In this document: one piece after another, positions 1-46,389 of the stretch
Position numbering within the stretch: the first letter of the stretch is position 1
Layout of the letters: every line of letters begins with the position of its first letter
From: Acidobacteriota bacterium
GTDB lineage: Bacteria > Acidobacteriota > Terriglobia > Terriglobales > Acidobacteriaceae
DNA: 46,389 nucleotides
Assembly (NCBI GenBank): GCA_021793405.1
Contig: JAJYSV010000032.1
Coordinates: 1 to 46,389 of the forward strand
Reading direction: 5' to 3'
The notes under the pieces: model-generated
Told to the model about the DNA's origin: nothing
Seen by the model: the letters and a program-made list of their open reading frames with translations, nothing else
The model's database searches: none
Program-made: the position numbers and the translations under genes

Positions 1-431
1 GCCATACCGACGCGGCTCAGCGACTCATCCACGCGCCGCTTGCGCTCGACTGAGGGCATTCCGGAGCGATAGGTCAACGGCAGCTCGACATTTTCATACA
101 CGGTCAGGTCGCCGATCAGGTTGAAACTCTGGAAGATAAATCCAATTTCCTGATTGCGAATGCGCGACCGCTCCGCAAAGCTGAGGTTTTCCACCGGACG
201 CGTATTCAGCAGGTAGCTGCCGCCGCTCGGCGTATCCAACAGACCCAGGATGGAGAGCAGCGTCGACTTGCCGCAGCCCGAAGGTCCTGAAATGGCGACA
301 TATTCTCCGCGATCGATGTTGAGGTGAATGCCTGCCAGTGCGTGCGTTTCAATCTCATCGGTGTAGAAAACTTTGGTGAGAGCTTCTATGTGGATCAGCG
401 CCTGGTCCCTGATTTGCTCGGTAGCTGCCAT
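1..431 (-). CDS. ABC transporter ATP-binding protein, LolD/MacB type (3' end outside window)
   Basis: This is the ATPase subunit of an ABC exporter; it hydrolyses ATP on the cytoplasmic face to drive a MacB/FtsX-type permease. The first 143 residues are present. The Walker A motif GPSGCGKST lies at about residues 49-57 and the Q-loop region contains IFQSFNLIGDLTVYENV. The signature and Walker B motifs lie beyond the left edge. The ATG at 429-431 (reverse complement) is chosen because the protein then begins a normal distance before the first beta strand. It lies 88 bp downstream of the membrane-fusion gene on the same strand, so the two probably form one operon whose permease lies outside the window. 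The substrate cannot be told. Family assignment is secure. Confidence 0.93.
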   Translation of the reverse strand, partial: MAATEQIRDQALIHIEALTKVFYTDEIETHALAGIHLNIDRGEYVAISGPSGCGKSTLLSILGLLDTPSGGSYLLNTRPVENLSFAERSRIRNQEIGFIFQSFNLIGDLTVYENVELPLTYRSGMPSVERKRRVDESLSRVGM

Positions 432-519
432 GCGGTTTTGTCCTCTCTAAATCGAATGAACTGGATGCACTTCTCTATGTGTGTACGCAATCTTGTAGAC
501 AAAGGTTCTCGGCCGGCTT

Positions 520-1779
520 CTAATCCAGCCGGATACGGTCAACATTGTCCCAGCGCGACATGTCGGAAAGGATCACGGTATCTCCTTCTTTCAAGCCGCC
601 GAGGATTTGAATTTCATTCACCGATGCTCGGCCGACTTTTACCGGCACGCGCGTCGCGTAATTGCCGCTGGGGTCCAGCTTGAACAGGCTGATGGTGGAG
701 TTTTCGTTTCCAAACGCCGGACGGCCCACATACAGAACGTCATTCAGCCGTTGCAGATCGACGGTTCCATCCACGCTCAGGTCGGGCCGCGCCCCTTGCG
801 GCGGCGGCCCATCCAGTTGTACGTCCACGGTAACAGTTCCGTTCACGACTGCCGGATTGATTCGCGTGACCGTGCCCGGAACGACTCCGTTATGCGTGTC
901 GATTTCGGCAGGCTGACCGACCTGGACATCATGTGCCTGCGTCTCCGCGATCTGCAATTGCGCCTTCAACTGATTGGGCTGGATGATCTGAGCCAGTTCT
1001 GTGCCCGCAAGAACATGTTGACCCATCTGCAACGGCATCTGTATCAGCTGGCCCTCAATGCCCGCGCGGACGTTCAGCGCATCGACCTCGCGTTGTTTCA
1101 ACTGGGCCAGCGCGCTCGCCTGCTCCACCTTCGCCTTCTGCACAGCGAGCTGCGTCTCGAGAGCTTTCTGGTTGATGGAAATCTCCTGCTTCTGCAGCTC
1201 TTCGCGCGTCGTCAGCGCATCCGCCTTGCCTTGCGAATCGCTGTAGGAAAGGCCGCTGATGACGCCGAGCTTGTAGAGCGCTTGATCGGTCCGCGCCTGC
1301 AGTTGTGCCTGCTGGTATTGCGCGTGGATGTCGGCGGCGGTGGCGCGCCGGTCCATCAAGCTGCTCTCCAGCGACACCTGGGTGTTGTGGTAATCGGCCT
1401 GGGCTTCGTTCAGTTGCAGGGTGGCGTCCTGCGCCTCCTGCAATAGTTGCGGATTCGTCAACCGTAAGATGACCGTATCCGGATGGACCAGGGCGCCGGG
1501 CAGTTTGAAAATACTCACCACCGTGCCCTCGGTCTCTGCCGGAATCGAGCGAATGCGGTCTTCGCGCGGCACCAGCGTTCCCAGTCCGCGCACTTGGCGG
1601 ATCATGTTGCCGCGCTTTACTGTGTCAGTCCAGACCGTGTTGCGGTCCACCGTGGGAGCAGCCGGTTTCAGCCGCATCACCAACAGGGTGATCGCGGCTA
1701 ACAAAACCAGTCCAATCGCGGACCAGAGAACCTGGCGGCGAAATTTGCGCTTTTTCAGATCGGGGCGTGCGATATCCAT
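520..1779 (-). CDS. HlyD/MacA-type periplasmic adaptor of an efflux pump
   Basis: This is a membrane-fusion protein expected to bridge an inner-membrane ABC permease and an outer-membrane channel. From the start used here (MDIARPDLKK, 419 aa) there is one N-terminal membrane helix at about residues 16-35. A beta strand region with the TEGTVVSIFKLPGALV lipoyl half follows. Then come a long Gln/Ala-rich coiled-coil hairpin at about 95-215, the second lipoyl half (GQHVLAGTELAQI) and beta-barrel and membrane-proximal domains. Upstream alternatives exist (ATG at 1797, TTG at 1809); none has a clear Shine-Dalgarno sequence. The MDI-x-RP start is preferred because I recall acidobacterial relatives beginning that way. 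The ABC ATPase gene follows on the same strand, which fits a MacAB-like tripartite exporter. The substrate is unknown. Confidence 0.9.
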   Translation of the reverse strand: MDIARPDLKKRKFRRQVLWSAIGLVLLAAITLLVMRLKPAAPTVDRNTVWTDTVKRGNMIRQVRGLGTLVPREDRIRSIPAETEGTVVSIFKLPGALVHPDTVILRLTNPQLLQEAQDATLQLNEAQADYHNTQVSLESSLMDRRATAADIHAQYQQAQLQARTDQALYKLGVISGLSYSDSQGKADALTTREELQKQEISINQKALETQLAVQKAKVEQASALAQLKQREVDALNVRAGIEGQLIQMPLQMGQHVLAGTELAQIIQPNQLKAQLQIAETQAHDVQVGQPAEIDTHNGVVPGTVTRINPAVVNGTVTVDVQLDGPPPQGARPDLSVDGTVDLQRLNDVLYVGRPAFGNENSTISLFKLDPSGNYATRVPVKVGRASVNEIQILGGLKEGDTVILSDMSRWDNVDRIRLD

Positions 1780-2026
1780 TGCAGGAAGAGATTGCATGTA
1801 GCGGGCCAAAGGGGATAAGAATCAAGATATTTGTAATCAGCTATTTACAAAAAGTTTGTTGTGCCCCGTTCCCGTAGTACTGTCCATTATCGAAAATGAG
1901 TGTTCATTTCCGGACACATTCGCAGGACCTCAAAGTCTCACGCAAGAGAGACCTCTAGCCCGGCCGGTAGCTGCCGGTCCCGACATGCTCGTTTCTGAAT
2001 TCCTATCTATCAAGACGAGGACCCAG

Positions 2027-2054
2027 TTGACAATTAAGTTGAAATGAGAATACT
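2027..2054 (+). promoter_or_regulatory. Predicted promoter of the first padR gene
   Basis: A perfect TTGACA (2027-2032), a 16-bp spacer and AATACT (2049-2054, four of six matches to TATAAT) sit directly before the padR start codon at 2067. Only 12 nt separate the -10 element from the ATG, so transcription would begin about 5 nt before the codon. No Shine-Dalgarno sequence is visible in that stretch. The spacing is seen directly; use as a promoter is inferred. Confidence 0.6.
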
Positions 2055-2066
2055 TTCTCCCATAAG

Positions 2067-2411
2067 ATGTTTAGGGAAACAAACTCCGAAGCAGGCGACC
2101 TGATTCAAGGCACGCTGGAAATGCTCGTCTTGAAGTCGCTGGCGCGGGGCCCGCTGCATGGATACGCGGTGGCCGAGTGGATCCATCAAACATCCCAGCA
2201 GTTGCTGAAGGTAGAGGAGGGCGCACTCTATCCGGCGCTGCACCGACTGGAACTGCGCGGGTTACTCCAGGCCGAGTGGGGAGCATCCGAAAACAATCGC
2301 CGCGCCAAATTTTATCAACTGACGACTGAGGGCAAGAAGCGTCTGAATGCTGAGTCGCAACGCTGGGCGCGACTGTCGGCGGCGGTCGCATTTGTCATGC
2401 AAGCCTCATGA
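2067..2411 (+). CDS. PadR-family transcriptional regulator
   Basis: A 114-aa winged-helix repressor of the short PadR subfamily, cytoplasmic and DNA-binding. The N-terminal signature LIQGTLEMLVLKSLARGPLHGYAVAEW is spread over about residues 12-38. The wing-helix core EEGALYPALHRLELRGLL follows, then the wing segment with NNRRAKFYQLTTEGK. The C-terminus is short, without the long coiled-coil effector domain of classical PadR. In acidobacteria such genes typically stand just before an ADOP permease. Here a permease does follow, 10 bp downstream, but it is destroyed. It is divergent from the efflux operon and could also regulate that. The gene itself looks intact. Confidence 0.93.
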   Translation: MFRETNSEAGDLIQGTLEMLVLKSLARGPLHGYAVAEWIHQTSQQLLKVEEGALYPALHRLELRGLLQAEWGASENNRRAKFYQLTTEGKKRLNAESQRWARLSAAVAFVMQAS

Positions 2412-2421
2412 GGAGACTGCC

Positions 2422-2959
2422 ATGATTCCCGATCTACATGAATTCCTTGCACGTGCGAAGTCACTGTCTCGCAAGCGGCGCGGATGGATCGCGAGATGGC
2501 CGACGAGTTGGAGTTTCACCAGGCGCTGCTGCGCGAAAGGTTGGAGCGACAAGGCGCCATACGTGCAGAGCGAATGATGGTGCTGTTGTCGGTGTTCTTT
2601 GCCGGTGCGCGTTGCTGATTACGGCAATCGGGATGTATGGAACGCTGGCATATGCGACTGCACGACGTATGAACGAGATTGGCATCCGTATGGCGTTGGG
2701 CGCGCAGCGCGAGCAGGTGGTGGCGATGGTCTTCCGCGAAAACGCGCAGATCGCGATTGCAGGATGCGGAGCAGGATTGATTGCGGCCGTTCTTGCGTCG
2801 CGTGTGCTGGCGAGCTTTCTCTATGAGATATCCCCGCGTAATCCCTGGGTAGTACTGTTCTCGATAGCTCTCTTGATGGCAATTGCGAGTGCCGCGTCGC
2901 TATTGCCCGCGTTACGTGCCGCTCGGATCGACCCGATGGCAGCAATCCGCTGTGACTAG
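2422..2959 (+). pseudogene. Remnant of an ADOP-family ABC permease (large internal deletion plus frameshifts)
   Basis: Three fragments of one permease are readable in three frames. The first (MIPDLHEFLARAKSLSRKR) runs from 2422. The second, from 2484, carries the ADOP N-terminal domain (MDREMADELEFHQALL) and then jumps directly to a C-terminal FtsX motif (ERMMVLLSVFFA). After a frame change near 2615-2625 the last membrane domain follows (ITAIGMYGTLAYATARR ... EIGIRMALGAQREQVV ... ALRAARIDPMAAI), ending at the TGA at 2957-2959. An intact ADOP has roughly 800-900 residues, so more than 600 codons are missing between the second and third motifs. The upstream padR is intact. This looks like a deletion relic of a duplicated PadR-ADOP pair, not an active gene. 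Confidence 0.85.
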
Positions 2960-3137
2960 AGCATTTTCACTATTGGCGTAGGCCGAAGCGACGATGTCGG
3001 CGCAACTTTTCTGTCAAGAAAAGCTGCTCTTCCCTGAATTTCGAGAGTTCACAGCAATCCCGAAAAATTCTCCAGCGAGAAACGCAACCGCATTCCATGT
3101 GCGGCCGGGATGTGTTGGAATCCAATCGCTCCAGCTC

Positions 3138-3152
3138 ATTTCGCATCGAAAT
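3138..3152 (-). terminator. Short stem-loop just after the ADOP stop codon
   Basis: A perfect 6-bp inverted repeat (ATTTCG / CGAAAT, 3-nt loop) lies 9 bp beyond the stop codon of the permease gene. There is no U-run after it on the minus strand, so a terminator role is only a guess. The rest of 2960-3161 shows nothing recognisable. Confidence 0.25.
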
Positions 3153-3161
3153 CCATACTTT

Positions 3162-5825
3162 CTAGTCGGTGTGGAGCGCAGTCATCGGATCGACACTCGC
3201 CGCTCGGCCCGCGGGCACAGCACTGGCCGCCAACGCAACCATGGCTACTCCCACGACCGCCAATAAATAGGTCAGAACATCCAACGGCTTTACTCCGTAC
3301 AGGGATGACGCCAACGCCTCCCCGACCAGAATCGCCAGCGGAATCCCTAACACCACCCCAATCGCCGTTAGCAGCAGACTGTCTCTCAAGACCATCCAGA
3401 CCACCTGGCCGCGCCGAGCGCCTACAGCCATGCGCACACCAATCTCAGCCGTACGCATATTCACGCGGTACGCCATGGTGCCATACAGGCCTGTCGCAAC
3501 CAGCAGAATCGCCAGCAACCCAAAAAACTCCGATAGCCGAGCAAACAGCACTTGCTGCGAAATTGTTGAATCATATTGCGCGCGCTGCGTCGTCGGCTGG
3601 ATCAGCACCAGGTTCGGATCCATCTGCGCGACCACCTTCTGCACGGTCGGCAAAATCGCCAACGGCTCTCCGCGGACACGCATTTCCACGCTCATTTGGC
3701 CGATCACCGGAATTTGATCGTACATATACCATGCCATGGGAATCGGCGTTTCCTCGATGCTGCGGTATTTGTGGTCCTTGACCACGCCGACGATGGTCAT
3801 CTGATAGTTCACCCCGCTGGGCCCAATGTGATGCCCAAGCGGGTTTCGATTCGGCAGAAAGCGTTTCGCAAACTCTTCATTGATGATGCCTACGTGCGGC
3901 GCTGTCGCGGTATCGGCGTCGGTAAAATCGCGGCCCGCAAGCACAGGCACGCCAAGCGTATGGAAGAAATCCGGCCCCACCACGTTACTGCGCACGGTTC
4001 TCGATGTGCCGTTCGCAACGTCCGGCGGCTTGCCATCCACCGTCATATCGCTGTTGTCAGACGAACCCGATCCGATACGCTCTTGCATAATGGACACAGC
4101 TTCCACGCCAGGCAGAACCCGCAGTTTGCTCATCAGTTCCTGGTAAAAAGCAACTCCTTCAGGAACCGAATGTATGTCTGGCTTCACTCCGAAAACTACT
4201 AATCCCTGAGTCGGAAATCCCAGAGGAGTATTCTTCAAATTTCTCAGTGTGCGAGTCAGAAGTGCGGCGCCCACCAGCAGTACTACGCACAGCGCCATCT
4301 GCAGCGCGACGATCACCTTGCCCACCTTTGTCGTTCCCACGTCGGTTTTTGAGATAGTCGCCAAAGGCTTCACCGCCAACTCCGCGCCACCGGCGATCGC
4401 TGCACGAAGCGGCGCCAGGCCAAATAACACGGCGGCAAACGCCAATACAGCCAGCGTAAACAGTAGAACGGTCGTATCCGGGGCCAGACTGGAATGAATC
4501 TGTGCCCACGCACCCATGGCCTTGGTTGCATAGGTGGCAAAGAGCCACGCCAGCGCACCCCCTGCAGCCACCAGCAGCAGACTCTCCGTCAGCAGCAGTT
4601 GAAAAAGATCCCATCGCCCGGCCCCGAGTGCCAGCCGCATGGAGAATTCGCGCTGCCGTGTCGCATTTCGCGCCATCACCAACATCACGACGTTGCTCAG
4701 GGCAATCAGCAGAACCAGTCCCACCATCGCCATCAACATCTTCAGCGGCTTGCCGTACTCCGCGTCATATCCACGAAAACCCTTGGCCTCCGTCAGGCTG
4801 AGTATCGGCTTCCGCTCTCCCGGTTGCGGAGCGCCGATTCCATCGTAGGCAGCGGTCTGGAACGCCGACTGTAGCGCCGCAGTTGCCTGTGCTTTGCTCA
4901 CGCCGGGCGCGAGACGCCCAATCAGTCCCAGGCACCACCATTTTGGATTCGCTATGTAAATTTTGCCATCCTCGGGAGGATTGCCCCATGCATTCAGCTC
5001 CACGCGGCCCTGCAATGGAATCCAGAAATCAGTCGAGGAACCAGACTCCAGGCCCTGAAAACCCTGTGCTGACACCCCTACAATCGTAAGCGGCACGCTG
5101 TTGACATAAAACGTCTTTCCCAATACATCCGGATTTCGCGAAAAGCGTTGCGTCCAGTAGTCGTAACTAATCACGGCAATCGGCGCGTGGCTCGCCTCGT
5201 CCTGTTCGGTAAAACCGCGCCCGCGTGCTATTTTCACTCCCAGACCAGAGAAAAAGTCGCCGCTGACCATGTCGCCAGTCGCCTCCTCCGGCTCCGGCCC
5301 AAAGCGAACCGCAACCTTACTTCCAGATAAGGGCACGTAGGCCATCACCGGCGACAGCCCTCGCTTTTGCTGCCGCAGCGCGTCATACACCGCGCAGGAA
5401 AATGTCTCGTGAGTATCGATCGTGCCTATTCCGCGAGGATCACCGCTCGTCCGCAGGTAGACCAACTGCTGCGGATCCTTCACCGGCAGCGCCCGCAGCA
5501 ATACAGCATTCATGACGCTGAAGACCGCGGTGTTGGCGCCCATTCCCAGAGCGAGCGTCAAGATCGCCGTGATGGCAAACCCCGGCGACTGCCGCATCGA
5601 ATGCAGTCCAAATCGTAGATCGCGAAGCAACCTGTCCAGCCACACCCATCGATCTTTGATGTAGAAGCGTTCCTGAGCAACACTTACATTGCCGAACTCG
5701 CACCGCGCTTTGCGCCGCGCCTCGTCCTCGCTTAGACCCTGGTGCTTCAGGTCGTCGGCCTCGAGTTCCAAATGTGCCTTGATCTCTTCCGCAAAATCCT
5801 CTGTACTGCGCTTGCGATGGAACAT
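3162..5825 (-). CDS. ADOP-family (MacB/FtsX-like) ABC transporter permease
   Basis: An 887-aa integral membrane protein of the 'acidobacterial duplicated orphan permease' family. Residues 1-75 form the soluble ADOP N-terminal domain (DFAEEIKAHLELEADDL, then ARRKARCEFGN). The first membrane helix and MacB-type periplasmic domain start at about 80 (SPGFAITAILTLALGMGANT). A first FtsX domain follows, then a second periplasmic domain. The C-terminal FtsX domain carries EIGVRMAVGARRGQVVWMV and ends PAGRAASVDPMTALHTD. The start is the ATG with GAGGAGG about 8 nt upstream; an in-frame extension to 6002 is rejected because it overlaps padR and is basic and unstructured. It lies 2 bp after the padR stop and is surely cotranscribed. 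No ATPase gene is adjacent, hence 'orphan'. The substrate is unknown. Confidence 0.93.
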   Translation of the reverse strand: MFHRKRSTEDFAEEIKAHLELEADDLKHQGLSEDEARRKARCEFGNVSVAQERFYIKDRWVWLDRLLRDLRFGLHSMRQSPGFAITAILTLALGMGANTAVFSVMNAVLLRALPVKDPQQLVYLRTSGDPRGIGTIDTHETFSCAVYDALRQQKRGLSPVMAYVPLSGSKVAVRFGPEPEEATGDMVSGDFFSGLGVKIARGRGFTEQDEASHAPIAVISYDYWTQRFSRNPDVLGKTFYVNSVPLTIVGVSAQGFQGLESGSSTDFWIPLQGRVELNAWGNPPEDGKIYIANPKWWCLGLIGRLAPGVSKAQATAALQSAFQTAAYDGIGAPQPGERKPILSLTEAKGFRGYDAEYGKPLKMLMAMVGLVLLIALSNVVMLVMARNATRQREFSMRLALGAGRWDLFQLLLTESLLLVAAGGALAWLFATYATKAMGAWAQIHSSLAPDTTVLLFTLAVLAFAAVLFGLAPLRAAIAGGAELAVKPLATISKTDVGTTKVGKVIVALQMALCVVLLVGAALLTRTLRNLKNTPLGFPTQGLVVFGVKPDIHSVPEGVAFYQELMSKLRVLPGVEAVSIMQERIGSGSSDNSDMTVDGKPPDVANGTSRTVRSNVVGPDFFHTLGVPVLAGRDFTDADTATAPHVGIINEEFAKRFLPNRNPLGHHIGPSGVNYQMTIVGVVKDHKYRSIEETPIPMAWYMYDQIPVIGQMSVEMRVRGEPLAILPTVQKVVAQMDPNLVLIQPTTQRAQYDSTISQQVLFARLSEFFGLLAILLVATGLYGTMAYRVNMRTAEIGVRMAVGARRGQVVWMVLRDSLLLTAIGVVLGIPLAILVGEALASSLYGVKPLDVLTYLLAVVGVAMVALAASAVPAGRAASVDPMTALHTD

Positions 5826-5827
5826 AC

Positions 5828-6199
5828 CTATGCCTCCTCGCCGCTTGGCCCCATGCCGCTGTCGAGAATCAATCCCATCGCCCGCGCCAGACGACGCCAC
5901 TCGCTGGTTTTCTCGACGAGGTGCTCGCGCCCTTTCGGCGTCAACGAGTAAAACCGCGCCTTGCGGTTGTTCTCGCTCACACCCCAGTTCGCGCGAATCC
6001 ACTTCTTGTCCTCCAGCCGCTGCAAGGCTAGATAGAGCGACCCGTGGTCAACAAAAAATACTTCTTCCGACTGGCGTTGAATCGATCGCGCCACGCCCTG
6101 GCCATGACATGGTCCCAGCACAAGCGTCTTGAGAATTAGCAGGTCCAGCGTCCCCTGCAACAATGCGATGCGGTCGTCTTTACTCTCTCGGGTAGTCAT
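5828..6199 (-). CDS. PadR-family transcriptional regulator, partner of the ADOP permease
   Basis: A 123-aa winged-helix regulator. The N-terminal helix set is ALLQGTLDLLILKTLVLGP, followed by GVARSIQRQ, the recognition region VDHGSLYLALQRLEDKKWI and the wing NNRKARFYSLTPKGREHL. The motif GPCHGQGV replaces the usual GPxHGYxI, so the otherwise conserved Tyr is Gln; this may alter dimer or ligand contacts. ATG at 6199 is preferred over the TTG at 6208, which lies inside the predicted -10 element. The permease gene starts 2 bp after the stop. An 8-bp inverted repeat overlapping the -35 box suggests autoregulation. Confidence 0.93.
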   Translation of the reverse strand: MTTRESKDDRIALLQGTLDLLILKTLVLGPCHGQGVARSIQRQSEEVFFVDHGSLYLALQRLEDKKWIRANWGVSENNRKARFYSLTPKGREHLVEKTSEWRRLARAMGLILDSGMGPSGEEA

Positions 6200-6207
6200 T
6201 CGACCCA

Positions 6208-6236
6208 AGTATGGCTCTGTTTGGGTCGGATGTCAA
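6208..6236 (-). promoter_or_regulatory. Predicted promoter of the padR-ADOP operon
   Basis: Read on the minus strand: TTGACA (6231-6236), a 17-bp spacer and CATACT (6208-6213). Only 8 nt then separate the -10 hexamer from the padR ATG at 6199. Transcription would start at or within about 2 nt of the A of the start codon, so the mRNA would be leaderless. No ribosome-binding site is visible. The -35 box is perfect. Confidence 0.65.
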
Positions 6237-6243
6237 CCCAAAC
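6219..6243. promoter_or_regulatory. Candidate PadR operator, 8-bp inverted repeat
   Basis: Perfect arms GTTTGGGT (6219-6226) and ACCCAAAC (6236-6243) are separated by 9 bp that contain most of the -35 hexamer. A third related half-site, ACCCAAG, lies at 6203-6209 next to the start codon. A repressor bound here would block RNA polymerase. Assignment to this PadR protein is inferred from position; related regulators commonly autorepress. Confidence 0.6.
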
Positions 6244-6433
6244 GGAAATTCTGGAGGACGCCGAGAGACCGCTATCCACGCAATCGCGTATTTACGCAGC
6301 ATTATTCCGGCGACAAAAATACGAAGCCGGCCTGGGGCTTTCCCACATCGCCGAAAACGCAGGTATGTTTTTTGTTTCCAGCCGATTGAACGCCCAGCGC
6401 GTTGAATCAGAGTGCGGCAACGATTATGATAAA

Positions 6434-6473
6434 TTGACACAGATTAAGAACCATTCGATGACGACGCTATATC
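6434..6473 (+). promoter_or_regulatory. FNR/CRP-like box and -10 element before the cbb3 oxidase operon
   Basis: TTGAC-ACAG-ATTAA (6434-6447) matches eight of ten conserved positions of the FNR box TTGAT-N4-ATCAA. A TATATC hexamer follows at 6468-6473. If transcription starts about 6480-6482, the box is centred close to -41.5, the classical class II activator position. The hexamer TTGACA at 6434-6439 could instead be read as a -35 box, but the 28-bp gap to TATATC is too long. Microaerobic control would fit a cbb3 oxidase. The region 6244-6433 holds nothing else I recognise. Confidence 0.5.
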
Positions 6474-6533
6474 TTTCCCTGCAAGGTTAATACTGATAGG
6501 GTTGCTAATCTCTCCGGACGGAGGTCTTTGAGG

Positions 6534-6701
6534 ATGGCGAAGTCCGGCTCTGAGCCGTTTTCGCACAAGCAGGGATTGTTTGTGGTGCTGCTCCTGCTGC
6601 TGGGGGCCATCCTGGCTTTGGGCGCAATTTGTTACCTCGACCGGCAATCGCTAACTCGGCACGGTACATCACCGTCAAGTTCCCAGCGGAGCGACCATTG
6701 A
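6534..6701 (+). CDS. Small single-helix membrane protein preceding the cbb3 oxidase
   Basis: A 55-aa protein (MAKSGSEPFSHKQG...) with a hydrophilic N-terminus, one hydrophobic helix at about residues 15-34 rich in Leu/Val/Gly/Ala, and a Ser/Arg-rich tail. GGAGG lies 9 nt before the ATG. Its TGA stop overlaps the ATG of the oxidase gene (TGATG at 6699-6703), a classic arrangement for translational coupling. The size and position recall small accessory subunits or assembly peptides of heme-copper oxidases, but I see no signature that names a family. Whether it stays bound to the oxidase is unknown. Confidence 0.7.
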   Translation: MAKSGSEPFSHKQGLFVVLLLLLGAILALGAICYLDRQSLTRHGTSPSSSQRSDH

Positions 6702-9298
6702 TGACTGGCGTTGCAGAACGGCAGCGGATACAGGTCGCAACCGGCCTGGTGCGGGCACATACCTACGCGGCCTTTGTCGGGCTACTCATATCGGCGCTCT
6801 TTGGGTTGGCGGTTTCCGTCAAGTTTCATGTCCCCGAGTTTCTTACGAATCACGCCGCGCTGACATGGGGACGACTGCGATACGACCATACGCAAGGCAT
6901 CCTGTATGCCTGGCTCGGCAATGCCTTCCTCGCGTTCATCTACTATGCGGTCCCCTTTCTGACGCGCCGCCGCGTCACTAGCGAGCGGCTCGGCTGGATC
7001 ATGTTCTTCACCTACAACGTCGTAGCCGTGCTGGGTGGATGGACGCTGGTCCTGATGGGAGTGCTACAGCCGCTCGAATGGGCAGAGTTTCCTCTGGTTG
7101 TGGCTGCGGTCATTGAAACATGCTTCGTTCTGATGATCGTGCAGTTCGGCATCCCGTTTCTGAAATGCGGCGCCTCCGAACTCTACGTTTCAGGCTGGTA
7201 CCTGCTGGGCGGAATCACATTTACGACTCTCGCCTATCCGCTCGGCAACATTGTTCCGCATCTGCTTCCCGGTGCTATGGGAGCGGCCTTCAGTGGCCTT
7301 TGGATTCACGATGCCGTCGGACTCTTCGTTACGCCGATGGCGGTCGCAATAGAGTATTTTGTGATCTCCGCGGTCACACGGAAGCCAATCTACAGTCATT
7401 TTTATTCGATGGTCGGGTTCTGGCTGCTATTTCTTGTCTATCCGCTCAACGGCATTCATCATTACCTGTACTCTTCCCTGCCGATGATGGCGCAGCACGT
7501 CTCGGAAGCCGCATCCATCTATCAGGGAATCGATGTCATCATCGTGGTTACGAACCTGTTGCTCTCCATTGCCATTGCAACCGAGGGTACAGTGCTGGAG
7601 GATGTTCCCCTACGCTACATCTGGACGAGCATTGTGCTGTATCTGATCGTCAGCCTTCAGGGCTCCGTGCAGGCGGTGATGGCATTCAATCGCTTCATCC
7701 ACTTCACCGACTGGGTAATCGGCCATTCGCATCTGGCAATGATTGGATTCGCATCCTTCGCGGCGATGGGCGGTGTGAGCCATGTCTGGCAGCGAATGCC
7801 GGGAGTGCGACATAGCCGCCGCGCGCTGGCCTGGTCCTACTGGCTTCTTCTCATCGGACTCGGCCTCATGGTGCTGGATCTTTCCGGGGCGGGGCTTCTC
7901 CAGGCGAGCCTGTGGCAAAGCCACCTTCCATGGATCGATTCGGTGCGCGCTTCCCAGCCCTATTGGGTCTTCCGCACGGTCGATGGATTGATTTTGCTGT
8001 CTGGTTTTATTGTCTTTGCATGTAGCTTCCTGACCGGCGAGAGGAATCCAACCGGGTTCCTCGGAGTGGACCTCAACTCTGACGCGTACCATCTGCCCCG
8101 TCACGACAAAGCCGATTCCTGGTTTACCACGGCGTACGCAGCCACCTTTGGCGCGGGAGTGGTTTTTTTCGTCCTGTCATTCCTGATGCTGGGCGTCTAT
8201 CCGGCCATTCGCCTGCACGAATCTATTGAAAGGACCACGCCTGCCGGAGCACACCTCGCGCTCACTTCCTCCGAGCAGCGTGGGGCCAAGCTGTATGGCA
8301 TCGATGGGTGCGCCTATTGTCACACGATGCAGGTCAGGTACACCGCTGCCGACGAGTGGCGCTTCGGAAATCCTACCCAGGCATGGGAAACTCGCCAGGA
8401 GTATCCGCAGATGTGGGGCACACGGCGTATCGGGCCGGATCTCGCGCGCGAATCCGGCAAGCGGCCCGCGGACTGGCAACTGGTTCATCTCTACGACCCA
8501 CGGTACATCGTGCCGGATTCGGTCATGCCTTCGTATCCCTGGCTATTTGACGGTTCGCCTGATCGACCCACGCAGGATGCTCGCGATCTGGTCGCCTATC
8601 TCAATACCCTGGGACGCTCGGCGGCACAGCTTTCCCCCGCAAAACCTGCTCCAGTCTACGTGCAGCCGGTAGTCGCACCGGTGGATGATCGCGAGCAGGG
8701 GCGCGCGGTCTTCCTAGCGAATTGCTCTGGATGCCACGGCGTTCAGGCTGACGGCCAGTCGATCGGCGGTCGCGCTCTGCGGCCGGTCGCCTTCGATCTC
8801 GCCGGATTTCGTCTGACGGATGGCGACATCTGGCGCGCTCTGGAGCAAGGCGTTCCGGGATCATCCATGCCCTCGTGGGAAATGCTGCCGGCCTCGGATT
8901 TTCAGGCAGTGGCGGATTATGTCGCCTCGCTCGGAAATGCCGGCTCGTTGACCCCTGATCAGCAGTATGCGTCGCCTGAAGTTCTGAAGGAGGCCGGAAG
9001 AAGGGTTTACGAAAGCGACTGTGCCCGCTGCCATGGCGAGAATGCGGACGGAACTGGACCCGACGGCGCGGAGCTTCTGCCCCATCCGGCAAACTTCCAT
9101 CAGATGATGCCTTCCTACCCGGCCGCAGCCCGGATTCTTCATTCCGGCGTGCCCGGCAGCGGGATGCCCGCGTTCCCCCTCCTGACGCCGCCGGAAGTCC
9201 AGGCGGTCACCTATTACCTGCGCTCGTTTTATAGCGAGGGGAACAAGCAACCCGCGGCCGCAACCTCTGCCTCCCCACAGATGGGAGACATGCAATGA
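6701..9298 (+). CDS. cbb3-type cytochrome c oxidase, fused CcoN-CcoO-CcoP polypeptide
   Basis: An 865-aa terminal oxidase that reduces O2 to water in the inner membrane. Residues 1-500 are CcoN-like with many membrane helices. Low-spin heme ligands are likely H63 and H344, the heme b3 ligand H342 (GHSH), and CuB ligands H203, H253 and H254. Y247 sits six residues before H253, the place of the cross-linked Tyr in C-family oxidases. Residues about 500-640 are a CcoO-like monoheme domain (CAYCH at 537-541). Two further heme domains follow, CSGCH 675-679 and CARCH 774-778, as in CcoP. The start is the ATG overlapping the preceding stop; an in-frame extension to 6629 lies inside that small gene. 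Having all three subunits in one chain is unusual. No separate ccoN, ccoO or ccoP, and no ccoGHIS genes, are in view. Confidence 0.92.
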   Translation: MTGVAERQRIQVATGLVRAHTYAAFVGLLISALFGLAVSVKFHVPEFLTNHAALTWGRLRYDHTQGILYAWLGNAFLAFIYYAVPFLTRRRVTSERLGWIMFFTYNVVAVLGGWTLVLMGVLQPLEWAEFPLVVAAVIETCFVLMIVQFGIPFLKCGASELYVSGWYLLGGITFTTLAYPLGNIVPHLLPGAMGAAFSGLWIHDAVGLFVTPMAVAIEYFVISAVTRKPIYSHFYSMVGFWLLFLVYPLNGIHHYLYSSLPMMAQHVSEAASIYQGIDVIIVVTNLLLSIAIATEGTVLEDVPLRYIWTSIVLYLIVSLQGSVQAVMAFNRFIHFTDWVIGHSHLAMIGFASFAAMGGVSHVWQRMPGVRHSRRALAWSYWLLLIGLGLMVLDLSGAGLLQASLWQSHLPWIDSVRASQPYWVFRTVDGLILLSGFIVFACSFLTGERNPTGFLGVDLNSDAYHLPRHDKADSWFTTAYAATFGAGVVFFVLSFLMLGVYPAIRLHESIERTTPAGAHLALTSSEQRGAKLYGIDGCAYCHTMQVRYTAADEWRFGNPTQAWETRQEYPQMWGTRRIGPDLARESGKRPADWQLVHLYDPRYIVPDSVMPSYPWLFDGSPDRPTQDARDLVAYLNTLGRSAAQLSPAKPAPVYVQPVVAPVDDREQGRAVFLANCSGCHGVQADGQSIGGRALRPVAFDLAGFRLTDGDIWRALEQGVPGSSMPSWEMLPASDFQAVADYVASLGNAGSLTPDQQYASPEVLKEAGRRVYESDCARCHGENADGTGPDGAELLPHPANFHQMMPSYPAAARILHSGVPGSGMPAFPLLTPPEVQAVTYYLRSFYSEGNKQPAAATSASPQMGDMQ

Positions 9299-9510
9299 CA
9301 GCCTATCTGCTGGGAGCCGCCACTTTGATTCTGCTGGTGCTGATTGTATGGCGCCGCTCTTCTCCAGAGTTCCGCAGAAAAAGCGAGCAACCGAAGTTCC
9401 AGTTTCTTGCCAACCTGGGATTCAGACCCGACACAAATGCCACAACCGATGCTTCCAACAAAACCGTCACTCCTGAACGGAAAGGACCCCATGAAGAGCA
9501 TGAGCCGTAG
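9295..9510 (+). CDS. Small membrane protein, CcoQ-like position
   Basis: A 71-aa protein with one N-terminal membrane helix (AYLLGAATLILLVLIVW) and a charged cytoplasmic tail that ends PHEEHEP. The ATG overlaps the oxidase stop codon (ATGA at 9295-9298), so the two are translationally coupled. Length, single helix and position match CcoQ/FixQ subunits of cbb3 oxidases. The sequence is too short for assignment by motif. Its last 20 bp overlap the start of the next gene. Confidence 0.7.
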   Translation: MTAYLLGAATLILLVLIVWRRSSPEFRRKSEQPKFQFLANLGFRPDTNATTDASNKTVTPERKGPHEEHEP

Positions 9511-10207
9511 GTCGTTTGTTACTGCCGCTGTCGCTGGAGCTACATCTTTGAGCTCCATCGGAACGCTGTCCCAGGTTGCGGACGCGCAACTTGTCTACAC
9601 CACGAAGAACTGGAATACAGCCGAGTTCGATCAGCTAGCAAAGAATCCGGCCCGCATCAAGCAGGTCTATGACATTGTTCCTGTGGGCGGCGGAAAGTTC
9701 CTCAACAACATCAAGAACTCGCTGAACGGTTTGCATTTTGGATTCGGCATTCCAGACAATCAAATCAAAGTCGTAGCCGCGCTACATGGGCCGGCGAACA
9801 TGCTCAATTTCGACGATTTCATCTGGGAAAAATACAAGATCGGGGCATGGCTCAACATCGACGATCCGGCCACAGGGAAGCCGGCGACAAAAAATCCGTT
9901 CTATGCCAGCAAGGCGGGTGCTGATCTGCACTACGTTTCACAAGATCCGGACAGCAGGGACTCCATCTATCAGGACACGAGCATCGCGGCGCTGCAACAT
10001 CGCGGCGTGAAGTTTCTCAGCTGCCACACTGCAACCGAAGAGCAGGTACGCAATCTGATCCCGCATGACAACCTCTCGGAGCAACCGGAGCAGATTGTGA
10101 AGGAGATGCTTTCCCACGCGCTCCCAGGCGTGCTAGTCGTGGCATCCATGGTCGCCGCAATCGCACTGCTGCAAACCGAAGGTCATTACAGCTACATCAC
10201 TGTCTAA
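9491..10207 (+). CDS. Tat-exported DsrE-like protein
   Basis: A 238-aa protein. Residues 1-32 are a twin-arginine signal (SRRSFV, then an Ala/Ser-rich stretch ending VADA), so it is expected to be exported folded. The body has alternating beta strands and helices, including IKVVAALHGPANML and GVKFLSC. This fits the DsrE/DsrF fold used by sulfur-relay proteins, and C178 is the only Cys, as expected for a persulfide-carrying residue. A hydrophobic segment near the C-terminus (LPGVLVVASMVAAIALL) may pack into the fold or anchor the protein. AAAGGA precedes the ATG. Its place between the cbb3 oxidase and TsdA suggests a periplasmic role with sulfur compounds. The fold call is by pattern only. Confidence 0.65.
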   Translation: MKSMSRRSFVTAAVAGATSLSSIGTLSQVADAQLVYTTKNWNTAEFDQLAKNPARIKQVYDIVPVGGGKFLNNIKNSLNGLHFGFGIPDNQIKVVAALHGPANMLNFDDFIWEKYKIGAWLNIDDPATGKPATKNPFYASKAGADLHYVSQDPDSRDSIYQDTSIAALQHRGVKFLSCHTATEEQVRNLIPHDNLSEQPEQIVKEMLSHALPGVLVVASMVAAIALLQTEGHYSYITV

Positions 10208-10239
10208 ACGACACGGTGGATTGGATTATGGAGGAAAAG

Positions 10240-11202
10240 ATGAGGCTGCGCCCAAGACGATCGATTCTTCTGCCCGGAGTGATTCTGATGGGCCTTGTGC
10301 AGGGGCAATGCAAAGGCCAGACGTCTCCTCCATGGAGCAAGGGCGCGAACAATCCGGCCGCCAGTAAAGGGTATATATTCCAGGTGCCGGACGTCGATAA
10401 CGTTCCCGACCTCCATGGGAACCCTGCCGATGCGAAGCTCGTGCTTTTTATCGGAGGCAACCAGTTCTTCGTTCTTCCCAGTCTGATCGAAGGCTTTGTA
10501 AGGCAGCATCCGGATCTGCGCGGCCGCATATTCTATGAGACGTTGCCTCCGGGCATTCTTCGCAGGCAGATCGCCGCGGACGACACCCTTACGCTCGGCA
10601 ATCTCACTTTGCGGGTCAAGCCGGATGTCTACGAAGCGGGAGCGCGGGTGGTGCGCCAGATGGAAGAGAAAAAGCAGGTCACAGGCGTGGTCGAGTACGC
10701 GACCAATACGCTTGCAATCATGGTGGCTGCGGGCAATCCCAAGCACATCGCATCGCTGAACGATTTGGGCCGCGCCGATGTGAAACTTTCGATGCCCAAC
10801 CCTCAATGGGAGGGAATCGCGAATCAAATCATCGGCTCGCTGCGCAAAGCCGGGGGTGAACAACTGTATGAGACCGTATATCAGAAAAAAGTGGCGGACG
10901 GAACTACAGTTCTAACTGAGGTCCATCATCGCCAGACACCCATGCGCATCCTGCAAGGCCGAGCGGATGCGGGCGTGACATGGGCATCCGAAGTCGAGTT
11001 TCAGAAGAAGATCGGCAACCCGATCGTGGGTGTCGATATTCCGGCATCGCTTAACACCAAGGCTACATACGCGGCTGGGATGATGGTGGACGCGGCCCAC
11101 CCGCAGGCCGCCGCCCAGTGGCTAGCTTATTTGAAGAGTCCGGAAGCGCAGCAGAGTTATCGCCAGTTTGGCTTCGAGTCGGTAAAAAGCCGCTCGAAGT
11201 AG
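10240..11202 (+). CDS. ModA-like periplasmic substrate-binding protein (orphan)
   Basis: A 320-aa exported type 2 periplasmic binding protein. A basic N-terminus and hydrophobic stretch (RRSILLPGVILMGLV) form the signal. The mature part shows PADAKLVLFIGGNQFFVLP, a mid-domain TGVVEYATNTLAIMVAAGNP typical of ModA-like folds, GRADAGVTWASEV, and a C-terminal AAAQWLAYLKSPEAQQSYRQFGF as in molybdate- and tungstate-binding proteins. The start at 10240 has GGAGG five nt upstream; ATG 10228 and TTG 10216 are less likely. No ABC permease or ATPase gene is near, so it may serve as a carrier or sensor rather than feed a transporter. The ligand is unknown; an oxyanion is plausible from the family. Confidence 0.75.
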   Translation: MRLRPRRSILLPGVILMGLVQGQCKGQTSPPWSKGANNPAASKGYIFQVPDVDNVPDLHGNPADAKLVLFIGGNQFFVLPSLIEGFVRQHPDLRGRIFYETLPPGILRRQIAADDTLTLGNLTLRVKPDVYEAGARVVRQMEEKKQVTGVVEYATNTLAIMVAAGNPKHIASLNDLGRADVKLSMPNPQWEGIANQIIGSLRKAGGEQLYETVYQKKVADGTTVLTEVHHRQTPMRILQGRADAGVTWASEVEFQKKIGNPIVGVDIPASLNTKATYAAGMMVDAAHPQAAAQWLAYLKSPEAQQSYRQFGFESVKSRSK

Positions 11203-11212
11203 AGGAAATCGG

Positions 11213-12007
11213 ATGAAGTATCAAAGCCCCGCCCTGGCGGGCATATGCACATGTTTACTCGCAGGCATTCTGACGGGCTGCTCCGGCCCACACCCGGTTG
11301 CGCCTCCCGTTACCGTGACGGAACAATCGCGCTTCCAGACGGCCAATATCCCAGCCGGCAGCGCAGGCGAAGAGATCCGCAAGGGCAAGCTGATCTTCGA
11401 CGAGACTCCAAAGTACGCCCATGCCTACGTTGGAAATCAGCTCTCCTGCGCCGACTGCCACGTCAACAGCGGCACCATGCCGCACGCCTCGCCGATGATC
11501 GACATGTCCAATATGTTTCCGATGTTCAACCAGCGGGCCGGTCGTGTGATTTCTATGCAGGAGCGCTTCCAGGAGTGCTTTGCCCGCAGTGAAAATGGGA
11601 GTCCGCCCCCGCTGAACAGCGAGGAGATCAGGGCTTTGACTGCCTACGTGGACTGGCTTTCCAAAGATGGAGTGAAGAACAAAGCATTCTCTGGTCGCGG
11701 ATTTGTCAAGCTACCAGATCTGACCGGTAACCCTACCCAAGGGATCGCCATCTACGCCGTCAACTGTGCCGAATGCCATGGCGGGGATGGAGCAGGGGTC
11801 CCTCCGGTGATTCCAGCGTTATGGGGACCCAATTCCTACAATGACGGCGCCGGGATGAACAACCCGGTGAAAATGGCCGCCTTCCTCGTCCCCAACATGC
11901 CGCAAAATAATCCAGGCTCCCTGACGCCGCAACAGGCTTTCGACGTTGCTGCGTTCATCCACACGATGCCGCGCCCGAAGTTCAACGAAGCCTACAAGCA
12001 TTACTAA
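11213..12007 (+). CDS. tsdA: TsdA-type diheme thiosulfate dehydrogenase, lipoprotein
   Basis: A 264-aa c-type cytochrome that would couple two thiosulfates into tetrathionate and pass electrons on. A lipobox (ILTGC, Cys23) predicts a lipid anchor. The first heme site CADCH is at 79-83, followed by NSGTMPHASP and FPMFNQRAGRVISMQERFQECF. C122 stands where TsdA has its unusual Cys axial heme ligand. The second heme site CAECH is at 185-189, then PALWGPNSYNDGAGMN and a C-terminal AFDVAAFIHTMPRP, all in TsdA order. It begins 10 bp after the binding-protein gene and ends the operon. The adjacent cbb3 oxidase is a natural electron sink. Related diheme cytochromes with other substrates cannot be excluded. 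Confidence 0.82.
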   Translation: MKYQSPALAGICTCLLAGILTGCSGPHPVAPPVTVTEQSRFQTANIPAGSAGEEIRKGKLIFDETPKYAHAYVGNQLSCADCHVNSGTMPHASPMIDMSNMFPMFNQRAGRVISMQERFQECFARSENGSPPPLNSEEIRALTAYVDWLSKDGVKNKAFSGRGFVKLPDLTGNPTQGIAIYAVNCAECHGGDGAGVPPVIPALWGPNSYNDGAGMNNPVKMAAFLVPNMPQNNPGSLTPQQAFDVAAFIHTMPRPKFNEAYKHY

Positions 12008-12009
12008 AA

Positions 12010-12179
12010 CGGATTTACAGTTTGTAAGGCTTTTGTGATAAGGAGTCATTCTGAACGGAGCACAGCGAAGTGAAGAATTCAGACGACATGCACAGAGTAG
12101 ACTCTGCCATCACCGTCTGGATTCTTCGCTGCGCTCAGAATGACTCATCTCATTTTTGAATACCATATCTGTAAATCCG
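12010..12179. repeat. Nested inverted-repeat element between convergent genes
   Basis: Outer arms CGGATTTACAG (12010-12020) and CTGTAAATCCG (12169-12179) are perfect. Inside are GAGTCATTCTGA (12043-12054) and TCAGAATGACTC (12135-12146), also perfect. Further in are CAGACG/CGTCTG (12080-12085, 12114-12119) and a central CAGAGT-AG-ACTCTG (12093-12106). The strings GCGAAG and GAATC between them also pair imperfectly. The whole can fold as one long cruciform or hairpin. I recall TCATTCTGAGCG-AGCGAAGAATC strings as common intergenic repeats in several bacterial genomes. It fills almost exactly the gap between tsdA and the dehydratase and probably acts as a bidirectional terminator. Confidence 0.8.
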
Positions 12180-12181
12180 CC

Positions 12182-13927
12182 TTAAGGATGCGAAGACTGC
12201 GCGTCGGCCTCGAAAACCTGCGACTCCGCGGCGTCCAGAAGAAAGTCAAAGTCGCATCCTTTATCGGCCTGCGTCACGCGTTCCCGATAGAGAGCCAGGT
12301 ATCCACGTTGCTCCTTGGGAACCGGCCTGGTCCATTCGGACCTGCGCTGTTCGAGTACTTGCTCCGGCACGAGCAGGTCCAGCTTTCGATTCGGAATATC
12401 GAGCGTGATTTTGTCGCCATCGCGGACCATGGCAAGTGGACCGCCGATATAACTTTCCGGCGAAACGTGCAGGACGCACGTGCCATATGCGGTGCCGCTC
12501 ATGCGGGCGTCGGAGATTCGCACCATATCTCGTATGCCGCGCTGTAGCAGTTTCTTGGGAATTGGGAGCATTCCCCACTCCGGCATTCCTGGACCGCCGA
12601 GTGGGCCGGCATTCTGAAGGACCAGAATAGAATTTTCGTCCACCGTCAGGTCCTCACGGTCGATGCGTTCCTCCATGTCCTTAAAATCCTTGAACACGAC
12701 GGCGGGCCCGGTGTGCTGCCAGAATCTCGGATCTGCGGCAACCGTCTTGATGACCGCTCCATCCGGCGCGAGGCTCCCGTAGAGAATCGCCGTTCCGCCG
12801 CTTTCCATCAGCGGCGCCTCGCGACTGCGGATCACCTCAGAGTTGATAACACGCGCGCCTCGCAGATTTTCTCCCACCGACTTTCCGTTCACGGTGACGC
12901 AGTCGAGGTTGAGAAGATCCCTGATTTCAGCCATCAAGGCGCGCAATCCTCCGGCGTAATAGAAATCCTCCATCAGAAACTTTCCGGACGGCCGGATGTT
13001 GGCAAGCACGGGAACGTGGCGCGAGATTTCATCGAATACGCGGAGAGGTAGATCGAAGCCCAGCCGCCGGGCGAGTGCGACCAGGTGAATAATGGCATTC
13101 GTCGAGCCACCGATGGCCATGTCCACCGTGATGGCATTCCGCAAAGCTAATGGCGTCAGAATATCTCTGGGTTTCAGGTCCTCCCAAACCATCTCCACAA
13201 TGCGCCCACCGCAGTCGATTGCCAGTCGTACATGATTGGAATCCGCAGCCGGAATCGAAGACGCACCGGGCAGCGTCATTCCCATCGCTTCCGAAAGAGC
13301 GGTCATGGTCGAGGCGGTTCCCATCGTCATGCAAAATCCGGGCGACCGGGCGATTCCGGTTTCGACGCCGTGCCATTCCTCGTCGCTGATGTTGCCGGCG
13401 CAACGCTCCGTCCAGAATTTCCAGACATCGGTGCCGCTGCCGAGCGCCTGGCCATTCCAGTTGCCGCGCAGCATGGGGCCTGCGGGCAGATAAATCGCCG
13501 GCAGGTTTGCGCTGATCGCACCCATCAGCAGGCCGGGAGTTGTCTTGTCGCAGCCGCCCATCAGCACTGCGCCATCGATCGGCAGACTACGCAACGCCTC
13601 CTCGGTATCCATCGCCAGCAGATTCCGGTAGAGCATCGGACTGGGCTTCATGTAGGTTTCGGTGATAGAGAACGCCGGAATTTCCACGGGAAATCCTCCC
13701 GCCTGCCATACCCCGCGCTTCACTGCCTCTGCCCGTTCGCGCAGGTGGATGTGGCACGGGTTGATTTCGCTCCACGTGTTCACAATAGCGATCACCGGCT
13801 TGCCGGTGAAGTCTTCCCGCCGGTAACCAACCTGCATCATGCGCGAACGATGACTGAAGCCGCGCATCGTGTCCGGGCCAAACCAGCTATAACTGCGCAG
13901 ATCCTCAGGCTTTTTCCTGGATGTCAT
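12182..13927 (-). CDS. IlvD/Edd-family sugar-acid dehydratase (arabinonate/xylonate-type)
   Basis: A 581-aa cytoplasmic Fe-S dehydratase that removes water from an aldonic acid to give a 2-keto-3-deoxy acid. Cluster-ligand candidates are C58 (NTWSEINPC), C126 (LMGGCDKTTPG) and C199 (GFCMTMGTASTM). The beginning (SWFGPDTMRGFSHRSRMMQ) and LPAGPMLRGNWNG resemble L-arabinonate/D-xylonate dehydratases more than IlvD of branched-chain synthesis. The ATG at 13927 starts MTSRKKPEDL; a longer frame to 13981 runs deep into the transporter gene. It overlaps the end of the MFS gene by 23 bp, so import and dehydration of the acid are coupled. The exact sugar acid cannot be fixed by eye. Confidence 0.88.
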   Translation of the reverse strand: MTSRKKPEDLRSYSWFGPDTMRGFSHRSRMMQVGYRREDFTGKPVIAIVNTWSEINPCHIHLRERAEAVKRGVWQAGGFPVEIPAFSITETYMKPSPMLYRNLLAMDTEEALRSLPIDGAVLMGGCDKTTPGLLMGAISANLPAIYLPAGPMLRGNWNGQALGSGTDVWKFWTERCAGNISDEEWHGVETGIARSPGFCMTMGTASTMTALSEAMGMTLPGASSIPAADSNHVRLAIDCGGRIVEMVWEDLKPRDILTPLALRNAITVDMAIGGSTNAIIHLVALARRLGFDLPLRVFDEISRHVPVLANIRPSGKFLMEDFYYAGGLRALMAEIRDLLNLDCVTVNGKSVGENLRGARVINSEVIRSREAPLMESGGTAILYGSLAPDGAVIKTVAADPRFWQHTGPAVVFKDFKDMEERIDREDLTVDENSILVLQNAGPLGGPGMPEWGMLPIPKKLLQRGIRDMVRISDARMSGTAYGTCVLHVSPESYIGGPLAMVRDGDKITLDIPNRKLDLLVPEQVLEQRRSEWTRPVPKEQRGYLALYRERVTQADKGCDFDFLLDAAESQVFEADAQSSHP

Positions 13928-15251
13928 TATGTAGCCCCATTTGCGAAACGGAGTGATCTCCGATTTGAGTAGCGAGCACACCGGCCACCAGCATACAACC
14001 GGATAAAACCCACAATCCCGTGTCGTACCCGCCGGTGACCGTCTTCAGATACCCGAACAGCCAGGGTCCGACCACGCCCCCCAGATTGCCCAGACAAATC
14101 AGTCCAACCGCGGTGGCGGCGGCTGACTTGCCCATCAGAGTGGTCGGCAAGGTCCAAAACGCCGGAAGGTATGCCTGCGCCGTGAAGCCCGCCAAACAGA
14201 ACAGAGCGATCATGAGCCCAGCGTGATTGTGGGACAGAACTGTCAGTCCCAGAGAAACGCCAGTCGCCAGCACCGGAACCGCCGTGTGCAGCCGAAGTTT
14301 GCCCGTGCGCTGCGCCCATAATCCATTGATCAAAATCCCACACGCGCTGCACGCATACGGAAGGCTTGCCGTCATTGTACGGATTGCAACCGGCATGCTT
14401 TTCATGCTATCGCCGATCGACGGAAGAAAAAAGATCAATGCCTGATTGCCCGTGACAATCAGAAAATAGACCCCAATCAACAGGAAGGTCTGCGGGTACT
14501 TGAGGGCATCGATTATCCGCACACGGTGTGCGATGGTCTTGCGGTCCTCATCCGCTTTCAGCGCGCTCATCAACCACTGCTTCTCGTCATCGGGCAACCA
14601 CTTGGCTTGGCGAGGCCGGTCTGCGAGATACCAGAGCGTCACAAATCCCATCAGCGCCGGGACAACACCTTCCAGAATAAAAATCCATCGCCAGCCGGCA
14701 AGTCCTCCCCAGTGGATGGTATCCATGATCCATCGTGAAAGCGGAATACCCAGAGCGATCGCAATCGGCTGCGTCACCATAAAGTAGGCTTTGGCGCGGG
14801 AACGGTCTTCGGGCCGAAACCAATGCGAAATGTACACAATCACGCCGGGAAAGAAGCCTGCCTCCGCAACTCCCAGCAACAACCGCAATCCGTAGAACTG
14901 CGTAATAGGGCGAACAAAGTTGAGCAGCGGCCAGCCCAGGAAACCCATCAGCGATGCAACCACGCCCCACGAAACCATGATGCGCGCGATCCATTTTCTG
15001 GCGCTCCAGCGCTCCACGATCAGGCTTCCCGGGATATCGAGCAGCAAGTAGCCCAGAAAAAATATTCCTGCACCAAAGCCGATCACCGCATCGTTGAATC
15101 CCATATCGCCTTGCATTTGTAACTTGGCGACACCAAGGTTGGCGCGGTCCAGATAGGCCAGCAGGTAGATGAACATCAGATACGGAATCAGACGGCGCGT
15201 AATGCGCCTTCGCGCGCGAACAGACACATCCACATCGGCGCCAATGCTCAT
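13905..15251 (-). CDS. MFS transporter, anion:cation symporter type
   Basis: A 448-aa, 12-helix inner-membrane carrier. Family marks are RRLIPYLMFIYLLAYLDRANLG in helix 1 and FFLGYLLLDIPGSLIVERWSARKWIA in the helix 2-3 region. FYGLRLLLGVAEAGFFPG and YISHWFRPEDRSRA follow. These fit the ACS family that takes up hexuronates, tartrate and other organic anions. AGGAGAAGG directly before the ATG at 15251 decides the start. It is first in an operon with the sugar-acid dehydratase, so it likely imports that enzyme's substrate. Intact. Confidence 0.9.
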   Translation of the reverse strand: MSIGADVDVSVRARRRITRRLIPYLMFIYLLAYLDRANLGVAKLQMQGDMGFNDAVIGFGAGIFFLGYLLLDIPGSLIVERWSARKWIARIMVSWGVVASLMGFLGWPLLNFVRPITQFYGLRLLLGVAEAGFFPGVIVYISHWFRPEDRSRAKAYFMVTQPIAIALGIPLSRWIMDTIHWGGLAGWRWIFILEGVVPALMGFVTLWYLADRPRQAKWLPDDEKQWLMSALKADEDRKTIAHRVRIIDALKYPQTFLLIGVYFLIVTGNQALIFFLPSIGDSMKSMPVAIRTMTASLPYACSACGILINGLWAQRTGKLRLHTAVPVLATGVSLGLTVLSHNHAGLMIALFCLAGFTAQAYLPAFWTLPTTLMGKSAAATAVGLICLGNLGGVVGPWLFGYLKTVTGGYDTGLWVLSGCMLVAGVLATQIGDHSVSQMGLHNDIQEKA

Positions 15252-15595
15252 CCTTCTCCTGTTTCCTGGTCTGGTTTGATGGGTCCGGTAATCTCTGCCC
15301 GGTTCAGAAATTACATGCAGCAATACTATGGTATGTTCTTCGTGCGCGGCCATGCAGCTTCGACACAATCAAGGTTCAGACAGCGATGCCGTGACGAACA
15401 ATTGCGGAACCGAGACGTTTGCTTTTGGAACGGAATGGACGGAAGCCTTTTCTCACGGTCGGGCGGGACCATGGACTCCGGGCAAGCTGCACTTGGCAGT
15501 CCTCGTTTGACGTGTCGGCTCCCGCTCGTAGCCAACGCGCTGACGCGGAAGGAACGCTCTTTCGTGGTTGGCGAATAAAAGACGAATCAATCCAG
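15252..15595. other. Divergent intergenic region between MFS and lhr
   Basis: No gene is supported here. A dyad ATAC-TATG-GTAT (15323-15334) lies about 72 bp upstream of the MFS start. Such GTAT/ATAC dyads occur in GntR-family operators of sugar-acid genes, so it is a candidate operator; no regulator gene is adjacent. Short open frames in this stretch lack family features. Confidence 0.3.
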
Positions 15596-15601
15596 TACAA
15601 T
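15596..15601 (+). promoter_or_regulatory. -10 element of lhr, leaderless arrangement
   Basis: TACAAT (five of six matches to TATAAT) lies 7 nt before the ATG of lhr, so transcription should begin at the start codon. The intervening CCTCTTC is the opposite of a ribosome-binding site. No good -35 hexamer is at the expected distance (GAATAA at 15573-15578). Confidence 0.45.
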
Positions 15602-15608
15602 CCTCTTC

Positions 15609-18600
15609 ATGTCCCCTACGCTGCAAACCGCTGTCGACCGTGCTGTCCCTGCCGGTCTCGACTGGGCCCACTCGATCACGCAGGAATGGTTTGTTCAGCG
15701 GTTCGGGACACCTACAGAACCGCAGATGGAAGGCTGGCCGAGCATTCAAGCGGGCCACACCACTTTGATTTCTGCGCCAACCGGCTCAGGCAAAACGCTA
15801 GCCTCCTTTCTGGTTTGCATTGACCAATTACTGCGCAAAGCGATTGCCGGCACGCTCTCGACGCATACCGAAGTGGTCTATATTTCGCCGCTGAAAGCAC
15901 TTTCTAACGATATTCAAAAGAATCTTGATCAGCCGCTGCGCGAAATTCAACAGCTCGCGCTCGAACGCGGCTACCTCTACGGAGAGATTCGCACCGCTGT
16001 TCGCACCGGCGATACCTTGGCGTCCGAACGCGTGGCCATGTTTAAGAAACCGCCGCACATCCTGGTGACCACGCCGGAGTCACTCTATATTCTGCTGACC
16101 TCAAAAAATAGCCGCGAAAACTTGCGCCATGTGCGCACCGTGATCGTAGACGAGATTCATGCGGTCGCGGATGACAAGCGTGGCGCGCATCTCGCATTGT
16201 CGCTGGAACGGCTGGAGGCTCTGGTGTGTGGCGAAAATCGGGCGATGACCGGCGCACCCTCGGCGGGTTCCGCCACACCGCCGCAACGAATTGGCTTATC
16301 TGCGACACAGAATCCGATTGCGTTGGTGGCGCAATTTCTTACTGGTTCAACGGAAGATCGCCGGCCCGCAAACATCGTCCAGGTAGGGACCCGGCGCGTG
16401 ATGGACTTGGCGGTGGAGGTTCCCAGCTGCGAAGAGCTGGGTTCCGTGGTCACGAATGCCATGTGGGACGAAATCTACGATCGCCTGGCAGCACTTGCAC
16501 AGGAACATCGGTCCACCTTAGTCTTTGTCAACACGCGCCGAATGGTGGAGCGTCTGTCGCATGCCATCGGCGAACGGATTGGAGCGGAGAATGTTGCCGC
16601 GCATCACGGCAGCCTATCCCGCAAATTGCGTCTCGATGCGGAAACCCGGTTGAAGAGTGGCGAAATCAAGCTACTGGTGGCAACCGCTTCGCTTGAACTC
16701 GGAATTGATATCGGCGCCATCGATCTAGTCTGCCAGATCAGTTCAACCCGCGCGGTCGCAGCGGCACTGCAGCGAATTGGCCGTGCCGGGCATTGGCGAG
16801 GCGCGATTCCGAAGGGTCGATTTTTCGCGACCACGCGCGACGATCTGATCGAATGCGCCGCGCTGGTTCAGGCGATGCGCGCCAGCGATCTGGACCGGCT
16901 GGAAATTCCGCCGCAGCCACTGGATGTACTGATGCAGCAAATGGTCGCGGCCTGTGCCGCTGAATCCTGGAATGAGGATGCGCTGTATGCCGTGCTTCGC
17001 AGGGCCTATCCATATCGCAATCTTACGCGCGCTGAGTTTGACGAACTGATTCAGCTTCTGCACCGCGGTATTCACTCAAGCCGTGGCCGCTATGGAGCTT
17101 TCCTGATGCGGGACGCCGTGCATGGGGAACTTCATGCGCGCCGCGGCGCGCGGCTGGCTGCTGTGTGCAATGGGGGAACCATTCCGGACACCGCGCAATA
17201 TGCTGTCATAATGCAACCAGAAGGGTTACAAATTGCGACCCTCGATGAACATTTCGCTATCGACTCCTCTGCTGGAGACGTGATTCTGCTGGGGAATACA
17301 AGCTGGCGTATTCAGCGGATTGAGACAGGCCGCGTATTTGTCGAGGATGCCCACGGCCAGCCGCCCAATCTTCCTTTCTGGGCAGGCGAAGCGCCGCAGC
17401 GAACAGATGTTTTGAGTGGCTATGTTGCTCGTCTGCGCGAACAAATTGCGAATCGCACCACAAATGTCATGCCTGGTTATATCTCGCAAGCGCACGCCGG
17501 CGTGGCGGCAGCCGCGGCGTGGCTCAAGGAAGAATACGGCGTGTGCGATAGCGGTGCAGAGCAGATGATCGGCTACATGGCAGCCGGTCGCGCCGCGTTG
17601 GGCGCTATTCCATCGCTGACCACCATTGTCGCGGAGCGTTTTTTTGACGAAGGCGGCGGAATGCAGTTGATCATTCATGCGCCGTTCGGCGGACGCATCA
17701 ACAAAGCATGGGGCCTGGCGTTACGCAAGCGTTTCTGTCGCGGCTTCAATTTTGAATTGCAGGCCGCAGCGACCGACAACGGCCTATGCATTTCCCTGGC
17801 CGAGCAGCACAGCTTCCCTCTCAGCGATGTCTTTCATTTCTTAACTGTACAGACAGTACAAGAACTGCTGGAACAGGCAGCGCTCGACTCTCCAATCTTT
17901 AAGTCGCGCTGGACGTGGGTGGCTGGGCGGAGTTTGCAACTGTTACGGTTTCACAATGGCAATAAGGTGGCGCCTCAAATTCTGCGTACCCGCTCTGACG
18001 ATCTCCTGGCCAGCGTATTTCCACAGGTTGCGGCCTGCGTCGAAAATATCAAGGGCGATCGTGAGATTCCAAATCACCCATTGGTGCGCGAGGTGATGAA
18101 AGACGTCCTTGGAGAAGCGATGGATCTTGCCGGCCTGACGCGCGTGCTCGACGGCATCCGCGCAGGTACGATTCATTGCGTCGCGATCGATACCACAGCA
18201 CCCTCGCAGTTTGCCCACGAATTGCTGAACGCAAACCCGTACGCCTTTCTCGACGATGCGCCTTTGGAGGAGCGCCGGGCACGCGCCGTTTCCATGCGCC
18301 GCACCTTGTCCGCCAGCATGATGGAGGAGGCGGGACGGCTCGATCCGTCGGCAATTGCCGCCGTCCGCGCAGAGTGCTGGCCCGATCTGCGCGACGAGCA
18401 CGAGATGCACGATCTGTTAATTCAGATCATAGCGTTGCCCTCGACGGTGTTACAGCGAACGGAAAACTATCACTGGCGATCCCTGCTGGAACGACTCCAG
18501 CGCAGCGGGCGCGCCCGAATCTTTCAGGTTCAACAAGATTGCTACTGGGTCGCCACCGAAAACCTTGCAGAAGCTGCATTGTTGTGGCCTGGGAATGCCG

Positions 18601-20138
18601 ATGTAACCGATACAGTTGCACATGGCAGCGCCGTGAGGAAATTGCTTCAGGGGTGGCTGCAGATACTCGGTCCAGCAACAGCAAACTCCATGACATCACT
18701 GCTCGGTATATCCAGCTCGGATATTTTTCAGAGGCTGCTGGAGTTGGAGATGCAGGGGACCATCCTGCGCGGAACGTTTGAAACAACGGCCACATCCTTC
18801 TCGACAGATTTCGATATCGAATGGTGCGAGCGTCGTCTGCTGCAGCGCATACATCGACTCACGCTCGGCCAGCTGCGTAAGCAAATCGAGCCGGCTTCGC
18901 CAGCCGTGTACATGCATTGGGTCCTTGGCTGGCAGCATGTGGCTCCGCAATCGCAACTGAGTGGAGAGCAAGGCGTGTTGCAAGCTCTCTCTCAACTGGA
19001 AGGGTTCGAAGCGCCGGCGATCGAGTGGGAACAATCCCTTCTGGCGCATCGTGTCACCGGGTACGATCCCCGCTGGTTGGATCAATTGTGTCTTTCCGGC
19101 GCTGTCGGCTGGGGCCGCGTCTCGCCGCATCCGGCATGGTCGGCAGCAGACGGCGGGGCTCCTCGCCGAGTGCTGCCGACGGGGACGGCTCCCATCACTT
19201 TTTATATTCGGGAAACAGCGGTGTGGTTGGACGCCGTACTGGAAAATCAAGCTGTCGACGAAGTGAAGCTGCGCCAGTCGTTAAGCAGCGAAGCACAACA
19301 AATTCGCGCGCTACTGGAAGATCGCGGAGCATGCTTCGCGGAAGAATTACAGCGAACCACGGACTTGACGATGGACCAGGTCGATCACGCGCTTTGGGAA
19401 CTGACCGCAGCTGGCTTGGCGGCCGCAGATGGCTTCGACCAGCTACGCGCGATCATGGATTCCAGGCGCAAGTCGGCTGCCTTTGTTCAGCAATTGAAAA
19501 ATCCTGGAAAAAGAGTGCGCAGCGCAACTGGACGCTGGTACCTGTTGCGCTGCGCGGCAACAAGTAAAACGCCCTCGCAAAAAGCACGCAGCGATGACGC
19601 AGCCATGGAGTCGGCAGCCTGGGTGCTGTTGCGCCGCTATGGTATCTTGTTTCGCGACCTGCTGAAACGCGAGACAACGATGCCGAGATGGCGTGAATTG
19701 CTGGGAGTATTGCGGCGTCTGGAAGCGCGAGGCGAATTGCGTGGCGGCCGATTTGTGAGTGGATTCAGCGGAGAACAGTATGCGCTGCCGGAAGCGGTTG
19801 AATCTCTCCGTGCGGCTCGTGCGCGGGTGGTAGATCGAGGCGCCACTGAGACAACCGCCATCGCGGCGGCGGACCCAATGAATCTTGTCGATATTATCGT
19901 TCCCGGAAAACGTCAGTCTGCAATTTCGGGACGGATCGTCACTTATAGGGATGGAAATTCTGATAAGGAGATGTCAGCACCAATAGTAGAGACGGATTCT
20001 CACGGCAACCGCGCGCGCAATCGGAATCGGCCGCCTCGCCCTTCGCCGGTTCGCAAGAAATTGTTACCGGCTGGTAAGAGGAGCATTGTTGATTTGCATA
20101 AAGATAGATCGCGCCAAGAATGGCTCTTTCCCGGCTGA
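15609..20138 (+). CDS. lhr: Lhr-type large ATP-dependent helicase
   Basis: A 1509-aa superfamily 2 helicase of the long bacterial Lhr class, a 3'-5' DNA translocase linked to DNA repair. The N-terminal core has TEPQMEGWPSIQAG (Q-motif region), Walker A APTGSGKT at 56-63, ISPLKALSND, TTPESLY, DEIH at 181-184 and SATQ at 231-234. The second RecA domain includes VFVNTRRMVERLSHAIGERI, VAAHHGSLSRKLRLDAE, LVATASLELGIDIG and QRIGRAGH. Winged-helix and Lhr-specific domains follow. The long C-terminal half (about 880-1430) matches the Lhr-CTD layout. The last 70 residues are a basic, low-complexity tail (RNRNRPPRPSPVRKK). Length equals the family norm of about 1500. The gene stands alone on its strand. 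Confidence 0.95.
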   Translation: MSPTLQTAVDRAVPAGLDWAHSITQEWFVQRFGTPTEPQMEGWPSIQAGHTTLISAPTGSGKTLASFLVCIDQLLRKAIAGTLSTHTEVVYISPLKALSNDIQKNLDQPLREIQQLALERGYLYGEIRTAVRTGDTLASERVAMFKKPPHILVTTPESLYILLTSKNSRENLRHVRTVIVDEIHAVADDKRGAHLALSLERLEALVCGENRAMTGAPSAGSATPPQRIGLSATQNPIALVAQFLTGSTEDRRPANIVQVGTRRVMDLAVEVPSCEELGSVVTNAMWDEIYDRLAALAQEHRSTLVFVNTRRMVERLSHAIGERIGAENVAAHHGSLSRKLRLDAETRLKSGEIKLLVATASLELGIDIGAIDLVCQISSTRAVAAALQRIGRAGHWRGAIPKGRFFATTRDDLIECAALVQAMRASDLDRLEIPPQPLDVLMQQMVAACAAESWNEDALYAVLRRAYPYRNLTRAEFDELIQLLHRGIHSSRGRYGAFLMRDAVHGELHARRGARLAAVCNGGTIPDTAQYAVIMQPEGLQIATLDEHFAIDSSAGDVILLGNTSWRIQRIETGRVFVEDAHGQPPNLPFWAGEAPQRTDVLSGYVARLREQIANRTTNVMPGYISQAHAGVAAAAAWLKEEYGVCDSGAEQMIGYMAAGRAALGAIPSLTTIVAERFFDEGGGMQLIIHAPFGGRINKAWGLALRKRFCRGFNFELQAAATDNGLCISLAEQHSFPLSDVFHFLTVQTVQELLEQAALDSPIFKSRWTWVAGRSLQLLRFHNGNKVAPQILRTRSDDLLASVFPQVAACVENIKGDREIPNHPLVREVMKDVLGEAMDLAGLTRVLDGIRAGTIHCVAIDTTAPSQFAHELLNANPYAFLDDAPLEERRARAVSMRRTLSASMMEEAGRLDPSAIAAVRAECWPDLRDEHEMHDLLIQIIALPSTVLQRTENYHWRSLLERLQRSGRARIFQVQQDCYWVATENLAEAALLWPGNADVTDTVAHGSAVRKLLQGWLQILGPATANSMTSLLGISSSDIFQRLLELEMQGTILRGTFETTATSFSTDFDIEWCERRLLQRIHRLTLGQLRKQIEPASPAVYMHWVLGWQHVAPQSQLSGEQGVLQALSQLEGFEAPAIEWEQSLLAHRVTGYDPRWLDQLCLSGAVGWGRVSPHPAWSAADGGAPRRVLPTGTAPITFYIRETAVWLDAVLENQAVDEVKLRQSLSSEAQQIRALLEDRGACFAEELQRTTDLTMDQVDHALWELTAAGLAAADGFDQLRAIMDSRRKSAAFVQQLKNPGKRVRSATGRWYLLRCAATSKTPSQKARSDDAAMESAAWVLLRRYGILFRDLLKRETTMPRWRELLGVLRRLEARGELRGGRFVSGFSGEQYALPEAVESLRAARARVVDRGATETTAIAAADPMNLVDIIVPGKRQSAISGRIVTYRDGNSDKEMSAPIVETDSHGNRARNRNRPPRPSPVRKKLLPAGKRSIVDLHKDRSRQEWLFPG

Positions 20139-20279
20139 TCGGGTTTGCTGACGGCATTGATCAGACAACACGCTCTGCCCTGCCCAAGAAATTCCGGGTC
20201 TAAACACCTAGGCGAACTCGGGGAGGCTAATGCTGTTCCGTTTGCGTATTCCGCCACACCCCGGAGACGAGGAATCACC

Positions 20280-21722
20280 TCAGTGATCGCCTCTGACGCT
20301 ACCGTGAGAAGCGATGCGGACACCTTCGCTTGCCACCGCTGTGATGGCTGACGCGATCGAGCGTCCCCTCGTGATGACCGAGTTTCCGGAATGGGAAGAA
20401 GATGGACTGGATAAAAGGATGACTGAGGCACGGGCAGGGTGCTGCGACGCTGTGGTTCCGTCCAGATCGCTACGCTGCTTCAACGTTGGCTGCGGCTCAC
20501 TGGATATGAGTGGGTCGGAATTGCGCTCCACAATTGGCGTTACATCCATAGCAGCCTCAACCGGAGGAGCAGTTGAGACGGTTGAGGGTGGGGAATAAAA
20601 TACGCGATGCGTTCCTAGCACCTGGCCATGCAATCGAACCGTATCGGTGCGTTTCCTCCGCAGAGGAACACCGACGCGCGTAGTCAGCGATTGCGAAGTC
20701 CCCGGCTGCGCAATCCGCGGCTGCTCATAGGAAAGGACGACGAAAAGCGATGGCACAACGCCCAAAAATACAGCAAGAAGGGCCAATCCCAGGGTCGCGC
20801 GCAAACCGAGCAGCCACCCAGGGATCGTTCTGTTCCCCGCCAGGATCGAGCGAACCCGCACTTTGAGTTGAACGGACGAGCCCGCGAAATCCAGATTCCA
20901 CGGCGTGGGCGCTTGAGTTACATGCAACCTCGCAAAACGGACTAGACATTCGGCATAGCTCGCGCGCCTGTCAGGCGAATCGCTGACAACCGCTAGATCG
21001 CAGGCAAGTTCACTCTCCAATTCGAGCTTGCGCTTGGCATACCAGACGGCCGGATGAAAGAACACTAGCGCGCGGCAGAGCGAGGCGATGGTGTTGAAAA
21101 CGAAGTCTCGGCGTTGCACATGCTGCAACTCATGGCGGAAGATGTCTCTTAGCTCGCTCTCGTCCTGTTCCAGACAAAACGGTGGCAGCAAAATGGTGGG
21201 GCTGATCCAACCGAAGGTTGCGGGAGAATGAATCCCCGAGAGCATCAACAACTGTACATGGCCAGCATCCAGACTCTCTGCGATTGGCCGGAATATGTTC
21301 TCGATCGCATCGGGTGCCCGATAGGTAAAGCGAAGTATCCATCGCAAGTGAAGATGCTTTTTGATATACGCCAAGAGGAAGTAGGTCAATACGATGAGAT
21401 ACAGCGCTCCCAAGCCCCGTAAGACGATCGAGATGGGAAACTCCCAAGAGTGCTGGATTTGCCACTTGCCGATAGGTGCAGTCATGGCCGACGCCGCAGG
21501 TAGCTCCAAAGGGATGGGCGGCGATCCGTGGGGCACAAGAACTGCCGTCAGCCATAGCCAATAGCAGCCCGCGCTGATGAGGAAACCGAACCAAATCAGA
21601 AACTTTCTTCTAGGGAAGGCGACAATTTTGCTCATCGCCCAACAGATGCAAAAACCGAGGGACGTCTTGAGAAGAAATTCGGTGAATGCCGCCATTATCG
21701 TTAGCTGAGTCTCTGGACGCAT
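20280..21722 (-). CDS. BlaR1/MecR1-like membrane metalloprotease (peptidase M56) without penicillin-sensor domain
   Basis: A 480-aa membrane protease partner of the BlaI-type repressor. There are membrane helices near residues 11-33, 41-63 and 95-119. Then comes the zinc-protease motif HELQH (197-201) with the downstream acidic region LELESELACDLAVV, and a further helix at about 300-325. After that come about 150 residues rich in Ser, Thr and Pro, with no penicillin-binding fold or SxxK-type sensor core visible. The start at 21722 has GGAG about 7 nt upstream; the in-frame ATG at 21770 has none. In BlaR1 systems the protease acts when a signal arrives and BlaI is lost. Here the signal is unknown and need not be a beta-lactam. 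Confidence 0.88.
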   Translation of the reverse strand: MRPETQLTIMAAFTEFLLKTSLGFCICWAMSKIVAFPRRKFLIWFGFLISAGCYWLWLTAVLVPHGSPPIPLELPAASAMTAPIGKWQIQHSWEFPISIVLRGLGALYLIVLTYFLLAYIKKHLHLRWILRFTYRAPDAIENIFRPIAESLDAGHVQLLMLSGIHSPATFGWISPTILLPPFCLEQDESELRDIFRHELQHVQRRDFVFNTIASLCRALVFFHPAVWYAKRKLELESELACDLAVVSDSPDRRASYAECLVRFARLHVTQAPTPWNLDFAGSSVQLKVRVRSILAGNRTIPGWLLGLRATLGLALLAVFLGVVPSLFVVLSYEQPRIAQPGTSQSLTTRVGVPLRRKRTDTVRLHGQVLGTHRVFYSPPSTVSTAPPVEAAMDVTPIVERNSDPLISSEPQPTLKQRSDLDGTTASQHPARASVILLSSPSSSHSGNSVITRGRSIASAITAVASEGVRIASHGSVRGDH

Positions 21723-21794
21723 GACATCTCCGATTTCTGACCTGCTTACGCTTTGCGATGCCTCCGCCATTCACGCGACGGAAAGCACAGCGCT

Positions 21795-22226
21795 CTAGTT
21801 CCGGTTACGTCCGCTCGAGGGTTCGTTCTTTCTACGATATTCCCGGATCTGGGCCTCCAACTCATCCAGGTCCTTTTCCTTGACGGTTGTCGTCTCCAGC
21901 AAATTGAGGAACAACCCGGTTGCGGAGCCGCCAAAGTTTCGCGAGAGCAGCGCCCGCACCGATCTGTGGTCGATTGTCTTACGCGAGATCAGAGGCTTAA
22001 AGACGAAGACTCGTCCCCGACTTTCGTGCGCGATGAACCCCTTCTGCTCCATGATGCGCAGCAACGTCTGGGTGGTTTTGTAGTTGGGTCGATCCCGCGG
22101 GACATGCGCATTGACGACATCCTCAACCGTGGCTTCGCCGCTTTCCCAAAGAATCTGCAGCAACCGAAGCTCGCTTGCGGTTGGGAGCTGTCTTCCCCGT
22201 GACTCTTTCAATCGTTTCCCTGGCAT
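21795..22226 (-). CDS. BlaI/MecI-family transcriptional repressor
   Basis: A 143-aa winged-helix repressor. The family core reads LPTASELRLLQILWESGEATVEDV, then DRPNYKTTQTLLRIMEQKGFIAHESRGRVFVFKP, followed by the dimerisation and cleavage region RSVRALLSRNFGGSATGLFLNLLE. The C-terminus is charged. GAGGAG lies just before the ATG at 22226. The BlaR1-like protease gene follows 72 bp downstream on the same strand. A 32-bp palindrome 100 bp upstream is a candidate operator. No beta-lactamase gene is in the window, so the regulon is probably something other than penicillin resistance. Confidence 0.93.
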   Translation of the reverse strand: MPGKRLKESRGRQLPTASELRLLQILWESGEATVEDVVNAHVPRDRPNYKTTQTLLRIMEQKGFIAHESRGRVFVFKPLISRKTIDHRSVRALLSRNFGGSATGLFLNLLETTTVKEKDLDELEAQIREYRRKNEPSSGRNRN

Positions 22227-22257
22227 TTGCTCCTCACGACGTCAACATCTCAATCAA

Positions 22258-22286
22258 ATTGTAGTCAGTGCAGTCTTCTAGGGAAA
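22258..22286 (-). promoter_or_regulatory. Possible blaI promoter
   Basis: On the minus strand TACAAT (22258-22263) follows TTTCCC (22281-22286) after 17 bp. The -10 is good and the -35 poor, as is usual where an activator or repressor takes part. It lies about 32 bp upstream of the blaI start and its ribosome-binding site. Confidence 0.35.
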
Positions 22287-22325
22287 GAGGGACGAAGTCC
22301 TAATGTTTTCAGATGTTCATTTGAC

Positions 22326-22357
22326 TCCTTATGTCTTAATGAATTAAGACATAAGGA
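22326..22357. promoter_or_regulatory. 32-bp near-perfect palindrome, candidate operator
   Basis: Arms of 15 bp, TCCTTATGTCTTAAT (22326-22340) and ATTAAGACATAAGGA (22343-22357), match perfectly around a central GA. The site is AT-rich, has almost no loop and lacks a T-run, which fits a protein-binding dyad better than a terminator. It stands between blaI and the stem-loop region, so BlaI is the obvious candidate binder. The sequence is not the TACA-TGTA type known from staphylococcal BlaI. Confidence 0.55.
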
Positions 22358-22370
22358 TGGATTGTGTGCT

Positions 22371-22645
22371 GGACTTTGGGAGGAGTTGGATGGGGTCCGA
22401 ACAGCCCGTTGTAACAGCCAAATATGCGCGAAGGACGACAACTCGCTCCCCAAAGACCTGTATGCGGAAAGATAGCCCGCTACGAGTGGGCGGAGTGCGG
22501 CGGAACATTCGCGATATCGCTGTTCTATAGAGCCGTTCCGCCGGCATTTCCCGCGCCTGCAAACGTTCAGGACGCCTTTATACCGCCAAGTCTGTAAGAC
22601 GTGGAAGTCGAGACCCGGATGATATTTTTCCCATCCGGGTCTCGC
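22371..22645 (+). ncRNA. Candidate structured RNA: chain of five stem-loops
   Basis: Five stems follow one another. A: 22374-22388 with 22439-22455, 15 bp with two single-base bulges, extended by GG/CC after one mismatch. B: GCCCGCT/AGTGGGC, 22475-22481 with 22485-22491. C: 22496-22506 with 22535-22546, 11 bp with one bulge. Its loop contains GCGATATCGC. D: 22553-22559 with 22568-22575, 7 bp with one bulge. E: 22609-22621 with 22632-22644, 13 bp perfect. No open frame here has family features, and no known RNA class is recognised. The strand is not settled by the sequence; plus is listed because the array ends 26 nt before a small gene on that strand. Confidence 0.45.
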
Positions 22646-22670
22646 GGACTGCTTGGGTTTGGAGTTGCTC

Positions 22671-22778
22671 ATGGTTGACGATGAAGATATTCCAATCTCG
22701 TACCTTTTCTACACCGTTGCGGTGCTCGTATTGCTGGGGGTTTCTCTCATTGCCGGGTTTGTTCTATGGGCCCGCTAA
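22671..22778 (+). CDS. 35-residue single-helix membrane peptide
   Basis: The peptide starts MVDDEDIPISY, with an acidic N-terminus. A hydrophobic helix fills residues 11-33 and it ends WAR. GGAG stands 6 nt before the ATG. The acidic start and the Trp-Ala-Arg end give a clear N-out/C-in or subunit-like topology, similar in style to tiny oxidase or transporter accessory peptides. It lies directly downstream of the stem-loop array, which could be its leader. I do not recognise a family. Confidence 0.5.
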   Translation: MVDDEDIPISYLFYTVAVLVLLGVSLIAGFVLWAR

Positions 22779-22907
22779 CGCCAAAGGCTTTACTACGTCT
22801 TATATGCTTGAGATTCCCCTCGACGCGATTTTGCTGAATGAACCATGACCTTGTGAAGCTTTTTTGTGGCAGCACTCAACGGATACAAGCTAGAGGGGTG
22901 ACTGATC

Positions 22908-24293
22908 GTGCCAAATCCGGTGCTCTCTGACATTCAGCTTGACCCAATCGAGCTCAATGGCCAGGAGCCATACAGCCAACATGTCAATCCGATCTGGGTG
23001 AAGCTGCTCGATGTGCTCGGCATGAACGTCCGATACACACGCTCCAATGGCGCTGAGCTGTATACCAACGATGGCCGCGTGATTCTGGATTGCCTGTCCG
23101 GTTACTGCGTCCATAACGCCGGCCATAACCACCCGCTTATCGTCGCCGAATTGATGGCTGAGATGAAAGCTCAGACGCCGACGATGCTGCAAAGCAATGT
23201 AGTCGAGAGCGCCGGTCAGCTCGCTTCCGTATTGTGCGAACAGGCTGGAGGCAAAGTCTCGAAGGCATTCTTCTGCAGTTCCGGCAGTGAGGCTATTGAG
23301 GCGGTGATCAAGTTTGCACGCGCCTGCACGGGTCGACCCGACATCGTGTATGCATCCGGCGCGTTCCACGGCCTTACCTGCGGTGCCCTCTCCATAATGG
23401 GCAACGATTTTTGGCGCGAGGATTTTGGGCAAATGCTCGACGGCACACACGCAGTGCCGTTCGGAGATTCGGCGAAACTCGAAAAGCTGCTCAAAGAGCG
23501 CAAGATCGCGGCCGTAGTACTGGAGCCGATTCAGGCGGAGGCCGGAATCATCCTTCCCCCGGCGGGATATCTCGCCAATGTGCAACGTCTTTGTCGGAAG
23601 TACGGTACGCTCTTTGTGCTGGATGAAGCGCAGACCGGCATCGGACGAACGGGCAGATTTCTGGCAGCGGAGCGCTACAATGTACAGCCGGACATGATTG
23701 TTCTAGCCAAGGCATTGAGCGGAGGCCTGGTTCCGATCGGCGCAGTGCTGATGACCGATATAATTTACAAGTCTGTCTTTCATTCGTTGCGGCGGGCCTT
23801 CATCCATACTTCAACCTACAGTGAGAATGCGCTGGCAATGCGGGCCGGGTTGGCCACGCTGAAGGTCCTAAGGCGCGAGCGGCTTGCGGAGCGAGCCGAC
23901 ACGATGGGCGTCGAACTACGCGACCACCTGCGCGCCTCGCTCGCATCCTATGAGATGGTCAAAGAGGTGCGCGGCGAAGGCATGCTCAACGGAATCGAAT
24001 TCCAGGCGCCGCGCGGCGTCTCGATGAAACTCTCGTTCGAGGCATTCAAAGCAATCCATCCTGCTTTGTTTGGACAGATCCTGATGATGCGGCTTTTCAA
24101 AGAAAAGAACATTCTTACGCAAATCTGCGGAAACAACTTCATGGTGCTCAAAGTCGCTCCGCCCCTCGTAATTTCTGAACAACAAATGCATCATTGCGTC
24201 GCTGCCATACGCGATGTTGTCGATACGATGCATTCGTCCGCAGCCTTCTGGTCTGACGCGCTCAACCTAGGCCGCAGAGCAATGACCGCATAA
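22908..24293 (+). CDS. Class III pyridoxal-phosphate aminotransferase
   Basis: A 461-aa cytoplasmic PLP enzyme of fold type I. SGYCVHNAGHNHP is the substrate-entry segment. CSSGSEAIEAVIKFAR binds the cofactor phosphate, VLEPIQAEAGIILPP and LFVLDEAQTGIGRTG (the cofactor-ring Asp) follow, and the Schiff-base Lys lies in MIVLAKALSGGLVPIGA. The usual ornithine- or acetylornithine-type layout is kept, but the substrate is not evident. A GTG start at 22908 is preceded by AGAGGGG. An FAD oxidoreductase, YceI protein and exported protein follow on the same strand with short gaps. The set suggests a small pathway for an amino-lipid or other secondary compound; this is inference. Confidence 0.9.
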   Translation: MPNPVLSDIQLDPIELNGQEPYSQHVNPIWVKLLDVLGMNVRYTRSNGAELYTNDGRVILDCLSGYCVHNAGHNHPLIVAELMAEMKAQTPTMLQSNVVESAGQLASVLCEQAGGKVSKAFFCSSGSEAIEAVIKFARACTGRPDIVYASGAFHGLTCGALSIMGNDFWREDFGQMLDGTHAVPFGDSAKLEKLLKERKIAAVVLEPIQAEAGIILPPAGYLANVQRLCRKYGTLFVLDEAQTGIGRTGRFLAAERYNVQPDMIVLAKALSGGLVPIGAVLMTDIIYKSVFHSLRRAFIHTSTYSENALAMRAGLATLKVLRRERLAERADTMGVELRDHLRASLASYEMVKEVRGEGMLNGIEFQAPRGVSMKLSFEAFKAIHPALFGQILMMRLFKEKNILTQICGNNFMVLKVAPPLVISEQQMHHCVAAIRDVVDTMHSSAAFWSDALNLGRRAMTA

Positions 24294-24369
24294 TCGTCAT
24301 TCACATGCTCTGGTACCGATAAAAGAAAATAGGGGTTTGATCTCCGTAAACTTGACGCCGAAAAACGAC

Positions 24370-25479
24370 ATGACGGACGTTCTCATTCTCGGCGGCGGTC
24401 CCGCGGGGTTGGCAGCGGCAATTGCGTTACGACAAAAAGACATCGAATGTCTCGTGGTCGAAGCCCTGGAACCGGCGATTGACAAGGGCTGTGCTGAAGG
24501 GCTGATGCCCGATGCGCTCGCTTCCCTGCGCAAACTCGGCCTGGATATTACGGAGGAGCACGGCCATCGATTTCGCGGCATCCGCTTTAACAACTTCGCG
24601 CATCGGGTACATGCGGACTTTCCTAACGGCATTGGCATTGGAGTGCGACGCACGAAACTGCATGGGCTGATTGCCGGGCGCGCGCGCGAAGTGGGAGTAC
24701 CGGTGCTATGGAACAGTCGAGCCAAGTTGCTGGACAGCCGCTCCGCCCTCATCAATGGAAGGAAGATATCGTTTCGATATCTGGTTGGGGCCGATGGGCA
24801 GGCCTCAGGCATTCGGAAATGGGCGGGGCTGGGCGAAGTCAAGAGAGAAAGCGTGCGCTTCGGTTTCCGCCGTCACTATAACATCGCACCGTGGAGCGAG
24901 TATGTGGAGGTGCACTGGGGACCGCCGGGCCAGGTCTATCTCACTCCTGTTGCCGCCGACAGCGTGTGCGTTGTCTTCATCACAAGAAACCCCAAGCTCG
25001 CGCAAGGGGATTTTCTCGCTGCTTTTCCATCGGTCGCGGCCAAACTCCAGGGTATCCCGACCATGACGCAACTCCGCGCCGGCATCTCCGCCAACAGGAA
25101 ACTGCGCCGCGTCGCCAACCGGTCGGTTGCTCTGATCGGCGATGCTTCGGGTTCGCCCGACGCTATTACCGGTGAAGGTCTCGCGGTATCGTTCCGCCAA
25201 GCTGTCTCGTTGGCAAACGCCATCGAGCACGGAGACCTGGAACTTTATGCGCGTGCGCATCAAAAGATTGGGAGGCTCCCCCATGCGATGAGTTGGCTGT
25301 TGTTATCGATGGATCGTTGGCCGCAAATGCAAGGTCGCGCCATCAAGACATTGTCGTCCCATCCGGACTATTTTCAGCAGCTTCTTTCCGTGCACGTGGG
25401 CGCCGAGAGCCTGCACCGTTTTGCGATGCGGCAGGGGCTACGAATCGGCTGGGGCTTTCTTGGGGCAAGTCTCTACTAA
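24370..25479 (+). CDS. FAD-dependent oxidoreductase, geranylgeranyl-reductase/monooxygenase-like
   Basis: A 369-aa flavoprotein. The N-terminal Rossmann motif ILGGGPAGLAAAIALRQ binds FAD. YLVGADGQASGIRKWAG carries the DG motif of the PHBH-type hydroxylases, and VALIGDASGSPDAITGEGL is the second FAD motif (GD) near residue 260. These place it in the group that includes geranylgeranyl reductases and lipid hydroxylases. ATG at 24370 is used; a TTG at 24337 has no sensible ribosome-binding distance. It lies 76 bp after the aminotransferase and 10 bp before yceI. The substrate is not known. Confidence 0.85.
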   Translation: MTDVLILGGGPAGLAAAIALRQKDIECLVVEALEPAIDKGCAEGLMPDALASLRKLGLDITEEHGHRFRGIRFNNFAHRVHADFPNGIGIGVRRTKLHGLIAGRAREVGVPVLWNSRAKLLDSRSALINGRKISFRYLVGADGQASGIRKWAGLGEVKRESVRFGFRRHYNIAPWSEYVEVHWGPPGQVYLTPVAADSVCVVFITRNPKLAQGDFLAAFPSVAAKLQGIPTMTQLRAGISANRKLRRVANRSVALIGDASGSPDAITGEGLAVSFRQAVSLANAIEHGDLELYARAHQKIGRLPHAMSWLLLSMDRWPQMQGRAIKTLSSHPDYFQQLLSVHVGAESLHRFAMRQGLRIGWGFLGASLY

Positions 25480-25489
25480 AGGAGAATAA

Positions 25490-26110
25490 ATGCGAAGCGT
25501 TTTTCATCGCGGGAATATTGGCACGGCCGTCGCTGCAAGTCTCGTAGTTTTCTGTCTGCTCCTTTTGTCGGATGCGGCCTTGGCCGCCAATGACACTCAT
25601 GGACAGGTGACGGTGACGCTTAATTCCGCAAAAACATCGATTCACTGGACGTTGCAAGCTGTGCTCCACACCGCTCATGGCGCCTTCATTCTCAAGAGCG
25701 GAGTGATTCATCTGGACCCGGCGACGGGAGCCGCGGACGGGCTGATCGTTGTCGATGCCAAGAGCGGTGAAAGCGGGGATGCGGCGCGGGATGAGAGAAT
25801 GGATAAGAGTGTTCTAGAAAGCGATCGGTATCCCGATGTCACCTTTCGCCCCACGCACGCTTCAGGAAATTTTGATTTTAGTAAGGACCAGTCAATCGCA
25901 GTGGACGGAATTTTTCGTCTGCATGGCAAAGATCACCCGCTCCAGTTGCACATTCACGTGATGCCTCAAACGGATAACTCGCTTCGCGCCACTACACAAT
26001 TCGTCGTGCCCTATGTTCAATGGGGATTGAAAGACCCCAGTACCTTTATTCTGCGTGTCGGAAAAACGGTCGTCATCGAAGTGGACAGTCTAGCCACAGT
26101 GCAACCATGA
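25490..26110 (+). CDS. Exported YceI-family lipocalin-like protein
   Basis: A 206-aa periplasmic protein. Residues 1-33 form a signal peptide ending DAALAAND. The rest is YceI-like: [21 protein letters not shown], a central [21 protein letters not shown] and the C-terminal [17 protein letters not shown], all typical of the YceI beta-barrel that holds an isoprenoid or other lipid. GGAG precedes the ATG. It follows the FAD oxidoreductase after 10 bp, so the ligand may be the product of that enzyme. The typical W/H motif is modified ([11 protein letters not shown] at the C-terminus), which fits a subfamily. Confidence 0.88.
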
Positions 26111-26196
26111 CCCAGAGATGTCTCGGAGTCAGTTCCTGTTAGCACTCCGCATCGTGGACTAGCTCGAAAAAAAACGAACGACTTTTTGAAGTCCTC

Positions 26197-27582
26197 ATGA
26201 AAGACACTCGCGCAAAGTCACGGTTTCTCGCTTTGCTGCCCTTCATCATGGCTGCCTGCGGGCTGGTTGCGCAAGAGATGTCTGTACAAATTCCTGTGGC
26301 GACCCCGCTCGCGATCCAACTCGGCGAGCACGTTCCCATGAAAACAGGAGAACCCTTGGATTGTCACTTACTCTACCCGGTGTACGCCCAGAATCGATTG
26401 GCTATCCCGGCGGGCAGCATTGTGCGCGGCAGGGTTGTCGCGCTCAAACCCGACCACAGCCGACGTATCCACGCTCGGCTGGGTGGGGACTTTACGCCTT
26501 ACCATATTCCGGTCGTTCGCTTTGACCAGCTGGTGCTCCCCGGCGGGACTATCCTGCCAATTGTCAGTGGCGATGCCACAAACGGCGCGCCGGTCCTGCA
26601 TCTTTCCACGCCTGCCTCCAAAAAATCGCATTCATTCGTTGCCCAACAGCTCGCCCAGGTCAAAGTGCACGCTAAAGATACTCTCGCGCTGGTGACTGCC
26701 CCAGGACGAAAAGACCGGCTGGTTCAGTTGCTCTACCATCAACTTCCGTATCACCCGGAGAGAATCGAAAAGGCAACGCTGTGGACGGCGATGCTGGCGC
26801 AACCGCTCACTCTCAAGAAAGATGAGGCTTCCGGAAATGCGCGGAGCAATCCTGCCGTAGCATCCAGCGTCTCGGCCAAGCCGCGATCGACATCACCTAC
26901 GCAGGCAAAGAAGGAGTCGAACAACAAGTCGCCGTGGCGACTGCGAGCTTACCTTCAGCAGACGATCAGCTCAGCCGATCAGAAGAAGGGAAATACGTTT
27001 GAAGCGGTGGTTGCTGAACCGATATTCACACCAGACCATACTCTGGCGGTTCCCGAAGGATCGACATTGGTGGGAACGATCACCCAGGCCAAGCCCGCGC
27101 GATCCTTTGGCCGGGCAGGAAAACTGCGCTTTGACTTTCGTGAATTGAAGCTGCCCGGCGCGCCCTCTCAGCATGTCCATGGCGCGCTCGCAGGCGCGGA
27201 TGCAAGCAAATCGCAACAGTTACAAATCGACTCTGAAGGCGAGGTGCAGTCCAAGCCTCAAAATCGCATCATCGTCCCCGTCGTGCTTACTTTTCTCGCA
27301 GGACGCGCGCTCGATCAGGACGGAAACTTTGCCGGTAATGCCGCCGTATCATCCAACGGATTTGGAATCATCGGCCGCGTGGTCGGCATCGTGGCAGGCT
27401 CCCCGAATTTAGCAGCAGGCATCGGGTTCTACGCGGCTGGCCTTTCCGTCTATGAACGCTGGCTGGTCCATGGTCAGAATGTTGTCTTTGTGAAGAATAC
27501 TCGGATAGAAGTGACAACTGTACCGACTCAAAGCCCGCTCCCTGCGACGGAACTTCCGCCTGCTCCTTCTAAGGTGCGTTGA
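26197..27582 (+). CDS. Exported protein of unknown function with internal duplication
   Basis: A 461-aa protein with a signal peptide (residues 1-25). Two similar modules are seen. Module one (about 65-125) reads LAIPAGSIVRGRVVALKP ... FDQLVLPGGTILPI. Module two (about 285-330) reads LAVPEGSTLVGTITQAKP ... FRELKLPGAPSQHV. Each starts with a Pro-x-Gly-Ser turn and ends in a Leu-Pro-Gly strand, similar in style to the beta domain of VirB10/TrbI. The linker is Ser/Lys-rich (about 210-250). A Gly/Ala-rich hydrophobic segment (GFGIIGRVVGIVAGSPNLAAG, about 388-408) may insert into a membrane. It lies 86 bp after yceI on the same strand. I cannot name a function. Confidence 0.7.
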   Translation: MKDTRAKSRFLALLPFIMAACGLVAQEMSVQIPVATPLAIQLGEHVPMKTGEPLDCHLLYPVYAQNRLAIPAGSIVRGRVVALKPDHSRRIHARLGGDFTPYHIPVVRFDQLVLPGGTILPIVSGDATNGAPVLHLSTPASKKSHSFVAQQLAQVKVHAKDTLALVTAPGRKDRLVQLLYHQLPYHPERIEKATLWTAMLAQPLTLKKDEASGNARSNPAVASSVSAKPRSTSPTQAKKESNNKSPWRLRAYLQQTISSADQKKGNTFEAVVAEPIFTPDHTLAVPEGSTLVGTITQAKPARSFGRAGKLRFDFRELKLPGAPSQHVHGALAGADASKSQQLQIDSEGEVQSKPQNRIIVPVVLTFLAGRALDQDGNFAGNAAVSSNGFGIIGRVVGIVAGSPNLAAGIGFYAAGLSVYERWLVHGQNVVFVKNTRIEVTTVPTQSPLPATELPPAPSKVR

Positions 27583-27732
27583 AGGTATTATGAGCCTGAC
27601 TTTCGCGTTCCTGGACGCACGCTGTTGGCCTAACCTTCGATCGGCACGGCGCGCCAGCCGCTGATCCGCGAACACACACTTACTGAGAATAGACCGCGAG
27701 GCTGTCCGTCGCACCCTGGGATTGCCCTCGCT

Positions 27733-29085
27733 CTACGAAACCAGGCAGGGTCGTTTGGGGTTGAATTTCCAACCCGGCATGAGAAACTGCATCGCCTTTG
27801 CATCGTCCCGCGCGCCAAGGCTCATCGAACTGTAGAGCGAATGCGCGCGTTCGATCTGCTCTATATCGATCTCGACGCCGAGGCCCGGACGATCCGGCAC
27901 CTTCAACTTGCCGCCAGCGATTTGCAGCGGATCTTTTGTAAGCCGCTGGCCATCCTGCCATATCCAATGCGTATCGATGGCGGTGACTCTGCCGACCGCT
28001 GCCGCAGCCACATGCGTAAACATCGCGAGAGAAATATCGAAATGATTATTGGAGTGCGACCCCCACGTGAGACCCCACTCGCGGCAAAACTGCGCCACGC
28101 GCACCGAACCTTGCATGGTCCAGAAGTGCGGATCGGCAAGCGGAATGTCGACGGCATTGAGTTGAACTGCATGTCTCAGTTCACGCCAGTCAGTCGCAAC
28201 CATGTTGGTCGCCGTGGGCAGGCCGGTGGCGCGCCGAAACTCCGCCATAATCTCGCGCCCGGAGAAGCCTTGCTCGGCTCCGCACGGATCCTCCGCGTAT
28301 GCGAGCACCTGCTGTTTGCCCGTGCAGAGACGAATCGCCTCATCGAGCGACCAGGCTCCATTCGGGTCCAGCGTAATGCGCGCATTCGGAAAGCGCTCCG
28401 CAAGCGCGGCTACGGTCTCCATCTCCTGCGCGCCCGCCAGCACTCCGCCTTTGAGTTTGAAGTCGTTGAATCCGTAGCGTGCGTGCGCTGCCTCCGCCAG
28501 CCGCACCACAGCCTTCGTGGTAAGCGCTTCCTCATGCCGTAACCGCAGCCATGCATCGGCCGCATCCGGTTCGCCACGATAGGGCAGATCCGTCTTCTTT
28601 CTATCGCCGACAAAAAACAGATAGCCAAGGACCTCAACGCTGGATCGCTGTTGACCTTCACCCAGCAGCGCCGCGACCGGTAGCACAAGAAACTGCCCGA
28701 GCAGATCGAGGAGCGCCGACTCGATTGCAGTCAGCGCATGGACCGCGGTGCGCAGATCGAAAGTCTGCAGACCGCGGCCTTCACTGTCACAATCCGCGAA
28801 ACGTACCCGTATCGCATTCAGGATGGCGTTGTACGCAGCCAGCGGTTGCCCAACAACCAGCGGCTCTGACTCTGCAAGCACGCGGCGGATCTTTTCACCG
28901 CCTGGAACCTCGCCCACGCCTGTGTTGCCTGCATCGTCAGTGAGCAAAACAACATTGCGCGTAAAGAACGGTGCGTGCGCGCCACTTAGGTTCAGCAACA
29001 TGTCGTCATGCCCGGCCACCGGAACCACCCGCATGCCGGTGATGGAGGGCGTGTGCCCACGCAGGCTAGTAGTTACCGGATTCAC
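27733..29085 (-). CDS. gudD: Glucarate dehydratase
   Basis: A 450-aa enolase-superfamily enzyme that dehydrates D-glucarate to 5-keto-4-deoxy-D-glucarate in the cytoplasm. Catalytic positions are visible: K210-x-K212 (FKLKGG), D240 and N242 (LDPNGAW), E265 (YAEDPCG), D318 and H344 (WGSHSNNH). They sit five residues later than in the E. coli enzyme. Substrate-loop residues near 100-110 and [11 protein letters not shown] are conserved too. A GTG start with AGGAG seven nt upstream is used; no better ATG lies nearby. It is divergent from the uxuA-gudP-garL-garR genes, with which it completes glucarate breakdown. The gap 27583-27732 between it and the preceding gene holds nothing recognised. Confidence 0.93.
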
Positions 29086-29400
29086 GGGTCTGCTCCTAAG
29101 CGGATGCTTGGCTCGTCATAATCAACGCACGTAGCGCAGATCAGCCCATGGTCGCATCTTCTGCCGGACATCATATCATCGGAAAAATTCCAAAAAATCA
29201 TTCCATAATCGATTTCCACTTACGGCAGGTAAAGTCGCCTGCACATACAATTCACGGAAACCGAAAATGTTCCGTGCGGCGCCACCGCCCCAACAGTTTT
29301 CTCCTGTCGCGCGAACCAATAGGATCAAGGATGACGTTGGCTTGGAACGGATCTCTTCCTACGCCGGGCCCTGAGAGAGGGCTTCCTATGAAAGGACAAC
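29086..29400. promoter_or_regulatory. Divergent control region of the glucarate genes with three TTCCA repeats
   Basis: TTCCA occurs at 29188-29192, 29201-29205 and 29214-29218, exactly 13 bp apart, each within an (A/T)TTCCA context in AT-rich surroundings. The first also forms GGAA-AAA-TTCC (29181-29191). Such arrays are typical of multimeric regulator binding. No regulator gene is in the cluster. AAAGGA before the uxuA ATG and AGGAG before the gudD GTG mark the two gene starts. Confidence 0.45.
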
Positions 29401-30501
29401 ATGAATCGGAGACAGTTCATCGCATCGGGGAGCGCAGCAGGATTGATTGCCGCGCGGGGAGCCACTGCCACGGCTGTGAGTGCGGAGCCTGCTTCACAAC
29501 CGGGTTGGATGAAGTTGGGCGACCAGACCGCGCCCACAAATGAAGTTCACCTCCAATACCTTGCCCGGTATAGCGTGCGACACATCTGCGGCTATCCGCA
29601 CATCGAGGGCGACCGCCTGTACGCCACCGTGCAGGAACTCAATCGCATGATCGATATGGCCGGCAAATACGGCATCAGCATCGACTGCATCGCGCCGCCC
29701 TTCCTGTCGTCCAGCTTCATCGACCGGGAGAAACACCCGGCCATCATGCTGGCCCAGAGTCCGGAGCGCGACCGCGACATTGAGCAGTTGCAGACGCTCA
29801 TCAGAAACTGCGCGCTGGCCGGGATTCCATCCATCAAATACAACATGAGTATCCTCGGTGTCCTCCGCACGGGCCGGACGCCCGGACGAGGCGATGCGCT
29901 GTACCACACGTGGAAACTCTCCGACGCGCATCCGGCGACCCCGCTCACCCGTGCCGGACGCGTGGACGCCGACGCCTTCTGGGAGCGCATCACATATTTT
30001 CTCGACCGCGTGATCCCCGTTGCCAATGAATATAAGATTCGGATGGCCTGCCATCCACAGGATCCAGGTGTCCCGCCGGAAGGATATCAAGGCGTGAACC
30101 GCGTGCTGGGAACTGTCGACGGGCTCAAGAAGTTCATCGCCATTCGGGAAAGTCCCTATCACGGGCTAAACTTTTGTCAGGGAACCATCTCGGAAGATCT
30201 CCAGAATCCGGGGGTGGAGATCTTCGATGTCATCCGGTACTTCGGCACTCGCAAGAAGATTTTCAATGTACACTTCCGCAACATTCGCGGACATCGCGAT
30301 GACTTTATCGAGGTCTTCCCGGATGAAGGCGACGTCGACTTCGTGAAAGCAATCAAAGTGTACAAGGAAGTCGGCTATCGCTACATGCTGATGCCCGATC
30401 ATGTTCCGCTGGCCGAGGCCGACCCTGGATCGCTGCAATCCTTCGCATTCTGCTATGGGTACATTCGCGGCCTCATCCAGTCCGTGAACTCGACTACCTG
30501 A
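29401..30501 (+). CDS. Mannonate dehydratase-like protein with Tat signal
   Basis: A 366-aa protein of the UxuA family, which converts D-mannonate to 2-keto-3-deoxygluconate. Residues 1-28 form a Tat signal (MNRRQFI, then Ala/Gly-rich and ending VSA). The body carries family motifs: PSIKYNMSILGVLRTGRTPGRG, RMACHPQDPGVPPEGY, LNFCQGTISE, IFNVHFRNIRGHRDDFIEVFPDEG and LMPDHVP. Metal ligands are probably among H210-type, Cys, H and D residues in those motifs. E. coli UxuA is cytoplasmic and about 394 aa; export of this protein would be unusual. AAAGGA is 4 nt before the ATG. It leads the glucarate operon, so its true substrate may be different. Confidence 0.85.
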   Translation: MNRRQFIASGSAAGLIAARGATATAVSAEPASQPGWMKLGDQTAPTNEVHLQYLARYSVRHICGYPHIEGDRLYATVQELNRMIDMAGKYGISIDCIAPPFLSSSFIDREKHPAIMLAQSPERDRDIEQLQTLIRNCALAGIPSIKYNMSILGVLRTGRTPGRGDALYHTWKLSDAHPATPLTRAGRVDADAFWERITYFLDRVIPVANEYKIRMACHPQDPGVPPEGYQGVNRVLGTVDGLKKFIAIRESPYHGLNFCQGTISEDLQNPGVEIFDVIRYFGTRKKIFNVHFRNIRGHRDDFIEVFPDEGDVDFVKAIKVYKEVGYRYMLMPDHVPLAEADPGSLQSFAFCYGYIRGLIQSVNSTT

Positions 30502-30619
30502 GACAGCGGAAGACGACGCCGTTTCCGCAAATAGACTTCGCACGGCTCCAGCCGGACTGGTATGGTAACGTTTGGAATGATCCAGCTCAGAGCGGGCCAG
30601 ACTGGGCGGAACGAGCGCC

Positions 30620-31963
30620 TTGACTTTGCCTGAAGCACAAACCCGGATTCGATACCTCATCATCGGCATCCTGTTCGCGGTCACTTGCTTCAGCTATGGC
30701 GATCGGGTGGCTCTCTCCATCGCGGGCGCCGCGATGACAAAAGACATTCATTTAGATCCCGTGAGAATGGGCTATCTCTTCTCCGGATTCAGTTGGGCCT
30801 ATGTCCTGGGACAATTGCCCTCCGGCGGCCTGCTGGACCGCTTCGGATCCAAAAGGGTCTATGGCATCAGCATCATCGTATGGTCGATCTGTGCATTCCT
30901 GACGGGGTTCGCGGGTTACCTGGCCGCAAGCGCCGCATTTACCGCAATCTTCATCCTACGGTTGGTCTCCGGCTTTGCGCAGGCGCCCGTCTTCCCCGGC
31001 AATGGCCGCATCGTCGCGTCCTGGTTCCCCACTACGGAGCGCGGACGAGCGTCCGCCATCTTCAATTCCGCTCAGTATTTCGCGCTGCTGATCTTTGCTC
31101 CAATTTTCGGATGGATCATTCATGTGGCGGGCTGGAAGAGTTGCTTCTGGTTTATGGGAGCGCTTGGCTTCGCATTGACCGTGATCTGGTTCACGAACAT
31201 TTACAGCGTAAAACAGCATCCACGCATCTCCATCGCCGAGATCGAAACCATCGAACGCGGCGGCGGACTCGTCAACACGGATCAGGACAACAAGGCAAAC
31301 GCAAAGCGGAACCTGCTTACATGGGCCACGGTCAGGATGCTGTTGAGCCATCGCATGCTGGTCGGCATTTATCTTGGCCAATACTGCATCACGACTTTAA
31401 CCTGGTTCTTTCTGACATGGTTCCCGATCTACCTGTCGCAGGCGCGTCATATGTCAATCTTGAAGGTTGGCTTTGCAGCCGCGGTGCCGGGACTTTGCGG
31501 AGGGTTCGGCGGCATTCTAGGCGGCGTAATCTCCGATAAACTCCTCTCCGGAGGCCGCTCGCTCAGCTTCGCGCGCAAAGCGCCGATCATGGTAGGGATG
31601 GCGTTGTCGACAACGATGATTGCCTGCAACTATGCCCAGGCCCAAAGCGTGATGCTGGCTCTAATGTCGATCTCCTTCTTCGGGAAAGGAATCGGCGCGT
31701 TAGGCTGGACCGTCATCTCCGATACATCTCCCAAGGGAATGGTCGGCATCAACGGAGCACTGTTCAATTTGATTGGAAACATGGCTGGCATTACAACCCC
31801 GATCATCATCGGATATCTCGTCGAGAAGACAGGTTCGTTCAATGACGTGCTGATCTTCGTCAGTATCACAGCTCTGTGCGCCATCGTCAGCTATGGTCCA
31901 ATTGTTGGGGAGATCAAGCGCCTTGACCTGTCAGTTCCCCTGCCGGCTGGAGCCGCCCGCTGA
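30620..31963 (+). CDS. gudP: MFS transporter, glucarate/hexuronate type
   Basis: A 447-aa, 12-helix inner-membrane symporter. Helix 1 ends FSYGDRVALSIAGAAM; MGYLFSGFSWAYVLGQLPSGGLLDRFGSKRVYG is the helix 2-3 region with the MFS loop motif. FAQAPVFPGNGRIVASWFPTTERGRASAIFNS follows. This layout is that of D-glucarate/galactarate permeases. No ATG lies near the beginning; the TTG at 30620 is taken because the frame and helix 1 require it, and the neighbouring TTG at 30626 is possible. It sits between the mannonate dehydratase-like gene and garL, so it should supply GudD's substrate. Confidence 0.87.
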   Translation: MTLPEAQTRIRYLIIGILFAVTCFSYGDRVALSIAGAAMTKDIHLDPVRMGYLFSGFSWAYVLGQLPSGGLLDRFGSKRVYGISIIVWSICAFLTGFAGYLAASAAFTAIFILRLVSGFAQAPVFPGNGRIVASWFPTTERGRASAIFNSAQYFALLIFAPIFGWIIHVAGWKSCFWFMGALGFALTVIWFTNIYSVKQHPRISIAEIETIERGGGLVNTDQDNKANAKRNLLTWATVRMLLSHRMLVGIYLGQYCITTLTWFFLTWFPIYLSQARHMSILKVGFAAAVPGLCGGFGGILGGVISDKLLSGGRSLSFARKAPIMVGMALSTTMIACNYAQAQSVMLALMSISFFGKGIGALGWTVISDTSPKGMVGINGALFNLIGNMAGITTPIIIGYLVEKTGSFNDVLIFVSITALCAIVSYGPIVGEIKRLDLSVPLPAGAAR

Positions 31964-32075
31964 GAAATGAGATCCGTAGAAATCTGCGGCATACCCGGAC
32001 GATACGACCGTCCACTATGTAAGCTAGCAACCATGGACGCGCGCCCATCGCGCCTCCAATCAGGAGATCAAACTC

Positions 32076-32858
32076 ATGCCCGAGTGGCCGGGAAATCTGC
32101 CTCGCAATGCCTTCAAACAGGCGCTTTCAAACTATCAATGTCAGATTGGACTGTGGTGCGGTCTCTCGAGTCCGATTGCGGCGGAGATCATCGCTGGCGC
32201 GGGTTTCGACTGGATCGTCATCGACGGCGAACACGCCCCGAACGACATCCCTTCCCTGCTCGCGCAGTTGCAGGCGATGCGAGGAGGAACCGCCGAACCT
32301 GTCTTCCGCGTGCCGTGGAACGACGCGGTGACGATCAAGCGGGCACTGGATGTCGGCGCTCGCTCTCTTCTCGTCCCCTTCGTCCAGAACGCGCATGAGG
32401 CTCGCGCAGCGGTGGCGGCTGCTCGCTATCCTCCGCTCGGCATACGAGGAGTCTCAGTCGCGCCACGCGCCAATGACTACGGCCGCGTCCGCGGTTACCA
32501 CCGGAACGCGCATCTCGACACCTGCGTTCTGGTGCAATTGGAAAGCAGAGCCGCGCTGAACGAGATCGAAGCGATCGCGGCCGTTGATGGCGTGGATGGC
32601 ATCTTCCTCGGACCCAGCGACCTTGCCGCGGACTTCGGCCACCTTGGTAATCCCAAGCACCCAGATGTGCAGGCGGCAATCCAGGATGCCGGCCGTCGCA
32701 TTCGAGCGGCCGGCAAATCGGCGGGCACCTTATCCGGAAATGTCGACGACGTCCAGGATCTCTTCGATCTAGGATTCAACTTCACGGCCGCGGGCAGCGA
32801 TGTCGGCCTTCTGGCTCGAACTGCCGAACATGTCGCTGCACGATTTCACAAGAGCTAG
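32076..32858 (+). CDS. garL: 2-dehydro-3-deoxyglucarate aldolase (HpcH/HpaI family)
   Basis: A 260-aa class II aldolase that cleaves 5-keto-4-deoxy-D-glucarate (or the 2-dehydro-3-deoxy isomer) to pyruvate and tartronate semialdehyde. The TIM-barrel signature has FDWIVIDGEHAPND with H53 as the catalytic base. ALDVGARSLLVPFV, the metal-binding Glu in VQLESRAALNE and IFLGPSDLAADFG with the second acidic ligand follow. Length equals that of E. coli GarL. AGGAG precedes the ATG. It is followed after 17 bp by garR, the next step. Confidence 0.92.
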   Translation: MPEWPGNLPRNAFKQALSNYQCQIGLWCGLSSPIAAEIIAGAGFDWIVIDGEHAPNDIPSLLAQLQAMRGGTAEPVFRVPWNDAVTIKRALDVGARSLLVPFVQNAHEARAAVAAARYPPLGIRGVSVAPRANDYGRVRGYHRNAHLDTCVLVQLESRAALNEIEAIAAVDGVDGIFLGPSDLAADFGHLGNPKHPDVQAAIQDAGRRIRAAGKSAGTLSGNVDDVQDLFDLGFNFTAAGSDVGLLARTAEHVAARFHKS

Positions 32859-32875
32859 CGAAAAGGAGAACGACG

Positions 32876-33778
32876 ATGGCAACAGTAGGATTCATCGGCC
32901 TCGGCATCATGGGCCGCCCAATGCTCAAGAACCTGTTGAAGGCCGGTCACACGGTCATCGCATACGGCCGCAATCCGAAAAAACTGGATGCCTGTGTGGC
33001 CGACGGAGCCGAGCGAGGAACGTCAAACCGTGATGTCGGCTCGCGCGCATCCATCACCATCACCATGCTGCCGGATGGGCCCGAAGTAGAAGAAGTCGCG
33101 CTGGGGGAAAACGGAATTCTAGATGGATGTAAGCCCGGGTCCCTGATCATCGATATGAGTTCAATCAATCCGCTGGTTTCGCAGAAGATTGCCGCCGCGT
33201 GCGCAGCGAAGAATGTCGATTTTCTGGACGCTCCCGTCAGCGGCGGAGAACCGAAGGCAATTGAGGGAACGCTGGCAATTATGGTGGGGGGCAATGAGGA
33301 GACGTTCTACAAAGTCGAGCCTTTGCTGCGATCCATGGGTTCCAGCGTTACGCTGACCGGGCCGGTGGGCGCGGGAAACACTACCAAGCTGGCCAACCAG
33401 ATCATGGTGGCGTGCAACATCGCCGCGATGGGCGAGGCCCTGGCTCTGGCGACGCGATGCGGCCTCAATCCTGAGGTAGTAGTAAATGCGGTCAAAGGCG
33501 GCCTCGCCGGAAGCGCTGTGCTCAACGCGAAGGCCCCCATGCTCATCGCGCGGAACTTCAAGCCGGGATTCACCATCCGCCTTCATCAGAAGGATCTGCG
33601 GAATGCGCTGGCTACCGCGGAGGCGAACCGGATGTTCCTTCCTCTGACCGCCATAGTTCAGCAGATGCTGCTCTCCCTGATGGGCGATGGCAAAGGGGAA
33701 CTCGATCACTCCGCAATCGCCACATTCATCGAGCCGCTTTCGCACGTAGAGATCCAAGCACCGACAACCGAGGCGTAA
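32876..33778 (+). CDS. garR: Tartronate semialdehyde reductase / 2-hydroxy-3-oxopropionate reductase
   Basis: A 300-aa NAD(P)-dependent beta-hydroxyacid dehydrogenase that reduces tartronate semialdehyde to D-glycerate. The N-terminal nucleotide motif is GFIGLGIMGRPM. Substrate loop DAPVSGGEPKAIEGTL and the catalytic Lys in GAGNTTKLANQIMVA follow. The helical C-terminal domain ends LSHVEIQAP. It is the last gene of the glucarate set; a glycerate kinase is not in the window. AAAGGAG stands before the ATG. Confidence 0.93.
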   Translation: MATVGFIGLGIMGRPMLKNLLKAGHTVIAYGRNPKKLDACVADGAERGTSNRDVGSRASITITMLPDGPEVEEVALGENGILDGCKPGSLIIDMSSINPLVSQKIAAACAAKNVDFLDAPVSGGEPKAIEGTLAIMVGGNEETFYKVEPLLRSMGSSVTLTGPVGAGNTTKLANQIMVACNIAAMGEALALATRCGLNPEVVVNAVKGGLAGSAVLNAKAPMLIARNFKPGFTIRLHQKDLRNALATAEANRMFLPLTAIVQQMLLSLMGDGKGELDHSAIATFIEPLSHVEIQAPTTEA

Positions 33779-33795
33779 CTTGCCCCGGTTGTCGG
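33761..33795 (+). terminator. Stem-loop across the garR stop codon
   Basis: Perfect 10-bp arms CCGACAACCG (33761-33770) and CGGTTGTCGG (33786-33795) enclose the TAA stop of garR in a 15-nt loop. The stem is strong but no U-run follows, so it may end or stabilise the operon mRNA. A smaller GTCTG/CAGAC stem follows at about 33807-33826. Confidence 0.5.
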
Positions 33796-34022
33796 GGAGA
33801 CGCCCGGTCTGTCCACTGCGCCAGACAGGTTGCGGTTTCGGTTTGCCGTGGATAAACAAACAGTAGGCGCTTTGCACTTCCCTACGCGCACATAGGTGTT
33901 GCGCTACACTATCTCGCAGTACAGAACGAGCCAGCGAGCTACGTCCGCAAACGCGTTGGGTGTGCCCGGAAATTGAGTAGCACGAAAGATTCAAGGCTTT
34001 TCACGGTGAAAGAGGTGTATCC

Positions 34023-34586
34023 ATGGACCAAGCTGCGTTCGGCAGTTCGCCTCACACTGAAAGAAACAAAGGTGCGGCGATAGTCGGGATTCTGCTGATC
34101 ATTGCCGGCCTGCTGGCCATTTTTCTTCCCTTCATCGCTGGCATTGCAGTAACGGCTCTGGTAGGTTGGCTGTTATTGATTGCAGGCGCAGCTCACCTGT
34201 TCTACGGCTGGCACTCCCGGAGTACCGGCGCAGTGGTTTGGCAGGCTATTATTGGGCTCTTGTATTGGCTCGTAGGCTTGTATCTCATTTTCCACCCTGC
34301 GCGTGGGCTGGTCACACTGACGTTGCTGCTCGCCTCCTACTTCGTTGTGGAAGGAATCATTGAACTCGTGATGTACTTCCGCCTGCGGCATCTCCACCGC
34401 GCCAAGTGGTTCCTCTGGGATGGATTGATTACTCTCCTGCTGGGGATTCTGATCTGGGCGCACTGGCCATTCAGTTCTGTTTGGGTGTTAGGCACATTGG
34501 TCGGTATCAGCCTTCTGATCAGCGGGTTCACGCGGCTGTTCTTCGGTACCGGAACATTCATCCTCGGTGGAGTTGGGCTGGTCTGA
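34023..34586 (+). CDS. HdeD-family (DUF308) membrane protein
   Basis: A 187-aa inner-membrane protein with six predicted helices. The pairs AAIVGILLIIAGLLAIFLP, ALVGWLLLIAGAAHLFYGW, AIIGLLYWLVGLYLIFHP and LLASYFVVEGIIELVMYF show the DUF308 repeat, followed by WDGLITLLLGILIWAHWP and LVGISLLISGFTRLFFG. E. coli HdeD helps in acid resistance; the family's mechanism is not settled. AAAGAGG lies about 9 nt before the ATG. The gene stands alone, after a gap of about 240 bp and convergent with the glycosyltransferase behind it. Confidence 0.9.
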   Translation: MDQAAFGSSPHTERNKGAAIVGILLIIAGLLAIFLPFIAGIAVTALVGWLLLIAGAAHLFYGWHSRSTGAVVWQAIIGLLYWLVGLYLIFHPARGLVTLTLLLASYFVVEGIIELVMYFRLRHLHRAKWFLWDGLITLLLGILIWAHWPFSSVWVLGTLVGISLLISGFTRLFFGTGTFILGGVGLV

Positions 34587-34627
34587 AGCACCGTGCGCGA
34601 AATCGAATCCGACGGCCCGCGGAACGC

Positions 34628-35851
34628 CTATGTTCGAGGGATGAAATGTGGATGCGCTCCTACGATACAGGCGAGCCCTGGGATTCGTGCGACAGTCCTT
34701 GCAGCTTTCAGCACATCATCAATGGTAATATCCCACATGCAGGCGCTCTCTCGGATGGCTGTGCAGTTCTCCGGGATATGTCTGCGGTAGCTATTGATAC
34801 AGGGGCTGCAAGGTTGGCGCGACGGATAGACGTAGGTTGCTCGCGGTCCAACTGGAGCCCAGCAGACTGGAGTGTTTGGACCGAACAAGCCGACGGTTGG
34901 GGTTCCCATCGCAGCTGCCAAATGCATGATACCGGTATCGCCGCTGATCAGAAGATCGCAATGTTGCAAAAGAGCGGCGGTGCGTTCGAGCCCGCCAAGG
35001 TCCAATGCCTCAATCACTCTGCCATCAAATCTTTTTCTGAAATCCTCGATGAGTGGCTGCTCGCTTTTTGCCCCAGTCAGCACAACTGTCAGATTGTGCT
35101 GGTTTTCAGCGAGAGCGGTCGCTATGTCCACGAAGCGCTCAATTGGCCAGCGGCGATATTGGGCGCTTGGCCCGACGCCGAGATGCATTGCCACCACGGG
35201 ACCTTTGGGGTTTGCAGCCATCTGGGTACTCCACCATTCGCGGAACCAGGCACCCGATTCGGGAGAGCAGGGTAGCGGAACGGTCATCAGCGGTTCCGGT
35301 AGACCTGGATCCAGCACACGACCGAGCCGGACGAAAGCACTCCACATCGACTCATTCTCCCTAAGCTGAATGGTGTGACTGAACATCTGGCCACGGGGAC
35401 TGGGCTCCGAGGGGATAAAGCCTACCCGCACCGGAATGGAAGTTGCCTTGACGAATCCCGCGGTGAGCAGCGAGTGTTGCTCAAAGTCGAGGACTGCATC
35501 GTATCGGCCACTTCTGATCTCCCGAAGCGTTGCCAGTGCCTTGCCCATGCCGTCGGCACCGGGCGAGTACATCAGCGTTTTCCCTGGACCGCCGCAGGTC
35601 ATGGTCTCGACAGTTCGTTTCTCAACCAGAAAATCAAATGTCATGAATGGATTGCGCTCGCGGAGGCGCTCCACCAGGGATCTCGCCAGCACTGCTTCCC
35701 CCATCCCTCCAAATTTGAGCACGAGGACTTTTCGCGGGCGTTCACTCACTGGCTGATCTTTTGCCCCGGTTGGGATCAGCGGAGCAGTAAGCGCCAGGAG
35801 TTTCTCGGAAATCGCGTGAATGGGACGATAACGATATGCAAATAACTTCAT
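34628..35851 (-). CDS. Glycosyltransferase family 9 (heptosyltransferase-like)
   Basis: A 407-aa cytoplasmic-side GT-B enzyme related to ADP-heptose:LPS heptosyltransferases. KVLVLKFGGMGEAVLARSLVERL is the N-terminal Rossmann motif, VAMHLGVGPSAQYRRWP the start of the donor-binding half, and LLISGDTGIMHLAAAMGTPTVGLFGP the family's conserved donor motif. The C-terminus carries a PCSPC cysteine pair found in some relatives. ATG at 35851 is used; an alternative TTG is 6 nt upstream. It is the 3'-most gene of the minus-strand polysaccharide group, separated from the tandem GT2 gene by about 370 bp. Confidence 0.9.
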   Translation of the reverse strand: MKLFAYRYRPIHAISEKLLALTAPLIPTGAKDQPVSERPRKVLVLKFGGMGEAVLARSLVERLRERNPFMTFDFLVEKRTVETMTCGGPGKTLMYSPGADGMGKALATLREIRSGRYDAVLDFEQHSLLTAGFVKATSIPVRVGFIPSEPSPRGQMFSHTIQLRENESMWSAFVRLGRVLDPGLPEPLMTVPLPCSPESGAWFREWWSTQMAANPKGPVVAMHLGVGPSAQYRRWPIERFVDIATALAENQHNLTVVLTGAKSEQPLIEDFRKRFDGRVIEALDLGGLERTAALLQHCDLLISGDTGIMHLAAAMGTPTVGLFGPNTPVCWAPVGPRATYVYPSRQPCSPCINSYRRHIPENCTAIRESACMWDITIDDVLKAARTVARIPGLACIVGAHPHFIPRT

Positions 35852-36223
35852 AGACAATTCAGCCGGATCGATTCAATTTATTTCTGAATCGCACCACATC
35901 CCATCTAAATGGTGATTGCATTATATGGGCATGCGACTTGGATAAAAACGTTATCCTCTTGATCTTTGCTCCACACAGCAATCCAAGATCCGTTCACCGC
36001 GGATTCGTTGGCTATATTGGCCGCAATTTGCATCACTCTGGACTGATGCAAAACCGATTGTCGAAGATGGCTGCCCATATGCCTGAAGGTGGGGATGTTT
36101 AGCGATATGTAGAACCCGATACCTCATTCAAACACTCTCAAATGGTCCGGATAAGAACTCTGGTGATATTGATAAGAAGATTCAGACGCCACCAAATTCT
36201 CTGCATCGGGTTTCCGCTTCGGC
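35852..36223. other. Intergenic region with a 9-bp stem-loop
   Basis: No gene is supported. TTTGCATCA (36027-36035) and TGATGCAAA (36044-36052) form a perfect stem with an 8-nt loop, halfway between the two glycosyltransferase genes. It may end the upstream minus-strand transcript; there is no long U-run. The region is AT-rich and presumably holds the promoter for the GT9 gene. Confidence 0.4.
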
Positions 36224-37834
36224 TTACATTTTTCCGTGGCGCCGATACTCAACCAAAGGTTCGCTGATATAAGCTGTTTCACCGAAACAAGCATTGACGA
36301 TTCCGATCCATACGTCGTGCATAGGAATATTTCTCGGGAAAGGCATACAACGAGTCAATATATCCCTGCGAAACGCCATCGTGCATCCGAGATAACGACA
36401 ACGCCAAATATTTTGCATCACACCCGGAACAAACCCTCCCCGAGTCTGAGAGTAGGACTGCGAAATAACTTTGCCATCCGCATCTACGATGTTGGCGTCA
36501 CTCTGGGCGAGCGTAACTGTTGGATCGCCGAAAGCCAGCATCATGCGTGAGACTTTATCTGCCTTCCATACGTCATCCTGGTCGCTGAGGAAGATGACGT
36601 CGCCTCGCGCTTCCAGGATGGCACGCTCGAAGCTGGCGACCACGCCACGATTCCTCGGATTGCGGAATATACGGATGCGTTCATCACGAAAGCGTTCCAC
36701 TATGGCTACTGTGTCATCACTCGATGCATCGTCCACCACAATCACCTCATCGCTCTCGGAGAGTTGACTCAATATCGACTGCAGTTGGTCCGCAATATAC
36801 CGCTCACCGTTGTATGCCGCCATGCAGACGGAGATATGTGGGCGCACTTTTCCATTTCTGGGACCTTTACTGAATGGCAAGGAAGACAGCCGGCAGTCGG
36901 TTTCTCTTTTCCAATCTTCTATCCGGCGTTTTCGAGACCGAAATATTCTCTTTTTAAGCATTTCCCAGCTCGCACGACGAAAAGCAGGATCGTGCCCGTG
37001 TTTCCAGTGTTTATAGAAAGTCCTGTATGCGAGCCTTGCTGTGTAATCCAATCCGGCAAGCCAGCCTAATTCTAAGTCCCAAAAGGCACATCCTGCACTC
37101 AAGATATTTTCATACCGGGTCAGTGTAACGCTTTGGTTCATATCTAACACCGAAAAGTGATGTTCGACCTGAATATCTCCAGCGACGTATATCTTCTTTC
37201 CAAATTTGTAAAGTTGGCGATAAAGATAGTGATCGGAACTATCTAACCAAAATCGAGGATTGTAACCACCGATCATCCGAACAGCACTTACGCGTACTGT
37301 CGATGCAGAATTAAATGCTGAAGCGGCTCGTTTAGAGACGCCTGTAAACCCCGGGGGGAAAGGCCTAGGAACGGAATTCCAAAGCCACCAACTTGGCGAG
37401 AGAATCCTTCCGGTATCGGAAATCTGCGGGACAATCGCAGCGATAGAATTGTTCAACGAAGGACTGGCTGCGATCTCGCTGAGCCTGGACAAAAAATATT
37501 CGGGAAGAGATGTGTCCTGGTCGAGGGTTAAAAGCCACTCAAAACCCTCTGCTTCTGCAATTTCCAGAGCGCGATTATAACCAGCGGCTAAACCTGCGTT
37601 TCGTTGCGATACTTCATACTCTGCATACTCCGGTAAAGCGCCCGGATCGCATCCTTCCGGGGTGTTGTCGTAGAGCAGGACCTTGACATACATTTCGCGG
37701 GAACCGCCACGCGATATCGCCATTTGCAGCGTTTTGAAGGCGGCGGACTCGTTGGGACGTAGTCTGTACAAGACTATGACAGCGAACAAACTAAAACCCA
37801 CGCTCTTAGCATCGCCCAAATTCTTCTCAAGCAT
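36224..37834 (-). CDS. Bifunctional glycosyltransferase: two GT2 domains in tandem
   Basis: A 536-aa protein. Domain one (about 15-300) resembles rhamnosyltransferases of O-antigen synthesis: VIVLYRLRPNES, QRNAGLAAGYNRALEIAE, WLLTLDQDTSLPEYFLSRL with its DQD metal site, and later RMIGGYNPRFWLDSSDHYLYRQL. A basic linker follows (RIFRSRKRRIEDWKRE). Domain two (about 330-536) is a second GT2: ISVCMAAYNGERYIADQLQS, EVIVVDDASSDDTVAIVERF, FLSDQDDVWKADK and VEYRRHGKM. The two active sites would add two sugars in a row. Its start overlaps the end of the frameshifted membrane gene by 8 bp. A TTG 6 nt upstream is also possible. Confidence 0.9.
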   Translation of the reverse strand: MLEKNLGDAKSVGFSLFAVIVLYRLRPNESAAFKTLQMAISRGGSREMYVKVLLYDNTPEGCDPGALPEYAEYEVSQRNAGLAAGYNRALEIAEAEGFEWLLTLDQDTSLPEYFLSRLSEIAASPSLNNSIAAIVPQISDTGRILSPSWWLWNSVPRPFPPGFTGVSKRAASAFNSASTVRVSAVRMIGGYNPRFWLDSSDHYLYRQLYKFGKKIYVAGDIQVEHHFSVLDMNQSVTLTRYENILSAGCAFWDLELGWLAGLDYTARLAYRTFYKHWKHGHDPAFRRASWEMLKKRIFRSRKRRIEDWKRETDCRLSSLPFSKGPRNGKVRPHISVCMAAYNGERYIADQLQSILSQLSESDEVIVVDDASSDDTVAIVERFRDERIRIFRNPRNRGVVASFERAILEARGDVIFLSDQDDVWKADKVSRMMLAFGDPTVTLAQSDANIVDADGKVISQSYSQTRGGFVPGVMQNIWRCRYLGCTMAFRRDILTRCMPFPRNIPMHDVWIGIVNACFGETAYISEPLVEYRRHGKM

Positions 37835-38943
37835 TTGCAACTTCTCGGGGATGGCGATTCACGATATAGCCCTGTGCGGGCTTCCTTGCGCTAGGATGTG
37901 CAGCCTGTAGACAGAGCAAGACATAGATGAAATAGAAGTATCTTGGCTGAATCACAAGGGACACAGCCATCAGCGAAGCTCCCAGAATAGACAGGTAAAC
38001 GATATTACTCCGAATCGTCAAGAGACGTTTTCCGGCCAATACGATAAAAACTATTGCATACGCGAGGTTGTTGAACCACAGTATATAGGAGTTGGCCAGA
38101 TCCGATACGCTATATCTCCTCCACGCAGAAATGTTGAAAAGCTCGCCAAACAGATTTTGGGCAATTTTGGGAATGACAGCAACGAAATATAGATAGTGCA
38201 TTTCCAGAGCATCGAGCCATGCGACAATTCCGGCACCAGATGCTTCCTCAAAGCGAGCGGCAAGTACATTCGACGCAAATAGCGGCAGAAACACATCCAG
38301 CGCAATGATCAGTGCTGCCACGGTCATGAACCGCCTTTGGCGCAATGGGTTCAGGCTGCTCTCGGCAAGCAGAAAAAGAAGCATCACCGCGCACACTTCA
38401 TATCGATTTACGAGAGCCAGCAATAAGTGATGCGAAAAGAACTCCCGAGCGATGAGTACGGCGTGAGTAGAGGAACATAGATATGGCTAACATATCTATG
38501 ATTTCTTTATTGACGGACAGCAAACTTATCGTAGTTGTTGGGTTAAGTAATAGCAGACCGATAAAAGCGCCTGCGGAAAAAGAGAAGCCTTTCTTTAGCA
38601 GCAGAAAAGCCGCAAAAAACATTACATAGTCAGCAACTACAATCGCGAAGTTGCTTTTCAATACCAGCGCTAACAAGACCGGCGCCCAAAGGGTATTTGG
38701 AAACGTGTAAAGAGCTGCTAAGACGTAAGGATTGTCTTGTCCCTCACGAATTGAGTCTGCAAAATAGATATAAATCGTGGAATCTGCGGCTATGCGTTGG
38801 TCGGTCTGCCCGTCAAGTGAAGGGTTGACCCACTGAAAGAAAAGGAAGAGTGAGAAAGCGATATAGGCCGCTAATAACGCTAAAAGGCCCAGCGATCGGA
38901 AACTTATGCGCTTAGTTAAGATAGAGAAAGGGTCAACGTTCAT
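37827..38943 (-). pseudogene. Polysaccharide polymerase-like membrane protein, interrupted by a frameshift
   Basis: Two adjoining frames together give one multi-helix membrane protein of about 370 residues. The N-terminal frame (from 38943, MNVDPFSILTKRISF) has several helices and LLSVNKEIIDMLAISMFLYS, an NKE-type motif often seen in O-antigen polymerase-like proteins. It ends in a short unrelated tail at 38398. The other frame continues the membrane protein with AREFFSHHLLLALVNRYEV and further helices to the stop at 37827. One surplus base somewhere between about 38436 and 38470 explains the break; an A4 run (38435-38438) lies at the edge. This may be a real null mutation, phase variation or a sequencing error. 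The protein would be a Wzy-like polymerase or glycan-related membrane enzyme. Confidence 0.75.
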
Positions 38944-39047
38944 CTTTTATCGCCCAAGTTATTTCCCAATATACGTGGCGCAACTATAACCATTGTCGAA
39001 ATTGTGATTTCGCTTTCTGAATGGCTTGACCATGCTCCAGGTAGCCT

Positions 39048-39947
39048 TCAAGTCTTAAGATGACGTGATTTGAGCAAACGAGAAAAAAACATTTTAAGTT
39101 GTCCGTAATAATAGCTGAGTTGAAGGCGAATCAAGAACTCATATTTAGACATGCCGTTTAGTAAATAATCGACAAGAAATTTCTGCTCCACCGATGCTTT
39201 GGACTGGGAAATTCCGGTTGTATCGTATTTTGCGATCGGCTCCTCGGCTTTTAGATAATACTTCTGATCGATCAGGCAGAAAAATATATAGTCAGAGATC
39301 GTCAGACCCTTGGCTACAAGATATAACCCGTATTCGAGGTGAAGACTTTTCCGATAAATTGATGCTTGATGAATAAATACATATTTCTTGTGGTCGCATT
39401 TGTGCAGTACCACATCGTCACTCTTACCATTCGTGAGCAGTGCATCGGAATAGACAAATTTGGCCTCACCCTGTAGATACTTATCTACTACAATCTGGAT
39501 TGTAGCGTCGCTAACGAAGGTGTCTTTCACGTTCATAAAATTTAGCCATTTCCCAGTAGAAGCTTTTATTCCTTTATTCATTGCGTCATAAAGGCTACGA
39601 TCGGGCCCACTTATCCAATAATCGATGGCGTGTTCGTATTTTCTTATGATGTCGAGGGTTCCATCAACAGAACCACCATCGATAATTATGTATTCAATAT
39701 TGGAATAGGTTTGGCTCAAGACACTCAGGATCGTCTTCTCGATTGTTGAGGCGCAGTTAAGAGCGATGGTTATAACGCTAATCAGCGGACCAGATTCATC
39801 CGACTTATATAGACCCCTGGCTCGAAGGCCGCCTTCATTTTTTCTTTCTGGATCGGGAGACAAGCGGAAGCAAGGATCGACGTCGGGCCGAACCCTAGTC
39901 AGCCTCCTGGTAGTACTAAAGCGTTCATTGATGCACTCGGAACTCAT
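39048..39947 (-). CDS. Glycosyltransferase family 2
   Basis: A 299-aa GT-A enzyme. ISVITIALNCASTIEKTILSVLSQTYSNIEYIIIDGGSVDGTLDIIRKY is the nucleotide-sugar half, WISGPDRSLYDAMNKGI carries the DxD-like region, and WLNFMNVKDTFVSDATI follows. These are the marks of the WcaA/EpsJ-like GT2 group; the enzyme ends with a basic tail. GGAGG lies 6 nt before the ATG at 39947. The surrounding DNA is AT-rich (20 G+C in the 60 bases 39061-39120), unlike the operons to the left, which suggests acquisition by transfer. A short gap of 104 bp separates it from the polymerase-like gene. Confidence 0.92.
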   Translation of the reverse strand: MSSECINERFSTTRRLTRVRPDVDPCFRLSPDPERKNEGGLRARGLYKSDESGPLISVITIALNCASTIEKTILSVLSQTYSNIEYIIIDGGSVDGTLDIIRKYEHAIDYWISGPDRSLYDAMNKGIKASTGKWLNFMNVKDTFVSDATIQIVVDKYLQGEAKFVYSDALLTNGKSDDVVLHKCDHKKYVFIHQASIYRKSLHLEYGLYLVAKGLTISDYIFFCLIDQKYYLKAEEPIAKYDTTGISQSKASVEQKFLVDYLLNGMSKYEFLIRLQLSYYYGQLKMFFSRLLKSRHLKT

Positions 39948-40358
39948 TTCGCCCTCCACAGATATACCGGCGGCATCTCATTTATCTTCTGACCTTAGTG
40001 GCCGTTTTAAACTCGCTTCTCCACGAATACGTCGACCACCTTCAATGTGTTGGATTGCACCCTGTTGCATTCCATGGCTCCTACGGGGATTGTACCGTTG
40101 TCCGGCAGACGGACCGCTTTCCAACCGGTTGAACCCACGACATCTCTGCCGCTGATCTAGATGCAGCCCTCCTGCGGTTCCGTGGAAATGTCGGACACGA
40201 TTGAACTTTGTCGTGCTATCGTCAGATATTAGAAGGCCTCCGCCAGCGCTCTGGGTGTTGTTGCATCCGCCTTCTGACAACACGGGAAAACTCGTGCTTT
40301 TTCAACCATGTGAATGATTTGGGCCAGCCCAGCATTTACACTACTAGGGTCAACTCAA
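39948..40358. other. Divergent intergenic region of the polysaccharide locus
   Basis: This stretch separates the minus-strand glycosyltransferases from the plus-strand export genes and must hold promoters for both. A TACACT hexamer (40337-40342) lies 16 nt before the export gene. No sigma-54 type GG-N10-GC pair with a good fit was found. I see no gene in it. Confidence 0.35.
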
Positions 40359-43079
40359 ATGCTACGCAGATTTCTTCCCCTTCTCGCCGCGATGTTGTGT
40401 ATAGGAACGATGACGGCGAACGCCCAGTTCATGAATGGAAGCTCGCCTTCGCAAACGACCGACTGTTCCAGCGCCGCGAACGCCTCGTTGCCGGAGTGCG
40501 CGGGCACATCCGCCAATCCCTATGCGACCGGGCAACAATACAGCACGGGACAAGGCGGATATGGGCTCGCAGGCCAACCGCAGCAGCCCTCGATCACCGG
40601 CGGCTATGGCATTCATCAAAATGTTCCGACGTATGTCGATCAGTTCCCGTATGGGAACCAGCTTACGGGGGCCTATCCCAATCCATACAACCCCTATGCG
40701 TACTTGCGGCAGAAACAGCCCCTCACGGAATTTCAGCGGGTTGTAGCTGGCTCTGTGGGGGCTGTGTTGCCCGTATTCGGGGCCAATCTTTTTTCCAACA
40801 CCGCAGCCCAGTTCGCGCCCATCGATCGCACTCCGGTTACCTCCGACTATGTCGTCGGTCCGGGCGATCAACTGTTGGTCCGCGTATGGGGCCAGGTCAA
40901 CTTCAATATTCATGCGACCGTCGATCGCGCAGGCGATGTGTACATTCCGCAGGTCGGCAATGTCGAGGTAGCGGGCCTGCATTTCCAGCAGCTCAATGGA
41001 TATCTCAAGAACCAGCTCGGACGCGTGTTTCGCAACTTCGACCTGAGCGTCAACATGGGCCAGTTGCGGTCCATCCAGATATACGTGGTCGGGAATGCCC
41101 GGCAGCCGGGAAGCTATACCGTCAGCTCGCTCAGCACGCTGGTCAATGCCTTGTTTTCTTCCGGCGGCCCCTCCGAACAAGGGTCGATGCGCCGGATTGA
41201 ATTGAGGCGTGACGGCAAGACCGTGACCACGTTCGATCTATACGATCTCTTGATCCATGGGGACAAATCGCACGATGCGCCGCTCTTGCCGGGCGACGTC
41301 ATCTACATTCCGCCCGTGGGGCCGGAAGTAGCGATCGCAGGCAGTGTGCATGTGCCGGCGATCTATGAATTGAAGGGAACAGAAACGGCCGGCCAGGCGA
41401 TTGCATTGGCCGGCGGCCTGACAACCATGGCATCCAAGCAAGACGCGCAGCTGGATCGCACAGACTCTCAGGGGACACGCCAAACGGTTCAACTCGCTTT
41501 GGATGCAACGGGAATGGAGACGCCGCTCCGCGACGGAGATGTTCTCCGCATCCCTTCGATGGTGCAGCAATTTGATCGGACCGTGATCTTGCGCGGCAAT
41601 GTTGCCAACCCAGGGCGCTACCGCTGGACACCAGGAATGCGGATTTCGGACCTGATTCCAGACAAGGATTCACTGCAAACACGCGGATATTGGCAGCGGA
41701 GAATTGCGCTTGGGTTGCCCGCTCCAGAATATACGCCGCTATTCTCGCCGTACGTCGCCAATCTTCCCAGCCCGACGTCACAGCCGAGCGCACAGAATGC
41801 CAACGGTCCTCAAAGTTACACGACCGGAACATCGGTAGCCGCCACGGAGAATCAGCAAGCCAGTGAACTCGCAGCTTCCTCTGGCGCTGCGCCGTCTGCA
41901 GGAGCCTCTTCCGCTGCGCAGTCCAGTGCTGCAGCAGCCGGGGCTCCACCCTCCGCAGCAAAACCTGCGGCCCAGCAGACAATCAGCCAGTCAGGAAGCA
42001 GTAGCGAGCTTGGCAATGCAAAGACCACCTCGGTTCCGGAGCTGCGATATTATCCTCCAGGAGACCGATTCTCACAGGGGCAGTTTCCCATCAGGAACGA
42101 GGTTCTTCGCGTAGCCCCCAGCATCGACTGGAGCTATGCCGTCATTGAAAGGACGAATCCCCATACGCTGGCGACTTTTCTCGTTCCGTTCAATCTAGGG
42201 CAGGTGGTCCTCGACCACAATCAGTCGCAGGATATGGCGCTTGAACCAGGCGACGTCGTCACGGTGTTCTCCACTGCCGATATTCAGGTGCCTCAGGCGC
42301 AACGGATCAAATATGTCAGTCTCCAGGGCGAGATTGTCCATGCGGGAATTTATAGTGTCGAACCCGGGGAGACGCTGCGGGATGTAGTCCAGCGCGCGGG
42401 AGGCCTGACCCCCAAAGCGTATCTCTACGGTTCAGAGTTTCTGCGGGAATCGACCCAGCGCCTACAGCAGGCAAGACTGGACGAGTATGTAAATACTCTT
42501 CAACAAAACATTCAACTGGCGACCGCCAATGCGGCGGGTTCGATCGTCAACCCGACAGGAGCTGGGGCTCTGGGAACAAGCGTGCAAAGCCAACGGGACC
42601 TCATTACAACCTTGCGCCACATGCGCGCGACCGGACGTATTGTCCTGCATCTATCTCCAGGCAGCCGAGGCGTGAATGATCTGCCAAACTTGCCGTTGGA
42701 AGATGGCGATCAGTTTGTTGTTCCGGTCATGCCTGCCACCGTAAATGTGGTTGGGGCGGTGTATGACCAGAACTCTTTCCTCTTTCGGCATGGACAACAT
42801 GTGGAAGATTATCTTCGGGCTGCGGGCGGCACCACACGCAACGCGGACACGCGCCACGAGTTTGTCATCCGCGCGGATGGGTCCGTCATCAGCAAGCAAA
42901 CGGCGGGCGGGACCCTGTTCGCGGGTGGATTCGGAAGTAAGTTCGGGTATCCAGGAGACACGGTTGTGGTCCCGGACAACGTTAGCAAAACCACGCTGCT
43001 GCGCGGGCTGACCGACTGGTCGACGGTATTCTCTCAGTTCGGGCTGGGCGTTGCTGCCCTCACCCTGTTCGGCCTCTAG
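40359..43079 (+). CDS. Large SLBB-domain polysaccharide export protein (Wza-like)
   Basis: A 906-aa exported protein with signal peptide (MLRRFLPLLAAMLCIGTMTANAQ). After a Ser/Gln/Tyr-rich segment comes the Poly_export core SDYVVGPGDQLLVRVWGQV (about residue 160-180) with VDRAGDVYIPQVGNVEVAGL. SLBB modules follow: IQIYVVGNARQPGSYTV, EVAIAGSVHVPAIYELKG, VILRGNVANPGRYRWTPG, then after a linker VSLQGEIVHAGIYSVEPGE and VNVVGAVYDQNSFLFRHG. The linker (about 465-565) is Ala/Ser/Gln low complexity. It ends in a short hydrophobic stretch (LGVAALTLFGL). Wza of E. coli is about 380 aa, so this is far larger. The ATG at 40359 places the signal peptide correctly. The chain-length gene follows after 8 bp. 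Confidence 0.9.
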   Translation: MLRRFLPLLAAMLCIGTMTANAQFMNGSSPSQTTDCSSAANASLPECAGTSANPYATGQQYSTGQGGYGLAGQPQQPSITGGYGIHQNVPTYVDQFPYGNQLTGAYPNPYNPYAYLRQKQPLTEFQRVVAGSVGAVLPVFGANLFSNTAAQFAPIDRTPVTSDYVVGPGDQLLVRVWGQVNFNIHATVDRAGDVYIPQVGNVEVAGLHFQQLNGYLKNQLGRVFRNFDLSVNMGQLRSIQIYVVGNARQPGSYTVSSLSTLVNALFSSGGPSEQGSMRRIELRRDGKTVTTFDLYDLLIHGDKSHDAPLLPGDVIYIPPVGPEVAIAGSVHVPAIYELKGTETAGQAIALAGGLTTMASKQDAQLDRTDSQGTRQTVQLALDATGMETPLRDGDVLRIPSMVQQFDRTVILRGNVANPGRYRWTPGMRISDLIPDKDSLQTRGYWQRRIALGLPAPEYTPLFSPYVANLPSPTSQPSAQNANGPQSYTTGTSVAATENQQASELAASSGAAPSAGASSAAQSSAAAAGAPPSAAKPAAQQTISQSGSSSELGNAKTTSVPELRYYPPGDRFSQGQFPIRNEVLRVAPSIDWSYAVIERTNPHTLATFLVPFNLGQVVLDHNQSQDMALEPGDVVTVFSTADIQVPQAQRIKYVSLQGEIVHAGIYSVEPGETLRDVVQRAGGLTPKAYLYGSEFLRESTQRLQQARLDEYVNTLQQNIQLATANAAGSIVNPTGAGALGTSVQSQRDLITTLRHMRATGRIVLHLSPGSRGVNDLPNLPLEDGDQFVVPVMPATVNVVGAVYDQNSFLFRHGQHVEDYLRAAGGTTRNADTRHEFVIRADGSVISKQTAGGTLFAGGFGSKFGYPGDTVVVPDNVSKTTLLRGLTDWSTVFSQFGLGVAALTLFGL

Positions 43080-43087
43080 GGCTTAGC

Positions 43088-44383
43088 ATGACCATGATGC
43101 CAACCGGCACGAACACGGAGCATGTCCCCACGGAGCAAGAAGATTCTGCGCCATCCCCGCGCGGAAGTACGTCCGATCAGCATAACTCTGTAAACCTGCT
43201 GGATCTTGCACTGCTCTTTGCGGCGCGCAAACGGTTCATTTTTCTGTGCAGCTTCCTGGCCGCCCTGCTCACGGCGATCATTGTCCTTATCATTCCCATA
43301 ACCTTCACCGCGACAACCACCATCTTGCCTCCGCAGCAGCAAGAGAGTTCCGCCATGGCGATGTTGGGACAGCTCGGCGGCCTGGCCTCCCTGGCTGGCG
43401 GCGGTGGTGGCGCTGCCAGCATGTTGGGCCTCAAGAATCCCGACGACCTGTACGTCGGTCTCCTACAGAGTGACAGCGTGATGGATGGAATTATCCGGCG
43501 CTACAATCTCATGGGCGACTATCGCGCAAAGAAGTTCATCGACGCCCGCAAAAGATTGAAATCCAACACGAAGATTCTCTCGGAGAAAAGTTCTCTGATC
43601 AGCATCTCTGTCGAAGACCATGATGCCAAACGCGCGGCAAACTTGGCGAATGCGTATGTCGCTGGGTTGCACGATCTGATGTCGCATCTGGCGGTGACTT
43701 CGGCCGCGCAGCGAAGAGTGTTCTTCGAGCAGCAGGTGGAGCAAGAGAAAAGCAAGCTGGCCGACGCGGAAGTTGCATTGGAAGCAACCGAGAAAGCGAC
43801 CGGCATTATCCAACCTCAAGGGCAGGCCGAGGCCGTCATTGCCACGATCATGCAACTGCAGGCACAAATTTCTGCCAGCGAGGTAGAATTGGGCGCGCTA
43901 CGCAGCTCGTCCACCAACCAGAACCCTGAAGTGATTACGCTGCAATCTCAGATCGCCGCATTGCGGGCACAGCTGGCGGATTTTGAGAAAGGCCATCCTG
44001 GAGCCGTTGCCGCCGAAGGAAATGTCCTGATGCCCACCTCCCAGGTGCCTGCTGCAAGCCTGGAATATCTCCGGCGCATGCGCGATGTCCGCTATCAGGA
44101 AACACTCTTTGAATTTATGACCCGGCAATACGAGATGGCCAAAGTGGATGAAGCCAAACAGGGTCAACTGATCCAAGTGGTCGATCCCGCGTTGGTTCCG
44201 GAGAGGCGCTCCTGGCCTCCGCGGACGCTGCTCACGCTGCTGGCTTTCGTTCTGGGGGCAATATTTTCAAGTTTATGGGTAGTGCTGGAATCGGCCTATG
44301 AGCGCGCAATGCGGGAACCTGAGATGGCCGCGAAGATCGGCCAGTTGCGCCAGACGTTGCGAATCCGCCGCAGCCGCGTTTGA
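43088..44383 (+). CDS. Wzz-like polysaccharide chain-length/co-polymerase protein
   Basis: A 431-aa inner-membrane protein with two helices. The first is FIFLCSFLAALLTAIIVLIIP (about 50-70), the second TLLTLLAFVLGAIFSSLWVV (about 380-400). Between them is a periplasmic domain with a Gly-rich loop (LASLAGGGGGAASMLGL), NPDDLYVGLLQSDSVMDGII and a long Gln/Ala/Glu coiled coil at about 200-300. PERRSWPPR, the Pro-rich motif of the family, precedes helix two. The tail is short and basic, with no tyrosine-kinase domain. It lies 8 bp after the export gene and should work with it in one trans-envelope complex. Confidence 0.9.
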   Translation: MTMMPTGTNTEHVPTEQEDSAPSPRGSTSDQHNSVNLLDLALLFAARKRFIFLCSFLAALLTAIIVLIIPITFTATTTILPPQQQESSAMAMLGQLGGLASLAGGGGGAASMLGLKNPDDLYVGLLQSDSVMDGIIRRYNLMGDYRAKKFIDARKRLKSNTKILSEKSSLISISVEDHDAKRAANLANAYVAGLHDLMSHLAVTSAAQRRVFFEQQVEQEKSKLADAEVALEATEKATGIIQPQGQAEAVIATIMQLQAQISASEVELGALRSSSTNQNPEVITLQSQIAALRAQLADFEKGHPGAVAAEGNVLMPTSQVPAASLEYLRRMRDVRYQETLFEFMTRQYEMAKVDEAKQGQLIQVVDPALVPERRSWPPRTLLTLLAFVLGAIFSSLWVVLESAYERAMREPEMAAKIGQLRQTLRIRRSRV

Positions 44384-44877
44384 TATTCGGCCACGAAGAT
44401 TGGCAAACTAGATACTCCGTCAATATAATTCCGGGAGGGTCGCTCACACTCAATCGCCTCAACGGAGCTGGCGGATCACGCCGGCGTACGCAAACACCAA
44501 CGCCATTTCACGCGCCGTCTTCCTGACGACAAACTACATTCCCGAAATGGTAGCCGCAGATTTCACTTCGGTAAAAACCCCGATCAGACCGCGAATGCTC
44601 TTGAATTCCCTCGATCCCACGTGTACATTTTACCCAGCGACAAATTGTCTTAAGAACGCCAGAAATCACAACTTTTTCTGCACCCGCAGGTTCTAAGTAT
44701 GTATGTGTTGTTTTCATTTCTCACGCGCGAGAAATGCTGGAGAATGCAAGAAGGTTCTTCTGCCGATAGGCGCGTTGGACTTTCATGGTTGAAGATCGCT
44801 TGGCTCAACCTGGATAATCGAGTCCGTTAGAACTGGAGACGCCCAGCGTTCAGTCAAGCTTTGGAAACGTCTGTCGG
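44384..44877. other. Intergenic region with stem-loop
   Basis: Nothing here reads as a gene. CATTTCTC-ACGCGC-GAGAAATG (44715-44736) is a perfect 8-bp stem with a 6-nt loop about 140 bp before the sugar transferase; it could be an operator or an RNA element. The gap is unusually long for an operon, so the sugar transferase probably has its own promoter. Confidence 0.4.
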
Positions 44878-45720
44878 ATGAATTTGGAGATCACAGGCTT
44901 GAGTACAGAAATTTATCTCCCGCCAAGCTCGGAATCTATTGTCACCGTCCCTGCGCTCGTTGCGCATGGAAATATTCCGTGGCTTATCCCCACGCAAAAA
45001 TCGCCGGAAGCGGAGGCAGGTAGTAGGGATCAACGACATCACCCTCACCTTAGTCCCTGGTGCTCTTCCCCTTGGAAACGGGCCTTCGATTTGGCCTGCA
45101 TCATCCCTGCGCTTATTCTGATCTCTCCAATGTTGGGAATCATCGCCATCGCAGTTCGCTTGACCTCCGCAGGTCCCGTGATCTTTCGCCAGCAGCGAGC
45201 AGGACAGTATCGCAAGCTATTTACGATCTATAAATTCCGCACCATGGTGGAGAATGCCGAGGCAATTGGTCCCGGACACACAGCCAAAGGGGACCCGAGA
45301 ATCACCCCGATTGGGCATTTTCTACGACGTTTCAAACTCGACGAACTGCCTCAGCTGTATAACGTATTGCGAGGCGATATGAGCTTGGTCGGTCCCCGTC
45401 CGAAATTGCCCAACCATGATCCTGCTCCCATGGCATGTCGTCCGGGAGTCACCGGCGCGGCTACGCTCGCCTTTCGTCACGAGGCGCGCATCTTATGCAA
45501 CGTGCCTGCAAAGCATCTCGAGACTTTCTACCAGGAACATGTCGTGCCGCTGAAAACTGATCTCGATGCCGACTATATGCGGCGTGCAACATTTCTCTCT
45601 GACTTCCGGGTTCTGCTGGCAACCGTTCTGCTGGCCGGCAAACATCTCACTCACGAGGACCTGTTGCAACCGCAATTGAGGCCGGTATTGATTTCGCAGC
45701 GAACCACTTCCATTCGCTAG
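44878..45720 (+). CDS. Initiating sugar transferase (polyprenyl-phosphate phosphoglycosyltransferase)
   Basis: A 280-aa monotopic enzyme that transfers a sugar phosphate from a nucleotide sugar to undecaprenyl phosphate, the first step of the polymer. KRAFDLACIIPALILISPMLGIIAIAVRLTS is the re-entrant helix, then GPVIFRQQRAGQYRKLFTIYKFRTM, the catalytic part DPRITPIGHFLRRFKLDELPQLYNVLRGDMSLVGPRP with its DE pair, and FRHEARIL. The N-terminal 65 residues are an extra polar segment; the four-helix domain of WbaP is absent. It closes the polysaccharide cluster on the plus strand. The sugar is unknown. Confidence 0.93.
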   Translation: MNLEITGLSTEIYLPPSSESIVTVPALVAHGNIPWLIPTQKSPEAEAGSRDQRHHPHLSPWCSSPWKRAFDLACIIPALILISPMLGIIAIAVRLTSAGPVIFRQQRAGQYRKLFTIYKFRTMVENAEAIGPGHTAKGDPRITPIGHFLRRFKLDELPQLYNVLRGDMSLVGPRPKLPNHDPAPMACRPGVTGAATLAFRHEARILCNVPAKHLETFYQEHVVPLKTDLDADYMRRATFLSDFRVLLATVLLAGKHLTHEDLLQPQLRPVLISQRTTSIR

Positions 45721-46295
45721 AATGGGGCATACCGCGAGCAGATTGCCCTCCTAGGCCAGTGGGTTGTGGTGATCATTCCCGTCTGTTCGGCGCAGAACCA
45801 CCGCCCACAAGTCCCGCTCGGAACTGTGGACAGTGACAATGGCTTAGTCAGGATCTTCGCTACCGGACCGCCAACGCACTATCCCCCACGAAAAAGTCAC
45901 ATAGTAGACGGCACCTTTGTGATCCTCGAGTTGACCACGCAACAAAAGACACATCCGGCATGGAAACTATGTTTCTTTCTCCTGCTGGATTCTCGTGCAT
46001 GTCCCGAAGAACGCCCCAGGCGCTCACGCATCATCAAGGCTCCATATCTCGCGGATTACCCTGGAAGGCGTCCATCTCTGACAAAGAAGCTGGACTTTAC
46101 TGCGTGAAGACTTCTATAGTGTGTTCATGAATCATTGATCGATGCACCCCGATGCCGAATCCACTAAACAAACAAGAAAGAGTTCTGACACGTCCGGACT
46201 GCGAATCGCGGCACGAGAGCGTCGCACCGGTGTGGTGACATCCGGAATCGTCACAACCAAGCAAAAGAGAACGTTAGACCAAGGTGGAATTCCGA
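45721..46295. other. Region without a convincing gene
   Basis: An open frame of 113 codons (45766-46107, GTG start) exists but has no recognisable domain, no good ribosome-binding site and a composition unlike its neighbours. AAGGTGG near 46279 serves the next gene. I see no repeats or other elements. Confidence 0.35.
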
Positions 46296-46389
46296 ATGAG
46301 TGCAGATGGAGTAACAAGAAGGGACTTTCTTGTGGGCGGCGCGACAGCGATCGGAGCTTTGGCGACCACGGATATCTTTGGACAGAGTA
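46296..46389 (+). CDS. Start of a Tat-exported protein (3' end outside window)
   Basis: Thirty-one codons are visible. They read as a twin-arginine signal (TRRDFLVGGATAIGALATT) followed by DIFGQS at the edge. AAGGTGG stands about 9 nt before the ATG. Tat signals of this kind in acidobacteria often precede Gfo/Idh/MocA oxidoreductases, sugar isomerases or similar redox proteins, but nothing beyond the signal can be read. Confidence 0.75.
   Translation, partial: MSADGVTRRDFLVGGATAIGALATTDIFGQS

Follow-up and report, generated by a model that had tools for sequence, protein, structure and literature searches.

In Acidithiobacillus ferrooxidans, the gene for the thiosulfate dehydrogenase TSD adjoins a gene for a sulfate/molybdate-type binding protein in the tsd-sbp-doxDA cluster (AFE_0042-0044), according to the sections of PMC6335251 and PMC2754497 that we consulted; the structure and mechanism of TSD are called unresolved in the 2019 review among them (PMC6335251). 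A different type of enzyme, TsdA/TsdBA of Allochromatium, Pseudomonas and Halomonas, is a diheme cytochrome with a Cys-ligated haem, and a route leading from TsdA through TsdB to a cbb3 oxidase has been proposed earlier, as outlined in part of PMC9237845. The SorAB sulfite dehydrogenase likewise oxidises a sulfur anion and has a cytochrome c subunit. The cbb3-type (C-family) oxidases, finally, include bifunctional subunit I/II forms (PRK14485).

Here we analyse an acidobacterial operon that resembles these systems in part, in a window of 46,389 nucleotides (contig JAJYSV010000032.1). Like the A. ferrooxidans cluster described in the same two sources, it pairs a gene distantly related to that of TSD with a binding-protein gene, but where A. 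ferrooxidans has the thiosulfate:quinone oxidoreductase DoxDA, the window has TsdA and a cbb3-type oxidase. Unlike the TsdA/TsdBA systems, whose Cys-ligated diheme cytochrome it shares, the operon has no TsdB gene, and it adds Tsd, a binding protein (SBP) and a divergent one-chain oxidase in the same operon. SorAB itself is absent from the window; of 24 loci with an oxidase of the same clade, 6 have it as a neighbour. Our literature search covered mostly titles and abstract openings of papers outside subscription, and among these we found no description of the cassette.

A six-gene operon

All six genes lie on the + strand and are tightly packed:

6534..6701, +: gene 1, small membrane protein of 55 residues with one hydrophobic stretch (by eye)
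6701..9298, +: gene 2, one-chain cbb3-type oxidase of 865 residues, a CcoN-CcoO-CcoP fusion (domains, three CxxCH)
9295..9510, +: gene 3, small membrane peptide of 71 residues in the place of CcoQ (position)
9491..10207, +: gene 4, twin-arginine protein with a predicted DsrE fold, distantly TSD-related (NF052225, predicted fold)
10240..11202, +: gene 5, periplasmic binding protein of oxyanion type, 320 residues (SBP_bac_11)
11213..12007, +: gene 6, TsdA-type diheme cytochrome c of 264 residues (SoxA-TsdA_cyt-c plus Cytochrom_C)

The stop codon of gene 1 overlaps the ATG of gene 2 at 6701 by 1 base (TGATG), genes 2 and 3 share 4 bases (ATGA) and genes 3 and 4 share 20, while gaps of 32 and 10 bases follow genes 4 and 5. 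Thus the coordinates and domain matches bear out what the initial annotation had described, six genes in one direction with overlaps or short gaps. In fact, the arrangement is not due to chance, because its order recurs in many genomes. A promoter scan stayed at chance level, with 2 sites where shuffled sequences gave 2.6 on average, and no repeats were found in 6200-6720. Terminator-like sites number 11, against 4.9 expected from shuffles (sd 2.5), and all lie at or before 11924, none being found after gene 6 in the same scan.

The encoded proteins

The oxidase was correctly recognized at the outset as a one-chain enzyme. COX1 (181.9 bits), FixO (102.8 bits), Cytochrome_CBB3 and Cytochrom_C profiles all match within its single 865-residue chain, which also matches a cbb3 chain in the PDB (E 2.4e-32) and whose translation contains three CxxCH motifs. 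Both the monohaem CcoO and the dihaem CcoP parts of a cbb3-type oxidase are present. In the CcoN part, H63, H203, Y247, H253, H254, H342 and H344, which we take from cbb3 structures to be the haem and CuB ligands and the cross-link Tyr, are invariant in 22 aligned sequences (20 of the 24 clade loci plus 2 outgroup rows). An assignment of gene 2 as NO reductase was ruled out, since the cross-link Tyr and all checked oxidase ligands are kept. The protein thus has the metal ligands and haems of cbb3-type oxidases, but its three subunits are fused into a single chain, and it scores far below the family cut-offs (272 against 1080 bits; among the NCBIfam models, 150 against 583 for ccoN, 80 against 201 for ccoO and 51 against 180 for ccoP). 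By these models it is a divergent relative of the cbb3-type oxidases.

The small genes on either side of the oxidase are harder to name. Profile searches returned no family above cut-off for gene 1; a similar small gene precedes the oxidase in three related loci (L069, L070 and L073), and a small hydrophobic ORF was seen by eye in L210. Gene 3 had been labelled CcoQ-like. Its position fits this label, and its relatives hold the same position in other loci, but profile searches, FixQ included, gave no match above cut-off for gene 3 itself. Its plasmid relatives are 35-44% identical over 27-54 residues, and one of them has a weak FixQ match (16.7 bits, cut-off 29).

Gene 4 had been called DsrE-like, and its predicted fold agrees. 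The AF2 model (pLDDT 88.5) aligns with DsrE/YchN folds at Z 13.8 in VIA-align (rmsd 1.4 over 107 residues to 2pd2), against Z of 4.2 or less for folds outside this group; Foldseek gives the same top match at E 1.8e-3, with none at 0.001 or better. The domain itself is not seen by Pfam, which does not list PF02635 (DsrE) at E up to 1, and a PDB sequence search with the protein found nothing useful. Against NF052225, the model of the Acidithiobacillus-type TSD, gene 4 scores 94.5 bits (E 6.4e-27), below the cut-off of 300, so that its activity is not assured. Its plasmid relatives pass this cut-off, with 371 and 417 bits, and gene 4 is 29-31% identical to these plasmid Tsd proteins (E 2.6e-20 and 4.9e-21, in a small set). 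Cys178, the sole cysteine of the protein, is invariant in 51 rows of relatives; C178, N76, W112, K114, Y115 and other residues are invariant in 10 Tsd rows that include plasmid Tsd, two of the rows looking identical. We therefore regard gene 4, by sequence, as a distant relative of TSD without filing it as a member, and this relationship makes it a candidate enzyme, not only an accessory. It lacks a haem motif, and a twin-arginine motif seen by eye predicts export by the Tat pathway.

The binding-protein gene adjoins the gene 4 relative in 45 of 51 loci. The initial annotation had counted the DsrE-like and binding proteins as partners foreign to the standard gene sets; this needs qualifying, as gene 4 is a distant TSD relative and the tsd-sbp pairing is not new, being already known from Acidithiobacillus (as described in parts of PMC6335251 and PMC2754497). 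Its description of gene 5 as an orphan ModA-like binding protein holds. The protein matches SBP_bac_11 (PF13531) with 153.3 bits, and its AF2 model (pLDDT 84) best fits the sulfate binder SubI (Z 22.6) and the molybdate/tungstate binder ModA/WtpA (Z 22.3); neither a permease nor an ATPase gene for it was found inside the operon in the ORFs and Pfam matches. The fold does not fix the ligand, because citrate, sugar-phosphate and iron binders follow closely (Z 18.7-20.9). In L097, an ABC-ATPase-like gene lies convergent after TsdA (by eye); it belongs to a cluster present in 7 loci.

Gene 6 matches A. vinosum TsdA in the PDB (E 1.4e-42 over residues 43-259) and SoxA-TsdA_cyt-c (PF21342, 42.2 bits) along with Cytochrom_C, and it carries two c-type haem motifs. 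It keeps R108, R118, C122, S126 and M229, Cys122 being the predicted haem-1 ligand. Relatives were counted in the 48 of 73 loci that had a TsdA match: the equivalents of A. vinosum R109, R119, C123 and S127, whose catalytic roles are described in a portion of PMC4423706, are kept in 48 of 48 and in 10 of 10 members of a second family, and the haem-2 Met (A. vinosum Met209, here M229) is kept in 47, with one gap. Every catalytic residue that we checked is thus conserved, in line with the original assignment, and a TsdA look-alike lacking the Cys ligand was ruled out, as Cys122 and its helpers are kept. Gene 6 is predicted to form tetrathionate from thiosulfate. The direction of its reaction is not certain, because Asn precedes the haem-2 Met in gene 6 and in 35 of 48 relatives, as in the tetrathionate reductase of C. 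jejuni (from part of PMC5146829); another 12 of the 48 have T (4), A (5) or F (3) there, one has a gap, and all 10 of the second family have R or K. With gene 4 related to TSD and gene 6 to TsdA, two unrelated thiosulfate dehydrogenase families have relatives in one operon.

Distribution of the locus and its parts

The initial annotation had proposed a search of acidobacterial genomes for the same gene order, and had named a lack of synteny of the TsdA, DsrE-like and binding-protein genes with the oxidase as counting against its pathway. What we found is conservation. With Tsd as query, 73 loci were recovered, their ORFs chosen by codon scoring, and among the 41 acidobacterial loci with enough flank the order oxidase-Q-Tsd-SBP-TsdA occurs in 15. 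The neighbourhood as an accident of one genome was thereby ruled out. Another 20 of the 41 have Tsd-SBP-TsdA without an adjacent oxidase, so that the triad can feed another acceptor, and the oxidase never occurs without the triad among these 41 loci. Tsd-SBP-TsdA is the core unit. Two culture-collection strains, Acidipila rosea DSM 103428 and Edaphobacter aggregans DSM 19364, carry the whole operon. In L056 a Tsd paralogue lies among genes resembling assimilatory sulfate reduction (by eye), and rhodanese and BLH-phosphatase-like genes occur near other related loci.

Seen from the oxidase side, 24 of 399 genomes carry the oxidase clade, and 22 of these 24 loci adjoin a sulfur-anion dehydrogenase gene (Tsd-SBP-TsdA in 5, SorA-SorB in 6, TsdA in 10, Tsd alone in 1), and contig ends truncate the other 2. 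Such neighbours are absent from all 9 more distant cbb3 loci (tblastn); the tie to sulfur dehydrogenase genes is one trait in which the clade differs from other cbb3-type oxidases. To judge from its SorAB partners, the clade may also take electrons from sulfite. One locus (L218, the same as L090) has the oxidase and Tsd, with neither SBP nor TsdA in its remaining 2.4 kb. The locus counts are not independent, because some loci share one genome (L071/L089, L084/L105, L085/L113 and L119/L120) and the Tsd-found loci overlap with the genomes of the oxidase-side search. A CcoN tree built from 31 rows of the clade and 4 of the 9 distant loci places the Tsd-SBP-TsdA loci, the TsdA loci and the plasmid loci in supported clades of their own.

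A matching set also occurs on plasmids. Acetobacter and Paraburkholderia plasmids carry DsrE, SBP, cytochrome, TsdA-like, CcoN, CcoOP and Q genes together, and Gluconobacter and Acetobacter plasmids carry Tsd-SBP-DoxD; the presence of copies on plasmids suggests transfer of the kit from one bacterium to another. In the genome of the window, no other FixO match comes near that of gene 2 (106.6 bits in this search); the next, with its neighbours, scores 56.1 bits. We also considered whether Sox, DoxD or SorA could complete the pathway there: SoxB and DoxD were not found in this genome, and SorA gave only a weak match below cut-off (30.4 bits). Cytochrome b proteins, with 3 matches, may feed the oxidase from quinol.

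A proposed chain from sulfur oxyanions to oxygen

We propose that the operon probably encodes a periplasmic sulfur-oxyanion oxidation chain that ends in its own oxidase and passes its electrons through TsdA. To judge from its fold and gene partner, the binding protein would retain periplasmic thiosulfate or a closely related sulfur oxyanion. Two thiosulfates would then be joined to tetrathionate by the exported DsrE-fold protein (Cys178) and the TsdA-type cytochrome (Cys-ligated haem 1), a step that draws on the two unrelated dehydrogenase families and on the conserved TsdA catalytic residues. Electrons would leave TsdA through its haem 2 (His/Met) and enter the fused chain at its two CcoP-type haems, from which the CcoO-type haem and then haem b would pass them on to the haem b3-CuB centre for the reduction of O2; the haem motifs and the copper and haem ligands along this path are seen in the translations. 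On this reading thiosulfate would be the substrate, its electrons would flow to the oxidase, and the oxidase would have a high O2 affinity. Related loci keep the oxidase clade but have an interchangeable front end: TsdA, alone or together with Tsd, or else SorAB. A more tentative thought, which we would not expect to prove right, is that gene 4 encodes no second, independent dehydrogenase but a cysteine carrier, loaded with thiosulfate by the SBP, on whose Cys178 the TsdA/SoxA-type cytochrome conjugates or releases sulfur oxidatively. If true, this would be a periplasmic relay in the manner of Sox (SoxAX-SoxYZ), with unrelated proteins as its components and a dedicated oxidase as its outlet.

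The oxidase could instead be a general respiratory enzyme, fed mainly by quinol:cytochrome c reductase and adjoined by sulfur genes only through shared use at low oxygen. Cytochrome b proteins in the genome and the 20 of 41 loci with a triad and no oxidase fit this reading, yet it is unlikely: the neighbours of the clade vary but stay sulfur-anion dehydrogenases (22 of 24, two cut, against 0 of 9 distant cbb3 loci), and plasmids carry the matching set. It is rather doubtful, too, that the system serves sulfur detoxification or assimilation, with electrons dumped on oxygen and little energy gained. The Tsd paralogue of L056 among assimilatory-like genes (by eye), the rhodanese and BLH-phosphatase-like genes near other loci and the failure to find SoxB and DoxD in the genome are all consistent with such a role, but a haem-copper oxidase with all its metal ligands would be costly for pure detoxification, though this is an argument only. 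Finally, the Asn before the haem-2 Met, shared by the window and 35 of 48 relatives with the C. jejuni enzyme (part of PMC5146829), would suit a TsdA running in reverse as a tetrathionate reductase, the operon switching acceptor between oxygen and tetrathionate. Given other residues in 12 of 48 (with a gap in one more), R or K in 10 of 10 of the second family and an oxidase as genetic partner, we hold this to be very unlikely.

The preferred reading, an oxidation chain with its own oxidase, is directly testable because two culture-collection strains carry the whole operon. For the TSD family, the locus predicts a DsrE fold and puts forward candidates for the catalytic cysteine and the electron acceptor. 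To our knowledge, Acidobacteriota, abundant soil bacteria, are not usually counted among thiosulfate oxidisers. Our results point to a lineage of oxidases associated with sulfur-anion oxidation in this phylum. Since many acidobacteria and some plasmids of proteobacteria have much the same set of genes, they also suggest that sulfur compounds are respired in a manner that has drawn little attention.

Operon layout and the fused oxidase

The six-gene observation of the initial annotation stands. The genes are present on one strand of the window, which is contig 9 within a 4.6-Mb genome, and encode a small membrane protein (gene 1), a fused cbb3-type oxidase, a Q-like peptide (gene 3), a Tsd relative (gene 4, with a predicted DsrE fold), a binding protein (SBP) and a TsdA-type diheme cytochrome (TsdA).

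6534-12007, + strand: six-gene operon, tightly packed, with overlaps or 10-32-base gaps
Gene 2, + strand: CcoN, CcoO and dihaem CcoP in a single 865-aa chain, by domain searches
Gene 5, + strand: extracellular binding protein, by domain searches
Gene 6, + strand: SoxA/TsdA-type diheme cytochrome, by domain searches

Gene 2 is distant from canonical cbb3 by NCBIfam profiles; its metal ligands are intact and invariant across 20 clade and 2 outgroup rows. Within its own genome it leads the FixO search by far (106.6 bits), and two further proteins exceed the FixO cut-off when the scores of their separate stretches are added together (56.1 and 38 bits). The same genome encodes three cytochrome b proteins and three other COX1 proteins, whose surroundings match gene 2 at 44-53 bits only. 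Two CcoN positions stand out in the 22 rows: residue 239 (7415-7417) is Gly in all of them and His (VHFW) in solved cbb3 chains, and at residue 320 (7658-7660) Gln replaces the EGP glutamate in 21, Glu being present in locus L210. Just 3' of the operon (11998-12191), two nested inverted repeats with 23- and 19-nt arms resemble a small palindromic element.

Three candidate sulfur proteins

A Pfam search of gene 4 gave no family above cut-off. The protein does match the NCBIfam thiosulfate dehydrogenase model NF052225, which appears to have been built on AFE_0042, at E 6.4e-27 and 94.5 bits (cut-off 300). Its translation holds one cysteine only and no CxxCH motif, a motif also absent from two plasmid Tsd relatives that exceed the same cut-off (371 and 417 bits) and share 29-31% identity with gene 4. 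The gene 4 AlphaFold model (51 input sequences, pLDDT 88.5) reaches Z 13.8 against DsrE/YchN-type folds and at most 4.2 against others; Foldseek alone returned the same top chain, but at E 1.8e-3. The label 'DsrE-like' given earlier is thus borne out at the level of predicted structure. Cys178 is invariant in all 51 alignment rows and in a ten-row Tsd alignment, in which two plasmid DsrE proteins also have their cysteine in this column. In the twin-arginine pair R6 is invariant, and the second Arg becomes Lys in some relatives.

Gene 6 aligns to A. vinosum TsdA at E 1.4e-42. The window keeps the Cys ligand together with two Arg and one Ser whose importance in TsdA has been shown (PMC4423706), as do all 48 relatives drawn from the 73 loci of the named Tsd search and 10/10 second-family members; the first Arg is Lys in three plasmid relatives. 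Immediately before the haem-2 Met, the window and 35/48 relatives have Asn, as reported for C. jejuni TsdA (PMC5146829); second-family members have Lys or Arg there.

For gene 5, the AlphaFold model (pLDDT 84) is best matched by sulfate- and molybdate-type binding proteins (Z 22.6 and 22.3). This predicted fold leaves the ligand unfixed, because citrate, sugar-phosphate and iron binders score 18.7-20.4. Near the N-terminus, residues from about 30 to 60 (10327-10419) are strongly conserved; this segment lies outside the matched fold and is a possible docking part. The operon contains no permease gene.

Linkage seen from the oxidase and from Tsd

The oxidase-side search is a more independent test of synteny than the Tsd-side one. 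A search of 399 genomes from the class gave matches in 32 at E <=1e-60, and 24 of these belong to a clade that scores 500 bits or more. Downstream of the oxidase, five of the 24 carry the Tsd-SBP-TsdA triad (the window, L040, L209-L211) and ten carry TsdA (L220-L228, L230), four of these with Tsd also downstream (L220, L221, L227, L230). Six have the sulfite dehydrogenase pair SorA-SorB upstream (L212-L214, L216, L217, L219); in the two Sor loci scanned, SorA (441-490 bits, cut-off 600) and SorB (68-71, cut-off 93) are all below cut-off. L218 has Tsd without SBP or TsdA, with an opposite-strand gene in the 2.4 kb to the contig end. A sulfur-anion dehydrogenase therefore adjoins the oxidase in 22/24 loci and none is contrary, the other two (L215, L229) being cut by contig ends. 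At nine more distant cbb3 places (CcoN 32-33%), tblastn found no Tsd, SBP, TsdA or SorAB genes.

In the CcoN tree, the triad (10 rows), TsdA (11 rows, one a contig-cut locus) and plasmid (2 rows) sequences form separate clades, each at 100/100; the Sor loci are three lines at the unresolved base, and L218 groups with some Sor loci. Seven loci (L220, L221, L222, L223, L225, L226, L228) encode small exported proteins, DsrE-like by eye, on the opposite strand just upstream of the oxidase; the one scanned had no NCBIfam match. Rhodanese or BLH-phosphatase-like genes lie downstream in several of these seven and in L227 and L230.

Tsd itself was matched in 23/61 related genomes and 22/396 genomes drawn from the phylum. 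The 73 loci of the named search are acidobacterial by title, bar one 'unidentified bacterium'. Where 2.7 kb or more of downstream sequence is available, SBP directly follows Tsd in 45/51 loci, and TsdA follows too in 41/51; the oxidase is upstream in 18/59 loci with at least 3 kb there. Where both flanks are available, 15/41 show the full oxidase-Q-Tsd-SBP-TsdA order, six have neither oxidase nor whole triad (L075 and L110 of these carry Tsd-SBP), and none has the oxidase without the triad. By gene order Tsd-SBP-TsdA is the core unit; the triad recurs without the CcoN part in 20/41, and one of these (L081) retains a cytochrome piece of the oxidase. No shared upstream partner was seen by eye in six of these 20 oxidase-less triads (L077, L097, L106, L112, L130, L141); a LysR-type regulator lies directly upstream in L077 (6834-7763) and L130 (6913-7821).

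Several loci carry further variants. An ABC-ATPase-like gene (by eye) is convergent with TsdA at its 3' side in L097 (10639-11529), and the gene cluster it belongs to occurs in seven loci. The L101 cluster (8001-12494) contains two TsdA genes as well as a tandem Tsd pair. The window's own genome has a second Tsd relative, at about 41% (L055 12025-15218, contig 12), separated by three genes from an HvfX-family-like protein, which scores 39.7 bits against a cut-off of 80. In L056 (8219-14717) a Tsd paralogue adjoins siroheme synthase-, sulfite reductase-, CysH- and CysN-like genes which, by eye, read like an assimilatory sulfate operon.

Plasmid cassettes and the proposed pathway

Tsd matches occur in 24 of 72,556 plasmid records. 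SBP lies next to Tsd on five of six plasmids examined, Methylocella being the exception (the unannotated H3, one of the six, was assessed by tblastn), and SBPs adjoining Tsd on five Proteobacteria plasmids share 47-52% identity with gene 5. DoxD follows Tsd-SBP in Gluconobacter and Acetobacter; a TsdA-like cytochrome lies near Tsd in Paraburkholderia, Bradyrhizobium and Bosea.

Among the best 15 of 57 records, the closest plasmid oxidases are those of Paraburkholderia, Komagataeibacter and Acetobacter (47-54% overall), the next being at most 29%. The Acetobacter block reads DsrE, SBP, SBP, cytochrome, TsdA-like, CcoN, CcoOP and a small Q-like gene; Komagataeibacter pGX3 has the same annotated pattern. 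The Paraburkholderia block has its DsrE and SBP genes in divergent orientation, with another SBP after the Q-like gene. Identities to the window are 54-55% for CcoN, 41-43% for CcoOP, 50% for SBP and 36-37% for the TsdA-like protein. Unlike the window's fused chain, CcoN and CcoOP are separate on the plasmids, which add an extra diheme cytochrome, show no gene 1 counterpart and encode a shorter DsrE protein (PF02635) with only a distant kinship to Tsd. Three oxidase-cassette plasmids (L245, L246, L247) carry Tn3-type transposases, and L245 and L246 also a separate Tsd-SBP unit.

Respiration from thiosulfate to oxygen, as the initial annotation interpreted the operon, is partly supported, by strong comparative evidence; its substrate, reaction direction, electron route and cotranscription are steps that we infer. 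Tetrathionate is the likely product, because SoxB and DoxD were not found in the genome. A link from TsdA through TsdB to cbb3 was proposed earlier (PMC9237845). To this we add a divergent oxidase associated with sulfur dehydrogenases, an operon that combines relatives of two unrelated families of thiosulfate dehydrogenase, and what would be an interchangeable sulfur front end of the oxidase clade.
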